DNA from: Podaxis mareebaensis
Taxonomy: Eukaryota > Basidiomycota > Agaricomycetes > Agaricales > Agaricaceae
Direction of reading: 5' to 3'
Length of the DNA: 64,000 bases
Assembly: GCA_018524725.1 (NCBI GenBank)
Contig: JAEUWP010000097.1
Location: 159,245 to 223,244 of the forward strand
Shown piece by piece: positions 1 to 64,000 of this stretch (within the stretch, counting starts at the first letter, position 1; each line of letters opens with the position of its first letter). Below the pieces are notes generated by a model. The model was not told where the DNA came from and did not search any database. It worked only from the letters and a program-made list of their open reading frames with translations. The translations under genes were made by a program, and so were the position numbers.

Positions 1-62
1 CAGTAAATAAGTCAGAATAGTCAGAATTGGTCAAAAACTGCCGGGTAAGAGGTGTTGCTTAC

Positions 63-356
63 AATTGTTGCCAGAACAAACATGGTAATGGAGACTCCCA
101 GCATTGTCTTGTTTAACTGACGTCCGGGAGGCCGACGATGTACCAGCGACCAATATGTTAAGATAAACATAACAAAAAACGCCCCTGAAAATGGCGCTGG
201 CCACTCAGTCGGACTTCCCAGATAAGAATTTGGCCGCCTTACCATAAAGGCTGCCCTGGACGAAGATGGATACGAGCTTGGCCTGTTCAAGAGGAGAATT
301 AGCCTTGTCCATGAGTTGTGTGTCTCTAAGAGCCTGACCTCTGTTTGATTAGCCAT
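63..356 (-). CDS. Seven-helix membrane protein, 5' end only
   Basis: This is the first part of a gene that runs leftward off the window. Three exons are visible: 339-356 (start codon, MANQTE), 243-282 and 63-184, followed by a GT donor at 62-61. Exons 2 and 3 are 40 and 122 nt, exactly the lengths in the two complete paralogs at 3551-5003 and 9379-10886, and encode the first two membrane segments, with matching motifs such as VMFILTYWSLVHRR and LNKTML. The first exon is 18 nt rather than 21 nt and its donor (GTCAGG) is weak. The rest of the protein, including the YRCY and VESG motifs, lies outside the window. Function is unknown; the family resembles fungal receptor-like proteins only in having seven helices. 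Confidence 0.75.
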
Positions 357-784
357 TATACTGCCCTGCAGACAGTTTCACCTGGGGCGTAAACTCCGCA
401 TGGTCTGATGTATGGCTCGTGGTAGGGGCCTTATATGACCTCCTGAGCGATGGCTCCATGGTGATTCACGAAACCCACCGCAGTCTGTTGATGCCAAGGG
501 ATAGAGGTCCAGGCTTATGTGGCGTAAGTATTCCGGGCAGCGAAGGCGGTGCTGGACGATATAAGACACCACCAGATGTGACGTTCTGGGCAGAAGTAAT
601 TTGCCAACCACCGAAAGCAGGGTCAGCTATATGCCAAGGCCTCGCGGCTATAAACATGGCAGAGATTCTGGCTTGCAGAAAACGAACCCTCGCAAGAGAA
701 ATGTTTGAGAAGATTGGCTAGAGTCATCATATGAATCCAGTAACTGCCTCGTTGTCCATCAGCGCATGGCTCGATTCCCATGAC

Positions 785-1225
785 TTATGGGTGAGGCCGA
801 AACAAAACGTCTGCGCAAGCTTCATAGTAGGCTGAGGTGGTTGGAAACCAGTGCCAGACTTCCGGGACGTGGTCTCCATACACCAGCAAGTCACGTTGTT
901 TCTGCCTTGTCTGGGCGTGACCATGAGGTTGCACGTTTGTCCAAACTTCGACCACAATAAGGAACGTTGTGGTTACCAATGAGTCTGCAGACCAACCCTG
1001 CACACTGCTAAACATCTGAACATCTGGTTGAGCATTCCCAGCAATAGATTCTAACCCAACATTCAATTTCTGGTTACCGAAAATACTATTACTGAATACA
1101 AACACTGATGCCCTATAACAATAACCCGATAAAAGCCCGTCAGCTGTGAGGTCTGCCACGTTTGTCCCGATGGAGTCGAGAGAAGGGAAATTAGAGTCCT
1201 GTGCTCTAACTCTCCAATTGCCCAC
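785..1225 (-). pseudogene. Possible seven-helix protein fragment
   Basis: A minus-strand open stretch contains short pieces that look like the middle of the same membrane protein superfamily: ADGLL followed by CYRAS (compare ADSLLLYRC in the gene at 39667) and a hydrophobic stretch SLVTTTFLIVVEVWT followed by a basic loop, as before helix 6. I could not find convincing first or last exons in 357-1800, and the reading frame crosses places where family members have introns. It may be a decayed copy next to the gene at the left edge, or a divergent gene whose exons I failed to join. Confidence 0.25.
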
Positions 1226-3550
1226 GCACTAAGAGCCTCACTCCCCAGACCTTAGTACTCAGGTAATGGTTAAATGTAATGCCATGGAGGGGAGCATTGC
1301 TGCGGGAATAATCCGACACCTCCCCTTGGTCCGTCCTCCCTGCGGATCATGATTTTTGCGCCACTAATTAAAAGGGACGGAGATGTCGTAAGGCTCGTAA
1401 GGCTCAGCATCTTTGTCTTGGGAAGTTCCCACATCACTGGCCTCTCGCAGAGTTGATTGGATAAAAGCCTGACTAGAGAACCCTCGCAGTCGCATGGGGT
1501 GTTAAAATCCCATCGTATATGGAAGGCACTACATTGGAAATAACAAAGAGATACGACCCTGGGCCCGCTTCCGAGTCTCTTGGGAGATACCAACTCTCCG
1601 GATGCAGTTCGCAAGGCTTGCAAAATCTGCGCATGAGAGAATTTATGGCCTCCAGTATGATTATGGAAGAATGCGAGACTGAGCGTCGGTATCTGTGGTT
1701 GTGAGATTCGAGCGTGTGGAAGACATCGAACTCATCTTTTGTCGTAGGATCGCAATTAAGTCGAATCCGCAAGTAGCGCATGCTAAATGCGTCAGTCCAA
1801 TAACCAATTGGAAAGATGCTTCGGAGATTCTACCACGACTGGTTCACCTCTGATTGAAGTCTAGTATATGTCTGTTGGTTTGCGTTGGCCGCTGCGATGA
1901 TTGAAAATGACTGATTGGGTATTTCTCGCTCCAAATCATTCGGGAAGTTAGAGCTAGTGACCTTATTTTTCGAGCGGAAATTGTGGCTGGTTGTGCGGGG
2001 TAAGCCGGCGTCCGGATGAAAGTCTGACTTTTCAAGTTTCCTTAAGTACCCGAGCTCCCATTCATGCGGTTAGTGTCCTAAGTCAGCTGGAGTGAAGGCA
2101 TCAAGTGAGAGCCTACGCGATAACCCATCGGGTGGAGGATCCGGAGTGATTTCTGGAGGTCAGGGGTCGGAAGTCTGGGAGTTGAGCAAAGATTCGCCAT
2201 AGACGAGGCTCATCAACTTGGGCAACTCCCTGGTCGTTCTGTTCGGCGGTTTTTCGCAACGATCGTCCCACCGATAAGCTGTAGCAATCCATGTGAGCTT
2301 GTCATCCTCCACGCCAGCCGGTACCCTATAAGCTTCTCCAATCCCGGATAGAGATTGGGGGGAACGGCATGTTGGAAGGTGAGAAGAGGGACCAAGTCTC
2401 TCTTGGGGTCATTGTGTGTCCATCATTCGACCAAGCCTGCTCAAGCTTGCAGTTACATGTTCGGAAGGCGATACACACGGATTAATGGAACGGAGGTTGA
2501 GAAATGAGAACCTTGAGATTAGACACGAGGCGGGGTGCTCTATTGACAGGGTTCCGTGAGGTGCGATTCGGGGTAATGAGTGAGGACGCAAATGCTTTGG
2601 GTAAGAGAAGGATTGTGTCGAGCGATGATACATAGTGAGGAGAAGGACATCTCGCTCGGCATTAGCCTTCCCGAGATATTCATAACGTCGACCGTGCCAG
2701 TATTCCGGGTCAATGAACTCGGTTCGATGAATAGATGTCTTCGAGATTCAAGGAGAAGACAAGGTGAACTTGGCAGAGAAGTGATCGACTATCGATTGTC
2801 GCGAATTGAGCGATCAACTCAACAATTTCCCGGTGTGTATATGAGACAGAGCAGCCCATGGGTGTTGAGATGGCGGAAGAGCAAAGGGAGAACGTCGATT
2901 AATGATTTGTTACTGAATTGTCGTCGCAGCGACAACGGTGATCCGTCCGAGGGGTCAGTTGATCGTCGGGCTCTGAGTTGGTACCAATTGACTTTGCTGT
3001 TTGTCACTGTTTGACGCCGTTGTAGCGTCTCCATGAACCCACCTTCCATAGGTACTAACCATTTGCCATTTCACGTCTGGGATGTCTTCAGTTGGATATT
3101 AAGTGGTGTGGCGGGGCGGTCAAGTCCACGTCCCCCAAGTTTTACCCCATGCAATCGGCTTCTCAGAGTCGGCGGTCTCCGTTACTAATGGGTTTCGGAC
3201 AGGCCTTATGAAAAGGACGTGCGGGCACTTCATACACCTTGGGACCTAGACCGGCTAATGCCAATAGGTTAGCCCTTTGCAACTGGGTGGGAATCGCGAC
3301 TAAAAACAGTCTAACCCTATCACTTGTCAGTGATTCTTTTAATGCTTCTGACTTCTGTTCAGAACGACCTTTTCGGGCTTCACCGGTGCAGACAATGGAG
3401 CGAAACGACCTTTCGCCTTCGTCTGCTCGGAGTTATCGTTTGCTGTGGTGTATGATTCATCTTAGTGGATTACAAGGGCGTTTCCTGGGCAATTATAAAT
3501 ACCGTATCGAGGATCATGTCATCTTCTAGGTTGCTCTCAGCCCCAATATT
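1226..3550. other. No supported gene
   Basis: Open frames here are short, overlap on both strands and show no recognisable domain or consistent splice pattern. A plus-strand stretch near 2580-3014 is open for 144 codons but has no recognisable motif, so I treat it as chance. Confidence 0.4.
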
Positions 3551-5003
3551 ATGAGTGTCACCGAGGGTGAGGTTCGTGATGCTTAATTGCCTGCAATTTA
3601 AGACAATGTATTCACTGGCTTTTCGACAGTCCAAGTTAATTGCTATCTTTGTGCAGTCATGCCTATGGGGTACATCATTCATGTCAACCGAACATACACC
3701 AGCTTATGCAGTCGAAAATGAAGGGGGCTTCGCTGTGATGTTCGTTATCACCTATTGGATTTTAGTCTACAACCTACCATTCAACCGTCCACTAAACAAG
3801 TCTATGCTCGGTGTTGCAATCCTCATGTTTGTCCTTGCGACAATGGTAAGTTTCCAAAGCCGAATCCACGAGTATCTCAACTAAAAGCCCACGATAGCAA
3901 CTTGGCATCAACTTCACTCGAATCATCCGAGCTTTCATTACCTTCAAGGACGCACCGGGCGTATACTGGAACATGCTGTCCGAGTTTACCCAGGTGTTTG
4001 GAAGCGCAATGTACATTATCCAGACGTTCGTTGGTGACGCTGTTGCGGTTTGTCAGCAGGATCTGTTACCCTTCAAGTACACTCAAAAGCGGCTTAGGTT
4101 TATCGAGCGTACGTCGTCTGGAATCGGCGCTTCCACTTCATCGCGGTTCCAATTATCATCTACATCGGAAGTCTGGGTTGGTATTCATCGAGGGAAAGGT
4201 ATAGGAGCTACTTAGTGATACATCATTGTTCATGCAGTTGCCGGTATCGGTATCCTCGTCGTCATGGGTCAGACAACGAACTCAGAAATTTTCGTGGACC
4301 GACTTCGACACTGGATTGCGATCTTTCTTTCATGCACTCTGGCGACAAGTATCATCTGTACATGTAAGTACTGCTACCTGCCAGGCTTTCAGAGTTGCCT
4401 AATGTTTCTCCAGCCATGATATCTTCAAGGATATGGTATCTTGATCGCACGACTCTTTCGGGAAGAACTCGAGGGACCTTCCACCCAGTGGCACGAATCG
4501 TTCTTGAATCAGGAGCCATATATTCCGGCGTGCTAATCGCACTGATCAGTACCTTCTTTGCTGAATCATGGTTCCAATATGTCCTCGTGGATGCGGTTAG
4601 TAACGTTTACCCTTCTTCAGCTCCTTGTGGCACTACTGAACCAAAATAACCTCTCACTTGAAATAGCTATCACCGTTGATAGTAAGCACCTCAATTATCT
4701 CCGAGAGCACCGCTCATGGAGTTTACATGATCGTCCTAGGGGATCGTCTTTTCCATTATCATAGTCCGAATCGGCCTCGGAGTTGCCACGGATCCAGAGA
4801 CCATCCAGGCCACGAGGGCATCACGCATTCCTTGGTCGGGGCCTCAGAGAAATGCGCCTCACGAGCTCAGCACTTTTGCTGCTTCAGGGGATATTGAACA
4901 ATGTAAGGGTGGAGATTGGCAGAGTGCAGGGGTGACCACTTCGACCGAGACTAGAGCTGAGGAAGCATGCAAGAGCAAAGACTCTCCTCAGGCTTATCAA
5001 TGA
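3551..5003 (+). CDS. Seven-helix membrane protein, nine exons
   Basis: Nine exons join to a 332-residue protein: 3551-3571, 3630-3669, 3724-3845, 3898-4047, 4098-4176, 4238-4363, 4414-4595, 4667-4681 and 4740-5003. The start MSVTEGE matches the 7-codon first exon of the paralog at 9379. Seven hydrophobic segments can be traced, with family signatures GSAMYIIQTFVGDAVA, YRAYVVW, VLESGAIYS and IIVRIGLGVA, followed by a polar cytoplasmic-type tail of about 65 residues. The eighth exon is 15 nt and encodes only LSPLI within the last helix. For exon 3 an alternative acceptor at 3711 would add four residues; 3723 was chosen because it gives the same 122-nt exon as both paralogs. The family is uncharacterised as far as I know; a receptor or transporter role is unproven. 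Together with 9379-10886 and 63-356 it forms a local paralog cluster. Confidence 0.85.
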
Positions 5004-5192
5004 TTTGCATGGTTTGCGACTATAATCCTTGTATCAATGTTATTTCACGTCCGTTCTCGAGGCGAAGAGGGTTAATTCAGGTATGATTCTTGGTAGATAC
5101 ACAGTATAACTTTTAAGTTTCCTTGTTTCTAATTACATCGGTGCTAGTCCGGCCCCTAATCAAGCAGTTTTGTGTACCTTGACAGCATCGAA

Positions 5193-6971
5193 CTAGGCTC
5201 GCAGACTTTTGATATATTCCTGCAATCCGCTCACATCACCACCAACCTCAATGTCTACGCCCAAAGCCCCAATTTCCCCAACGACGTCCCTTCCAACTTT
5301 CATCCTCCCTGCGGTGATCATTACAGGCATCGACCACTTTCCGCCCAACTCCCCAGCAGAAGTAACTTTCTTCGTCTCCTCGATTCCCTTCGACACAATG
5401 TTCGAACCAGAAGAGATGGTGCCCTGGTCCTTTTTTGGTATCTTGAAAGTAGTATCCGCCGCTGAACCCGAGCTGTTGTTGCCAGTACCGTTACCGGACG
5501 GAACGTAAACAGTATTGGAGCCGCTAGCGACTGTGAGATCGATCAAGGCAAAGGAGTGAAGGCCTGGGCGGTTAATCTGGCTGGCATCGTTGATGCCTTG
5601 GACGATAGCAGTAGTTGCGGGAGTAGCACCAGTAACCGCTTGGCCCTCGACGCTGCCGCTTGAGGAAAGCGGTGAGGCGAAACGGCGAATAACAGGAACT
5701 GGGATAAATCGCGCCCAGTCAGCCGGGAGTGCGCCGTCAAACTGCACTAGGTCGAGGGAAGCGGCAGAGATCGCTTCGAGGATGAAGGCGAGCGTGTGAG
5801 AAGGGTGAGTAGTGAAGTGGCCGACGAGGAGAGGGCGTTCGCTGGTGCATTGCAACAAGATTGCGGAAAGGTGGGAGTGGAACCATGGTACATTCGTTTG
5901 TTGGGATGGGTTGGATGAGGGGTTGACTGCGGATTTGGGGAAGGCGTTTCGAATAGCCTTTGCCTGATCAAGCGTGATCGAGTTGGCCAAAGTAGGATCA
6001 AACACGCAACCGAGCATGGAGGCACCCGCCTCAACAAGCTTCTGTGCTTCTCCTGGAGTAGTTATTCCTGAAACCTTGACGATAGGAGCCCGTTGGGATT
6101 CTGGGTGACGGAGGTCAGGCCAGTCGAGGAGCTCCCTGATAAAGGCGGCGGTATCCTTGGCGCGCATCAGGCTTTCGCCCACCAAAACCGCTCTGACGCC
6201 CTGATCCTTGTATGTGCGCACATCCTGGGGGTTCGAGATACCGCTCAACGCGCAAAGGATGACCTCCCGATCTTTCACCATGTCCACAAGGCGCGAGGTA
6301 GTCCCCATATCAACATTGAAATCATGGAGATTTCTATTATTAACACCGATGACCTTCGCGCCGAGATTGAGAGCTCGTCGCATCTCATCGGCGTTGTTAA
6401 CTTCTACGAGCGGCTCCATTCCCAAACTGCGCGAATACTTATAAAGCCGGGTTAATAGCTCGTCGTTCATCATCGCGACGATGAGAAGAACAGTATCAGC
6501 TCCATACAGACGTGCTTCTGCAATCTGGTATTCATCCAAGATGAACTCTTTGCGTAAGACGGCGGGACGGTCGGGGATTAAGGAGATTGACTGGCGGACC
6601 ATCAGCATGTCATGGAGGGATCCCTTAAACCAGTGTGGTTCAGTGAGGACGGAAATAACAGAAGCGCCGGCTAGGGCATATGTCAAAGCCTGTTCAGCAA
6701 CGGGCGTGGTGAGCGCGATGGGTCCTTTGGAGGGAGAAGCGCGCTTGATCTCGGCCATCAGGGACGGTGAAGGAATATCGCTGGATCCCGACAGAGCGTT
6801 GCTAGGATTTCTCCTCAGGCGTTCGACGAATGGGATAAGCGGAGGAGCAAGGTGCGCGGACAACAGCCTCGAAATATCTTCAGGTGTCGTTCCTGGTGTT
6901 TTCTTTGCCAGTTCAACATCCTGAGCCCGTTGGGCGTAGATTTTCTCGAGGATGGTTGGTGGTTTTGACAT
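5193..6971 (-). CDS. TRP1: Indole-3-glycerol-phosphate synthase / PRA isomerase, reduced TRP1
   Basis: Single 592-codon exon, no intron. Residues about 1-285 are indole-3-glycerol-phosphate synthase (tryptophan pathway, cytosol), with the expected LMAEIKRASPSKG, RKEFILDEYQI, IGVNNRNL and ALSGIS motifs. Residues about 295-592 are the phosphoribosylanthranilate isomerase domain (IVKVSGITTPGEA, VGHFTTHPSH, ARFIPVPVIRRF, GALGVDIEVGGD). In most fungi these two follow an N-terminal glutamine amidotransferase in one trifunctional protein; here the first codon lies right before the PPTILEKIYAQ motif, an in-frame TAG sits four codons upstream, and no amidotransferase sequence is found in the 325 bp before the divergent neighbour. 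The isomerase domain has Ser where the catalytic Cys of the K-x-C-G motif is expected, and a Ser/Gly/Asn-rich insertion of about 70 residues near its end. The TAG could alternatively be an intron acceptor joining a distant exon, but none was found. Confidence 0.9.
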   Translation of the reverse strand: MSKPPTILEKIYAQRAQDVELAKKTPGTTPEDISRLLSAHLAPPLIPFVERLRRNPSNALSGSSDIPSPSLMAEIKRASPSKGPIALTTPVAEQALTYALAGASVISVLTEPHWFKGSLHDMLMVRQSISLIPDRPAVLRKEFILDEYQIAEARLYGADTVLLIVAMMNDELLTRLYKYSRSLGMEPLVEVNNADEMRRALNLGAKVIGVNNRNLHDFNVDMGTTSRLVDMVKDREVILCALSGISNPQDVRTYKDQGVRAVLVGESLMRAKDTAAFIRELLDWPDLRHPESQRAPIVKVSGITTPGEAQKLVEAGASMLGCVFDPTLANSITLDQAKAIRNAFPKSAVNPSSNPSQQTNVPWFHSHLSAILLQCTSERPLLVGHFTTHPSHTLAFILEAISAASLDLVQFDGALPADWARFIPVPVIRRFASPLSSSGSVEGQAVTGATPATTAIVQGINDASQINRPGLHSFALIDLTVASGSNTVYVPSGNGTGNNSSGSAADTTFKIPKKDQGTISSGSNIVSKGIEETKKVTSAGELGGKWSMPVMITAGRMKVGRDVVGEIGALGVDIEVGGDVSGLQEYIKSLRA

Positions 6972-7296
6972 TGTGAAGTTCTAGGCGAGTTTCAGTGACG
7001 AGCACAAGGGTTTAATATCGCACGAGAAATCTGAAAGGGACAGAGAGGAGGTGAGAAGACTATGTCCATATTGGTGGTTTATCGAGGGAGGGTAGCTTCC
7101 GGTAGTCCTGATGTAAACACGGCCCGGGCTTTGCCACAACATAATTAGCAGAATTAGGTGCGAAGTCATCTTAGCTCGCCTTCGTCACCTTCCACTGCCC
7201 CCACGTTCTCGCTTCTTTTCTGATTATCAGGAGCCCAGGAAGCCTCAAGGACAAGTCTTTTAATGGACGCCATTCTGCAGCCCAACTTGTCTCCAT
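6972..7296. promoter_or_regulatory. Shared divergent promoter region
   Basis: The 325 bp between the TRP1 start (leftward) and the aldo/keto reductase start (rightward) must hold both promoters and 5' leaders. No clear TATA box was identified on either side. Confidence 0.5.
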
Positions 7297-8664
7297 ATGC
7301 CAGACCCAAATCTTGGAACTAGAACTTTGCCCCAGGTCTTCCGTCTAAACAATGGTGATGTTATCAATGCCATTGGGGTGGGGTGGGTTGATGGCTTAAT
7401 CATCAGAGTTCATTCCATAGAGGCTAAGCATATCTTAGATGTTGGATGGGCCGACAAGGCGAGGGAGACCATGTCACAAACATGGTCAAGACAGCTTTGA
7501 AACTAGGTTACCGCCACATCGACACGGTCAGTCTGGCAAAACGGCGCAAACAAGTATCTGACGGAGAGATCCCATAGGCTGCAAATTATGGTATACCATC
7601 GTAACACAAGCACCTTGAATTCTGTCTCAAAAAGGACCACAGGTAACGAGGTGTCTGTCGGTCAAGCAATCCGTGAATCCAGGGTGCCCCGCAGTGAGCT
7701 ATATGTGACTACCAAGCTTGCGTAAGGTTTCGTTTCGACACCGAACGACCCGAGTTAAAGTGTTGGATCCAGGAGTGAGGATCATTGGGATCCAATGAAT
7801 GCCCTGGGAACCAGTCTCGCGAAATTGGGACTGGAATATGTCGATCTCTATCTCATGCATTGGCCTATGGCTTTACGTGCGGACGGTAAGCACTCTTTGA
7901 GACATCTTCTCGTATCACTTGATGAATTATTCTACTTCAGGTTCAGCGCTCCAACCAGATGAAAGCCCGACTTACATCGAGACGTGGCATGCAATGCGGG
8001 AAGTCCTAAAAACGGGCAAGGTTAATCATTCCTTGAAACAAGGCACGGGGCTGACTGTCCTGGGTATCAGGGAAAACCAAAGCTATTGGTGTCTCTAATT
8101 TATCACAGGATCTTCTATCCGCCCTTTTGGCACATCCAAAGACAACTATCGTGCCCGCCGTCAATCAGGTCGAGGCTCACCCATGTCTGCCACAGCATGA
8201 GCTGCGGAAGTTCTGTCATGATAAAGGGATCCTCCTCGTTGCTTACTCACCCGTCGGAAAGCACAAGTTTGCGGATGACGAAGATATTCAGAAGATTTCT
8301 ACTCGTCTCGGTATCACGCCTGCACAAGTCATATTAAGCTGGGGTGTCCAGCGCGGTACAGCAGTCGTTCCTAAATCTACACGTGAGGAAAGATTAGCTC
8401 AAAATCTCTCGGTGAGTGTCGGCTACCGTGACACGATGATTCTGTGTTACTCGAGTCTCATGCCATGGGACGCTGGTGCTATTTCTGCAGGTCGTCGAAC
8501 TGTCACAGGATGATATGCAAGTGCTTGATCGGCTCTACTTGAAGCCAGGCATGCACAAATCAGTCTGCGGTTTCCACTCCCCTGAGTTGGGCGGTTCGTG
8601 CTTTGGTTGGACGTATAAGCAATTGGGATGGGAATTTTGTACTGGCGGTATCATGCCTCAATGA
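7297..8664 (+). CDS. Aldo/keto reductase
   Basis: Eight exons (7297-7382, 7439-7526, 7578-7590, 7643-7721, 7773-7885, 7941-8015, 8071-8411, 8491-8664) give 322 residues, the usual length of this NADPH-dependent carbonyl reductase family (GCY1/YPR1-like). Family hallmarks in order: GYRHIDTAANYGNE with catalytic Asp and Tyr, TTKLASEDH with catalytic Lys, VDLYLMHWP with catalytic His, TGKTKAIGVSN, PAVNQVEAHP, LLVAYSPVG, and VVPKSTREERLAQN for cofactor binding. Exon 3 is only 13 nt and carries most of AANYG. Intron 6 (8016-8070) starts with GCAAGG rather than GT; only this GC-AG splice gives TGKTKAIGVSN in frame. Substrate cannot be told from sequence. Confidence 0.92.
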
Positions 8665-9378
8665 CTCAGATAATGCCTTGGTCGAGTTATCGCAATGGCA
8701 ATTTGTGGGAGCGTTATGCTTTGTGCGTACGCATAGGTTGAAGCGGGTTGCCTAACACTGTTGTTTTTTCCTGGCAGCACAGTGAGCGAGGAAAGTCCAT
8801 CAACTTCGAATAGCATCTAGTGACGAATAGGTCGGAGATCAATTTCTCTCGCAATCTTCTTTCCCCCTTTGAAGGTCCTTCCTACCAATCATCATCGGCG
8901 CAGTAGTATTGTCATAGAGATCCCTTCTCCTCGGTCGTACAAATAAGTGACATCGCCGTGCCGTAGGGTGTCTAAAAATATCTACTCCGAGAGTCTTCTC
9001 CTTCAAAAGGAAACCTTAGAACACCCTGGTGCCTATTTTGTGGGACCGTTGGTGCAGTCCCATAAACTAGGTGTGCGAAGTTAACAGCGACTCGACCATG
9101 CGGCGATACACCACCCGTATTTGCATAAGCAAAATCAATCCACCCCGTTCCACTTTATGGAAAGGCTTTCCGTGCTATTCGAGGAGAGGGCGCCTTGAGG
9201 ATCTTGGCACTTGATCTTCCCATAAAATAAACTCGCTTCTTGTGATGAGGCGAGGCTGTCCCATTGATCGGCGTAGGGTTGTTTAAAAGGCCACATCCTG
9301 ACGCAAGTGGCGTTTCTCACCAGCGGTATTCGTTTATTCATTCAATTGTCACTGTAATACTTGTTACACGGCCTCCTC
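8665..9378. other. Intergenic, no gene seen
   Basis: This 714-bp spacer contains no supported coding exon. It should hold the 3' end of the reductase transcript and the promoter of the membrane protein gene that starts at 9379. Confidence 0.5.
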
Positions 9379-10886
9379 ATGGCTATCACAGAGAATGAGG
9401 TTTGTCATTCATATTCTGCTGGATTTAGAGTCCGTGGAAGTATGGAGCTGATCTTCTGTTGCTTCTGTGCAGTCCAAACTTATAGCCATCTTTGTCCAGT
9501 CATGCCTCTGGGGTAGGTTGAGCTCGTTGATTCCGGGGTAGGTAGTGCTAAGTTGTTTCTACAGGAGCATTCGCTGTGATGTTCACGCTCACTTACTGGA
9601 CGCTGGTCTACCGCCGGCCGAATGGGCGTCCCCTAAATTTGCCTATGCTCCTTGTGGCAATTCTCATGTTCGTCCTCGCCACCACAGTACGTGGCAACTC
9701 GTTATACCTATTGTTATGATGCCGGATTCTGACTTTAGAATTTTGCTCTAAAAGCAACTTGCAGTCAACTTTACCAGGGTCATCCGTGGCTTTATTGTCC
9801 ACGAAGGTCATACCGGGGAGTACTATAATGTACTAGCCGAATTCACCCAAATATTTGGAAGCGCAATGTACATTGTGCAGACTTTCGTCGGTGACGGCGT
9901 CGCAGTAGGGGTTTTATTGTGGCTTAGCAGTTAGCTTATCTGACGAGAACTTCCCAGATTTACAGATGTTATATTGTATGGAGCAGGCGCATCGTGTTTA
10001 TCTTGTTCCCCTGCATGCTCTATGTCGGCAGTCTAGGTAAACCGTATTCCTGTCAGATCCCTTGAGAGAAATGACCAATCCTGTATCCCAGTAACTGGCA
10101 TCGGCATCCTCGTGACGATGGGAAAGGCAACAGCCGGCTCACTCGTCTTCGTTGATGAGCTCGGACACTGGATCTCCAGTTTCTTTGCATTCACTCTTGT
10201 CACCAGTACTACTTGTACCCGTGAGTCATCAGCTTCTGTTCTATTATCGCAAACTGAAGGAGCCGCGCATCGATACAATCTACAGTGATGATTGCTTCGA
10301 GGATCTGGTACCTTAGCCACCAAAGCACATATGAAGGTCATAGTAGCAGTCTTCACCCAGTTGCTCGCGTCGTCGTCGAATCCGGAGCTATATATTCAGC
10401 CATGCTCATCGCTCTCCTTATCCTCTATGGCCAGAAGTCTTGGTTCCAGTATATTATCGTTGATGCTGTAAGTTACTCTCCGCCTCTTCTGTGGTTATCG
10501 CCGCTGATGATGCTTGCTACACTTCCAGTTGTCTTCCCTCATCGTGAGCCGAAACCATGCTAAGTTATGGAACTTACTAATTGCCCGACGAACGACAGGG
10601 TATCGTTTTCTCCGTTATCATTGTTCGTATTGGCCTGGGTATTGCTATCGATCCAGATACTGTCCAAGGCTCAGCCTTGTCGGGCAAGACCCTCGAGGGG
10701 CCGGACAGAAGGGCCAACGTTGTACATGAGCTGAGCACCTTTGAAGCTTCCGACAATTCCACGCAAGGAAGGAGTGGAATTTGGCCTGGAGTCAAGGTTG
10801 ATTTGGAGAAAGCTGTGCGCTCTGAGCGTTCTAATGCGGACCCCAGTCTAAAACAGGAGAGGAGCGTTGCAAGTCAAAATGATTGA
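9379..10886 (+). CDS. Seven-helix membrane protein, nine exons
   Basis: Paralog of 3551-5003 with the same architecture: exons 9379-9399, 9473-9512, 9565-9686, 9755-9904, 9958-10036, 10092-10220, 10286-10467, 10529-10543 and 10599-10886, joining to 341 residues. Seven of nine exons have identical length in the two genes (21, 40, 122, 150, 79, 182 and 15 nt), so the copies arose by gene duplication after the introns were in place. Motifs: GSAMYIVQTFVGDGVA, IYRCYIVWSRR, VVVESGAIYSAML, the 15-nt exon LSSLI, and SVIIVRIGLGIAIDPDT. The roughly 85-residue tail after the last helix is charged and differs from the paralog except HELSTF, a short motif kept in both (also present at 3551-5003). No enzymatic motif; role unknown. 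Confidence 0.88.
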
Positions 10887-11503
10887 CGCCTTATGCACGG
10901 AAACATTCAGGCTTCGTTGATGGGCCCTAAGCATGGTAATATATAGGCTCTAGGTTGGGACTATATCCATATGTCAGGAATGAGCATTCTGCTATCTGTT
11001 TCTACACCTTGTATGTACTTGTATTTTGCACGAAGTTATTTATGTGTTTAGTTGGAGAGTCCAATGGAGGTTTCGGGCCGCTGCGCCATTTCTCAATCAA
11101 GTCATGTGATGTATTGCAACAGCCAAAGGACTCGGCAAGCTGATGGGCAAGTAACGACAGGTAACGACTAAGCTCAGTTCAACCACCGCATGTTTGCCAC
11201 GACAGGGGCAGAAAAGTCTCCTCTTCTTTTGTAACAAAGGATAGCTTTACGAAGCACTAATCAGGATACCCGCCGAACGTGGTTTTCTCTTCTCCTTTTC
11301 TTTTAATCGTCAGCCGAACCTAGCCGACCGCCTGCGGAATCCAGGTAGGTGCTCACACTGCTGCGGTACACCATTCAGTCTCTAAGCTGGGAGTGGACCT
11401 CAGGCTCTATCACTCGATACACCTGCGACACCAAATATTTGTACTTCGTTATCCTTCGGCCTCAACCCTTGCGCCAGTTTACTCGCGTTGAGGAATTCGA
11501 ACC
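10887..11503. other. Intergenic, no gene seen
   Basis: Between the membrane protein gene and the SNARE gene nothing codes convincingly. A pyrimidine-rich stretch around 11280-11310 is typical of the sequence just upstream of fungal transcription starts. Confidence 0.45.
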
Positions 11504-12456
11504 ATGTCCTCGAGCACCAAGTCACTCGCGAAGCTCACCTCTCTTTCCACACAAACTTTGTCATTCCTCCTTGAACGGCAACGTCTCCAGTCGCTTCCCT
11601 CTGCCTCACTGAATCCGAGTTCTCAACCAAGGAGTCTACATGCAGCACAGATCACCAAGAATCTTCAACAACTCCGGATTGGAATTCTGGAGATGGAAGA
11701 GAAGGATGGCAGAACAGAGGCTGTAGCTCTACTACGAGGACAATATGAGCGGATGAGGGCAATGCTAGGAAGCAATGCAGACGATATCCATGTTGAAAGG
11801 TAAGTCTATCCTTTTGATGCTTGGACAAAGGCCCGACATTGACATATCTAACAACTACTCCAGTTTGGACCCACCCGCACCTCCTCAGCCTGCCTCCATC
11901 TCTTCATCGAGCACGGACTCCCTTCCGCGTGCACCCTCGCCACCTGTCGTTCTACCGCCGACGCCACCCCGTAAAAATAGTGGGGAATTTAATTATACAC
12001 CTTACAAAGATGACCCGGATGCTCAATCTCCGCTTGATGATGCTGGAATCATGCTTCAGCAACGGATGATGATGAATGGTATGCTCTTCCGGTCACCCTG
12101 AGCGTTCCTGTATCTAAAGCACTTCTCAACTCTTATAGAACAAGATGATTATTTGGACCGCCTTTCACAATCGGTCACCCGGCAACATCACATCTCATTA
12201 CAAATCAATGATGAATTGGACGTTCATTCTGGGCTCCTGGAAGAGCTTGACACCGATATCGATCACACTCATTCCCGTCTAGGAAGTGCGCGGAGAAGAC
12301 TGGACCGGGTGGCTCAAGGAGCGAAGGAGAACAGTGAGTGCCTCGCGGTTTGATACGATTCTTCCCGTTCAATGTAAATGTTACTCAGGTTCAGTTGTTG
12401 CTATTGGCGTGATCATCTTTGTTCTCCTGATTCTCATCATCATATTCAAGACATGA
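11504..12456 (+). CDS. Qc-type SNARE, syntaxin-8-like
   Basis: Four exons (11504-11799, 11864-12078, 12139-12333, 12389-12456) give a 257-residue tail-anchored protein. An N-terminal region with weak helical character is followed by a Pro/Ser-rich linker (about residues 100-150), a SNARE motif of about 60 residues that begins at YLDRLSQSVTRQHH and continues through LEELDTDIDHTHSRLG, and a single C-terminal membrane segment (VVAIGVIIFVLLILIIIF) ending two residues later. This order is that of Syn8/STX8 proteins, which act in endosome-to-vacuole or late Golgi fusion. At the position aligned with the ionic zero layer (DEQN in typical Qc SNAREs) this protein reads DVHS, so His replaces Gln. The last intron separates the SNARE motif from the anchor. 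Exact orthology is inferred from motif layout only. Confidence 0.82.
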
Positions 12457-13004
12457 TTTATTGATTTATCCTTCCATTGGTTGGGGTTTGATTGTCATTT
12501 TCTCCTTTTTTTGGTTATTTATGGTGTTCTTGTCGACGCTATCACCGTTCCATTACTTGCCAGTTCCTGCATCAATATACCTATTACGTCCCGTATGGTA
12601 GGATCTGGTCCTTGTTGGTTCCTTCGCCCTTTCATGAAGTGGCCCGTAATAACTTGGCCTTTCGAGAAATCCGTATTGTGTCTATTTATAGACCACGAGT
12701 CAATCTGCTTACCATACGTCAGTTGGTTGCCCCTGCACGAGAATGAGAATGGGTCTAATGACATTAATGACTGTATGTGCAGAATAATTGAGTCTCGTTC
12801 GAACACTGCCCCGTAAAAACGACATAAGCTTGTTGCTCTGACATTCGATACAAAATTATAGTTGTAATGTTATAGGTGACCACGGCTGTCCATCAAGTCC
12901 GAGATGGCAACAATCCCACTCCTACTGAAGGATGGTGACAGTAACTTTCTTACAATCTTTTGCCGTAACGCCGTCCAAGGAAGAGAATTAGCAATGGCTC
13001 CGCT
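12457..13004. other. Intergenic, no gene seen
   Basis: No exon supported between the SNARE gene and the hydrophobin remnant; the region is T-rich just after the SNARE stop codon, as expected for a 3' untranslated region. Confidence 0.45.
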
Positions 13005-13334
13005 CAACCAGTGCAGATGTCTTAGCGCACCGAAGCCGCCAGTGCAGCAGTAGACATTAATAAATATCATTGTGTCGGAGGCTACATGTAGTACCATGAG
13101 TTGTTTCTGTAACCATCAAATTCGCGTCGGCGGTACGTATCACTGAGCTAGGTCTGTAATACGAGGGGTGCAGTTTACGCCAACATCGGGGTTGGAAGTA
13201 ACCTCATTTCCAATAGGAGGAGCGGATTGCTCATTGCAGCAAAGCAGTAGCCCGGAATCGGAGCATTCGACTGGAATGTTGGCGGCGAGAGTGGTAGAAG
13301 CACAAGTGAAGAGGGCGATGAATTTGAGGAGCAT
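13005..13334 (-). pseudogene. Class I hydrophobin remnant
   Basis: The start at 13334 opens a typical secretion signal (MLLKFIALFTCASTTLA) followed by ECSDSGLLLCCNEQS and VGVNCTPRI, which correspond to hydrophobin cysteines 1-4. The frame then stops at 13140-13142. Downstream on the same strand and in the same frame, INVYCCTGGFGALRHLHW (about 13021-13060) matches the PVCCTGGFGALINIGC block with cysteines 6 and 7. Cysteine 5 was not found and cysteine 8 is replaced by Trp (LHW). The spacing between cysteines 3 and 4 is also too short for class I. Hydrophobins are secreted amphipathic coat proteins of fungal walls; losing two of eight disulfide cysteines makes a working product unlikely. An undetected intron could restore part of the middle, but not cysteine 8. 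Confidence 0.65.
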
Positions 13335-14076
13335 GATGACACTCTGAGTTCGTGGACAGTGTAGTCTTCGTAAATGTCGGCTAAGCAGAGAGGGGCCATT
13401 TATGTGTCTCTGGAGGTGAGGTAATGTGTGTTTCTTCATCAGGGTTTTGAAGGGTGAGACGTTCTCAGTTTGAGTCTGATGTGTAGGCGCGAGTTCATTT
13501 ACGCATGAAAATCGGTACCGCAGGGTACCGCCCACCAGTTTCATGTGTAGGGCTTATGTTATTTTGCATATTGGCTCCGACCATTGGCATGCCCACGGTA
13601 GAATGATCGAGTTTATTCGCCATCCCTGTCATACATGCTCACATTTTTCAATCAGTGGGCCAGTGCAAAGGCGTTTGTGCTGCATGGTTTATATGACTCA
13701 CTTTTCGGAGGATTCAGCGTGTCTTCCTTGACGTTCGGTTCCCCTAGTTTTGCCAGTGAGCACATGTTGGAGCAACACAGGGGCATCTAGGAATGCATGT
13801 TATATCAGAATGCACGCGTAGTCACCATGATGGACACCAGTATTGGCCAGCGCTCTCACTATCCCACCCCGGGCTCACCTCTTCAGTGTCCTCTCATGGT
13901 GTTCCGGGTTTCTGCGCCTGTCCCAGCAGACTCATCAGGTGCTGGGTGCGTTTTGACATTACTGATGGATTGAAGTTTTGAACTGCGATTGGGTCTGTGC
14001 GAAAAACATTATGTGATGAAAGACACACAACCAGCGCTCATCAATCCCCCACCTTATCCCGAACCTCCATCTATCA
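13335..14076. other. No supported gene
   Basis: Spacer between the hydrophobin remnant and the NLR pseudogene. No coding exon, tRNA or repeat was recognised here. Confidence 0.4.
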
Positions 14077-15675
14077 ATGCTGCTGGAATCTATAAAGACC
14101 TTTGTAGTCCGCTTCAAAAAGTGCAAAGCTCCAACAGTAGAAGCACAAGCAGTTTCCGATCTTGCCACGGCATCAAGGAGAACTGGCCCTGTACCTAGTT
14201 CACCACAAGCCACTACTGGTGCGAGTGCCAATCCTAACCCAATCGAAACAAGTACAGCAGCACTTCATGAAGGTGGGTAAATGCTATGATTAGTATAGTC
14301 AATTATTCACAGCCAGTAGGTCAATCACTTGTGGCCCCTGCTCCTGGATACTTTTCAAATGCCCATGATTTTGTTATCAACAACCCGACTATGGTTTCCT
14401 ATGTCATTAACACTGGCAGGGCAGGTACAAACATACTCACTCCTGCAGTTGACCTTGACTCATCTTGTCATTAGTTCTCCAAATCTTCACACAGAAGAGA
14501 ATTCCCAGTGCAGAGGTTGACTCCTCCACTTGCAATCCTCCTCCGAAATGCCATCCTGAAACTCGGAAGAGCCTGAGAGGCCGTATTATTCATTGGGTCA
14601 TTGATCCAAACCATCATTGGAGGATGCTTTGGATATTGGGTCTGGCAGGAGTTGGCAAATCTGTAGTCACACAAACCATTGCTGAGGAATTCAAAGAACT
14701 AGGCTGTTTGGGTGCTTCTCTCTTTTTCTCCATATTGAATCACAGAGATGATCCAGACAGTGTTATTCCCACACTTGCCTATCAGCTTGCAGTCAGACAT
14801 CCCAAATACAAGCACATCATTACCCAGTGCCTCACTGATGACCTCACAATCCTTGGGAAGAACTGTCATACCCAGTTCAAGGAACTCATTATCAACCCTT
14901 TCCAAATCATCATGACCCAGCACATGTCCACTGTCCAACAACCATTGTTGATAATTGTGGATGGCTTGGATGAATGCAAAAGCAAGGTGGCCCAGTGCAA
15001 ATTCATTGAACTCATCAGTGACCATGTATGGACAGTGAAGAAGTTTCCCATCACCTGGATGATCTGTAGTAGGCCAGAGTGGCACCTCAAGTACTTGCTC
15101 TCACAGCCAGACTTTCAGGTTACTTGCAAATGTGAGGAAATCTCAGTTGATGATGATGAAGCTCAGCAAGATGTGGAGCATTTTCTGTGAGATGGGTTCT
15201 ATGAAATTCACCTATGATACAGTGATCAGCTCGATCCTGACTGGCCACCAGAGGCCCACTTGTGATGTATATTCATTTCCACATCTGTGTTGTTTGCCTT
15301 TGCTTCAACCCTTATACTATTTGTCAGTGACCCAGAAGTGGGTGATCCAGATGGGCAGCTAAGGATCTGTATCAAGTTCCTAGGCAGCTCTGGTGCACCT
15401 GGGGCAATCCATCCATTGCATGCACTTGATCTCCTTTATTGACACATTCTGTCTAGCATTCCTGCAGACATTCTTCTGATCACAATGCAGATCCTTGGCA
15501 TGTCAATTTGATACTCCCTGATATCTGCTCAAGTACAGGCCCACTTCCTTCACATTGATAAGTCTATGTTCTATTGCTCACTCAAGCTGCTGCATTCAGT
15601 CTTGGACATACCCTCCATTTCCAATGTGAGGGAATATCCCATCCACTTTTACCATGCCTCATTTGGAGATTACCT

Positions 15676-15859
15676 TGTAGAGCGAGTAAGCTCACTGGGT
15701 GCAAGGGCCCAGTAGTGTCGTTGACCTCAGGAGTACACCAACTAGTGGTGGAGACAACTACATGATCACAGTAGAAGCTGAAGAAAGTAATCTACACCAG
15801 TGTATGTTAAATATGCCAATTTTCCCAATTTCCCACACAGCCATGTAGGTACCTCCACA
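15676..15859 (+). repeat. 5' LTR of TRIM-like element
   Basis: 184 bp, same length as the partner at 16457-16640. The pair differs at eight positions by my reading, all transitions, six of them explained by decay of four CpG dinucleotides. Confidence 0.85.
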
Positions 15860-15963
15860 TCTCACCCTTTCTTTAAATAATGACGTCCTCATCATTCCCT
15901 CAACCCTACTACTGTTTCAGTTCCAAATGCAGATTGTGCAACTTCATATACATATGTACAAGG

Positions 15964-16052
15964 CTCTTGGTGAGTCAGTCAGTTGGTAGTCAGTTGTTCA
16001 GTCAGTTGTTGGTTGTTCAGTCAGTTCTGTCAGTCAGTTGTTCAGTCAGTTG
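15964..16052 (+). repeat. TCAGT / CAGTTGTT minisatellite
   Basis: Imperfect tandem copies of TCAGTCAGT and CAGTTGTTCAGTCAGT inside the LTR element. Probably replication slippage in non-coding element DNA. Confidence 0.8.
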
Positions 16053-16456
16053 ATTCAAATGTCCAGTCTTTGCATGCAATATGTGGATGGGCTCATGAGC
16101 AAGGTCTTGGGTGAGGTAAGGCAATGATGTCATGATGGGTGATCAGGAAATGGTAATGGGTGATGTGATGTGATAGTGTGATGATGATCTGATTGGGTGG
16201 CTGATGGCTAGTGGCCACTGGGGATTGATAGCACTTGTGGCCTCATGGGGTGCTCGTGGTGGTCGAGGAGCAGTGGTGGGGTAGTTGGCATGTACATGGT
16301 GTTGAATGAGCAAATGGTGAAGGGATATAGAAATGAGAGGAAGGTTGCAGAGGACCAACAAGGAGAGAAGGTCACAAAGACCAGAAGTGGACTGTCTTGA
16401 CAAGTCCAGGGTATAGGTGAGGTCAGGATGTTGGGCCCCTCATGGTGGGCTCCAAT

Positions 16457-16640
16457 TGTAGAGCGAGTAAGCTTGCTGGATGCAAGGGCCCAGTGGTGTT
16501 GTTGACCTCAGGAGTACACCAACTAGTGGTGGAGACGACTACATGATCACAGTAGAAGCTGAAGAAAGTAATCTACACCAGTGTACATTAAATATGCCAA
16601 TTTTCCCAATTTCCCACACAGCCATGTAGGTACCTCCACA
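16457..16640 (+). repeat. 3' LTR of TRIM-like element
   Basis: Second 184-bp terminal repeat, ending CTCCACA directly before the target duplication ACCT at 16641-16644. Confidence 0.85.
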
Positions 16641-17035
16641 ACCTCAGAGATCTGAAGTGCTCTGGTAACTTTTTTATTGATATATCAGCAGTGGAATGTG
16701 ATGTTGCAACCCATTCCCTTCAATGGATGAACTACAAGCAACAGGCCTCACTTTGAGGTATGTAACTGTCATAATATACTTGGAATCATTGCTGACTCAC
16801 AATGTATAAAACCTCACACAGAACTGGGATGGACATGAAATCTGGAAGAAAAACCATTATGTGTACCTCCATCTGTCCTCTCCCTCTCCCTTCTTGTTGG
16901 ATGGAGGGCTTGTCTCAATGTCTCTGGCATTGACATGCCAGACCTAATGAAGGAACTGGAACAGTTCAATTTCAGTGCCCTAGAGGAAGTGGATGAGGAC
17001 TTTAGTGAGTTTTTACACTGGCTTTTTACCTTGGT

Positions 17036-18736
17036 GAGTATGACAAGATATATATACTCTATTTCTTGACAGACTTGGAATTGGATAGGACATGACAAGC
17101 CAATCCCTCATCCACATTGCAGCAGATTGTCCTGCTCATCATTCCCAAAAGACCCTTCATGTTAGGCATTGCACTACCATGGTCCAGGCATATGAGTCAT
17201 CATTTGGTCAAAATGTCTTTTCTGATCATCTTGCCATATTTCATGTGGGGAAGGACAATATGGTGTGTGAGATTGCACTAACTGTAGTTGATGGTATTCC
17301 TCCCCCAAAGCCTGTACTTTATCTGTGTTGGAGAGATTGACAACTTTTAATTAGCTCAGTTATCAAAGCATGTCATGTAAAGAAAGTCCTTAAATCAGTT
17401 CAGTAGAGTGAATGACCTTATAGGAGTCCCTTTGTAGGCAAAGCTTGTTGTGGCTTAATTGATCTTGTAAGCAGTCATCTGGGATTAGTACCAATCCCAG
17501 CAGAAGGTGGACACTGGTCCTGTCATGGGTCCCAAGGCTCAACAAAGCAGCTGGTGCAAATGGTTGTCAGTGATCTCGGCAGTTACCCTAGCTTAGGGTT
17601 GCTGTAACAACTAATAATTCCCTTGCTTGACATGGTAGTGACAATTTTTGAGACAATGGCTTCAAACTGAATAGGAAGCGACCAGATAATGGTGTGTTCA
17701 CCCATTATCAGTTACTTCACCCTGAGTACTGGACCATCTGTTGCTGTTAGCACCAGGCCTGTAATGCATCCCAATATCAATAGTAATTGCTATGCTGACT
17801 GCCAGAGTACTTGTAAATCAAAGATATAGAGTGGAATTCACTTTTAGCCATGCCAGTGAGCCCAATTCAGGTCCTCAATTAGATCACTACAAGTACAAGG
17901 CTGGAGTGAAAAATGCATATTGGACCTGACCCATGGCAAGCATGCAACTAGTATACCAATTGAATAGTATACAGTGGGAAATTCATGGGTATTTGGGGGT
18001 GTTCATTGAACAACTCTAATATTCTCCTGGCAGTAGCCTGCAAACAAATCATTGAATGTATGCACAGAATTTTCTGCACATACTATAAAGGAAAGGTCGA
18101 GCACTGGAGAAGTCATTAGCATTCCCACATACATCAGAGAAACCTCTTGCAATTTTGCTATGCCTTCGTCACTAGAGATTAATAGTTTTACTATGATGTC
18201 CTTAATTCAATCACAGTAAGATATAATACTTGTAAATGTTTTACCCCCGTCACCAGCCGGGGACCCTCGATGCACCAAGCCCCGACCTAGGCACTCTCGA
18301 CCTTGGGCCATGTTATCAGTAACGTTAAGCCCATTTCTTATTCGCTTCCGAAGCCATTGTCTCGAAAGTTGACCATACCCTGCTTGACAATGGTTTCTGC
18401 GCCCCCATAATTCTATCAATCCGTCTCATCGTGTACATAAGCACAAATAACTTTATTTTATCTACTAATCCCCGTGACTCATGTGCCAGACCCCTTTAAA
18501 TGCACGCACTGGACAAACTGCTGCCAAGCAAGGGTCATTGAAGACGGCAGTCGACACTTCTAGTCTTAGAAATCCACATGATTATGTAGCAATGCACTTC
18601 ACATTTTAAGGACAAATTTACGGAATAGGCATGTAATCAAGTTTCTGAATCACGTGGTCTCGTTTATGACGGACGCGCCTGTTGCCGTTCGGATTTCTTG
18701 AGCCCAGTCCACCATCACCACGATATCTATTCCACC
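17036..18736. other. CpG-poor decayed DNA, no gene
   Basis: From 17036 to about 18200 the base composition matches the NLR island (AT-rich, very few CpG) and open frames are short. A plus-strand stretch near 17092-17340 is open for 82 codons but shows no known domain. After about 18200 CpG returns and the sequence looks like ordinary spacer before the gamma-tubulin complex gene. This stretch is probably older repeat or NLR debris. Confidence 0.45.
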
Positions 18737-21700
18737 ATGAATCCATACACACCCGGCCCACGAGTTGAACGGCGGAGGAAAACCTTTGCTTTGTCCGCAA
18801 GGGAATATACCAAGGTTCAATACTCCCATTTATCACCCCACCACGAGCCCTGACTCTCAATTCCGACAGATCACAGGAACAATCGCTTCGGTACGCCGAA
18901 ATCGTATGCAAGATGGACTCGACGACGAAGTCGATGCGCAAATACATTATTCTCGTGAGGGAGGCTCTAAAAGTACGCCTAATGCATTAAACAATGCCGC
19001 GCTGAAAGTTTGATACATCTCTTCAGACCAGAATGAATCGTCGTTCATTGCGGAGACGTCGTTCGTTCGTGCGCCGTTGAATTCCCGTGTTGTGTCGAAC
19101 AACTCTGCACCCAAATCTAAAGAGAAAGGGAAGGCGAAGCAAGAGACGTTGGATCGGGTTCCACTGGAGATCCAGGAAGCTATGATTTTGGAAGATTTGC
19201 TTTATGTTTTGTTGGTAAGTGGAACGGTTCACTTGCTCAAGTAGTGGTGTTTTTCATCGAATAGGGTGAAGGGCATTGAGGGAACATACATTACGTTCCA
19301 TCCAGAGTATTCTGCAGAAGATGACGATCCACTACAAGGGATACGTTTTGTGGTATCGCCTTCACTGGGTGAGAATTCATGGTTCTAATAGCTCGAACGT
19401 GAAGCTGAATCTTGACAGATTCGTCCCTTAGAGACCTGGTAGAGCGGATCCTTCCATTAGGAACATACTACACCGCAATCTCAGCTTTTGTCGAGCATCG
19501 GAGCCATCTTGACTATGGTCTTGTCAATCACGCGTTGTGTGCGGCCATCCGTGACATGCTCAAGGTCAGTCGCTGATCCAGTCAAACGACCATCACGTCT
19601 TCCAATCGTGCCATCCAGGACTATCAAACCCTCTTGTCCCAGCTTGAACATGCATTCAACAGTTCCCCGCAATTTTCGCTCCAAAAGCTCTGGTTCTATG
19701 TGCATCCAACAGTCCACACACTCTCCCTCATCTACCAACTCACCCTGGAGCTCGCGACAGCCGATCAAGATGACTCTGCCTCACTTTCCTCATCCTCATC
19801 TGACATCGATCCGGAGGAAGAAGCTCGAAACGAAGCGCTAGGTCTGGGAGGCGCAAAACTGCGTGCTGTGCTTTCTGAGATTACGAAGAACGGTGTATCG
19901 GGCTCGAGTGGGATTGCAGTGAAAGGTGGTGAGGTGTTGGCGATTATTCATGATAGGATGCAGAATATGAGCGGAGATCCCACTGCGAGTACGATTTATG
20001 GGACGTTGCTGAAGGCTGCGGGGAAACCGTATGTGGATATGATTAAGGATTGGGTTACCTCTGGAAAGCTTGTGGATCCATACGAGGAGTTGCTTGTGAA
20101 GGAGAGCAAATTCATCAACCGCGGGATTTTAGAGATGGATTATACAGATGAGTATTGGGAGAGGCGGTATACGGTGAGTGTTTTTATCTAAATTTTTGTT
20201 ATGTATGCCAGCCCATGTCAATCCAAGTTGCGCGATGGGTCGACTTCGGCCTCCTCAAAACGATCACAAACCGGTGTTCCTCCACCGCGACCTAGTGGTC
20301 GATTGCCTGGAGGCGCATGTATACCTCCGCTTCTGGAGGGGTGGAAACATAAGATACTGTTAGCCGGGAAATACCTCAATGTGATGCGAGAATGCGGTAT
20401 TGAACTGAAGCCGGAGAACCTTCCGCCAGATGACGGGGAGCTTTCAATGGACAACGAGAAGTATGTACTCCTGAACACCTCTTTGGCTTCCAGCCTGACC
20501 TAAGTTTGTACAGATTTTATAAGTTTATTGAAAATGCGTATTCTTACGCTAACCGCACACTCCTTCAACTCCTACTCAAGGATGAACAGCTGATACCCCG
20601 ACTACGATCACTGAAACGATACTTCTTCCTCTCACAATCATCCTTCCTCACGCACCTTCTCGACCTTTCATCCACCGAACTGCGTAAAGCCTCTCGCTCA
20701 GCGTCGATTGTCAAGTTGCAAAGTTTGCTAGATCTAGCATTGAACACTGATGCACAAGGAGAAGACACGTTGTATCGTGAAGATGTCAAAGTGACGATGG
20801 CCGATAGTGGGCTGTACGACTTCTTGTTGAAAGTTGTTAATGTGCAGGGGATTGGAGGCCGAGGTGAGGAAGGGGCCGAGGATGGGAACGGTCATCAAGT
20901 ACAAGAAGAACAGAAGAAGGAGAAGGATGATAAAAAGTCTATGCTTGGTATGTTTCATCAGCTATTGTTATACACCATCTACAATGTCTGTGCCCCTCAA
21001 CAGCGATCGATGCATTAACACTCGACTACACCGTCAAATTCCCTCTCTCCCTTGTCATCTCTCGCAAAACAATCCTCCGATATCAATTACTCTTCCGTTT
21101 CCTCCTACACCTCAAACACGTCGAACAATCGCTTTCATCAATGTGGATCGAGCAAAAAACATCGCCGTGGCGGAAACTCATGCCACACCACCAAGATTTC
21201 GATCGGTGGAGACTACGTGTGTGTTTGTTGAGAGCAAGGATGTTGTCATTCGTACAGCAGATACTTGCGTTTGCGACATTTGAGGTTCTAGAGCCGAATT
21301 GGCGGACGCTAGAGGCGAAGTTGGAGAAGGTGACAACTGTGGACCAGTTATTGAGGGACCATGTCGACTTTTTGGATACATGTTTGAAGGAGTGTATGCT
21401 AACGAGTTCGAAGCTTTTGCGGGTACGGTTTTCCACTCTACTTTTCTCTGGTTCCCTGTTGAACCATTTTATAGGCGTATTCGCGTTTGATTGTGACTTG
21501 TTCGACCTTTGCATTGTATACGTCGAATTTCACAAAGTCGGCTAATCAGGCTATCGCGGCTGCGGAAACGCCAGAGGGAGACCAGGCCATGGCGAAGAGG
21601 TGGGACTTTCTGGGCAAGTTCGAGACTAATTTCAATCATTGGTGAGTTGGTGGGAAGACCGTTTTTAGACATCGGCTCATATGAGACACTTGTAGGTTCC

Positions 21701-21804
21701 AAGTGCATTTGGACTGCGTACAGTTCTATGCATCAAGCGAAAATGTTTCACTTCTTCCACTGGTTGTGCGCTTGAACAGTGTCAAGTCCGCGGCTTATAA
21801 TTAG
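18737..21804 (+). CDS. Gamma-tubulin complex component 2 (GCP2/Spc97/Alp4)
   Basis: Eleven exons (18737-18814, 18870-18972, 19027-19214, 19272-19368, 19419-19564, 19619-20173, 20228-20460, 20514-20947, 21004-21422, 21475-21641, 21696-21804) give 842 residues. The N-terminal GRIP1 region shows EDLLYVLLGIEGTYITF, ERILPLGTYYTAISAFVEHRS, YGLVNHALCAAIRDMLKDY, LQKLWFYVHPTVHTL, DPYEELLVKES and PLLEGWKHKILLAGKYLNVM; the C-terminal half carries ALTLDYTVKFPLSLVIS and LLFRFLLHLKHVE, the gamma-tubulin-contacting domain. The protein is a core subunit of the gamma-tubulin small complex that nucleates microtubules at the spindle pole body. A Glu/Lys-rich insertion (about residues 585-610) sits between the halves. 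The first exon is chosen by splice phase only; the start could be a little different. Confidence 0.9.
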
Positions 21805-22276
21805 TTTAGTTTCAGCCATTATTGTTCCCTTTTCGCATATCTTGATGCTTCATTGATTTTTTTTTACTGTTTGATTACCGTACTCTACGAAGGAACCTAT
21901 TTTCTCAATGATATCAGTTGGATAAAGGACTGTGTTGGAAAGGATCGCTACATTGTAATCTGCCGCCAGTACAGGAGGCGGTGCCATGCACCTGAGTGTT
22001 CCGAACCGTGTGTGTCAATTAATGAAACATGAGATCCACCGGAACACAACGTATCCATGTGGGCGAAGCAACGAGAACAACAGAATCCCGATAGGAGGAT
22101 ATGATGGTCTACGGAGGTATGGAAGATCGCCGAAAAGGGCTTGTTTGTTTTGGAGAATAGGCGTCAACAACTTCCATCACTGCCATCCACCCGTTCCACA
22201 ACTTCCTACAACCACAACCTCCACGCAGCGAACGTCTCTAATCTCTAACGACTTGAAGTCTCACAACACCGGCAGG

Positions 22277-23402
22277 ATGGGCGAGGTCGTCAACGTGCTT
22301 GTCGCTTTCGCTGTTATAGTCTTTCTCTTTCGTTGGATAACCTCCGGTACGAATTCTTGCTTACTCTAGTGTGCAAGTCGTGTGCGGAGTTTAACTCTGT
22401 GTTTCTCTTCTGGCTTTGCTGTAGGGAGTAATTCGAACGATCAGTTGAGACAGAGGTCGCCCGCTGAGGTGTTGGGTTTCAGGCCAAAGAATGTTACACA
22501 GGAGATGGTGCGTCCCGTGTCTGCTTTTGTGCATGATTCTCGTTTGGGCTGGTGCCTTTGGCAGTTAGCCTCTTCCTTGGCGTCTTTTCTTGCAGCTCTA
22601 GTGACTTCCTTCGCTTCTCCCTTATTGACGTGTTATTCATGCTTGAGGGATCCATGCTGACGACGCTTTGTGTTTTCGGGGTATAGATCACGACAATCTC
22701 GAATATGTTCCCTGACATTCCTGCGTATGCCCCTTTGTTGGTCTCCCATAGTTCCCGGAATGCTAATGACGTCCGTACAGCGATAATATTAGATATGACC
22801 TCCTGCGCTCAGGAAGCGTTGAGGTGACTACTAACAAGATCCTGGAACGAGGATATCTTGAACCCGTATGTCGCATTGTGAACTTTCTCTCGCTCGACCA
22901 CGTTGCTCAACAGGTCGCTCCTCACTGCCCTTGGTTCCTCCTTACCCACCATCATGTCACAGCCTCCTGCGGCGTACTACACTCTGTATCCACGCACGAA
23001 CACTACCCCACAAGCTCCAGCAAATGCCAATAACCAACGCGCAGCATCCCAACGTGCTGCGGAGAAGCAGCCAGAAAAGAAAGAGACGCTGATCTCGAGG
23101 TATAATCTCGAACAGCGGATAGCGAGCGGGGAGGCGGAGCAGATTAAAGAAGAGGAAATTGGTGGTAGGGCTGCTTGGGAGGATACGGCGGAGAAGAGGG
23201 AGGCGAGTTTGAGGGAGAGGAAGGCGAAGATGATTTTAGCTGCTAGACAGTGAGTCTTTTTCGGGCTTCATTTTGCGTCTTGAAGTGTGTAAATGGATGC
23301 TGATGCAATGGGTATTCTAGGCGTTTGTTGGCTCAACAGCAAAAGGAAGCTTCTTCGGCGTCGGCGTCCCCTTCAGGCTCGAGCACTGCAGTTCAGTCAT
23401 AA
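22277..23402 (+). CDS. CUE-domain ER membrane protein, Cue1-like
   Basis: Six exons (22277-22346, 22425-22507, 22687-22724, 22781-22865, 22963-23249, 23321-23402) give 214 residues. A single N-terminal membrane segment (VNVLVAFAVIVFLFRWI) is followed by a CUE ubiquitin-binding domain with its conserved MFPDIP and the di-leucine in IRYDLLRSG, then TTNKILERGYLE. The C-terminal half is charged and helical (KKETLISRYNLEQRIASG, then a Glu/Arg-rich stretch). Layout is that of Cue1-type proteins that recruit the ubiquitin-conjugating enzyme Ubc7 to the ER for ER-associated degradation. The C-terminal helical region could be the Ubc7-binding part by analogy. Confidence 0.85.
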
Positions 23403-24479
23403 TCTTGTGCATCTCATCGCACCTATGTTTTTGTAGACGATACCAAGCCTTGTCTCGACATTTTAATCTATCGCCTAATCCAATACTTCCATAAGCCAGG
23501 GCGTCAAGGAATTTCATCACTGAAGCCCTTGGCAGAAGCACGATTATTACACCCTAAGCTGTTCGGTCAAATATTTCCGCTTCGTACCCTCGTGCTGGAC
23601 AGCCCCGTGTCCCCAGCCATCGTGTTACAAAACAAGATCCACTCTGGCTGATCAAAATCATCACTTCAGCCACAAGTACCAACGCCGACGTCAACATTTA
23701 GATCAGCGGAGATGCTTGAGGCTATGACTATCAGTCGTTTAATTTGCTCCCCGTCGCGGGATCGGCATGTGGTGGGTTTCACCGTTCAGCGCCGAACAGT
23801 TATGATGTTCCCCTTTTTTTGAATAGAACACGCCGCCTCGGTCAACGATTCACGTTTCTTACGGTCACGCTCACCGCTAAGGGGCATTGACGAGGGGTAT
23901 TATCTGGAAGAGTTACCGGACCATATAGAACAAGTTGCTGGCCATAGAACGCCAGACTGGGCTGTTGATCCAATATTGAAGAACAATGATAATCTTCCTA
24001 GAAACCGTATCGGCACTGCTAATCTGAGATTGAACCCACGCGGTATGGCGGATAAATCACTGGTTGCCTTGGTACTAGTGTTCCCCTAGGCTTACGCTAT
24101 GGATTCTATCCCATCCCCATCCACACCACATATGTGAAACTTTTAGAGTGAGACTAGCATTTAAAATGTGAACGTCGGATGAGTCTGACTGGAAAACGGA
24201 AGACATAGCATGCCTCAGTGTCGGCCAGGCAAGCCGTCCACAACGACTCTCGGGGCTTATAAGTAGATTATGGCTGCTCCTCAGACAATTGACAAGTCCT
24301 GGAGAAAGTCGCGTCAAACTGGGTCAAACAAGTAAGCGCACATGTAACGTCACTGTCGGACCTCGGTATCCCAAGCGCCCTGATCCGGCGACACTTCCAC
24401 ACCCCCGAGTTCCACATACGGTAGCCATCATGTGCCATAAAACGGATCCTCAATCGCTCTGGTGCTTTCTCCAAATACC
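23403..24479. other. Intergenic, no gene seen
   Basis: A 1.1-kb spacer without a supported exon between the CUE gene and the amidotransferase gene; it presumably includes the latter's promoter. Confidence 0.45.
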
Positions 24480-25528
24480 ATGTCCTCTCCTCGTATCGTC
24501 CGCGTGGCTCTGCTTATTTGTGGTGAACTTTCCGGGCCAGTCTATGCTGCTAATGGGAGCTACTATGATGTCTACAGTCGATTCCTTAACAGCTCGTTAC
24601 CACCCAACTCGAATGCTAAGGTTGTGGTAGATGGGTATGATGTAGCTAATGAGATGAAGTATCCAGAGGAGGAGCGTATATCTGAGTATGACATGCTCAT
24701 GCTTACTGGATCCGGTGAGCGCTCTGATGACTTGAGGTGAGAACGCGAACTGGACTGATTCTGGGCGAAACGACTAGCTGCTTCTGCGTTCGAAAACCTG
24801 GAATGGATAAACCGTCTAGTCGCTTTTGTTAAGCATGTTGCTGAAGATCATCCTAAAGTCAAGATATATGGTACGCCGCCCACTACTTGTTCATGTGTAT
24901 CTAATCTAGCGGTCCAACAGGTATCTGCTTTGGCCACCAAATTGTTAGTCGAGCACTTGGTGGAAAATGTGTCCCCAACGATGGACGTTGGGAGGTTGGC
25001 CCTACCAAAGTCCAGCTGACAGATATTGGGAAATCAATATTTGGGGTAGATCAATTGGTGAGTCTTGATTTAAGCTTGAAGATTCTGTCCCTAGCGACTA
25101 ACTGTTGGACGCAGATGATCCAGCAAATGCATCGCGACCACGTTCCTCTCGAATCGCTCTCAAATCCGATATGTTCCAAAGAACTTCATCTCGTAGGATC
25201 CACACCCACGTCCGGGAATCAAGGCGTCGTCAAGTTCTACCCAAAGTCCGGAAATGAAGCCCAAGGACACGGATCATTGGACCAAATCCACATAATCACC
25301 CTTCAAGGGCATCCAGAATTCACTGAATCCATAGTCACAGGGATAGTTCGTCAGCGGGCAGGCGTTATAGATGCTGCCGCAGCGCAAAGTTACTTTGGTG
25401 AGAAGGGTGATGTGGGCGATGCGGAGCCGCCGGCCCAAGATGGAACTGGGCGGAGGTGGTGGAAGAATGATGGTGTAGATATTGTCGGAAGAGCGTTTTG
25501 GAAGATGCTTGGGGTGGGTTCTGGGTAA
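24480..25528 (+). CDS. Class I glutamine amidotransferase-like protein
   Basis: Four exons (24480-24714, 24778-24870, 24921-25057, 25115-25528) give 292 residues. The fold is that of stand-alone class I amidotransferases: N-terminal VALLICGELSG, then LMLTGSAASAFENLEWI, the nucleophile elbow GICFGHQ (Cys), and LQGHPEF with His and Glu completing the triad near the C-terminus. Fungal proteins of this type are GMP-synthase-like or gamma-glutamyl hydrolase-like and lack a fused synthase domain; the substrate is not known. The first donor used here (24715) makes the conserved LTGSAASAFENLEW; a later in-frame GT would not. It is not the missing anthranilate synthase partner of TRP1: it lacks that subfamily's motifs. 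Confidence 0.85.
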
Positions 25529-26606
25529 TAATATACAAGAGGAGTTAGAGTCAGGCATCTATGGGCGCTTGCTTAATGCGACTTTCTATCCGCCGCGGCA
25601 TCAAAGTGTAATAATGTTCGGTCATGTGTAATGTGGGTGACAACAATCTCCCGGATAGATTCAATCCCATAGCTCAGTCACTGACCTTGAAAAAAAGAGA
25701 AGAGGTGCTTGTTAACCCCTCTAAACCGCACATTGGTACCATGTGCAGCTTCATGGATCGGTTTACCTGAAATGGAATAGTTGGACATCTGCCTCGGTTG
25801 AAAAGACCGGTGAATGTTTTGGTGGCTCTCTTGAGATATTGGAGTCACGGAGGTCGTTTTATTCGAAACAGCCATGCCCTACTTGAATGTTGTTTTCTCT
25901 CTACTGAAGGGCCAGTCGTGTGCTTCCCGGTGCGGAACCGATACCCTTCTTCTATGTATAGATTAGTCCGTCGCTTTATTCTGGTTTGGCACATATGACC
26001 GATCTAAGATTTAACGAGAATCCGGAGTCGGTATAGGTCTGGTGATCCTGAAGACTCGAACACTGAGCCTCACTGAACGGCTTTGAAGTGATCTGGAGGA
26101 TGTGGCTATTTTGAAGGCCAAGGACATAATGGAGACTGTTGTTGGCTCAACTTGTATACTCTTGTCAACGGTCTATGCTCGTTAGATTGAAAACTAAGAC
26201 GGACTGAGGTCGTTGCGATGTACAAGCAGCATCACCCAGATAGTCAACCAAAGCCGCTAGTTCCAGTAGTCATGGTACTGGTATATAGCGCACAGCTCAG
26301 TTGCCTCCGTCAGAATACTTGATTGGCTGGGTGCCTTATTGGCAAGCTAAAATATCATGATTCTTTAGGTTGATCTGCCCTGATGAAAGTGATCATCACC
26401 TACACCACATGTCTAAAAATGGAAGATGTCTCGAGTGATCGTGATACTCCACTTGTCAGGGGAAGGTTGCAGGTTACCTGATCAACAATACATATGTATC
26501 ATATACTTACAATGAAGCGAAATACAAAGGTTAACTACACGAAGTTAACAACCAATACACTACGGACAACAGCTCCTCAGATGTGTAATACCACCGCGGA
26601 CTCGTT
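25529..26606. other. Intergenic, no gene seen
   Basis: About 1.1 kb between two converging genes (amidotransferase rightward, receptor-like protein leftward). No exon, tRNA or clear repeat recognised. Confidence 0.45.
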
Positions 26607-28119
26607 TCATGGGGAGTTGGAGGTCGTTGTCAGAGCTTTCGTTCCGATGTTCCAGTTGTAACCAATATTCTTCCAAATGCCTGTCTGCTTTGCTTCGCCC
26701 ATACCGACGGTAATAGTTTCAATTTGGCCGAACGAGCTCGAAGTCTGGGCTCTGAAACCATAGGCGGGTCTGTTAAAGGCCCTCCAGAACGCCCAACACT
26801 TCATAATGTCCTGGTTTGGAGTCGTCAGAAAGTTTCTAATTCCAAGAGTGTTTGTGCTCTTACTCTCTGAGTGCCAAACACGGAAAAAATAATCACACCC
26901 GCTGTATGGATAAGATTTGAGTAAAGTGATAGGCGATATGGGGGAAGTGACTTACGGAGGGATAGACAGTATGAGGCGAATATGTTGTCCGCCGCGTCCG
27001 TCGCATAGGACCAGATATATAACCTGCGAAGGTGATGAGCCCTCCCGACTTGCACGGTGGTAATGCAATACATGCTGGGCAAAACACTTACGTGATGACA
27101 AGAGAGGCAGCAACTGAAAGGGCTGTTACTCGGATGTAGATTGAGAAGACTTGGTGAAAGATGGCATTCCCTCTTTCCCTAAGCTTCGAATAATGTATCT
27201 TGAGAAGGAATCCAACTTTCACTAATTCCATATCCTTCTATGAACCTTGATTCGTTGACAGATGGAGCGGGGAGGCTTACCGATGATGAAGATCCATATA
27301 AACATTCCAACACCCATTATCGCGCCACCGACGTAGAGTCTACGCAAATTGCCTGCTCAGGAACCCTTGTGTAGAGGAACAGACTCAGACCCCATACCCA
27401 GTATGCGTCTTCGGTGTGCAATATAATTTGTATTGATTTAAGGTTGCGTTGGGCCTTCTAGGATCTAAGATCACGGTCTGAGTAGCAGAGCTCAGGTTTC
27501 ATACGATGTCGGAGAACAACCGTTGTTAACATACCAAGGCGTTCAGAAGCAAAAAGGCGAGAAAGGAAAGGAGGGGGATGAAGATCAACTACTTGGTATG
27601 GTGAGTGACACCACGCTGGAAGGGGAAGGCGTATTCACCAATAATTTAGCACGCCTCGAGAGAACACGGGGTTTAGCTTCGTTTTCCTCCGTTTCGATCT
27701 TGTATTTGAGTTCGCAATGGAACTAAAGGGGATAAAGAATGAGTCACACGTTTCAACTTCAGACTCCAGAGTGCAGCTACAAACGGTGATTATGAAGCAA
27801 CCAAGAGCGACGACAGCCCTGGAAGGAGAGGAGATTTAGGTTTGTTACAGTAGAGCCTATGTGGAGCGAACCAGCCAGGGATGGAATATAGGAGAACTGC
27901 TTGAAAGGCACATAAGCCAGCCGGGGGTCCCGCGTCGGTTTGGTAACCCATGCCAATCTCGAGTATAATATCATATAGGAGGGCCGGCGCTAGGAGGCCA
28001 TACCAAGTGGGCTGACGATGGACTTGAGGAGAAAGAACGGCAGTGCTCAGCACTAGCAACCCGAATAAAAATGAAAATATGACGATGAAGTCAAAGCCAA
28101 TAATTATGCCTGAAGCCAT
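26607..28119 (-). CDS. Receptor-like multi-pass membrane protein
   Basis: Minus-strand multi-exon gene. The first exon begins MASGIIIGFDFIVIFS and runs to YSIPGW; the next gives AVVALGCFIITVCS, then FHCELKYKIETEE, LIFIPLLSFLAFLLLNAL, NLRRLYVGGAIMGVGMF, VGFLLKIHYSKLRERGNAIF, LYIWSYATDAADNIF, AGVIIFSVFGTQR and finally DIMKCWAFWRAFNRPAYGF to the stop at 26607. The order of hydrophobic segments and the closing VFGTQ ... KCWAFWR pattern are those of a fungal G-protein-coupled-receptor-like family common in agaricomycetes. One splice phase between the LLNAL and NLRRL exons did not close in my reconstruction, so an additional small exon (perhaps near 27430) is likely. Ligand unknown. Confidence 0.65.
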
Positions 28120-28704
28120 GTAAAAGAAGAACAGACGGGCTTCGGGAAGAAAACGAAGAAAATAGATAAACGATACGAGAAGACAGTAAGGAGTGGCGTA
28201 GGTCAGAAATCAGAGGACAGAGATCCTCGCTGTACCACGAGGCTTATATTAGCGCGAGTAGGCGCTATGGCGATCTTACACCCCGCATGAGAGCTCGTGG
28301 GTCCCGGAGCCCGCGCTGGGATCATGAGAAGTTCTTCGGCGGCAATTAGGGCACCCAGTTATAAAGTTGTGCCTTTGTACTGGATTCACGCTGATGGGAT
28401 CCAACTCTTGACATATCTTGACATGATGTTGTATTTCTGTGGTGTGGGCTCCAACTATCTTGATTGATTAGAAGAGATGATCAGGAAGTAGGTGAAACCG
28501 CAAGCATTGATGAATAATTTGGATGATAAGCCGCGATGTAGGAGGGAGGTGTTGGAATATGATACCAAAGATCAAGGAGTTGATCTTGTGATACCGCATT
28601 AAGCCTGGGGGCTGGGCTGCTGCCAGGAGCACTGGCTATTAAGGCTGCGAAGGACCAGGCCATGAATGGCAGGTGATATAAAATTATGTGTGCATATGTT
28701 GTAA

Positions 28705-28804
28705 GGGTCGATGGCGTAGTTGGTTATCGCATCTGTCTAACACCTTCTCCAGTCAATGGCTGGATGGTCACAGAAGGTCCTCAGTTCGAACCTGGGTCGA
28801 CTCA
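28705..28804 (+). tRNA. tRNA-Val (AAC) with 26-nt intron
   Basis: A complete cloverleaf: acceptor stem 28705-28711 pairs with 28797-28803 (seven pairs, one G-U) followed by discriminator A at 28804; D stem GCG/CGC; anticodon stem TCTGT (28732-28736) with ACAGA (28770-28774); loop CTAACAC with anticodon AAC at 28739-28741; T stem CTCAG/CTGGG around loop TTCGAAC. The intron at 28743-28768 sits one base after the anticodon, the canonical place. A TTTTT run directly after the gene is the Pol III terminator. Confidence 0.93.
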
Positions 28805-29276
28805 TTTTTGTCCTTGTCTACTACATCCTACACCGCAGCCCGCACAATTGCATATACGAATGAAGGAACACATATTCTGGCTTTTATGGGGTTCACCGAG
28901 TCCTATAGTCGGCGGCAATGTTACTTGCTTCAGGCCCCGATAGCAAAGGAGCGCTAAGGGACGACATATAAATATTGCTACATATGCAGCCGTTATGGAA
29001 GCTCCCAGCTGGCGTTGTGTGAGTTGTGCGGCTACTGTGGTACAATATGTAGCATGGGCCTTTGAGTGAGATTCCAACCGGAACAGGGGTTAGGGGATTT
29101 GAAGAATGGGTACGATCAAGTTAGGCCTTTCGAATATTCACGTCCGAATCACCGCATCAAATACAGCCTATTATATCCACCCACGATATACTGTAATGAC
29201 AACAGTCCAAACCATTGAAAGATATAATAAGAAAGGAAGAAAGCATAGTTATCTGCTCACCCTCGAGAATAGACGT

Positions 29277-29793
29277 TTAGACATTGACGTTGATGGGAGT
29301 GCAGCCAATAGCGACAACACCGTCTATCGCGAAAGAGCTCGGCGTCAGCACAGTCGGGCCAGAGGGGCGGGACGATGGAACGTACTGAATCTGTTATCCT
29401 GGCAGCAAACGGGTTGGGCATTGCTGCGACGTAGGTCTTGAGTCGAATGTCCTGATTCTGAACAACGTCGTCTGCTTACCAGTTGGAGCCAGTGCCGAGG
29501 CCGATAGCAGCGGAGATGGGATTGCACTGGAGACCGACGGGGATGTCTCCAAGGCCGAGAGCAAGACCGAGGAGGCCGAGCTGTTTTTGAGCCGTTTTGC
29601 TACTGCTCTCCTGAACGCTCTGGCCTAAAAAAAAGGAGAAAAAAAGTTGTGTCAGTGAATGCGTCGGGGTAGAAATGAGATCCAAAAGCCACCCACAACA
29701 CTGCAATTTTCCGACGTTACACTTGTCCACAGTGGTCGCCCGAACAAGGGCGACGACGGCGAGAATGGCAACAGCGGAGAACTTGGGGAACAT
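29277..29793 (-). CDS. Class I hydrophobin
   Basis: Four exons (29697-29793, 29480-29624, 29386-29423, 29277-29323) give a 108-residue secreted protein. After a signal peptide (FSAVAILAVVALVRA) come all eight cysteines in the hydrophobin pattern: KCNVGKLQCC, LQCNPIS, SNCNAQPVCC and IGCTPINVNV at the C-terminus. The long gap between cysteines 3 and 4 (more than 30 residues, LGLLGLALGLGDIPVG) makes it class I, the type that forms rodlet layers on aerial hyphae and fruit bodies. Three introns split cysteine codons or sit beside them, as in many basidiomycete hydrophobins. A TATA box lies about 100 bp upstream. A decayed relative is found at 13005-13334. Confidence 0.93.
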
Positions 29794-29892
29794 GGTTGAT
29801 TTACGTGAGTTAGAAGAGATGGAAGAGGTTGTGAATGCACAGGAAGTTCTAGCTATGGAACTGAGGAAACAGTCTGCTGAAAATTTGCAGCA

Positions 29893-29900
29893 TTTTTATA
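29893..29900 (-). promoter_or_regulatory. TATA box of hydrophobin gene
   Basis: TATAAAAA on the minus strand about 100 bp before the hydrophobin start codon, the usual distance for a strongly expressed fungal gene. Confidence 0.55.
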
Positions 29901-30854
29901 CCTCTTGAAGGCAAGGCTTCCCTGGTGTTTAAATGGGTACAAATCGGATGTTTCCCATGGCGAGTCCTTTGGACTCGAATGGTCCCAGGCTAGAAGGTTG
30001 GAGCACTCAAAAAATTATGAGATCATGTTGACGTTTGACGAACGCTGTATCGTCGAGATCATCAGTCGAAGGAAGTGGATATCATACAATACCCAAAGAG
30101 GCTGCAAGGCATAACGTATCTGTCGTTAGTTAGACTGCAGGCGCCACCAGAACATTGATAGAGAAGTCCAGAGTTTTCTTGCTGTTGATACGTGTCGATA
30201 TGTAAATTTTAGTCGATACTTTGGATGTTGGAGCGCTGTGTGGGGCCGTAAACGTAGGGACCGTGAACCGAATGACGTCCCCATTTTCGACATGTTTTGG
30301 TCAAACAGCAGGGGTGGTGGAGGAGATGGAGATAGAACGCTCTTGAAGTAAACAATGGGAAAATATTGGAGAGCCTTGGGGTCACTGCTCTAGGGTTCGA
30401 GGACACGTAAAGCCCCAATGCCATCGAGGAAGCCACTGCAAGAACGTTGGGAGGTAAGGTATCTTGACGTGATACGACAAGTTCATCGGACTGCTCCTCA
30501 GCACACATCTTCTGATCACTCTCAGTAGAATAAGTGGAGAGTATTTGTGGATCCGATATACTTATCCGCGCTCAGACACTTCCACGTATAATAGATCCTT
30601 GTCGTATGCGTTCCCGAAGGAATGTTATTTTGGATTAACATCCACGAGGCGCCAGTACCAAATACGCTAATAGTTGTCAGGCATTCTGGAACTGGCTTCT
30701 GGATCGGTTTTGCGTTTTAACACCGTCTCGAAGCAGTTCTAGACGGCACGGGTGACTATTTGACGAACGTTCCTGGCATGCTGAAAGAAAGAAGACGCTC
30801 GAAATTTTGAGGTTTGAATTTGCACGAGTAAATCGACGCCGTAAGACACACTTG
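29901..30854. other. Intergenic, no gene seen
   Basis: Nearly 1 kb between the hydrophobin promoter and the 3' end of the GNAT-Mss4 gene. Nothing coding is supported. Confidence 0.45.
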
Positions 30855-32210
30855 CTAGGTACGATACGTGACACGAGAACATGCCAGCCAAAACTCCGTT
30901 CCGCCTTCCTCACTCCAACCGAGAGGTCCCAGATCGCACTCTGCACAAGCCAGCAATTTCTTCCTAGAGCCTGATTATTCGTTGGGCAGCCGTCTTGTGA
31001 CAAAGAGACTTCAATGCACTCACCTAAACTATCTACCGGCTTTGAGAAGCCGATATTCTCGAAGGCCATAGGTGAAGGTGTGATCAACCACCACTGGGTT
31101 GTCTCTCCAGGTGGAGGAAGCGGTGGCAGTAGAGGATTTATCGGCACCTCAGGTGGTTGAAGCTGGTGGCGAAGAGGACGCAGACATGAGGGTCGCTCTC
31201 ACGACGGAGACTGAAACATGGATGCTTGCCTGTTCACTTGCCCTCTCAACCCACTTCGCCACGCCTCCCTTCAGAATTATACTCCCACACTCCGGCCGTG
31301 GACATAACAGGTCAAACTTATTTACCGACGTGCCTTGCGTAGTCGATGCAATAACGTCACCCAGCCCGTTTTCAAACGAGGATAACAGCTTTCCAGTCGG
31401 CTTGTTCCTTGTGGATGAACCACGCAACAGTGCCTCCCAAAGTCCCGCTGGAATTTCCTGATCGCCTTGTTGTGCTGGTGGCATAGCACGCACATCAGCC
31501 GCCGAAATGGTTGATGCAGTGGTCGATGTAGTGGTCCCACTTGCAGATGTGGTGGATGTGCCGGAGCTGTCTTTGAGATCCACGCGCAACTCGTACCAAG
31601 GCAACGACCCATGCACAACGTCACTCTTTCCAAGATTCTTGAACCCAGCGTTCTCATAGAACGGTATAAGGTTGTCATGAGAGATTAGAACGATCTTCTC
31701 GTATGGAACTGATCCAGCTTCGGCGCGCGCTCGGAGACGCGAGACATATTCCTTCAATAGTCTTGTCGCGATTCCTTTCCTTTGGAAGGACTTCTCTACA
31801 CAGATGGCATGAATACAGACGGTAGATGCGCCTGGTATGTGCACGGACATGGAGTCGTGCGTGAGAGTTTCGGAAGGAGAGAGCGTTGAGCATATATATC
31901 CAATAATCTTGCGGTTGCCGCCCTCCTGAGGTATGAACGCGCCAAGGAAAAGGTCAGGAGCCTGTTCTTGACGATACCTATATGAACTCGTGCTGTGGGT
32001 AGTGAAATGTACATCACTTAATGTAGTACACACCTGAACTTTTCCAAACTCGCAGCTTCGTTCGGTGGGAATCCTTTCACATGTATGAGCAGTTAGTTCT
32101 TGTATTCTTGTCCATTGTGGGAGCTGCTGACCTTGCTGCTCAATAAGGAGTGCATCAGGAATTTCCTCTGCCTTCACCAAATCGAATATTAGGTCCGTGG
32201 GTGCAGACAT
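30855..32210 (-). CDS. GNAT acetyltransferase fused to Mss4-like domain
   Basis: Five exons (32132-32210, 32034-32073, 31242-31977, 31024-31162, 30855-30970) give 369 residues. Residues about 1-210 are a GNAT N-acetyltransferase of the arylalkylamine/polyamine type: FRYRQEQAPDLFLGAF, then the acetyl-CoA loop VEKSFQRKGIATRLLKEY, and LIPFYENAGFKNLG. After a Ser/Thr-rich linker, residues about 270-369 are an Mss4/Dss4-like domain with its zinc ligands in LLCPRPECGSIIL and LACAECDLGPLGW and the core motif PMAFENIGF. Mss4 proteins bind nucleotide-free Rab GTPases. Intron 3 (31163-31241) starts GCAAGT and must be spliced as GC-AG to keep KWVER in frame with LQPPEVPINP. The chosen start MSAPTDL could be preceded by in-frame codons back to 32354. 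Confidence 0.88.
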
Positions 32211-32402
32211 CGCGTAGATGATGATGGGGTCGTCCCAAAGTGAAGATACGCGCCCTATTTGGCAACTTTGATCACCCTCGGCCCTTAGGTGCGAAAACAG
32301 TAAGAAACACTGAGAATGCGACTGTTCCTTGCTGATAAACTGGTACGTATACATATATGAATCACATAGGCCCTGTACATATTCTACAAATACAACTGTT
32401 CC

Positions 32403-35400
32403 TCAGAAGTGAGTAATTGTCTTACTCAACCCGGGTGCAGTAGTCAGACCAGCCAGTATCTTTCCAGCATACACGACTTGAATCTTCCTCGGCACTGCCT
32501 GCTTATCGACATTGAATGCAGCTTTAGTTGGCTTTCCTTTGTTCCAGGTAAGGTCCACCGAGATGCCCCCGCGCACGCGAGCACCTCTGAGGGATCCTTT
32601 TGACCACTGTGAGGGAAGAGCTGGGAGGAGGGTGATTGTCAGTGGGGTGGAAAGCGTCGGAACATCGGGTGCTTGGAGGAGAGCGTTCTGGAAAATCATA
32701 ATAGTGTTAGCTACGCGTGTATGCAAGCATCAAAGTGGTTGGGACGGACCATCACGGCGGAAGGATACGCGAGGTTAGCGTCGATCTGGAAAATCGGGTT
32801 CGGGTCGAAGGGGTTGTACATCGAGAACAAGTTAGCGGCAAAGTTCCTCTCGATGCAATACTGCAGAAATATCATGCCAATGCCCCCTTTCAGTCGTCAC
32901 GCCCAAAACTCGGTAAATCAACATACCGTAAGAATATGATAGAACGTCTCTGCATCCCCAAGTTGAGCATACGCGGCTGCACGCCAAGCCTTCTCCCAAC
33001 CCGAGTCCGCATCCGGGCCTGTCCCATTCCCTCTATGCACCAAGCTTGTCCGCGCAGCATCGAGGACCTGTTGCTTCGTATACGTCGTTTGCTGACCATT
33101 CACCACGACTGGCCCCTGAAGAGTAGTATCGTATGATGCAACCGCGTAACCAGGGAAGAGACCAATGAGATGAGATAGGTGGCGGTGGGTGTCTGAAGGG
33201 GAGTCCTGGTCGACTTTCCATTCTTGTAATTGACCCCAGGAGCCTATATGTAGGCCTTTGTCAAGCTTGGCACGCGCAGCACGGATGTCATCGAGGAATT
33301 TGGCATCGGTATCTCCGGAAGCTGCGAAGCCTTTCTCTACGGCGTTGAACAATTGCCAGATGATTTGCTGGGCATGTGCGCATCCTACCAGGTTGAGTAT
33401 AAAAATACCACTGACTGGACGGAGTGATGTCATACCGAAGGTAATTGGGGTCTGTTCCGGCGAGTTGCAGGGACTGACGACCAAGGTGGAATCATTGAAA
33501 TGTTGGTCTTCCACAAGGTTATCAAGGTGGAAAGAGGCAACACCCTGATTACAGAATGAAACCATCAGTTGGAGAGGGCTTTCGCGATTAAGCTTACTTT
33601 GAGTAGGGGCCAGCCCGTAGATTTCCACCAGGCAACGTCATTAGTAAAATCAAAGTAATCCCACACATGAATCATCTGAAGATGGGTTAACATTAGCCCC
33701 CCATTTAATACGCCTCGCAACGCACCATCCAGACATTAGACTCTGATTAAAAATAAGCCTCCAGCAGCGCCATTGTCAATATCCACGGAAATGGACGTAC
33801 CAGGGTAATCAGCCCATTGTGCAGAATTTCCACCATCAGAACCTTTCATACCCGAATGTCCGAAAATCTGGCCAGGTCGCTGAGCATGTGTGCAGTCCAC
33901 TGTTTTAGGCCAGACTTACGTTCATCTACGACGACATCAGCAAACATATATTTAGCACTGGGTCGTTACTTGCCTCGTTGTGGACAACCCACCCTCGTGT
34001 GATATTGTAGAGCACCTCGGCCGTGTAAGCTCCTCTAGGAGCCCAATTTTTCTGGTCACGGAGGCGCTCGGTTAGTAGTCTTCCAGAACAAACGACTCAA
34101 GTGCATAATCTGTACCAGAAGGTAATTAAACATCGGCTTGGACACATCCAGGTTAGTCATATCTGCAGGCCAATAGTTCATTTGAATATTAATGTTCGCA
34201 TCTGCCAACGATCATCAAAGCCACAAAATCAAAGTCAATACCAGGGATGGGGTCATTTGGAAAACAGGGACTTACGGTAGTCTACATTCCATATCAATCA
34301 TTAAGTACCAAGCCGGAATGAAATAAGTTCTCAGTTCCAGGAACGGTTCAACTAGATGCCGGATAAAACGCACCAGCAGACCACGCATTCCCGATTCCGT
34401 TCGCCCATTTCCCCTGCAAATTCGCTGGTAATACACCCCTTGCACTACTGGCGAGCAAATATCTCCCATAGTTAAACAACAACCACTCGATATAAACGTT
34501 CCCAGCCAAATTGTCCACGGCATCAATTTGGTACTTATCCACCAACACGTCCGTGGGCTTGTCTAGCTGTGCCGTCTGACCAAGATCTAGCGCAAAAGGT
34601 GTAGTAGTGAAAGCCTTGTAATCGTCGACATGCTGCGCGAGAATACTAGCGAAAGATGGGGATGACGTTGCGTGTTTGGCAAGGAGAGACACCAGGGTAT
34701 CGTGTGGATCCGGCCCACGGAAGGAGAATCCGGACTCTGCGTCTCCCGCATCGAGGTTAAAGTTGGTATCGCCGACCCAGGTTATCCATGCCTCCTTTGC
34801 TGCACCAGTAACCTCGATAGTGGCATTCGGTGGCGAGTCAGAGGTTGTAGGGAATTGTATACAGCGAACAGTGCCGCCGGGTGCGTTTGCGCGTGCGAGG
34901 AACTCGTACAGCATACTTGAAGCCGAGACGAAACCACGGACCTGAAGAGTATTCGAGTTTAAGCAAGTAATGTTCGGTGCGGAGAGGCCATCCTCGAGAG
35001 CGGAAGAGAACGCATAGGTGAGAGTGGGGAGGGTTCGAGCACCAGATAATACAGAGGGATTGATGTTGGTGTGTTGTGTGCAAGCTCGGGTGGGATGGGA
35101 ACAGAAAAGCGTCCTATCATTGGGTTAAAGACAGGACTGCTTGAACAAGACGACTGCTTATTACCGTTGGTATACAGCCCCATCCTGAGTCCAAACAGTC
35201 CTGGCGACGGCCTTGTCAAGGTCAAGGTACCGCCCATAGTTCGTTACAGCGCCAGTCGAGTTGATATTGGAAATAAGGTATCCTGCTCCGGCATAAGAGC
35301 CTGTGGCTATTTTAGCACGCCCGTATGGAAGGGGGACAGGACAACACAAAACAAGGATAGTCTCCTATAGACATACCATATTGCCCCGCATCCGTTGTGA

Positions 35401-35917
35401 GAACGTTAATATCTGAGTGTGTTGTTAGTGCCGGGGTCCTTGCTCGAAGAGCGAAAGCTGCATACTATCAATATCGCCAGTTGGACTCTGGAAAATCCTC
35501 TGGCGGATATCTTTCATGGCCTGGGCCATAGCATCTCGTTCAGACGCCTGCTTGTTACCGCCATTATAATTCTGGAATGTTAAAAAATGAGGATGAATCC
35601 AATGCACGAAACAGCAAATGTACAGGGTCAGCGAAAGGACCACCGGACCAGAGGGACTCGATGTTAAGTTGAACAGTCTCCTGAGTCGTTCCCCCAGGCG
35701 TTGTTGCTATATCCCGCATCGTGAGTATCATTCAGGAGACAACAGTAAGTTACATGCCTGCAAGGTAGCCATTGCCAACTGGAAGCCACTCTCTTGACCA
35801 GACGAGGCCAGGTTTAGTGTACCAGAGACCATTCCCAGAAGAAGGGAAGCCTGGAGGAGCGCCCCGAGCTACAAGTAGGAAATGCAGCAGAGCCAAAAGA
35901 CAACGATGAATCCACAT
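32403..35917 (-). CDS. GH95 alpha-L-fucosidase, 17 exons
   Basis: Seventeen exons close to 858 residues: 35758-35917, 35624-35706, 35466-35571, 35377-35412, 35165-35300, 34374-35113, 34276-34281, 34116-34201, 33974-34066, 33920-33925, 33801-33867, 33726-33742, 33598-33675, 33436-33544, 32927-33384, 32750-32860 and 32403-32687. A signal peptide ([14 protein letters not shown]) predicts secretion. Glycoside hydrolase family 95 motifs: [105 protein letters not shown] and [21 protein letters not shown]. It should cleave alpha-1,2-linked L-fucose or related sugars. Two 6-nt exons and one 17-nt exon encode conserved residues, and introns 1 and 9 begin with GC (GCATGT, GCAAGT). Confidence 0.92.
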
Positions 35918-35998
35918 CCTCAACGTCGCCAGCAAGGCGGGCAGAGAGGGAAGGGAGGAGTAGAGCAGCAGAAAGTCGATGTGATCCATATGGTCGCG

Positions 35999-36006
35999 TA
36001 TATATT
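35999..36006 (-). promoter_or_regulatory. Possible TATA box of GH95 gene
   Basis: A TATATA run on the minus strand about 85 bp before the start codon of the fucosidase gene; position fits a core promoter element. Confidence 0.35.
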
Positions 36007-37782
36007 ATTGTAACACGTCTTGCTGATTGGAAGAATCGCGGACACATCAAGTCCGCTATGGTATTCGTGTAGACACGCAGTTGCGAAGAAGTAGCGCTGG
36101 GACAGGCAAGCACATGGCACATGACCTCGGATCTCTGCAGCCGCCCTCTATTCCGGACCAGCCGGTGACAAGGTGCCAAAGCAGCTGAACAGAGCTTCTG
36201 TTCAACCGTTGTAGCGGAGAGAATGCATAACTGAGCTGATCCGCATAGAAAGCATCAGACGAGAGTTGAGGAGATAACCAAGCATAAAGTCCGAAGTTGG
36301 CAAACATACAACCCGGCAGTCACCATGTTCTCACGATCTGTATTCGAGGCGAGTACACATTCTGCGATTCCGCTATAGGCTCTTTCGCTGCTCAAAACGC
36401 CCCCGTGTTTCGAAACGCGTTGCTTTCTCGGTCAAGGGACGGCATTTTCTCGGCGTTGTATTCACGACTGGTGACCCCGTCCCTAAATCCACTCGCGGTC
36501 CGCATCCTCCCTACGGCAATAGAAAGTCCGTAACTATTGCTTAGGTCTCACTGCCTTGCTGCCGACCTAGTTGGAGCCTTCATATCACATTTTCTGGAGA
36601 GGAATTATGCTGGAAATCGACCTGAAATCACAGGGAGGGTAGACAACTACGCTATTGACGCAATTCAGGGTGTACTCTTCGGTATACCTCCGTCACCAAA
36701 ATCCAGTATCAGATGAATTCTGAAACGTAGTCGAACTCGAACCGGATGGCAATTTCTCAGTGGTGCAAAGCCTCTGTGCGCTGCGCCGATCCGGGTAGTG
36801 AGCCAACTTGGATGTTTTTCGTCGACAAATCTCGATTGCTTGCTCTGGCGGCTTGAACAAGGACTACATTGGAACAACGTGATCGAAAAAAACGAGAAGG
36901 AACCCCTACTTTCTCTTCCTCTAATATTTCGGGATCTCGAGTATGGTGACTGCGAAAACGACATCAATCCTAGGAACGAAACTCCAAAACTGATTATGGC
37001 GTACGCTTCGAAGTCACCCAGGGCACTCAACAACCCCAGAAAGATCTTCAAAAAATGACATACTCGGCACAATTTAACTGCGTCAAAAGCGACGATGGCA
37101 TGTAACTCCCAAGGTGGCATATCTCCCCGGACCATTGACCCAGAGACAAACTACCCACTAGCGGCCAACACCATTCTTCCCAACTGGCCAGCCAGCACAA
37201 GACTGGCCCGAGGGGGGTTGCGTAGCTACTTCATGATGTGCCGAGACCCACACCGGTAAGGGTGACGGCCACGTGGGGATACGTGGGGATACGCGACTAG
37301 GAGAGGACAGGTTTTCGACTCTTGGCGCTTGCTTACTGCGCGTGAGTGGGTAAGGGTGTACTGAGCATTGAGTACTGAGTGATGTGGGCCAGCGTGGTGA
37401 CTAGAATGTGTCTGTGTCAGTTGAGGCGAGGGAGAGTATAATGTAAGAATATTTCAAGGGGGGTGATGTTATTGGTTGGCGGTTAACCGGGAACGTGTGA
37501 GCGCCTTCCACTTATAGGGGGAATTCGCCCTGGTTTACCGCACTTCTCCTCGACGCATCCTTCCCCCTTCGAAATAGACCGAGGCTGTACAAAATTAGAG
37601 TACCCAATCGGACTTCCACGTTAGGCTCGAGTCATATGGACTTCATGGCTTCTAGGTTCCGGATTCACTGAACAGAGGCTTGCGAGCCTTCAGCATATAC
37701 ACGAGTCAAGGGCGTCCGGTTACGAGGTCGTCGGACACCGTTACTAACGGAGACCTTCTACCACCCTCAAAAATCAGACACA
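36007..37782. other. Intergenic, no gene seen
   Basis: About 1.8 kb between two divergent genes (fucosidase leftward, dehydrogenase rightward). Open frames on both strands between 36665 and 37135 overlap and have no domain. A short direct repeat ACGTGGGGAT occurs twice in tandem near 37270-37290. Confidence 0.4.
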
Positions 37783-37788
37783 TATAAG
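37783..37788 (+). promoter_or_regulatory. Possible TATA box of dehydrogenase gene
   Basis: TATAAG about 55-60 bp before the start codon of the dehydrogenase at 37843. Confidence 0.35.
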
Positions 37789-37842
37789 CCACTAAGGTAG
37801 ATAGATGGTTGACTACTCCTCCATACTTCACAACATCTCGCA

Positions 37843-39370
37843 ATGCCAGCCATCTCCAAACCAACGGGCTCCACTCGAATCCTCGTCACCGGGGTGAATG
37901 GATTTATTGCAATGTGGATCGTCCACTACCTTCTGGAACAGGGCTACATAGTTCGAGGGACAGTTCGCTCCTCAGCCAAAGCTGAACCTTTGCGCAAGCA
38001 TTTCAAGAACTACTACGATGATGGAAAGCTCGAACTCATCATTGTCGCGGACTCCACTCAGGTATGTCCAGCATGCACCCTCTCGATTTCCTAGTACAAA
38101 ATCTCATTGTATAACGCCGACAATAGGAGGGTGTATATGATGATTTCATGAAAGATATCGATGCCATTATACACGTGGCGTCGCCCGTTCACGACGAAGC
38201 AGGTGACCCTAGCGGTGAATCCCAGTCTTTCATGAATGGCAAATAAACTGTACTTAACTAAAAGAAATTTAGAGATAATCAATCCATCTGTGCAAGCCAC
38301 TCTCCAGATCATGAAAAGTGCTTTAGCTTTTGGGTATGACTACCCATTGCTCATCAACATTGTTGTTGTTAACTCAGACACCTTCAGGAAGAACGTCAAA
38401 AGGATTATCTACACCTCCTCCACTAGCACAATCAAGCGTTCCGAAGTTATTGAACCTCCAGAGCCAGTAGATAAACTATGCACCGAAGAAGACTGGAACG
38501 ACGGCTGCCTCGAGCTCGTCCAGAAACTCGGTAGGGACGCCTTGCCCTCGGACAAATATCAGGCTTCAAAGGTCCTAGCTGAAAAAGGTAAATATCTCTG
38601 TCCGTACATGTCATCCACACCATTTATATCAACTGCGTAGCCGCTTGGAACTTTATGGAGGAACACAAGGACGATATTGCTTGGGACCTATGCACCGTAC
38701 ATCCCGGATTTGTAAGCACATCTCTCCAAGCTTCACGCTGTGTTCTCGACCTGACGACTACCTGCAGACCATGGGTGTAAGACAAATCCGGCCCTTTTCA
38801 CCATGATTAGAGCCACTCAACATCCCAATATAGCCATTTCTACAGGACTGGAATGACCCATCTGCGTTCAACTGGACTGCCAAGTTCTTCCATGACCTAG
38901 TTTTCGATCCTACACCCAAACCCCAAGATCTGCTTGAAACATCACATGCCTGTGTTGATGTTAGAGATTGCGCTCTCGCGCACGTCCTCGCTCTCCAAAA
39001 GCCAGCCGCAGGAGGCGAGAGAATTTTACTTGTTGGAAGTACGTCCCATAACTGGTTTCGCATGTGGCTTTGTAGCTCACAGGTACTCATGTAGCTGATA
39101 TCATTTCTCATGATTGGAGTAAGTCCCTTAACACCCTGAATATCAGCACCCAAGTCATTGATAATTACAACAGTTGAAGAGGCTAACCGGTTGAAGCCCA
39201 TAATCAACCTCTCTACATATTCTATTGTGCCCCCGTATCCTAACATCCGGAAGGTCTATCGCCCTCGATTCGACAACAGGAAAGCTCGGGAGATTCTTGG
39301 CATCACTTTCCGTGGGAAGGAACCAATGACACAAGGTATTCTAGAGGACTATGTGCGGAGGGGTTGGTAA
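37843..39370 (+). CDS. NAD(P)-dependent extended SDR, dihydroflavonol-reductase-like
   Basis: Nine exons (37843-38061, 38127-38214, 38273-38333, 38388-38587, 38641-38711, 38768-38776, 38846-39038, 39083-39118, 39147-39370) give 366 residues. An N-terminal Rossmann fold binds NAD(P) (ILVTGVNGFIAMWIVHYLLEQG); IIHVASPV, KRIIYTSSTSTI and the catalytic YQASK motif (Tyr and Lys) follow, then WDLCTVHPGF. This is the GRE2/cinnamyl-alcohol or dihydroflavonol reductase group of extended short-chain dehydrogenases, which reduce ketones or aldehydes; the substrate is unknown. Exon 6 is 9 nt (ACCATGGGT, Thr-Met-Gly). A region after YQASK is richer in charged residues than usual. Exon 4's acceptor was chosen at 38387 because it gives FGKNVKRIIYTSS. 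Confidence 0.88.
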
Positions 39371-39666
39371 AAAAAAAGCCTGGGGAATTACGGGACAAAT
39401 ATACCTTAGAGGGCTCATTTGTGTTTACCTTGCCCCCATCTTGCGTGTAGCAAAAATTTTAAATACGGCAAGGATATACGATTGTCCATTGTCCAGAGCG
39501 ATAATACATTAGATAAATGATACAAGACCAAAATAAATAACAAACAAACCGTTGCAGGATTGCACTGAGATGAGAATTACATGAGATAAACGCCTGTATG
39601 AGACGCGCACGTGTGGATCGTATACATAGACCTATATCATGAAGGTTCGTACTTGTTGACACTAAA

Positions 39667-41103
39667 CTAGGAGTTCGCCCTCGGCCGCATTGGCGGGGGC
39701 GTTGACAAACCAGACATCGACGTTGAAGGTCTGTGCTGCGTCAGCAGAGTTGAAGGGTCTTCAGGATACGGCTGCTGGGTTGTCATAAGCCGCACCACAG
39801 CCTCTTCATTGTTATTGCCATGCGCCACTGTCCGGCCGAGTCCAACTTGCACCATAATCAGTGTCGGCACAATTCCCTGAATAATGGAGTCAGTTAGCTG
39901 TGCACGGGGGATGAAGACCGCAACAGGAGATGGCCTACCACAACTTGGACACCTGCGCAGTCTAAGACGGTCTGTGCGTTCAATGTCAATTTTCGGATTC
40001 CGCCGTATTTCAGGATGAGTATGACATACATTTGCAACTGGATGCCTCTGGAACGCAAGATTCAACCCCAAATAAATGGTATAGAGCACTCCGGATTCCA
40101 CCCTGATAGGCGCATCGGTCAGCACAGGCCGTGTTTCGGCAAGACGAGGGACGTACAGAACAGCGATAGTGGTAATGTATCGCCTTCTGAGTGCTTGTGA
40201 CAGTAGATGACAGTTCCATCTAGTGATATAGATAATCCTACCAGCTAAGGCAAAAAAATAGTTAGCAGCTCGTCCTGAAGAGAACCAGGTGACAGACCGA
40301 CCTGTCAGACCAGTCAGCACCAGATTATATGCAAGCGCCAACGATAAGTACACCCATCCCCTGGATACTGACTCTATCGATGTACCCTCCAATGCGTAAC
40401 CAACAGCTGTCCAAAACAGCTCGGTCATAAGTATCGCTCCCGAAAAACCCAGAAGCGCTGAAACAACTTACCTGTCACTCCAATTAGCCCGAGAACCCCC
40501 GATCCCGTAAGCCACCACCTATGCCCCCATACCACCACGCAACGATACAATAGTAACCCGTGTCCCACCAGGCTGCGCACAAATATCCAGGCTATTAACA
40601 TTCCTGTTCCTCGAAGAAACAGTAAAGACGTACTTGTTGGTGACGAACAGGCTGTATTTCGGATACAGGTGCAGGAACGTGAGCTGTTTCGTCCCGAGGA
40701 CCGTCTTGAACAATAGCCACGCAGTGTAGACAATGTCACTTGTCGCGATCACATACATCGCCACAGACATTAGGAGCAAGAACCATTGTCTTGATTTGTT
40801 AAACCATAGGACATAAATACTGATTGCGAAAAGGATTGTATAGAGGCCTACACATCGTCGTAAGCCATGATTATTGGCGTTTAGCAAATGGGAAGGAATG
40901 CGGTGATCGAGACTCAAAGTTACTCACCAAATAGAAACACCTCAAACTTTGTGCCAATGAAACAGGAGTCATAAGTTGATAGGATGTTGAGTTAACAGCA
41001 ACGTAGCACTCACCAATGTAGCACCAACATATGCATTCAACGTAGTGGGAAAGCCTGCGCCTTCTATACCGCGATCAATGTCTACAAGTCCGGTTGGTGC
41101 CAT
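39667..41103 (-). CDS. Seven-helix membrane protein (second subfamily)
   Basis: Minus-strand gene of the same broad superfamily as the cluster at 0-11 kb but a different subfamily. It starts MAPTGLVDIDRG at 41103; exon 1 ends at 41014 and a 19-nt second exon encodes FEVFLFG. Later motifs are GLYTILFAISIYVLWF, AWIFVRSLVGHGLLLYRC followed by VVVWGHRWW, RVESGVLYTIYLGL and GIVPTLIMVQVGLGRTV, then a Pro/Ser-rich tail to the stop at 39667. YRC..VW, VESG.LY and V.VGLG line up with the paralogs on the left. The junction around 40615-40650 did not close in phase in my hands, so an additional tiny exon or a different donor is likely. No function is known. Confidence 0.65.
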
Positions 41104-42015
41104 CCCAAAGATTTCTGTAAGCTCCAGCCCAATACTCCAAGCAGCCTTGTAATCAACAGCAGCCTTGATGCTCTCCGAATGATCACACGCCCAAGAGTTA
41201 CGCCCAAGCACAAATGGGAGGCTTGACCACCAGCAAAGGAGGGATAGCAGACGGCCAGAAAGACAGAACCCAAAAAACCAGAGGAAAAGAAAGCGAGCCG
41301 ACGTGTGATATGTGTGTCATAACTAGAGCCTTTGTTTATATATGTTCTCTCCACTGAGGCCGTTCAAGGAGGGTTGAACCTGAAGGGGCGAACGCACCGC
41401 CGTTCATTTCGCTGTTATAAGGGTTGGGTGTCTGCGCAATGACGATTCAGAGAATGACTTGATGTTCAATTGTCAGCACAGCACCGGCAGTGTTATTAAA
41501 AAGGATGGTCACGGCGGGGGATGATTTCCTATGATAACCGAATCTAATTCGTCGAGATGTGCTGGCTGGGTAGGAAGCGGTACCAGAAATAACGTTAAAT
41601 GCAAATTGTTTGTTGCCTTATGCTCAAAAGAGGTCTTGCATTGTTCGAGGAGCTTCAGCAGGTAAACACAGAATGCTGGGGCAATATTATACAGAGAAAA
41701 CAAAATTAGATTCCAATTACGTCCTGTGCGGAGGGATGGTCCTCTATCCTGGGATATAGAATTATTCTACAACAGGCGTACTCCGGTAACACCTCTTCAC
41801 CTCCATTCTCACGAGAGCCATGATTCAGAAAGCAAATACAACAGACAAGATTATAAAGTTATGAAGAAGGATCAAGCCGTTGACTGGTAGGTCAAGTAGA
41901 CACGACCTGACTTTTTCCACTGCTCATCCCAGGCCAAGCATTACGGACACCGATTATGCCTCTATCATCTCATACCCCTATATTCACGTCACGCGGACGG
42001 TGAGATATCGTTGGC
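41104..42015. other. Intergenic, no gene seen
   Basis: Spacer between the membrane protein start and the aconitase stop; includes the promoter of the former. Nothing coding is supported. Confidence 0.45.
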
Positions 42016-44751
42016 TTACGCCGACTTGGCCTTCGCAGCCATGAGGTTGAGAGCAGAGCCAGCCTTGAACCACTCGATTTGACCCTCATTGAAAGAGTGG
42101 GCGAGAGGGATTTCCTGAAGCATATATTAGACTCATGGCATAATTAATAGAGGCGAGGGTACTCACATCCTTGGAACCATCGGAATGCTTGGCGACGAGG
42201 GTCAAGTTCTTGCCAGGAGCGAAGCTCTCGAGACCCAAGATGTCAACCTTGTCATCGGGGCGGACCTTGTCGTAATCGGCCGGGTCGGCGAAGGTCAAGG
42301 CGAGCATACCCTGCTTCTTCAAGTTGGTCTCGTGGATACGAGCGAAAGAGCGGACAATGATGGCGAGACCACCAAGGAAGCGGGGTTCGAGAGCAGCGTG
42401 CTCGCGAGAGGAGCCCTCACCATAGTTGTGGTCACCAATGACGACCCACTTGATGCCGTGATCGCGGTAGTAAGCAGCAGTTTGTGGGACACCACCGTAC
42501 TCGCCGGTAACCTGGTTCTTGACCTTGTTGGCCTCACCATTTTCAGCGTTGATGGCGCCGATAAGGCAGTTCTGGGAGATGTTCTCGAGGTGTCCACGGT
42601 ACTTCAACCAGGGTCCACCAGCAGAAATATGGTCTGTCGTGCACTTGCCCTTGACCTTAATGAGGACAGGGAGGTCTGTGGGGGTCTTGCCATCCCAGGG
42701 CTTGAAGGGCTTGAGGAGTTGAAGGCGGTCGGACTTAGGATCAACGGCAACCTGGACGTTGGCACGGTCTTCAGGGGGAGGCTGGAAGGTATTCTCTCCA
42801 GGGTCGTAGCCGCGGGGAGGAAGCTCATGGCCGTTGGGATCGGAGAACTTGAAAGGCTTGCCATCAGCACCAATGAGCTCGTCGGTCAAGGGATTGAAGG
42901 TCAGGCGGCCAGCGAAGGCGAGAGCAGTGACAATGTCGGGGGAAGCGACGAAAGCGTGAGTAGCGGGATTAGCATCGTTACGACCGGTGAAGTTGCGGTT
43001 GTAAGAGGTGATGACTGGGATCCTCGTTAGACACTGTTCGACAGGACATTACTATTGAGATACATACTCGAATTGACCTCGCCTTTCTTGACGTCTTGCC
43101 TGTCCCATTGACCAATGCAAGGACCACAGGCATTGGCAAGGACGACAGCACCAGCTTTCTCGAAAGTATCGATGAGACCGTCACGAGCAATGGTGGCGCG
43201 AACCTGCTCAGATCCTGGCGTAACAGTGAACCTGCTCTTGAGGTCAAGGCCGTGATCAGCAGCTTGCTTGACGATGGAAGCCGAGCGAGTCATATCCTCG
43301 TAGGAAGAGTTGGTGCAAGAACCGATGAGACCAACTTTGATTTCCTCGGGCCAGCCATTCTTCTTGACTTCCTGAGTGAATTTGGAGATAGGGGTAGCCA
43401 AATCGGGTGTGAAGGGACCGTTGATATGAGGCTCAAGTTCCGAGAGGTTCTAAAAATAACATTAAAACAGCCCCGGAGATATTCCTCGTCCAAAACTTAC
43501 GATCTCAATGTGTTGATCGTATTCAGCGCCCTGGTCGGCCTTCAGGTTGTGAGCGAAAGCCTGAGCATACTCAGCAATCTGGGAACGCTTAGTAGCCTTG
43601 AGATAGTCCGTCATGCGATTGTTGAAGGGGAAGAGGGAGGTGGTAGCACCGATTTCAGCGCCCATGTTACAAATAGTAGCCATACCCGTGCAAGAGAGAG
43701 ACTCTAGACCAGGGCCGCGGTACTCGACAATAGCACCAGTTCCACCCTTAACAGTAAGGATACCCGCCACCTTGAGAATAACGTCTGGAACAAGTAGTTA
43801 GCAAAAGATGGGGGGTTGGTTCTTGAGGGACGCGTACCCTTGGGAGTAGTCCATCCGCCAATCTTGCCAGTGAGGTTAACACCAATGACCTTGGGGCACT
43901 TAAGCTCCCAAGGAATTCCAGCCATAACGTCGACGGCGTCGGCACCACCAACACCACAGGCAACCATACCAAGACCACCGGCGTTGGGGGTGTGGGAGTC
44001 GGTACCAATCATCAAACCACCAGGGAAAGCATAGTTCTCGAGAATAATTTGATGAATGATACCAGAGCCAGGTTTCCAGAAACCGAGACCGTACTTGGCT
44101 GTAGCAGTAGCAAGGAAGTCGTAAACCTCCTTGTTAATATTGATGGCACGCTGAAGATCCTTGACACCACCGACTTGGGCCTCAATCAAGTGGTCACAGT
44201 GAACGGTGGTGGGCACAGCGGCGGTGTCCATACCAGCAGACATGAATTGGAGTAGGGCCATCTAGTTGATATCTTACGTCAGCGGAACCCAAGGCATGAC
44301 GTCGATAAGAGCTGTACCTGGGCGGTGGCATCCTGGCAAGCGACGCGCTGTCCGAAACAAAGCCGTGTCAGGGCAGGGATGATGTAGAAACAATGGTGAT
44401 AACGACACGCACGTCTGGGCGGAGCTTGAGATAGCTAACTCCACGTTCGATGTCCTGGCCATGGGGGTCGTCAAGATGGCCATAGAGGATCTTTTCGGAG
44501 AGTGTCAGAGGGCGTTTCAGCCTAGAGATGCGTAAGTAGATAATAAATAGACAATAAGGGCGTGAAATGCACCTGTCGCGGACAATTGCAAGATTGTCTT
44601 CGATGCGCTGGTAGTTGATATAGGCGTTAGGCTCAAGAAGAGACATAGGGACTTTGGTATCGCCAATACGGGGAGCAGCAGTGGCCATGCCTGCGGCCAG
44701 GCGCTTTGCAGCGCGTGCGGCATGGGCGGTCTTGGTTGTGAGGTTGAACAT
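42016..44751 (-). CDS. ACO1: Mitochondrial aconitase
   Basis: Aconitate hydratase of the citric acid cycle, converting citrate to isocitrate in mitochondria. The start at 44751 opens a basic, Ala-rich targeting peptide ([22 protein letters not shown]). Conserved blocks: [64 protein letters not shown], the 4Fe-4S ligands in [13 protein letters not shown] and [62 protein letters not shown] and [19 protein letters not shown]. Introns are few and lie toward the 5' end and before the last exon; a 30-nt exon (44318-44347) encodes [10 protein letters not shown]. Codon choice is strongly biased to C- and G-ending codons, as expected for a highly expressed gene. Confidence 0.95.
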
Positions 44752-44975
44752 CGTCGTTGACGATGAGGGGAAAAGCGTCGACAGCGACGGAGGAGGTTAA
44801 GAGGTGAATGGAAGAGACCGGACGGGCGGACTACAAATTTATGTACGCCGGGCACGTGAAATGGATTAGCCGGCGTGGCCTCCTAACCAATCAGAACGTG
44901 TCTTTTATGTCGCTGGCTCTAACATACACCCTCATATACCAGTCGCCGCTCTGCTGCCGATCTGCTAACTGTCAG

Positions 44976-46832
44976 TCACATAGTTAACCCTCCTGCCTCA
45001 CCCACTAGTACTTCTACTTCCTTCCCAATGTCTAGCCCAACCTTTGCTTTCGCCATTTTACGCGCAAGCATCCTCCCAGTCCGTTCCTCTACCCCTTTTG
45101 TTTCCGTCTGATATGACACTGGCACAACATCAGCATTCCGGGTAGAAGACGCGGCAAACACTCACGGATGATCTCCGTTCCCTGCTCGCTTACCTCCAAC
45201 GCTGACAGCTTGCTCATAAACTCTTCCATTGCTTGGCCTGATGCCGTCAGCCGATGAGAAGCATATTGCAACCTGCGTGCGGACTCACATCTCTCCAACC
45301 TGCGCTTTAGTCGCTCGGAATCGGATACGGATGCATCCTTGGTGATCGCGTCCCTGACTTTCGCGTTGCTGTAATTCTGAGTCAGTGTCTCCCTCATAGT
45401 CTCAACGTATCCCCTTGCTGCGTCTTCGTCCTCTTTCAATGTCTTCCTGACTGTATCTGCGAGCTGTTCTCTGAACACTTTGATCTGCGCGCAGTCGCAT
45501 TGAATCCCAATTCGATCAGACCCAGTAAGATCAACGTACCTTTTGCAAATACTTCTCCACCAAAAACACCTTGGCAACAATTGCCTCGTTCAGTTCCATT
45601 ATTAGGGCCTCCTTACCCCGCTACCTTCCAATCAGAGGACGAATGACGGACGACGGGATATATGACTCACGACTTGGCCAGCCTCCTTCTGTGACTCCTT
45701 CACGGCCATTCCCTGACGGGGACTCACAAATGCCATTCTTTTGCGTGCTTCAACATCTGCCGCAGTTTTGCAAGCCGCTCTACAAAGTCAGATCAATAAT
45801 GATCGTTGGCCAGCTCGGACTTACAATAATTTTTGTAGCTCATTACTTGTGGGTTCTCTCTGCATTTTTGACTTTAGGATGTTCTTGAGTCGTTCTTCAG
45901 CCTGCCTCGTATCTTCAATCTGGGCTTTAGACAGTCGATCTGTTTTTAAACGAATGTGATGCGCATGCAGCCGCTATTTTTTTCCTTTGGCATGATAGTG
46001 ACGATCGATGTACGACGGATACTTACAGCAATCGCCTCCTTGGTGTATGTCGGTCTCCACCTGGGAGGCTTCAGTTCGATACTTTTAATGTTATGACAAG
46101 AAATACATCCTTTCTTCGTATCCTCGAGCTCTTTTCTAGACCCAACTTTCAGAACAATGCAGAAGAGCATAACAAGGCGAACCTCCATGCACCTTAGTTG
46201 ATTTATCATCCTTCTAACCTCTTCGATCCTCTTCAACCTAATCCCTTCTCTACTTTCCAAATCACCAAGCACCATCCCCAGCTCTCTCTCCTTCGAAATC
46301 CGCTTTTCTAATCCATCCTTCTCCTTCCCTATAAGATTTCTCCACCATCAGCTCCTTCCCAGTCAATCCATAACAAAAATGACTCACGTAAAGCCTCGTG
46401 CCTATTCCTCTCCTCTTCTCTTTCTCTCCTCGCGACCTCCACCGCCGTCCTTGCAGCTTTCAACCTCCTCTTGGCTTTTTCCAAATCAACCAACGCGGGA
46501 TGAACATCCATATTCATACCCCTATTTCCCTCGCCCGAGCTCGAAACAGCCGCCTGAATAGCCCCTCTCACCTTCCGTACCTCCTCCCTCCCTCTCATAT
46601 GCTCGGCTAAAAACACGAGCACTTCGCCTATAGCTCCTTTAGTCACCCTCTTCACGACATCACCATTTATCTCCAATTTTGGCTCCCCAGGGATTATGAA
46701 TGTCGACCCAGATACAAGAGACTGCAGAAACTGTTCGACCGCAGCTTCATCGATGAGGTTCGGCGTCCGAGAACTATCTGAGTTGGCCTTAGGTTTCGGT
46801 TTGTTTCTAGTATAGTTCGCCGCGCCTTTCAT
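44976..46832 (-). CDS. Coiled-coil protein, unrecognised
   Basis: Multi-exon minus-strand gene starting MKGAANYTRNKPKPK at 46832 and ending at 44976. After a short basic region comes AVEQFLQSLVSGSTFIIPG and VTKGAIGEVLVFLAEHMRGREEV, then long stretches of predicted helix with heptad spacing (KAKRRLKAARTAVEVARREREEE; KQLRDTVRK-like segments such as REQLADTVRKTLKEDEDAARG; DSERLKRRLERCESARRL; QAMEEFMSKLSALEVSEQG). The layout (small N-terminal globular part, then coiled coil) is common in kinetochore and spindle subunits such as augmin components, but I do not recognise a family and do not assign one. Its stop lies 225 bp upstream of the aconitase start, in the same orientation. Confidence 0.65.
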
Positions 46833-47401
46833 AGCACCAAAAGACAAGATGCATCAGCCGAGATTCGCTAGATAGGAAGGTAGTAGTGTGCGGATAATGA
46901 TTACTGTAATAGGAGTATGTAGTGGTGCTCGTGTGACGCGACGCGTCCATCACGGCCGCCCGTGACATCGCATCCGGTTCTTCGTTAATCAAGCTACTAT
47001 CCGCAAGACCTGTGAACCAACTCAGACATTCACATACATGCTACAAATGCTGCCCGCCAACAGCTCTTACATCTTCCATGTCCAGGCCTCACGCGCACTT
47101 CTTGATGCCAATAAAAGGTGGATATTCCTCTAGGGGATGATTATCGATCTCCCCAGATGAATCTGCTCTTTAGGTTATCCGAATGGAAATCTGATTGAAA
47201 ATGGATGACATCGAGACGTTCCAGCTGGCGATAAAAACAATTCCTTTTTCAACGAGGCTCAGTTTTGTTGCCCGAGCGCGGCTCCGGAGCAGAAGCGAGA
47301 CCCAAAATACCTTTGCAGCAATGCAACAAATATTGATATAATTCCCAACATCATCCTAAATTGCCCTCCAAGATACCTCAGTCGAGTCAATTCTTGATGC
47401 C
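46833..47401. other. Intergenic, no gene seen
   Basis: Spacer upstream of the coiled-coil gene. No exon supported. Confidence 0.4.
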
Positions 47402-48629
47402 TCACCAAATGGCTGACCTATGGCCAATCTGGTCAGTTCGCAGGTGATAGTGAGTCTGACCTGGATGAGCGTTCCTCCATCCCGCTATAACGCTTCCATG
47501 GGTCGATGGCAATGTCAGCCATATCGATGATAAAGTGTTTCGATCTTCTGGGGTCCGTGAGGTAATCCGCGAAGGACTCATAGCGAAAACGGATATCTTC
47601 CTCATGAGCCCTGCTCGGGGGTGGAAGGTAAGGTACAGAAAAGAGCTTTCGCAGAGCTCTCTGCACTTCACTCTCTTGGGTTCCTAGGAGGTCGGAAATG
47701 GAAAGCAAAGTACGTGTCCCAAGATTCGGGGCTACAGAACTTGGCCCAGAGACTGGGAGCTGGGGCCCTAAACATGCCGGAAGATGTCCCGCAGGACAAG
47801 AAGCATAGGGTTGTCCATATCAAAAGGGATACGAGAGTATAAGGCATCCAACATCGCGAACGGCTCCGGGTATTTCACGTCAGACTTCCTGCGTTGTTTA
47901 CGTGGTCGATAACGCCAAGGACTACCTGAAGCTGGGACGTCGGATTTAAGATATAGGGGACCTCTGAATGAGATGACTGTAGATGCAAAGTCAAGTGAAC
48001 CTGACGCTGCGTTTTTGATCTTGACGAAGTCTTCCACGGTAGGCAAATCTGGGGAAATGTGCTCTGGGTATCTTTGGTGGATAACCTCCAAACGTTTCCG
48101 GAGGAAGTTCTCGACGTCTTTGTGCGCTTCATCGTCATTAACAAGAACGCACAACGACCGATGACAAGGAACAACGCTCGTCCAGCCTTCAAGTGATTTT
48201 CAGGCCGGCTTGAGATAACCCAGAGTATAGGGACATCAGGATACCGAGCGACGGTGTCGGCGTTGAGTCGGACAATAATACGCTGCATATTCTCACCTCC
48301 GCACTGGTCCAATCCATCCAACAGCACATGTCAATGCTCTTTCGTGCCGTCCTTTGCATGGTGAAGGGAAGGCAAGAGGAAATGAATGTCCTTAGGATGT
48401 CAGCCTCCCATGGCCAGACCTCGAATCGGACCAAGCTTTGTAAACTCATCAAAGGACGACGTTGCAGCCAATCGTGTAATTGCCCCTTTACGAAACTGCA
48501 TCTGGGCGGAATAATCAATAGACCAATCAGTAGTGTTCGATTCGGACTCGTTTCTACAGTGTCTAGGTAAATACATTCAATAATATCAATCAAACCGGTC
48601 CACAAGCATATATAGAGGCAGCAGACCAC
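47402..48629 (-). pseudogene. NACHT NLR remnant lacking the P-loop
   Basis: Pieces of a second NOD-like receptor in more than one minus-strand frame: Walker-B-like VLLDGLDQCGG, VISSRPENHLK, NDDEAHKDVENFLRKRLEVI, FASTVISFRG, LDALYSRIPFD and, at the 3' end, RYESFADYLTDPRRSKHFIID, which matches the HASFGDYL ... GNFFIDIS block of the pseudogene at 14077-17035. The upstream part (48330-48629) has REF/LPFTMQRTARK-type debris, but no GxxGxGKS motif was found, and the frame shifts several times. It is shorter and more broken by frameshifts than the first copy but is not CpG-stripped, so the two copies decayed in different ways. Confidence 0.65.
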
Positions 48630-48631
48630 CG

Positions 48632-50272
48632 TCAGGAATATATTTTAGTGCTCCGACTCCTCTGGGCAACATACAGCCTTTCCGAGGGCGGAATAAGCTC
48701 CTGTGTCTCTTTGTTTTCTTCTATCACCCCCACGCGCATCATGGCTAGCAACTGTTCGCACAAATAGTCAAAACTCTGTGTCAGCACGCCACAATATCAC
48801 GTAACAAAGAACAAAGAAGCAAGAAGAGGGGTATGACGGTGAAGAAGGCTTCTCACGTACATTCTGGGCAGCGTTGGAGTGTCTATAAACTCCACCAAAG
48901 AAGGCTTCCGTCGCATCTTTCCCCGCATAAGACTCTAGTATCCGTTTTCCACCTGGGTGGTCGGCGACGAATGATATTGTGTCATGGATGAATCCCGAAA
49001 TGAGGATCAAGTTGCGCGTATTCGACTCTCGCTGAACTGCGAGGTATAATACGAAGGTCAGTCAACACATCTGTTGGTGCACAGGACCGACACTCACATT
49101 TCTCCCAACTCCAAATACCTAACTGTTCCTTCTTCAAAGGCCACGCCAATCCATCCTGTACCTTCTTCAACCTCTTCAACTCCATCGTCAACATCCCCTT
49201 CTCAATCTCATTCGCACTAAACACTTTCAGATTCCTGGCAAGGCCCACCCAACTGCAGATTGCAATAAACCATTTCGTCGGGTCCCACTGATACCACAGA
49301 TACGCGTTGCGGTAGTCCATGGGGAATTGATGATGAAAGTTGTGATAGCCTTCACCCATCGTGAGAACCGCGGAGAGTAAGTGGTCCCGTGGGGAGAGAG
49401 TATCATCATAAGGCGTAGAGCCGAGATAATGAGCAATTGAGTTGATACAGAATGTGCTCTGCAAAATCCCCACAGCGCGCTGGTTAGTCTATCATAAAGA
49501 CAGAATAAAGGCGATCACTCAACATGATGCGCAACAGTCAATCTTGCCGCACCTACAAAACACGCTCCGCCCCACCAATCCTTCCAAAGCAAACCCGACA
49601 CAACAACCGGCACAAGCAAACCCCAGATCACAGCTAACGTAAAGTACCATCGATGTTGCCACCTCACCAACGGGTCCTTCTTCAAATCGCTCACATCGAC
49701 ACTTCCCATCCCGACACCCGTCCTCTGTTTTGTCTTGACCAACATCCATCCTACGTGGGTCCACAGCAAACCCCGAGTGGAATTGTACGGATCCAAGTCG
49801 GTGTCTGTATGACGGTGGTGCGAGCGATGAGATTTCGCCCACCATAATACTGAGCCTTGAACTGCGCTTGTCCCACCGAAGAGGAGGAAGAGACGGAGAG
49901 GGATAGAAGCGGTATAGGAACGGTGGGACCATAACCGGTGATAACCTAAAAATAATCGTGTGTAGTCGTAGCTGATTAGGGTAGAAGTTGATCCCACCTG
50001 CTGTGATACCTGTCAAAATAGACGCGAGGAACACCTCAGCCACGCGAGAATAACAGAAAACGTCTGAGCAAGTTCTCACCTAGCATGGAGAACATGTAAT
50101 ATAACACTGAAAATATAACGGTTTCCTTCCTCAATGATAGTGTCATGAATCCGTAGAGAGCAACAGTCGGCATGATGGTGAGCACCGCGACGTTAAACCA
50201 TCTAATCCCAACAACGGGAGGGAAACCTCTCGTCCAATAAGAGGGTTTCAAGTACGTCAAGGGCAGCGTCAT
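48632..50272 (-). CDS. OLE1: Delta-9 fatty acid desaturase with cytochrome b5 domain
   Basis: Acyl-CoA delta-9 desaturase of the ER membrane, which makes monounsaturated fatty acids. Exons start 50080-50272, 49998-50009 (12 nt), 49524-49945 and continue to the stop at 48632. The three histidine boxes that bind the di-iron centre are present: HRLWSHR, HRSHHRHTD and GYHNFHHQFP. Membrane segments flank them. The C-terminus has a fused cytochrome b5 domain with the heme-binding HPGG (FVADHPGGKRILESYAG) and the second heme His in YRHSNAAQN, as in fungal Ole1. The final exon encodes LLAMMRVGVIEENKE. The first exon starts near the first helix (MTLPLTYLKPSYW), so the usual longer N-terminal tail may be on an unseen upstream exon. 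Confidence 0.9.
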
Positions 50273-51226
50273 TGCCACAGTCGTCAAATCTGTAGGGATA
50301 GGGTTTGTCGGCTCCCAATCATATCCTCTAAATCAAGACCAGTGCAGGGCTCACCTTCGGGGTCTAGAATACCGCCGCAATTTCGCTGATGTCGGGGCAC
50401 AATACCAAAACAAGGGGAGGAGGGGAGAGCAAAGGAAAGGGGAGATGCCCAGACAATGACACCAACAAATTTTATCGTCCCGCCCCTCACCCAAAACTCG
50501 AATATTTCTAAGGTTCGCGGAAGAAAGGCCCTCCCACGCGTTCCAAGAATCAGGATACAAAGATCGGCTTTTGATATTGTTGGCAGATTACGACACGCCT
50601 CCTTATATACCTGTCCAGAGAAGTGAGCCAGCAATCAGATTAAACGCGGGAGAGTGGGTCAGGGAGGGAATAGGCGGAATTAAGTCTATTTGCTTACTCT
50701 TAAGTAGTCACCTGGAAGAATTTGTATCGGAGAATTCTTTCGGATTTGGACCAGACGGATACACTTGGGGGTAGGCGGGTGCACTTTTCAAGTCAGCGAT
50801 GATGACTATGGTGTTGTGTGTGAGTAATAACACCCAAGAAATCGGTCTTCTCCAAGTCTTCCCCGAAAGATCGCTAACCTCCCGTCTGTTCGCGTCCACG
50901 TGTGGTGTGTAGGGGTGCGGAGAGCTGCGCGGGGGCAATGAACCAACTACCGCGTGGAAATAACTACGAGCCGGATATAGCAGAGAAGGTATGCTGCAGA
51001 AGGCCCTGGCGGAAGGGAGGGAAGACTGAGGAAGGGAAGGGAACTCGAAAGGGAACTTGGCATGAGTAGATGTAGACGGAGATGGCTATTTCACGTTGCA
51101 CGGTCGGTCCATCCATATCTGGAGCCTGGATCCACGATTGAGGCTACATCGTTCCATGAGATTGTTCGTACTTGTGTTCGTGTCAGGGAATATTCCCACT
51201 GAACAAAAATATCGGTAAGATCGGGT
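50273..51226. other. Intergenic, no gene seen
   Basis: Upstream region of the desaturase. A GC-poor, repeat-free spacer without a supported exon. Confidence 0.4.
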
Positions 51227-51900
51227 CTAGGCAGAGATAGAGATAGATTTATGGGCGGAGGATCGTGACATTGTACCGAATGAGAGGGTTAGAGTTTCAA
51301 GCTCTTGGTTTCCGCGAAGGATTCTATTTAGCTTGAACTTCTCCAGGAAACGCATAGTAGCCTCGGACCAGTAAAGGCGGTGTGGACTTCGACAGCGGCC
51401 TCTCTTACGATATGGCACCGTATTAGTGACCGGTGACAAGATAACAGAACCGATGCGCACCATACCCGCGTCACAGGCAACTGAAAGACAGCAAAAAATC
51501 TGCCCAGCTGGAAGATACCATTTCCATCTGAGGCTTGAATCAGACGGCTTGGCTCACCCGCTCCATAGAATTTTCGAAACTTGGTAACATCTCAACTGTC
51601 ATGTTGATCACATCTTGGAACGTGGTAGCCACAGGACCAATATCATTCGAATTGACACAAGAAGGAATGTACCACCAGAGGGGCACGCCTGTCAATGATG
51701 TGGAAGGAAGAATGATTGCTCTGGTGGCCCTGACGACCTCTTGCTCGTACTCGGTGCTCGGTGATGGCCCTGTGTTCCAATGCCGACGGTCCACGGACTT
51801 CGGGATTCCTCCTATAGTCATGAGATGCCGCGTAAGAGCGCTTTGAGCGTCTATTCTGTTTGTCCTCTTGAAAATCGACTGAGGAGTGTAAGACGAACAG
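51227..51900 (-). CDS. Possible hypothetical protein
   Basis: A minus-strand open stretch (51540-51900) reads naturally as protein: SIFKRTNRIDAQSALTRHLM, then MTIGGIPKSVDRRHW, ATRAIILPSTSLTGVPLWWY and VATTFQDVINMTVEMLPSFE. A further stretch at 51227-51463 could be a second exon (LYWSEATMRFLEKFKLNRIL). The composition is balanced and hydrophobic segments are spaced like a membrane or F-box-associated protein, but no domain is recognised and the splice between the parts is not certain. It may be a real uncharacterised gene or a fragment. Confidence 0.3.
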
Positions 51901-52750
51901 GGTATGTTAACTCGATAGCGGAGGTCGCAAGCAGATTAGTCGATTTAAATAGCTCTCCCTGGAGCCGACACTGAGACTCGGATAATTATCACCGCTCCGG
52001 TTTTGTTCGAGGTAGATCAGGTTATATCCGCAGGCCACCCTGACGATCAGCGCTGTAGCTCAGGCTCTTGGATTGCTTCGGGATGATATGAATGATTCAT
52101 TCTAGAGGTGAATACTTATCTGCATTAACACGATGGTCATCTCTCAAATCCCCACAAGGAACTCCCTTTCGTACAGTCCTTGCCCAAACTTCAAATTTCA
52201 TAAATATGACTTGACTTTGATCTCTCCACTGGCGCAGATTATCAGTGGATCATAGAATATCAGGGAATGTCTCATCGCTGGGGTTTCTGATCCTTCCATC
52301 CTCAATTGACGTCCGATGTTCCACGGAGGCCCCAAACTTGGCCAATAATGTCGGAATTGAATCGGATTTTTTGGACTTCGAAATATTAGGCCTTTGGCCC
52401 TTAGGGCTCATACAAGCCGATTTTATGGTTTTGAAGCTTGAAACTCCGCTATCTACTCTTGCCTCCACCGCTCATCATTGCCGGTGCAATGCAGGATGAC
52501 GGACACACACGCCACTATCCTTCGATAAGGGAGTTGGCAAGGTAAATCGTGGGGCACCCCTCGCCTTGGTCCTTGGTCCCGTGGCCTTATCACATGGACC
52601 CCTCGATCGGAAAGGACTCTTCCTCCCAGCCTTTTTTCGACCAACAAATCACATCGGCAGAAAAGAACACCTCTGATTCGAATTCTTGAATACACAGCTT
52701 TACCCAAGCTTCTGAGTTCTTTTTCACTCGCGCAATAGACTCCTGCAGAC
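51901..52750. other. Intergenic, no gene seen
   Basis: Upstream of the lactonase gene; no exon supported. Confidence 0.4.
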
Positions 52751-54539
52751 ATGTCTGTGAAAATCCAAAACGCTGGGGACATAAATGCCGACCTAGATCG
52801 TGGTTCCGATGAAATGACCACAGGCTCACCACGAGTTCCAGGCCATACCAAAGAGCAAAAGCCGGGATCCCCGCAGAGAACTGAAAACCCCAACAATCAA
52901 CTCCGACAGAACCAAAAAACGATGGTGAAGCGGATAGTGACGACTTCAGTCGGGTTGCTCGGGTTATCGATCGCGGTTGGGTATGCGGATATGCTACGCG
53001 ATCAAGCGCCGACAGTCTCTTTCGAATTACCTCCTCAGTCCGTTGTGAGTTCCACCACCCACTTGCTACCGAGCTTTTGTCGATTCAGTTTTCACATACA
53101 CAGTTCATCGACCCACGGTCTTTTGCCGTCCTACCAGAGAACAGCACCTTCCGCACAGATTCTTTCAACCAACATTTCAATCCTACCAACTCCAAACCAC
53201 CTATCTTTCAGATCTTTGACCGAGGTTTCTTGGACATTCTTGGGCCTAGCCCGTCCATTCATGAAGTTGCGCATAACGCGACTTTTGCGTTTGCGCATGA
53301 GGCACCGATATACGTTCCGGAGACGGACGAGGTGTTTTTCGCGAGTAATGATGGGGGCCCACTTGGGATGAGTGATTTGGATCATAATAATGGGGTTTTT
53401 AAGATCAGTCTGGCTGAGGTTGAGAGGGAGATGAAGGCGAATGGGGGTGGGGATGTGAATGTACCGGTTACACAGGTGAGTTGTTTTGTATTGGGTCCGA
53501 ATGAGAAGGGGTGTTGAGGTGGTCGGGTTCCGTTTAGATCCCGTTGCCGGAGAGTATTCAAATGACGAATGGTGGTACTGGTCCGTTCAAGGGGAATCTG
53601 GTCCTTATCAATTCGGGTCGTGGACCGCGCCCGCCTTCAATCGCTCTCGTGAACCCTAAACCGCCGTATAACACTACTACGTTGTTGAATAGCTACTACG
53701 GCCGTCAGTTTAACTCTCTTAACGATATCAAGGTGCACCCAAGCGGGAAAATGTTCTTTACGGATGTCATGTAAGTCTCTATTACCCCTTACCCCTTCCC
53801 CCATTTCCTGTTCCCTTCCTTCGGGCCTGCTGTCGCAAACGCGCTGACCGAACTCGTTTAAAACACAGCTACGGCTTCCTCAACCACTTCCGCGACGCCC
53901 CACTCATGCCAAGCCAAGTATACCGCTTCGACCCCGATACAGGCGCCGTCCGTGTCGTAGCAACCGACTTTGACAAACCCAACGGAATCGCATTCACCCG
54001 AGACGGTCGGACGGCATACGTGTGGGCTCTCTTCTCCTACACCTCCTTACTCAACCGGCTCACCTTGGTCTTTAGTGCTGATACAGGGGCTGCTGGCGGG
54101 TTCTTGGGTTTAAACACTACTAAACCCTCTACATTGTGAGTCCACTCCCACACACCTTCGGGGCTCGATACTGATGATCTATTGGGGGCGGGGGTGCATA
54201 GATACGCATTTGACGTTGACCCGCGCACGCATGCGTTTACGAATCGTCGGGTACTGGCTTACATCGATGCGGGAGTACCAGACGGAATCCAAGTTGATAC
54301 ACAGGGGAATGTATATACTGCTTGTGCTGATGGTGTACAGGTGCGTTATCCTCAGGGTGGTTCTTGACCGTTCTAACATCTGGTTTGTGTAGGTATTCGC
54401 TCCGGATGGGACGCTCCTGGGCAAATTCTTCACTGATATGACTTCTGCGAATATGGTGTTTGCACCTCCGGATCGGTTGGTTATTTTGGCTGAAACTAAG
54501 GTGTTTGTGGCGAAGATCGCTGCGAGGGGCGTGGTGTGA
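52751..54539 (+). CDS. SMP-30/gluconolactonase-like protein, membrane-anchored
   Basis: Seven exons (52751-53044, 53104-53475, 53538-53770, 53869-54021, 54076-54135, 54202-54340, 54393-54539) give 465 residues. A polar N-terminal stretch is followed by a hydrophobic segment (VTTSVGLLGLSIAVGYA, from about residue 62), then a beta-propeller of the SMP-30/gluconolactonase/lactonohydrolase family: APIYVPETDEVFFASNDGGPLG, NSLNDIKVHPSGKMFFTDV, YGFLNHFRDAP, VYRFDPDTGAVRVVA, FDKPNGIAFTRDGRTAYV, GVPDGIQVDTQGNVYTACADG and VFAPDGTLLGKF. The metal-site residues of the propeller are in the NDGG, NDIK, KPNGIAF and PDGIQ positions. Such enzymes hydrolyse sugar or other lactones. If translation starts instead at the ATG at 52922, the hydrophobic segment becomes an N-terminal signal, making secretion possible. 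Confidence 0.88.
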
Positions 54540-54884
54540 TGGGTTTTGCGCGGAAGGGGTATGGAGGTTGGACACCGCTAAATCCAGGCGGGGTTTATGT
54601 GTATTTAAGATCGCGAATGAGAGTGTATTGGTTGGACTCTGCAGCAAAACATGTTTTTCGTTGCACGTTTGTATAAGAGCGCGAGTGTGTATCGGCAGAT
54701 CTCGTCTCGTGTAGCTGTTAGCCAGAAATATGAACTGGTTTAGAATTCAAAACCCAATAATGAAGGGATACATATACAACATGACATCTAGACATGATCT
54801 CTACACGTCAGATGTTACGACCATGGAAAGAGTGAGCAAGCAAGAAATACTGCGCAAGGTAACGGAGCCTGGACGAGAGATGAA

Positions 54885-56026
54885 TCATTGAGTCTTCCCA
54901 GTCAACTTCTTTCCATTCTTCTTCCCTGCAGGTTTGGTCTCTGAAGCCCCAGACCAATGAATATTATACGCCCGCAGTCCGAACAACAGAGTCCAGACCA
55001 AACCACCTAAAGCTCTAGCATCAACAGGTTTGAAAGCGAGTGTCCTGGATGTGTCGATGTCAAATCCTGGGTATATGAATTCACTGATGTAAGAGACAAA
55101 TGGCACGGAGAGTATGGTGGGGAGGAAGCCTCTGAATGCGGGGTGGTTTGTCGCTATACCATATATCATAGCTATTCCTCAACGTTAGTATGCTTTAGGC
55201 GCCAAGGACGGGGAACGTACCGACGAGCGCACCACCCCAAACATCCATATTACCCCACATGCCTACTCCCGCGCGCAAGACTGGAGGTGTACTCATCCCC
55301 CATTGATTGGTCCAGGCGCCCAAGGTCCCCGCAGCCAAACCCCCTCCAGAAGACGCCAGTGCCCCAAGGATCATATGCGTCAAGGGTGAATTAACGTATA
55401 GGGGGTTCATCTGTTTGTAAGTGGGTGAAGTGGGATAGAGGTTGGACACGGTGCCAACGACGGAAGTTGTTCGAACGAGGGCGTCTAAGGGGAAGAGTGC
55501 AGTGTCGAATGTGGGTACGTGGAGGAGCTGCGGGTGATGTCAGCAAGGTATGCGTTAAGGACGTGGAGGGGGTAGGCGCTTACGGCGGGGAAGAAAGTAA
55601 AGAGGGCGGTGAGTACGAGGTGTACTGTGAGGTAGTTGATCCATAGTGCGAAGGAATATAACATGGGCGGTGGAAGGCCCAGCATGAGATTGGATAGTAG
55701 ACCTCCGCCCCAGCACTGTATAGAGGTACCATAGTTGGTAAGGTGTTGTAGAGGCGGCGGGTACGGTACGGACCATGATCAAGTATCCACCAATATATGT
55801 ACCCCAGGATAGAGGGGTGGATGATTTTCGGGCATTAGCCTGGTATGCGATGGATATCCTGTCCCCGGTTTATGTGAGCGTCAGCAAGTGTTGAACGCAG
55901 CAGGCAGCGTAGAACGCACCGAGCAGCATGAACGGTGGGAGCTATAAGAAAGGGAAACGAGGGATGGACCTTGGTGGTGGTGATATATCGCAAAGCGTTT
56001 GCAAACGGCTCAAGAGCACTCGTCAT
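54885..56026 (-). CDS. Multi-pass membrane protein, unrecognised
   Basis: Minus-strand gene beginning MTSALEPFANALRY at 56026. Hydrophobic stretches include HPSFPFLIAPTVHAARC, NLMLGLPPPMLYSFALWINYL, LVLTALFTFFPA, THMILGALASSGGGLAAGTLG and, near the end, ALGGLVWTLLFGLRAYNIHW, followed by a Lys-rich tail (KPAGKKNGKKLTGK) to the stop at 54885. Glycine-rich helices and the Lys-rich cytosolic tail recall trimeric intracellular cation (TRIC) channels, but I cannot see a decisive motif. It is followed directly on the other strand by V-ATPase subunit E, with 215 bp between the two start codons. Confidence 0.6.
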
Positions 56027-56240
56027 GTCTTGAGCAGGTCCAGGGACAGTCCTCTGCAATGTCGTGCAAGGTGACCCCCTAAGCGATTAGTCCCACGCTC
56101 CCCAATGTGTCCATTTCCGGATGATGCAAGGGACAGTGCCGCAGTGCTCGGTCCAACCCTCCGCTCCTCTGCTGCATTACCACCATCGCAGCCCCCTCTC
56201 CATCGCACCGAACTCTGTACAATACACTCATCTGGCCAAG

Positions 56241-57231
56241 ATGTCGTCGCGCCCACTCAACGACGATGAAGTCCTCAGCGAGATGAACAAGATGGTACGT
56301 AACCATCTCAATATCCCATGCACACACCAATCCTGATCACCCCCCTCCGCGTCCTGACAGGTCGCCTTTATCAAACAAGAGGCACTCGAGAAAGCCCGCG
56401 AAATCAAAGTCAAAGCAGACGAGGAATTCGCCATTGAAAAGGTCTCATTCAACCTTCCCCCCCCTCATCCGAATCCTGATAGCCAATTGACATGACGCGT
56501 ATATAGGCCAAGCTCGTGAAACAAGAACAACAAGCCATCGATGCCCAATACGAAAAGAAACGCAAAGGCGCAGAAGTCTCTCAGAAAATGTCCGTTCACC
56601 ATCTCCTCACCTACCCACTCGTACCTCCCTAAACCCCGACTCATCTCTTTACCAGTGCCCAATCAACCCTCACGAACCGCTCCCGCCTAAAGCTCCTCCA
56701 CCGCCGCGAAGAACACCTCCAAGACCTCTTCACCAACGCCCGTTCCCAGCTCACCAAACTTTCCTCTTCCGATACCGGCGCGTATACCCAATTCCTCGAA
56801 GGTGCCATCGTCCAGGGTTTCCTTCAAATTATGGAAGACTCTGTCATCGTACATACTCGTAAACAGGATGTCGACGTGGCTAATCAAGCCGCAGAGGCTG
56901 CTTCCAAGACTTATGAGGAGTTAACTGGTCGTTCTGTTCGGTTCGAGATTGAACCCGACCTTGGCGAGGAAGGGTGAGTCGAATCATCAGCCTGTTATCT
57001 CGACTTGAGTCTGATATCTGCTTGTATAGTGCTGGTGGTGTCGTTCTGGTCAACGCGTCTAAGCGTATCAAGGTGGATAATACTCTTGATGAGCGATTGA
57101 GATTACTAGAAGATAGGGTGAGTTGTACTTCTCCTTTCTTACGCGACTTGTCATTGACGTCTCGACAGATGCTTCCCGAGATTAGGAGGGACCTATTCGG
57201 AATTAACGAGAACCGCAAATTTTATACATGA
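56241..57231 (+). CDS. VMA4: V-type proton ATPase subunit E
   Basis: Six exons (56241-56294, 56361-56441, 56507-56589, 56656-56973, 57030-57117, 57169-57231) give 228 residues, the usual length. The N-terminal half is a long helix (VAFIKQEALEKAREIKVKADEE, then QEQQAIDAQYEKKRKGAE) that forms part of the peripheral stalk; the C-terminal half is globular with GGVVLVNASKRIKVDNTLDERL, followed by MLPEIRRDLFG. Subunit E connects the catalytic V1 head to the membrane sector of the vacuolar proton pump. The third exon ends with a GTCCGT donor, which restores the KIAQSTL sequence of the family. Confidence 0.93.
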
Positions 57232-57803
57232 GTACCAACCTTGTAGCAATGCCCCTCGTTTTCAATTCATGTATACCTTCGCTTCTCGAGCTGCTGCAAG
57301 GATGGATTGAACGAGCTTCTCAGTGAACAAAGCGAAATCGCGCCGCCCCATTTCTATCCATCTCACAATGACGTTGATCAAACCACCTCACCGCGGAAAC
57401 AGTCATCTCACAAAAGCCTGAATGTGCCTAGTTTCACCAGGCGAGCGACTTCATCACCAGGTGACATGAAGCTGGCCAGCGAAGCGAATCTTGGGGCTCA
57501 TGGCGCCGACTTCAATCATAGCACAGTTTCAATGACAGGGACCGAGTTCAGTTAGACTTGAACCTACAAAGGTAAACAATAACAGGAGAGAAGCAGACTG
57601 CAACCTCCACAAGCACAATAAACACAATCACACACTCGATTGATAGACATTGCTACACATGAGAACTGTTCATAGTACATGCAATCTAGAATATAAGATA
57701 GAATCATGAAGGAGAAAAAAGTGAAACAACTAAAACACGGGACATGGATGTCCATGGGACAACCAAAAGATATCCAGTCCTTGTGCACTGTAACCACCCA
57801 GGC

Positions 57804-58764
57804 TCACAACAGCCAGCGAAAGACCTTCTCCCTTTTCGCCGTTAGGTTATCACCAGGATTGATGCCGAAAGACTCGTTGTAAAAGATGACGAGCCTATCA
57901 ATCTCTGCCTGGGTGAGAGTCACAGTTGTAATGGTATCGCCGTTCCCAAATTGGGTCCCAACTGCAGCATTCAAGTCAACATCTTCATGTTGGCCTTGGC
58001 GTGGGCGACCGAGGTTAACGAGAAGGTTAATACCTGGACCGGCCACCTAAAGACTTGTAAAAAGAGGAATTAGAACAAGGGGGAAACACGACCTACGGTT
58101 TTGAAAAGTGGCTGCAATGGAGCACGAGGCAAGTCCACCTGTGCTCGGTTCATTGATCGAATGCCCACATTCTTTGACTCGGCGGTCATTCGTGCATCCA
58201 AGGTGGCAATGTGATCATCCAGGCGGGTAATGCGAGTATCCAGGCGGGTAACGATGCGGGTAATGCGAACATCCATGCGGGTAATGCGAGTATTCATGCG
58301 GGTAATACGACGATTTCCTTGTGCACTGAGATTGCGCATCTCTGCTCGGAAATCTGTAATGGCGTCGAGGATAGTATTAAGATTGTTTCCGACTGGGAAT
58401 CGGGCATCTGCGTCTGTTAAAATCAGGACATAAAAACAACAACGCATACAAGCACGTTTCCTACCACAGCGCTTCAGCTGTTCCACTCTTGCTTCCGCAG
58501 CTCGAATTAGATCTTGGTTGATACGGTCATCGCCCTCAGCTACGGATTAGAGTAAGAGAAAGCTATTATAGAGACTTCGATGTACATACATCGGCGTAAT
58601 TTGAGGGAATTGACCACCTGCCCGGCCCGAAGAAGGGTAGCCGCATCAATAGGATCACCACGGTGGATGTGTTCAGATGCCGCTTGCATGCCTTCGATAT
58701 CCCGCAGAACTGGATATCTATCCGCGAGTGCCGGGACGTCGTAGGGAGAGGTGTATTCAGCCAT
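57804..58764 (-). CDS. Coiled-coil protein of basidiomycete family, minisatellite-encoded heptads
   Basis: Four exons read MAEYTSPYDVPALADRYPVL through AGQVVNSLKLRR (first exon from 58764), then EGDDRINQDLIRAAEARVEQL, then a third exon with DARFPVGNNLNTILDAITDF and a run of near-identical heptads (RITRMNT, RITRMDV, RITRIVT, RLDTRITRLDD, HIATLDARM), then a last exon with PGINLLVNLGR and LTQAEIDRLVIFYNESFG. The N-terminus (YDVPALADRYPVL, AGQVVN) and the closing domain occur in a lineage-specific basidiomycete family of unknown function. The heptads are encoded by a tandem 21-bp repeat (58214-58306), so copy number may vary between strains. Confidence 0.7.
58214..58306 (+). repeat. 21-bp coding minisatellite
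   Basis: Imperfect tandem copies of a unit like GGCGGGTAATGCGAGTATCCA, read on the minus strand as R-I-T-R-(L/M)-D-T. One unit equals one coiled-coil heptad, so copy changes keep the frame. Confidence 0.8.
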
Positions 58765-58969
58765 TAGGATGTTGGTAGTAGGGTCTCAGAAGAACGCGGT
58801 GGCTGAAATCAGGAGATTAAAAGACGCGTGACCGTCGCGCCCAGTGACACATCCCGTGCCAGACATTTTTGGTGGAGCCAACTGACTGTCCCGTCGAAGG
58901 CTTGTTCGGCGAGATGTCAGCCTCTTTGGTTAGCTTAAGGGCCTGAGGGATTGCAAAGTGAAGCGAAAA

Positions 58970-59110
58970 TGTTTTCTCCACCCCTGCACTCAGGACGCGT
59001 TTGATCGGAAGTGCTATTGAAACCGAACCTTCCGGATCTGAGGTTACGGAAGGAAAGGAAGTTACTCCTGAGTTGGAGGAGGAAAGTTCTTTCCGCGCGA
59101 AGTCGACGTA
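58970..59110. repeat. Diverged direct repeat, copy 1
   Basis: Shares several blocks in order with 59425-59545, among them GAAACC/GAAGCTAAACCTTC, GGAAGTTACTCC, TTGGAGG and TTCCGCGCGAAG. The duplicated stretch has no recognised domain. Confidence 0.55.
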
Positions 59111-59424
59111 TAAAATTAAGCGCTTCCTAACCACACGTCAACCACAGTTTTGACGATAGTGACAGAGTCAAGTTAGACTCAAACCCACAGAGCTAAGTAG
59201 GAGAGGGGGGAGCAGAGCGCAGTGCTTCCTGCAAGAGGGTGTCTTTGGACCTGCACCAGGCACCTCCAAGATTTCGTTCGATACCCACATATCGATTGAG
59301 TTAATCGGTAACCATCACCTCCAGAAAAAAACACATACTACCCAATTTCGTAGCCGCGCAACAATCCATCAAGAACAAATCAGTTCTTGGAATTATCTGA
59401 TACACTTACAGACTCGGGATATTG

Positions 59425-59545
59425 TTCGATCGGAGGTGTCGCTGAAGCTAAACCTTCTCGGAAGGGGTCGTCTGGTTAGAATTCTGAGGTTGTGGGATGA
59501 GGGGGGAAGTTACTCCCTAGATTGGAGGGAAGTTTTCCGCGCGAA
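59425..59545. repeat. Diverged direct repeat, copy 2
   Basis: Partner of 58970-59110; shared blocks include GAAGTTACTCC and TTCCGCGCGAAG. Confidence 0.55.
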
Positions 59546-59994
59546 GAGTTAAAGACTCAGAAACCTTGTCGGTGTTCGTACGGGGTGAACAAAAATCAAA
59601 GCAATGCTTGCAGAGATGGCTATCTTTGAATGGGGAGTAGGGGCCGGTGTGGCTCGCTCCTTGTGTTAATGCCGTGTATAGACCGTGAAGCTTGAAACAT
59701 ACGTTGTGGGTAACAACCCCCCCCCCCCAACCCTCGTATATCTTTTTTTTTTAAAAAAAAAATCGACAATTTATTATGCGGCACCCGGTAGCAGTCCGCG
59801 CCTAACTACGTATACACGCAATCAGGAATATAATAGAGAGAATGAATGTTCAAAGACGAGAAATGAGATGAAAGAGAAAAGAAAATCCTCCGCTCGCCTC
59901 TACGACCGACTTAATTAGCCTTGCCCTAAACCAAGACCGTCCTGCGCTCCATAATTGTACAAAGTCGAATCTAGAGAGAAGTAGTAGTTAGCAT

Positions 59995-60016
59995 CCAGCG
60001 CCTGAATGGGCGCTGG
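59995..60016. repeat. Perfect hairpin CCAGCGCC/GGCGCTGG
   Basis: Eight-base perfect inverted repeat around a 6-base loop (TGAATG). No adjacent gene explains it. Confidence 0.6.
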
Positions 60017-60787
60017 CAATAACCGCTTAGAGAATGTCGAACCGTTGCTAAGTCAGCCCCCCCCCGTATATCATGTCAATCCATTCTTTGTTCCATGTTC
60101 TTATTATCCTCAGTAGTTTCTCCCACGCAACGAGGGTGTCAATTACACACGGCAGCTGTAATAATGGCTAAGCCTGGCAGTTTCCTGGCAGTTTTTAACC
60201 TACCACACGAGGGCAGAGTAGCATTAATTTTGCCTCGATAAGTACAATGACGTCTCTAATGTGACATTGCACCATATTATCCCCTGACAAAAAGTATGTG
60301 GAGATACGACGAACGAAGTGATAGAAAGGCCATGAAACGAGAATAAGGTCCTTTGCTTGGTCATGGGTCAGGTCTGTAGTGTCGTCTATGATTCTGGAAA
60401 GGAAGCCGGGATTGAGCGTATTTGCAAACCGCCACTGGATACAAGACACATGTACCACATACTGTACCCCCTCGTGCAGTGCTAATGATTCACCGCCCAT
60501 CGGGCATCAGCGTATCCGGGAAATAAGTCATCGGTGTCAGCACGATGATGACTATCTAACTCCATTTCTTCTGTTAGCTTTCCTGGAGTATCTTTGTTGA
60601 AGGAAGGATCGGGCGCACTGGAGCATCAGTGCATCAATAGGTTTTCCGCGTATGGTGAAGTAGGAATGGTCCACAAGGTACTGGTTGAAGTGAATTTCAT
60701 CTATCATATTTTCTCTGTACCTGGCTTACTAGCTCGTGACTCTTATCGGAGGAACTAGGGATATATAGGGAGTTTTTCCTTTCGAAC

Positions 60788-60937
60788 CACCTCAGTCGAT
60801 TACCACTACGACTGAGGTGAGTTAGCCTTACTATTGCATTCCTACTTGATACTTATTACTATTCGTAGATACTTAAAGCTCGACAGGTATATATATTAGT
60901 TGATTACCACTACGACTGAGATACTTAAAGCTCGACA
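60788..60937. repeat. Palindrome and two interleaved direct repeats
   Basis: CACCTCAGTCG (60788-60798) and CGACTGAGGTG (60809-60819) form an 11-bp stem with a 10-base loop. The block GATTACCACTACGACTGAG occurs at 60798-60816 and again at 60902-60920, and GATACTTAAAGCTCGACA at 60868-60885 and 60920-60937. This looks like stepwise local duplication of a palindromic element. Confidence 0.7.
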
Positions 60938-61248
60938 ATCTTGCTCCAGTTGGTGCTCAGCTTTGCACCATCTCCACTCAGTGGCAGCAATACCCAGCTT
61001 CGTGAGTGCGAGTTGCCTAGTTTAATCATGTGTGTGGACAGAATGACTAAGTGAGGAATACCTGATTCTGAGGAATGTCTCACCTGGTCGCAGACAAACG
61101 ACGTTCCGCTCATTCTCGGAATTCATCTGTCAACTTGTTCTATCATCTGCAACAGTTCCTCAATTCTTGAAATTAACTGCTCAGGTCGGTAGCTTCATGG
61201 CATGATTTGTTTGATCTGCTTAACCTTCTCTTAGGATCATTAATACCA

Positions 61249-62061
61249 ATGGCTAACTTGGTACAGTCTGCGAAGTCTGGCAGTGACTGGTCGAGGAACG
61301 AGCTGTTTGCATATGATATTTCGATTCAAAGCCTTTCCCCAAGCGAATTCTTTCCTAATGGTGCAGAACCCTCACTAGATCACTTTCACCCCGCCCTCCT
61401 CACCTTGCCCACTGGCTTTTACAGCCCTGCTCTTCCACCCAATGTCATCAATTATCTTGGGTACCTTGACCTGGCAACTTCCCAGTCGGCTCAGGACAGC
61501 ACAATTGATGACTTTGTTGTATCAATTCTGTGTCTTCTCGGCTTCAATGACTTCGAGAAGTTCATTCTCACCCACTATGATATACCCCTCTGTGTCTGTG
61601 GTGACACTGATCGTGCTGCTATGGCAGATGTGTGTCTCATTCACTATTTGACTCTTGTCTTACTTGTCATCATTGGAGATAAAGTCATGGCAAGCCAGGG
61701 GGATGTGGAAGCTCAGGTCATAGCAGAGGCCATTGCCACTTTCCAGTCCAACAATTGAGAGCGTACAGACAGAGGTCTTGCCCCTCTGCCCAAAATGACT
61801 ATTCCTGCCATCACAATGTTTTGCACCTGTCCTACCTTCTACCTCATTCCTGTTACAGAAGAATTGAGCAATGCAGTGATCATTGGCCTGTACCCTGCAA
61901 CTCCAACTGTCATCTCCAAGTGTGTTACTGTTCTAACCCATGCCCGTCGTGCAACTACTGGCATGGAGGATGTAGAATACAGGAGGCTTGCTCTGCAATA
62001 CTTCCTTGCATTCAAGGACCTTGCACAGAGCTACTGGGATGAAATATTGGTGGGTTTCTAG
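61249..62061 (+). pseudogene. Basidiomycete repeat-family protein, one in-frame TGA
   Basis: From the ATG at 61249 a frame runs SAKSGSDWSRNELFAYDISI, PNVINYLGYLDLA, DDFVVSILCLLGF, IPLCVCGDTDRAAMADVCLI, IIGDKVMASQGDVEAQVIAEA and FQSNN, stops with TGA at 61756-61758, and continues in the same frame with ERTDRGLAPLPKM, FYLIPVTEELSNAVIIG and DLAQSYWDEIL to 62061. The parts together match a large family of unknown proteins scattered in agaricomycete genomes (patterns SAKSGSDW, VDDF, IPL.CG, AEAI..FQ.NN and the closing FY.IPVT). The family has Arg near the position of the stop, so CGA to TGA mutation is the simplest explanation. No intron can remove the stop without losing conserved residues on both sides. 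Confidence 0.75.
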
Positions 62062-62335
62062 GTGCAGGCTGGTTAGGACTATCAGATTTCAATGGAGGAT
62101 AGTGCTATTCTAAGACATCTTATATAATATACTGTAGCATGTTAATTGTGACTATTTGTAATATCAGCCCAAGATTCAAAGTTCTGAACTCATAGCAGTT
62201 CACAGTTCAAGTCCTGAATTTTGTAAGTGTGTACCCTTACACTCTCAAAAAATTATTATTTATTGCATCATATTAATCACATAATGTAAAGCTGGATGGC
62301 TTTATGGTTGATTGACTTTATACTCATGCAATCTA
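62062..62335. other. Spacer with weak tRNA-like stretch
   Basis: AT-rich and CpG-poor. Around 62170-62225 a T-arm-like GTTCAAGTCC occurs, but no acceptor or D stem pairs, so it is at most tRNA-derived repeat debris. Confidence 0.3.
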
Positions 62336-62551
62336 CAGTGGCATCCAAAAGTACTGCACCTGCACATGACCTCATGATTTCATCTTGCCTATCTTGTACA
62401 TACTAAGTTTGAGGTAAAAAGAACAATTGTAGTGGATACTCTAGGACATAGTAAATTGTAATCTAGCTGCATTGTGACCATGAATCAACCCAAAGGAATG
62501 TAATCTAGCTATGACTTCAAAATGGCAGGTGCAATTCTTTTGGATGCCATG
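62336..62551 (+). mobile_element. Tc1/mariner-type MITE, about 215 bp
   Basis: Terminal inverted repeats: CAGTGGCATCCAAAAGTACTG at 62336 (then CACCTG) and, reversed at 62526-62550, CAGGTGCAATTCTTTTGGATG (then CCAT). They pair over about 25 bases with three or four mismatches. The left end follows TA, the target of Tc1/mariner elements, and the inside has no coding capacity. Confidence 0.7.
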
Positions 62552-62961
62552 ATTTCTACCTACTGCAAACTATATAAACACAATGAGAGTGTACATACAC
62601 TTCATCCTTTACCTCATCTCACTCCTCTACACTATAGGCTATACCACTCCATCAAATGTGTGGCTGAGCTCCACTCACTCAGTGTGTCATATGCCAACAT
62701 TGGTGTCAGAACCAATCTTTATTGCACTACTGCAGATGTCTCCTCAAGAGATTCAAGAAATCTTAAGATCTATACTTTGTGAGACCAAAGTCTGGCTGCC
62801 CTTGAAAGCTGGATGGGCATGATGTTTGAGCTAAGGCCCATTTGCTTGCTTGAACAGAAGTTGCCAATGCCATAGAATTAACAAGAATAGCATTTCCAAA
62901 TGTGTTTCATTAAACTATTACATGCTCTCTGAAGAATTACAGATTGATCTGTTGCATTTGC

Positions 62962-63150
62962 AGGGCCTGTCCCTACATTTCCCTAACCAATCAGAAGAAG
63001 TGGCTCCAGTGGGCCATCAAGCATTGTGATTGGACCATTGATGACTGGAAGAAGGTCATTTTCTCAGATGAATCAAAATTTCTCCTTTTCAAGTCAGACA
63101 ACTGCCAGTGTTATGAATTAGAAATATTCACTATGTATTCTGCATTATGA
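62962..63150 (+). pseudogene. Tc1/mariner transposase fragment
   Basis: The stretch PYISLTNQKKWLQWAIKH followed by DDWKKVIFSDESKFLLF is the block containing the second catalytic Asp of Tc1-type DDE transposases (VIFSDESKF). The frame ends at 63150 after YELE, and neither the N-terminal helix-turn-helix part nor the last acidic motif was found, so only a fragment remains, next to the MITE. Confidence 0.75.
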
Positions 63151-63546
63151 TTTCCTTTATCTTTTATCTGTATTTGTACTTGTATTCTTTGGATTGTTAT
63201 CACTTTTGAATATTTGTCTCATTTCTTTATCTTTTGAACAATAGTTTAGATGAAAATAGTTGACCTATTTTTATATAAACTTTCTCATATGACTTTAATA
63301 ATTGATAAGCTTCAATTCTATTCATAGGAAGAAATATTCAAAGTTAAAGAAGTTTTTTGTAAAGAAGTTCTTCTATCTGTTCTTAGAATAGACTAACTTC
63401 TTTCTGGTCTCAAATTGATCTCTGAGTCAAGCCTCAGCTGAAGAAGCTTCATTAATTAGATAATTAGAAGTTCTTCTCATGATGTCTCATGATAGATATA
63501 CTTAGATACACTGTCCTTAGGTATATAAACTGTTGACACTTATCAT
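63151..63546. other. AT-rich spacer, no gene
   Basis: No coding potential. A TATATAAA motif at about 63522 lies shortly before the large inverted repeat and could be a promoter element of a repeat. Confidence 0.35.
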
Positions 63547-64000
63547 TTCTACTTGGTTAGGTACAGACTTGAATAGAAGTTTTTATCAACTGAAGTGATA
63601 TGAATTATAAGTTTTATAGTTCTAAGCTTTAATCTCTGTCACTCTCTAAGTTGCTTGAGCCTTCTATTGAGGAGTAGACATTATTGTGATATGAAAGATT
63701 ATGTTATGAACTCAACCCATCTGTTATAGTGAGGCTGCTTTGGTCCATAAAGAGGCCCGATACATATCCGAAGATTGTATCAAAGGAGACTTCTTGTGTA
63801 CTAACGGATAGATTACCTTTAAGCACTGACAGAGTCAACACATCAAGATAACTATTACTTATAGTTACACAATATGTCTACTTCCTCAATATAAGACTTC
63901 AAGCAACTTAGAGAGCGATAGATATTATAGAGACAACTTAGATCGTATCACTAATTGTTGATAAAGACTTATATTCAAGTCTCCACCTAACCAAGTAGAA
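63547..64000. repeat. Large inverted repeat reaching the right edge
   Basis: The segment starting at 63547 (TTCTACTTGGTTAGGT, then GACTTGAATA, TTTATCAACT, CTCTAAGTTGCTTGA, GGAGTAGACAT) is repeated in reverse complement from the right edge inward (64000 back to about 63845): TTCTACTTGGTTAGGT, GACTTGAATA, TTTATCAAC, CTCTAAGTTGCTTGA, GAAGTAGACAT. Arms are about 150 bp with scattered mismatches, and the space between is about 150 bp. The repeat may extend beyond the window. Probably terminal repeats of a DNA transposon or an inverted pair of LTR fragments. Confidence 0.7.

What the first reader, a model, noticed from the sequence alone, without database searches (positions are those of the whole stretch)
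33920..34281. Two 6-nt microexons in one GH95 gene
Seen directly: on the minus strand ACTACC (34276-34281) is flanked by AG upstream and GTAAG downstream, and ATGAAC (33920-33925) by CGTAG and GTAAG. Inserting them gives SADYHANINIQMNYW and VVHNEMNIFG, both conserved GH95 blocks; leaving them out breaks frame or motif. The full 17-exon chain then closes at 858 residues. Exons of 6 nt are near the lower limit for spliceosomal recognition and are routinely missed by gene callers, which would mis-annotate this gene and its orthologs.
Basis: partly seen in the sequence, partly recalled or inferred. Interest (0 to 1): 0.8.

Follow-up and report, generated by a model that had tools for sequence, protein, structure and literature searches.

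The report
Two six-letter exons in mushroom enzyme
A mushroom sugar-cutting enzyme gene has two coding pieces only six letters long, one of which encodes part of the enzyme's active pocket, and many database versions of this gene from related fungi lack exactly those pieces.

Summary
On the minus strand ACTACC (34281-34276) and ATGAAC (33925-33920) sit between AG and GTAAGT, and the stated junctions are right. A 17-exon GH95 gene results; I get 853 residues (877 from an upstream ATG), not 858. Spliced alignment of five homologues, with no splice-site profile, recovers both microexons exactly. Each conserved peptide has one bridging solution; a matching site arose in 9 of 20,000 shuffles per interval. 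Of 158 listed homologues, 102 have residues at both places, 36 lack exactly YH and 40 exactly MN, as expected of skipped microexons. Two Serpula lacrymans annotations, 99.4% identical, differ in precisely this. Nine of nine homologues from contigs of at most 5.2 kb have both pairs. Microexon 1 encodes Tyr422 and starts the codon of His423, which aligns with a proposed fucose/galactose specificity residue beside the catalytic asparagines. Skipping keeps the frame, and six bases is not the lower limit: 1-nt exons are published. A third small exon (17 nt) and two GC-AG introns go unmentioned in the finding. Known kind, new instance; splicing in this species is not shown by reads.

The parts
32403..35917 (-). 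GH95 (alpha-L-fucosidase-like) gene, 17 exons, 853 aa from ATG 35917 (877 aa if ATG 35989 is used)
34276..34281 (-). microexon 1 (exon 7), ACTACC: last two bases of the Asp421 codon, Tyr422, first base of the His423 codon
33920..33925 (-). microexon 2 (exon 10), ATGAAC: Met478 Asn479
34282..34373 (-). intron 6, 92 nt, GTGCGT...TGTAG, upstream of microexon 1
34202..34275 (-). intron 7, 74 nt, GTAAGT...GGCAG, downstream of microexon 1
33926..33973 (-). intron 9, 48 nt, GC-AG type (GCAAGT...CGTAG), upstream of microexon 2
33868..33919 (-). intron 10, 52 nt, GTAAGT...GCCAG, downstream of microexon 2
34374..35113 (-). exon 6 (740 nt), ends ...NAWSA + first base of the Asp421 codon
34116..34201 (-). 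exon 8 (86 nt), starts with the last two bases of the His423 codon, then ANINIQMNYW with the two asparagines aligned to the catalytic pair
33974..34051 (-). exon 9 (78 nt), ends ...GWVVHNE
33801..33867 (-). exon 11 (67 nt), starts IFGHSG
33726..33742 (-). exon 12, a third small exon of 17 nt (ESNVWM region)
33436..33544 (-). exon 14, carries Glu563, aligned to the general acid Glu501 of 4UFC

Best explanation
The two 6-nt segments are constitutive spliceosomal microexons of a GH95 alpha-L-fucosidase-type gene of an Agaricaceae-like mushroom. Shown here: position, splice signals, uniqueness of the solution, conservation of the encoded residues, and the pattern of skipped copies in databases. 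Inferred: (a) the arrangement is shared by homologues in many other mushroom-forming fungi; (b) each flanking intron is short (48-92 nt) and recognised by itself (intron definition), so exon length matters little; (c) because factors on both ends of a 6-nt exon would collide, the two introns are removed one after the other; (d) more weakly (about even odds), the downstream intron goes first and fuses the microexon to the next exon, since the two donors that match GTAAGT at all six positions follow the microexons. Microexon 1 supplies Tyr422 and the first base of His423. His423 aligns with the residue proposed to distinguish fucose- from galactose-cleaving GH95 enzymes, two and four residues before the asparagines aligned to the catalytic pair. 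Gene callers that leave the microexons out keep the frame, so the error goes unseen.
For: Sequence and frame. GH95 domains N, catalytic and C: Pfam E 8.7e-43, 1.5e-114, 6.5e-12. Spliced alignment without a splice-site profile, seven homologues tried: P0010, P0009, P0074 and P0079 each give all 16 introns of the model, P0004 all 15 in its span; the two that lack the residues (P0001, P0119) give direct joins. One and only one solution for each peptide among one- and two-intron bridges. Identity among those that have the residue: Y 97%, H 95%, M 87%, N 97%; among the 12 commonest sites of exact 2-residue deletion only these two are in such conserved columns. Exact skips: 36 of 158 at YH, 40 of 158 at MN. 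Serpula lacrymans S7.9 (P0085) versus S7.3 (P0119): 99.4% identity over 855 columns, one with both pairs, the other with neither. 9 of 9 ORFs from contigs of at most 5158 nt have both; six of those contigs leave only 154-418 nt beyond the coding length (my arithmetic), too little for 16 introns of at least 48 nt. Alignment to 4UFC places His423 on Thr370 and Asn425/Asn427 on Asn372/Asn374.
Against: No RNA-seq or cDNA of this genome was available. No genomic DNA of another fungus could be read, so intron positions in relatives are inferred from the exact place of the two-residue losses. In seven proteins of Fomitiporia, Sanghuangporus, Phellinidium and Phellopilus site 1 is intact in 7 of 7 while site 2 is skipped or irregular in 6 of 7, so site 1 may not be a microexon there. 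The donor asymmetry holds for the six intron positions only: with the last three exon bases included, the donors before the microexons match as well (7 and 7 of 9) as those after them (6 and 7 of 9), which weakens the inferred order. A YTNAY branch candidate was not found for intron 10 (nor for introns 4 and 15). AlphaFold models were made of homologues, not of this protein, and their confidence is below 50 at or next to both sites.
Confidence: 0.94

Rival explanations
1. The microexons are not used: each interval is one intron (or a twin intron, an intron within an intron) and the protein simply lacks YH and MN, as in the skipped database models.
For: The direct joins 34374-34201 and 33974-33867 are in frame and are what spliced alignment gives with the skipped proteins P0001 and P0119. 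28 of 158 homologues lack both pairs exactly, among them the closest one, P0001.
Against: The residues are otherwise strongly conserved, 9 of 9 short-contig ORFs contain them, bacterial GH95 structures have residues at these places, and a 99.4% identical Serpula gene is annotated both ways.
Confidence: 0.03
2. The microexons are real but alternatively spliced: a skipped isoform is made on purpose and gives a protein without the pocket histidine, as with the regulated Trichoderma Xlr2 microexon.
For: Both are multiples of three; loss of one tends to go with loss of the other in database proteins (95/6/6/21, Fisher p 1e-13, 128 of 140 classified).
Against: The joint loss is also expected if whole annotations either handle tiny exons or do not; 0 of 9 short-contig ORFs are skipped; the Serpula pair differs by annotation of nearly the same gene.
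Confidence: 0.05
3. Other splice sites supply the same residues.
For: None found.
Against: Enumeration of one- and two-intron bridges with GT/GC-AG sites and introns of at least 20 nt, within 34405-34160 and 34002-33840, gave exactly one solution per peptide.
Confidence: 0.01

Closest known systems
1-nt exon of CYP621A in Fusarium (PMC12940212, part 1 of 3 of the text read)
   Same: Ultra-small fungal exon inside a conserved motif, missed by automated annotation
   Different: 1 nt, loss breaks the frame; ascomycete P450; supported by SRA reads, which I lack
Small plant microexons, 1-15 nt (PMC8831610, passages seen, start of abstract)
   Same: Conserved, in protein motifs (including a glycoside hydrolase family 32 domain), pervasively misannotated; conserved GTRAGT donors noted at a 1-nt exon
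   Different: Plants, 990 RNA-seq sets; different genes; the terms fung and fucosid did not occur in its main text
P450 microexons of Phanerochaete chrysosporium (PMC1184071, passages seen)
   Same: Basidiomycete; shortest exon given as 6 bp, frequent introns of 45-55 bp
   Different: P450 genes; the passages seen do not tie the exons to catalytic residues
Xlr2 microexon switch in Trichoderma virens (PMC11121469, passages seen)
   Same: Fungal microexon affecting carbohydrate-active enzyme biology
   Different: Regulated inclusion in a transcription factor
Codon-sized microexons of Tuber nank genes (mentioned in PMC4986451, one passage seen)
   Same: Fungal microexons of codon size
   Different: Used for diversification by alternative splicing
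GH95 enzymes AfcA (2EAB-2EAE) and BACOVA_03438 (4UFC) (PMC4491172, passages seen)
   Same: Same family, domains and aligned active-site residues
   Different: Bacterial

Membership tests
Spliceosomal microexon (very short internal exon) | AG before and GT after, short length | tested here: met
Spliceosomal microexon (very short internal exon) | Encodes conserved residues in frame | tested here: met
Spliceosomal microexon (very short internal exon) | Included in mature mRNA of this species | not testable with these tools
   no RNA reads; indirect support from 9 of 9 short-contig ORFs of relatives
Spliceosomal microexon (very short internal exon) | Same exon limits in relatives' genomic DNA | not testable with these tools
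   no fungal genome collection at hand; exact two-residue losses at both sites are indirect support; one viral-contig scan gave one remote locus only
GH95 | Pfam domains PF14498, PF22124, PF21307 above cut-off | tested here: met
GH95 | Fold of GH95 crystal structures | tested here: inconclusive
   a homologue (P0004), not this protein, was modelled (mean pLDDT 75.9); its 15 best chains are of the entries also found by sequence, TM 0.69-0.76 by query length
GH95 | General acid Glu and catalytic Asn pair | tested here: met
   by alignment only: Glu563 on Glu501, Asn425/Asn427 on Asn372/Asn374 of 4UFC
GH95 | alpha-L-fucosidase activity | not testable with these tools
   His423 aligns with Thr370 of 4UFC, the counterpart of AfcA His419; the authors call this Gal/Fuc difference not definitive
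Spliceosomal twin intron | Nothing between the outer splice sites is kept in mRNA | tested here: inconclusive
   no mRNA; indirect evidence against it: the inner 6 nt encode conserved residues

The most novel reading that the evidence does not exclude
The two microexons act as a paired, in-frame switch: under some condition both are skipped, giving a GH95 protein that lacks the fucose-pocket histidine and so changes from enzyme to binder or to another specificity, and some of the skipped database models describe that isoform.
Probability: 0.05. Interest if true: 0.75.

Novelty: new member of a known kind. Interest (0 to 1): 0.42.

Why it matters
Over a third of the listed homologues (56 of 158) are not clean at one or both sites, 48 of them by exact loss of a residue pair; 36 of 158 lack the Tyr-His pair of the active pocket. 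Anyone expressing one of those 36 models would test a protein without its pocket histidine. The exact two-residue scars also offer a cheap way to find microexons from protein alignments alone, and the gene is a natural test of how fungal spliceosomes handle 6-nt exons and in which order the flanking introns leave.

Tried and rejected
Single-intron bridges were enumerated (up to 30 residues between the flanking motifs): four for site 1 and thirteen for site 2; each deletes the conserved residues, adds unconserved ones or contains stops. A length of 858 residues was not reproduced. A viral-contig scan for homologous DNA gave one remote locus (23% identity in its best segment) and no fungal gene. 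A plasmid search gave no match. In its own genome all 11 matches at E <= 0.01 are exons of this gene, so no paralogue was at hand for comparison. The age of the microexons was not argued from Botryobasidium, because P0079 is 78% identical to a Lentinula protein and may be transferred. A two-residue gap at 743-744 (22 exact deletions) lies within exon 16; 8 of the 27 rows with that gap were looked at and show natural length variation. The AlphaFold model of skipped P0001 was used only for its local confidence. A twin intron was considered and rejected on indirect evidence. tRNA and Rfam scans of the window found nothing. Literature searches for fungal and basidiomycete microexons and for GH95 with exon listed no paper that by title or start of abstract describes microexons in fungal GH95 genes; one search listed 20 of 61 and one search listed 20 of 406, the others all; the bodies of most listed papers were not read.

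Full report
WHAT IS THERE. The window lies in a 37 Mb genome of 429 contigs. The nearest protein listed is a GH95 protein of Macrolepiota fuliginosa, 83% identical (P0001), so an Agaricaceae-like fungus is likely (family name recalled). On the minus strand, 35917-32403, a gene of 17 exons encodes 853 residues; an in-frame upstream ATG at 35989 would give 877. Pfam finds the three GH95 domains. In its own genome all 11 protein matches at E <= 0.01 are exons of this gene. Exon 7 is ACTACC (34281-34276) and exon 10 ATGAAC (33925-33920); exon 12 is 17 nt (33742-33726). Introns are 48-92 nt; introns 1 and 9 use GC donors.

IS IT REAL. I wrote a spliced aligner that scores codons with BLOSUM62, requires GT or (at a higher cost) GC donors and AG acceptors, and has no splice-site profile. 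Seven homologues were tried. P0010, P0009, P0074 and P0079 gave all 16 introns of the model; P0004 gave the 15 in its span. P0001 and P0119, which lack the residues, gave the direct joins at both sites; they share 9 and 10 of their 13 introns with the model and also differ at exon 12 (P0001 at intron 15 too). In shuffles of the intervals a codon-compatible AG-6mer-GT occurred in 9 of 20,000 for each site, and with GTAAG in 0 and 1. Enumeration of one- and two-intron bridges found one solution per peptide.

RELATIVES. Three protein searches matched 3493, 1175 and 483 proteins and each listed its best 120; the union is 158 proteins and all 158 were aligned. With patterns slightly widened after inspection: residues present at both sites 102; both exactly skipped 28; only the second skipped 9; only the first skipped 6; first present and second irregular 6; first irregular and second skipped 3; both irregular 2; first skipped and second irregular 2. 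'Present' also counts a few with changed residues, such as SYALDIN. Before widening the first class had 100. Irregular ones include insert-like stretches (P0049, P0054, P0118), which look like other annotation attempts at the same spot. Among the 12 commonest sites of exact two-residue deletion the other ten are in less conserved columns; the two microexon sites are in columns 87-97% identical among those that have the residue. The closest case is Serpula lacrymans: P0085 (S7.9) and P0119 (S7.3) are 99.4% identical over 855 columns, one with ADYHANIN and DEMNIFG, the other with ADANIN and DEIFG.

TRANSCRIPT-LIKE HOMOLOGUES. Nine proteins have contigs of at most 5158 nt (source label lgn for eight, jgi for P0109; I take them to be assembled transcripts, which the tool does not state); 9 of 9 have both pairs. 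Six of them (P0074, P0078, P0089, P0091, P0094, P0109) have contigs only 154-418 nt longer than their coding length, computed by me, which cannot hold 16 introns of at least 48 nt. The other three contigs (P0010, P0123, P0126) are long enough that length alone decides nothing. P0103 (Scleroderma citrinum, annotated, both skipped) is 86.8% identical to P0074, which has both.

A LIMIT TO THE SHARING. Seven proteins of Fomitiporia (P0101, P0141), Sanghuangporus (P0142, P0143, P0146), Phellinidium (P0144) and Phellopilus (P0154) have site 1 intact in 7 of 7, while site 2 is skipped or irregular in 6 of 7, all but P0141. Site 2 looks like a microexon there and site 1 perhaps not.

WHAT THE RESIDUES DO. 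In the alignment to 4UFC, His423 falls on Thr370, Asn425 and Asn427 on Asn372 and Asn374, and Glu563 on Glu501. The 4UFC paper (PMC4491172, passages seen) names Glu501 the general acid, Asn372/Asn374 the counterparts of the proposed catalytic Asn421/Asn423 of AfcA, and Thr370 the counterpart of AfcA His419, which helps house the C6 methyl of fucose; it calls the Thr/His difference a possible specificity determinant, not a proven one. Tyr422 comes wholly from microexon 1 and His423 takes its first base from it. The second pair, Met478-Asn479, aligns with Thr-Asp in three bacterial structures (4UFC, 8ZBV, 7KMQ); its role is not known to me. Histidine at 423 suggests a fucosidase rather than a galactosidase; this is inference.

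HOW IT MAY BE SPLICED. The only two donors of 16 that match GTAAGT at all six intron positions are those after the two microexons; picking just these two of 16 by chance is 1 in 120, but the pattern was noticed afterwards. The donors before the microexons are GTGCGT and GCAAGT, with TAG acceptors. Against this, when the last three exon bases are counted, the donors before the microexons match 7 and 7 of 9 positions and those after them 6 and 7. So removal of the downstream intron first is only a weak inference. Intron definition is also inferred: a review (PMC8624252, passages seen) says it is thought to prevail where introns are small relative to larger exons; here the introns are small but so are two exons. 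PMC11121469 says fungal microexons were experimentally tested only in S. pombe and cites a 2000 paper on intron definition there (passage and reference seen; that paper not read).

WHAT IS KNOWN. Microexons missed by annotation are well described in plants (PMC8831610), and a 1-nt exon in Fusarium P450 genes with read support appeared in 2026 (PMC12940212). A shortest exon of 6 bp was reported in Phanerochaete P450 genes in 2005 (PMC1184071). So the kind is known. My searches listed no paper on microexons in fungal GH95 genes, within a library that lacks most subscription journals and with two of the lists capped.

LIMITS. No reads of this genome, no DNA of related fungi, no activity data. The exact losses in relatives show where something separable lies, not the exon limits themselves. 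The listed homologues are the best 120 per search, not all matches, and the three lists overlap.

Noticed in passing
window 33742-33726 (minus): A third small exon of 17 nt; spliced alignment with skipped proteins P0001 and P0119 goes another way here too.
   Followed up: partly
window 35757-35707 and 33973-33926 (minus): Two of 16 introns use GC donors (GCATGT, GCAAGT), both recovered by spliced alignment despite a penalty.
   Followed up: partly
window 62000-64000: AT-rich end (G+C 0.28-0.41 per 250 bases) is a multicopy repeat: 89 matches in the own genome, itself included (40 of 93 candidates scored), the last 280 bases often 90-95% identical.
   Followed up: partly
homologues P0002, P0030 and P0101: Leucocoprinus/Leucoagaricus proteins P0002 and P0030 read SYALDIN (Ala for the pocket His, Asp for the first catalytic-type Asn); Fomitiporia P0101 reads DYHLDIN. 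Possibly altered specificity.
   Followed up: no
homologues P0101, P0141-P0144, P0146, P0154: In these Fomitiporia, Sanghuangporus, Phellinidium and Phellopilus proteins site 1 is intact and only site 2 is disturbed (6 of 7), as if the first microexon were absent there.
   Followed up: partly
homologue P0079: Botryobasidium GH95 is 78% identical to a Lentinula protein, more than I would expect for such distant fungi; possible transfer.
   Followed up: no
window about 37841 onward (plus): By eye, the opposite strand starts a protein like an NAD-dependent epimerase or reductase (MPAISKPTGSTRILVTGVNGFIA); not searched.
   Followed up: no
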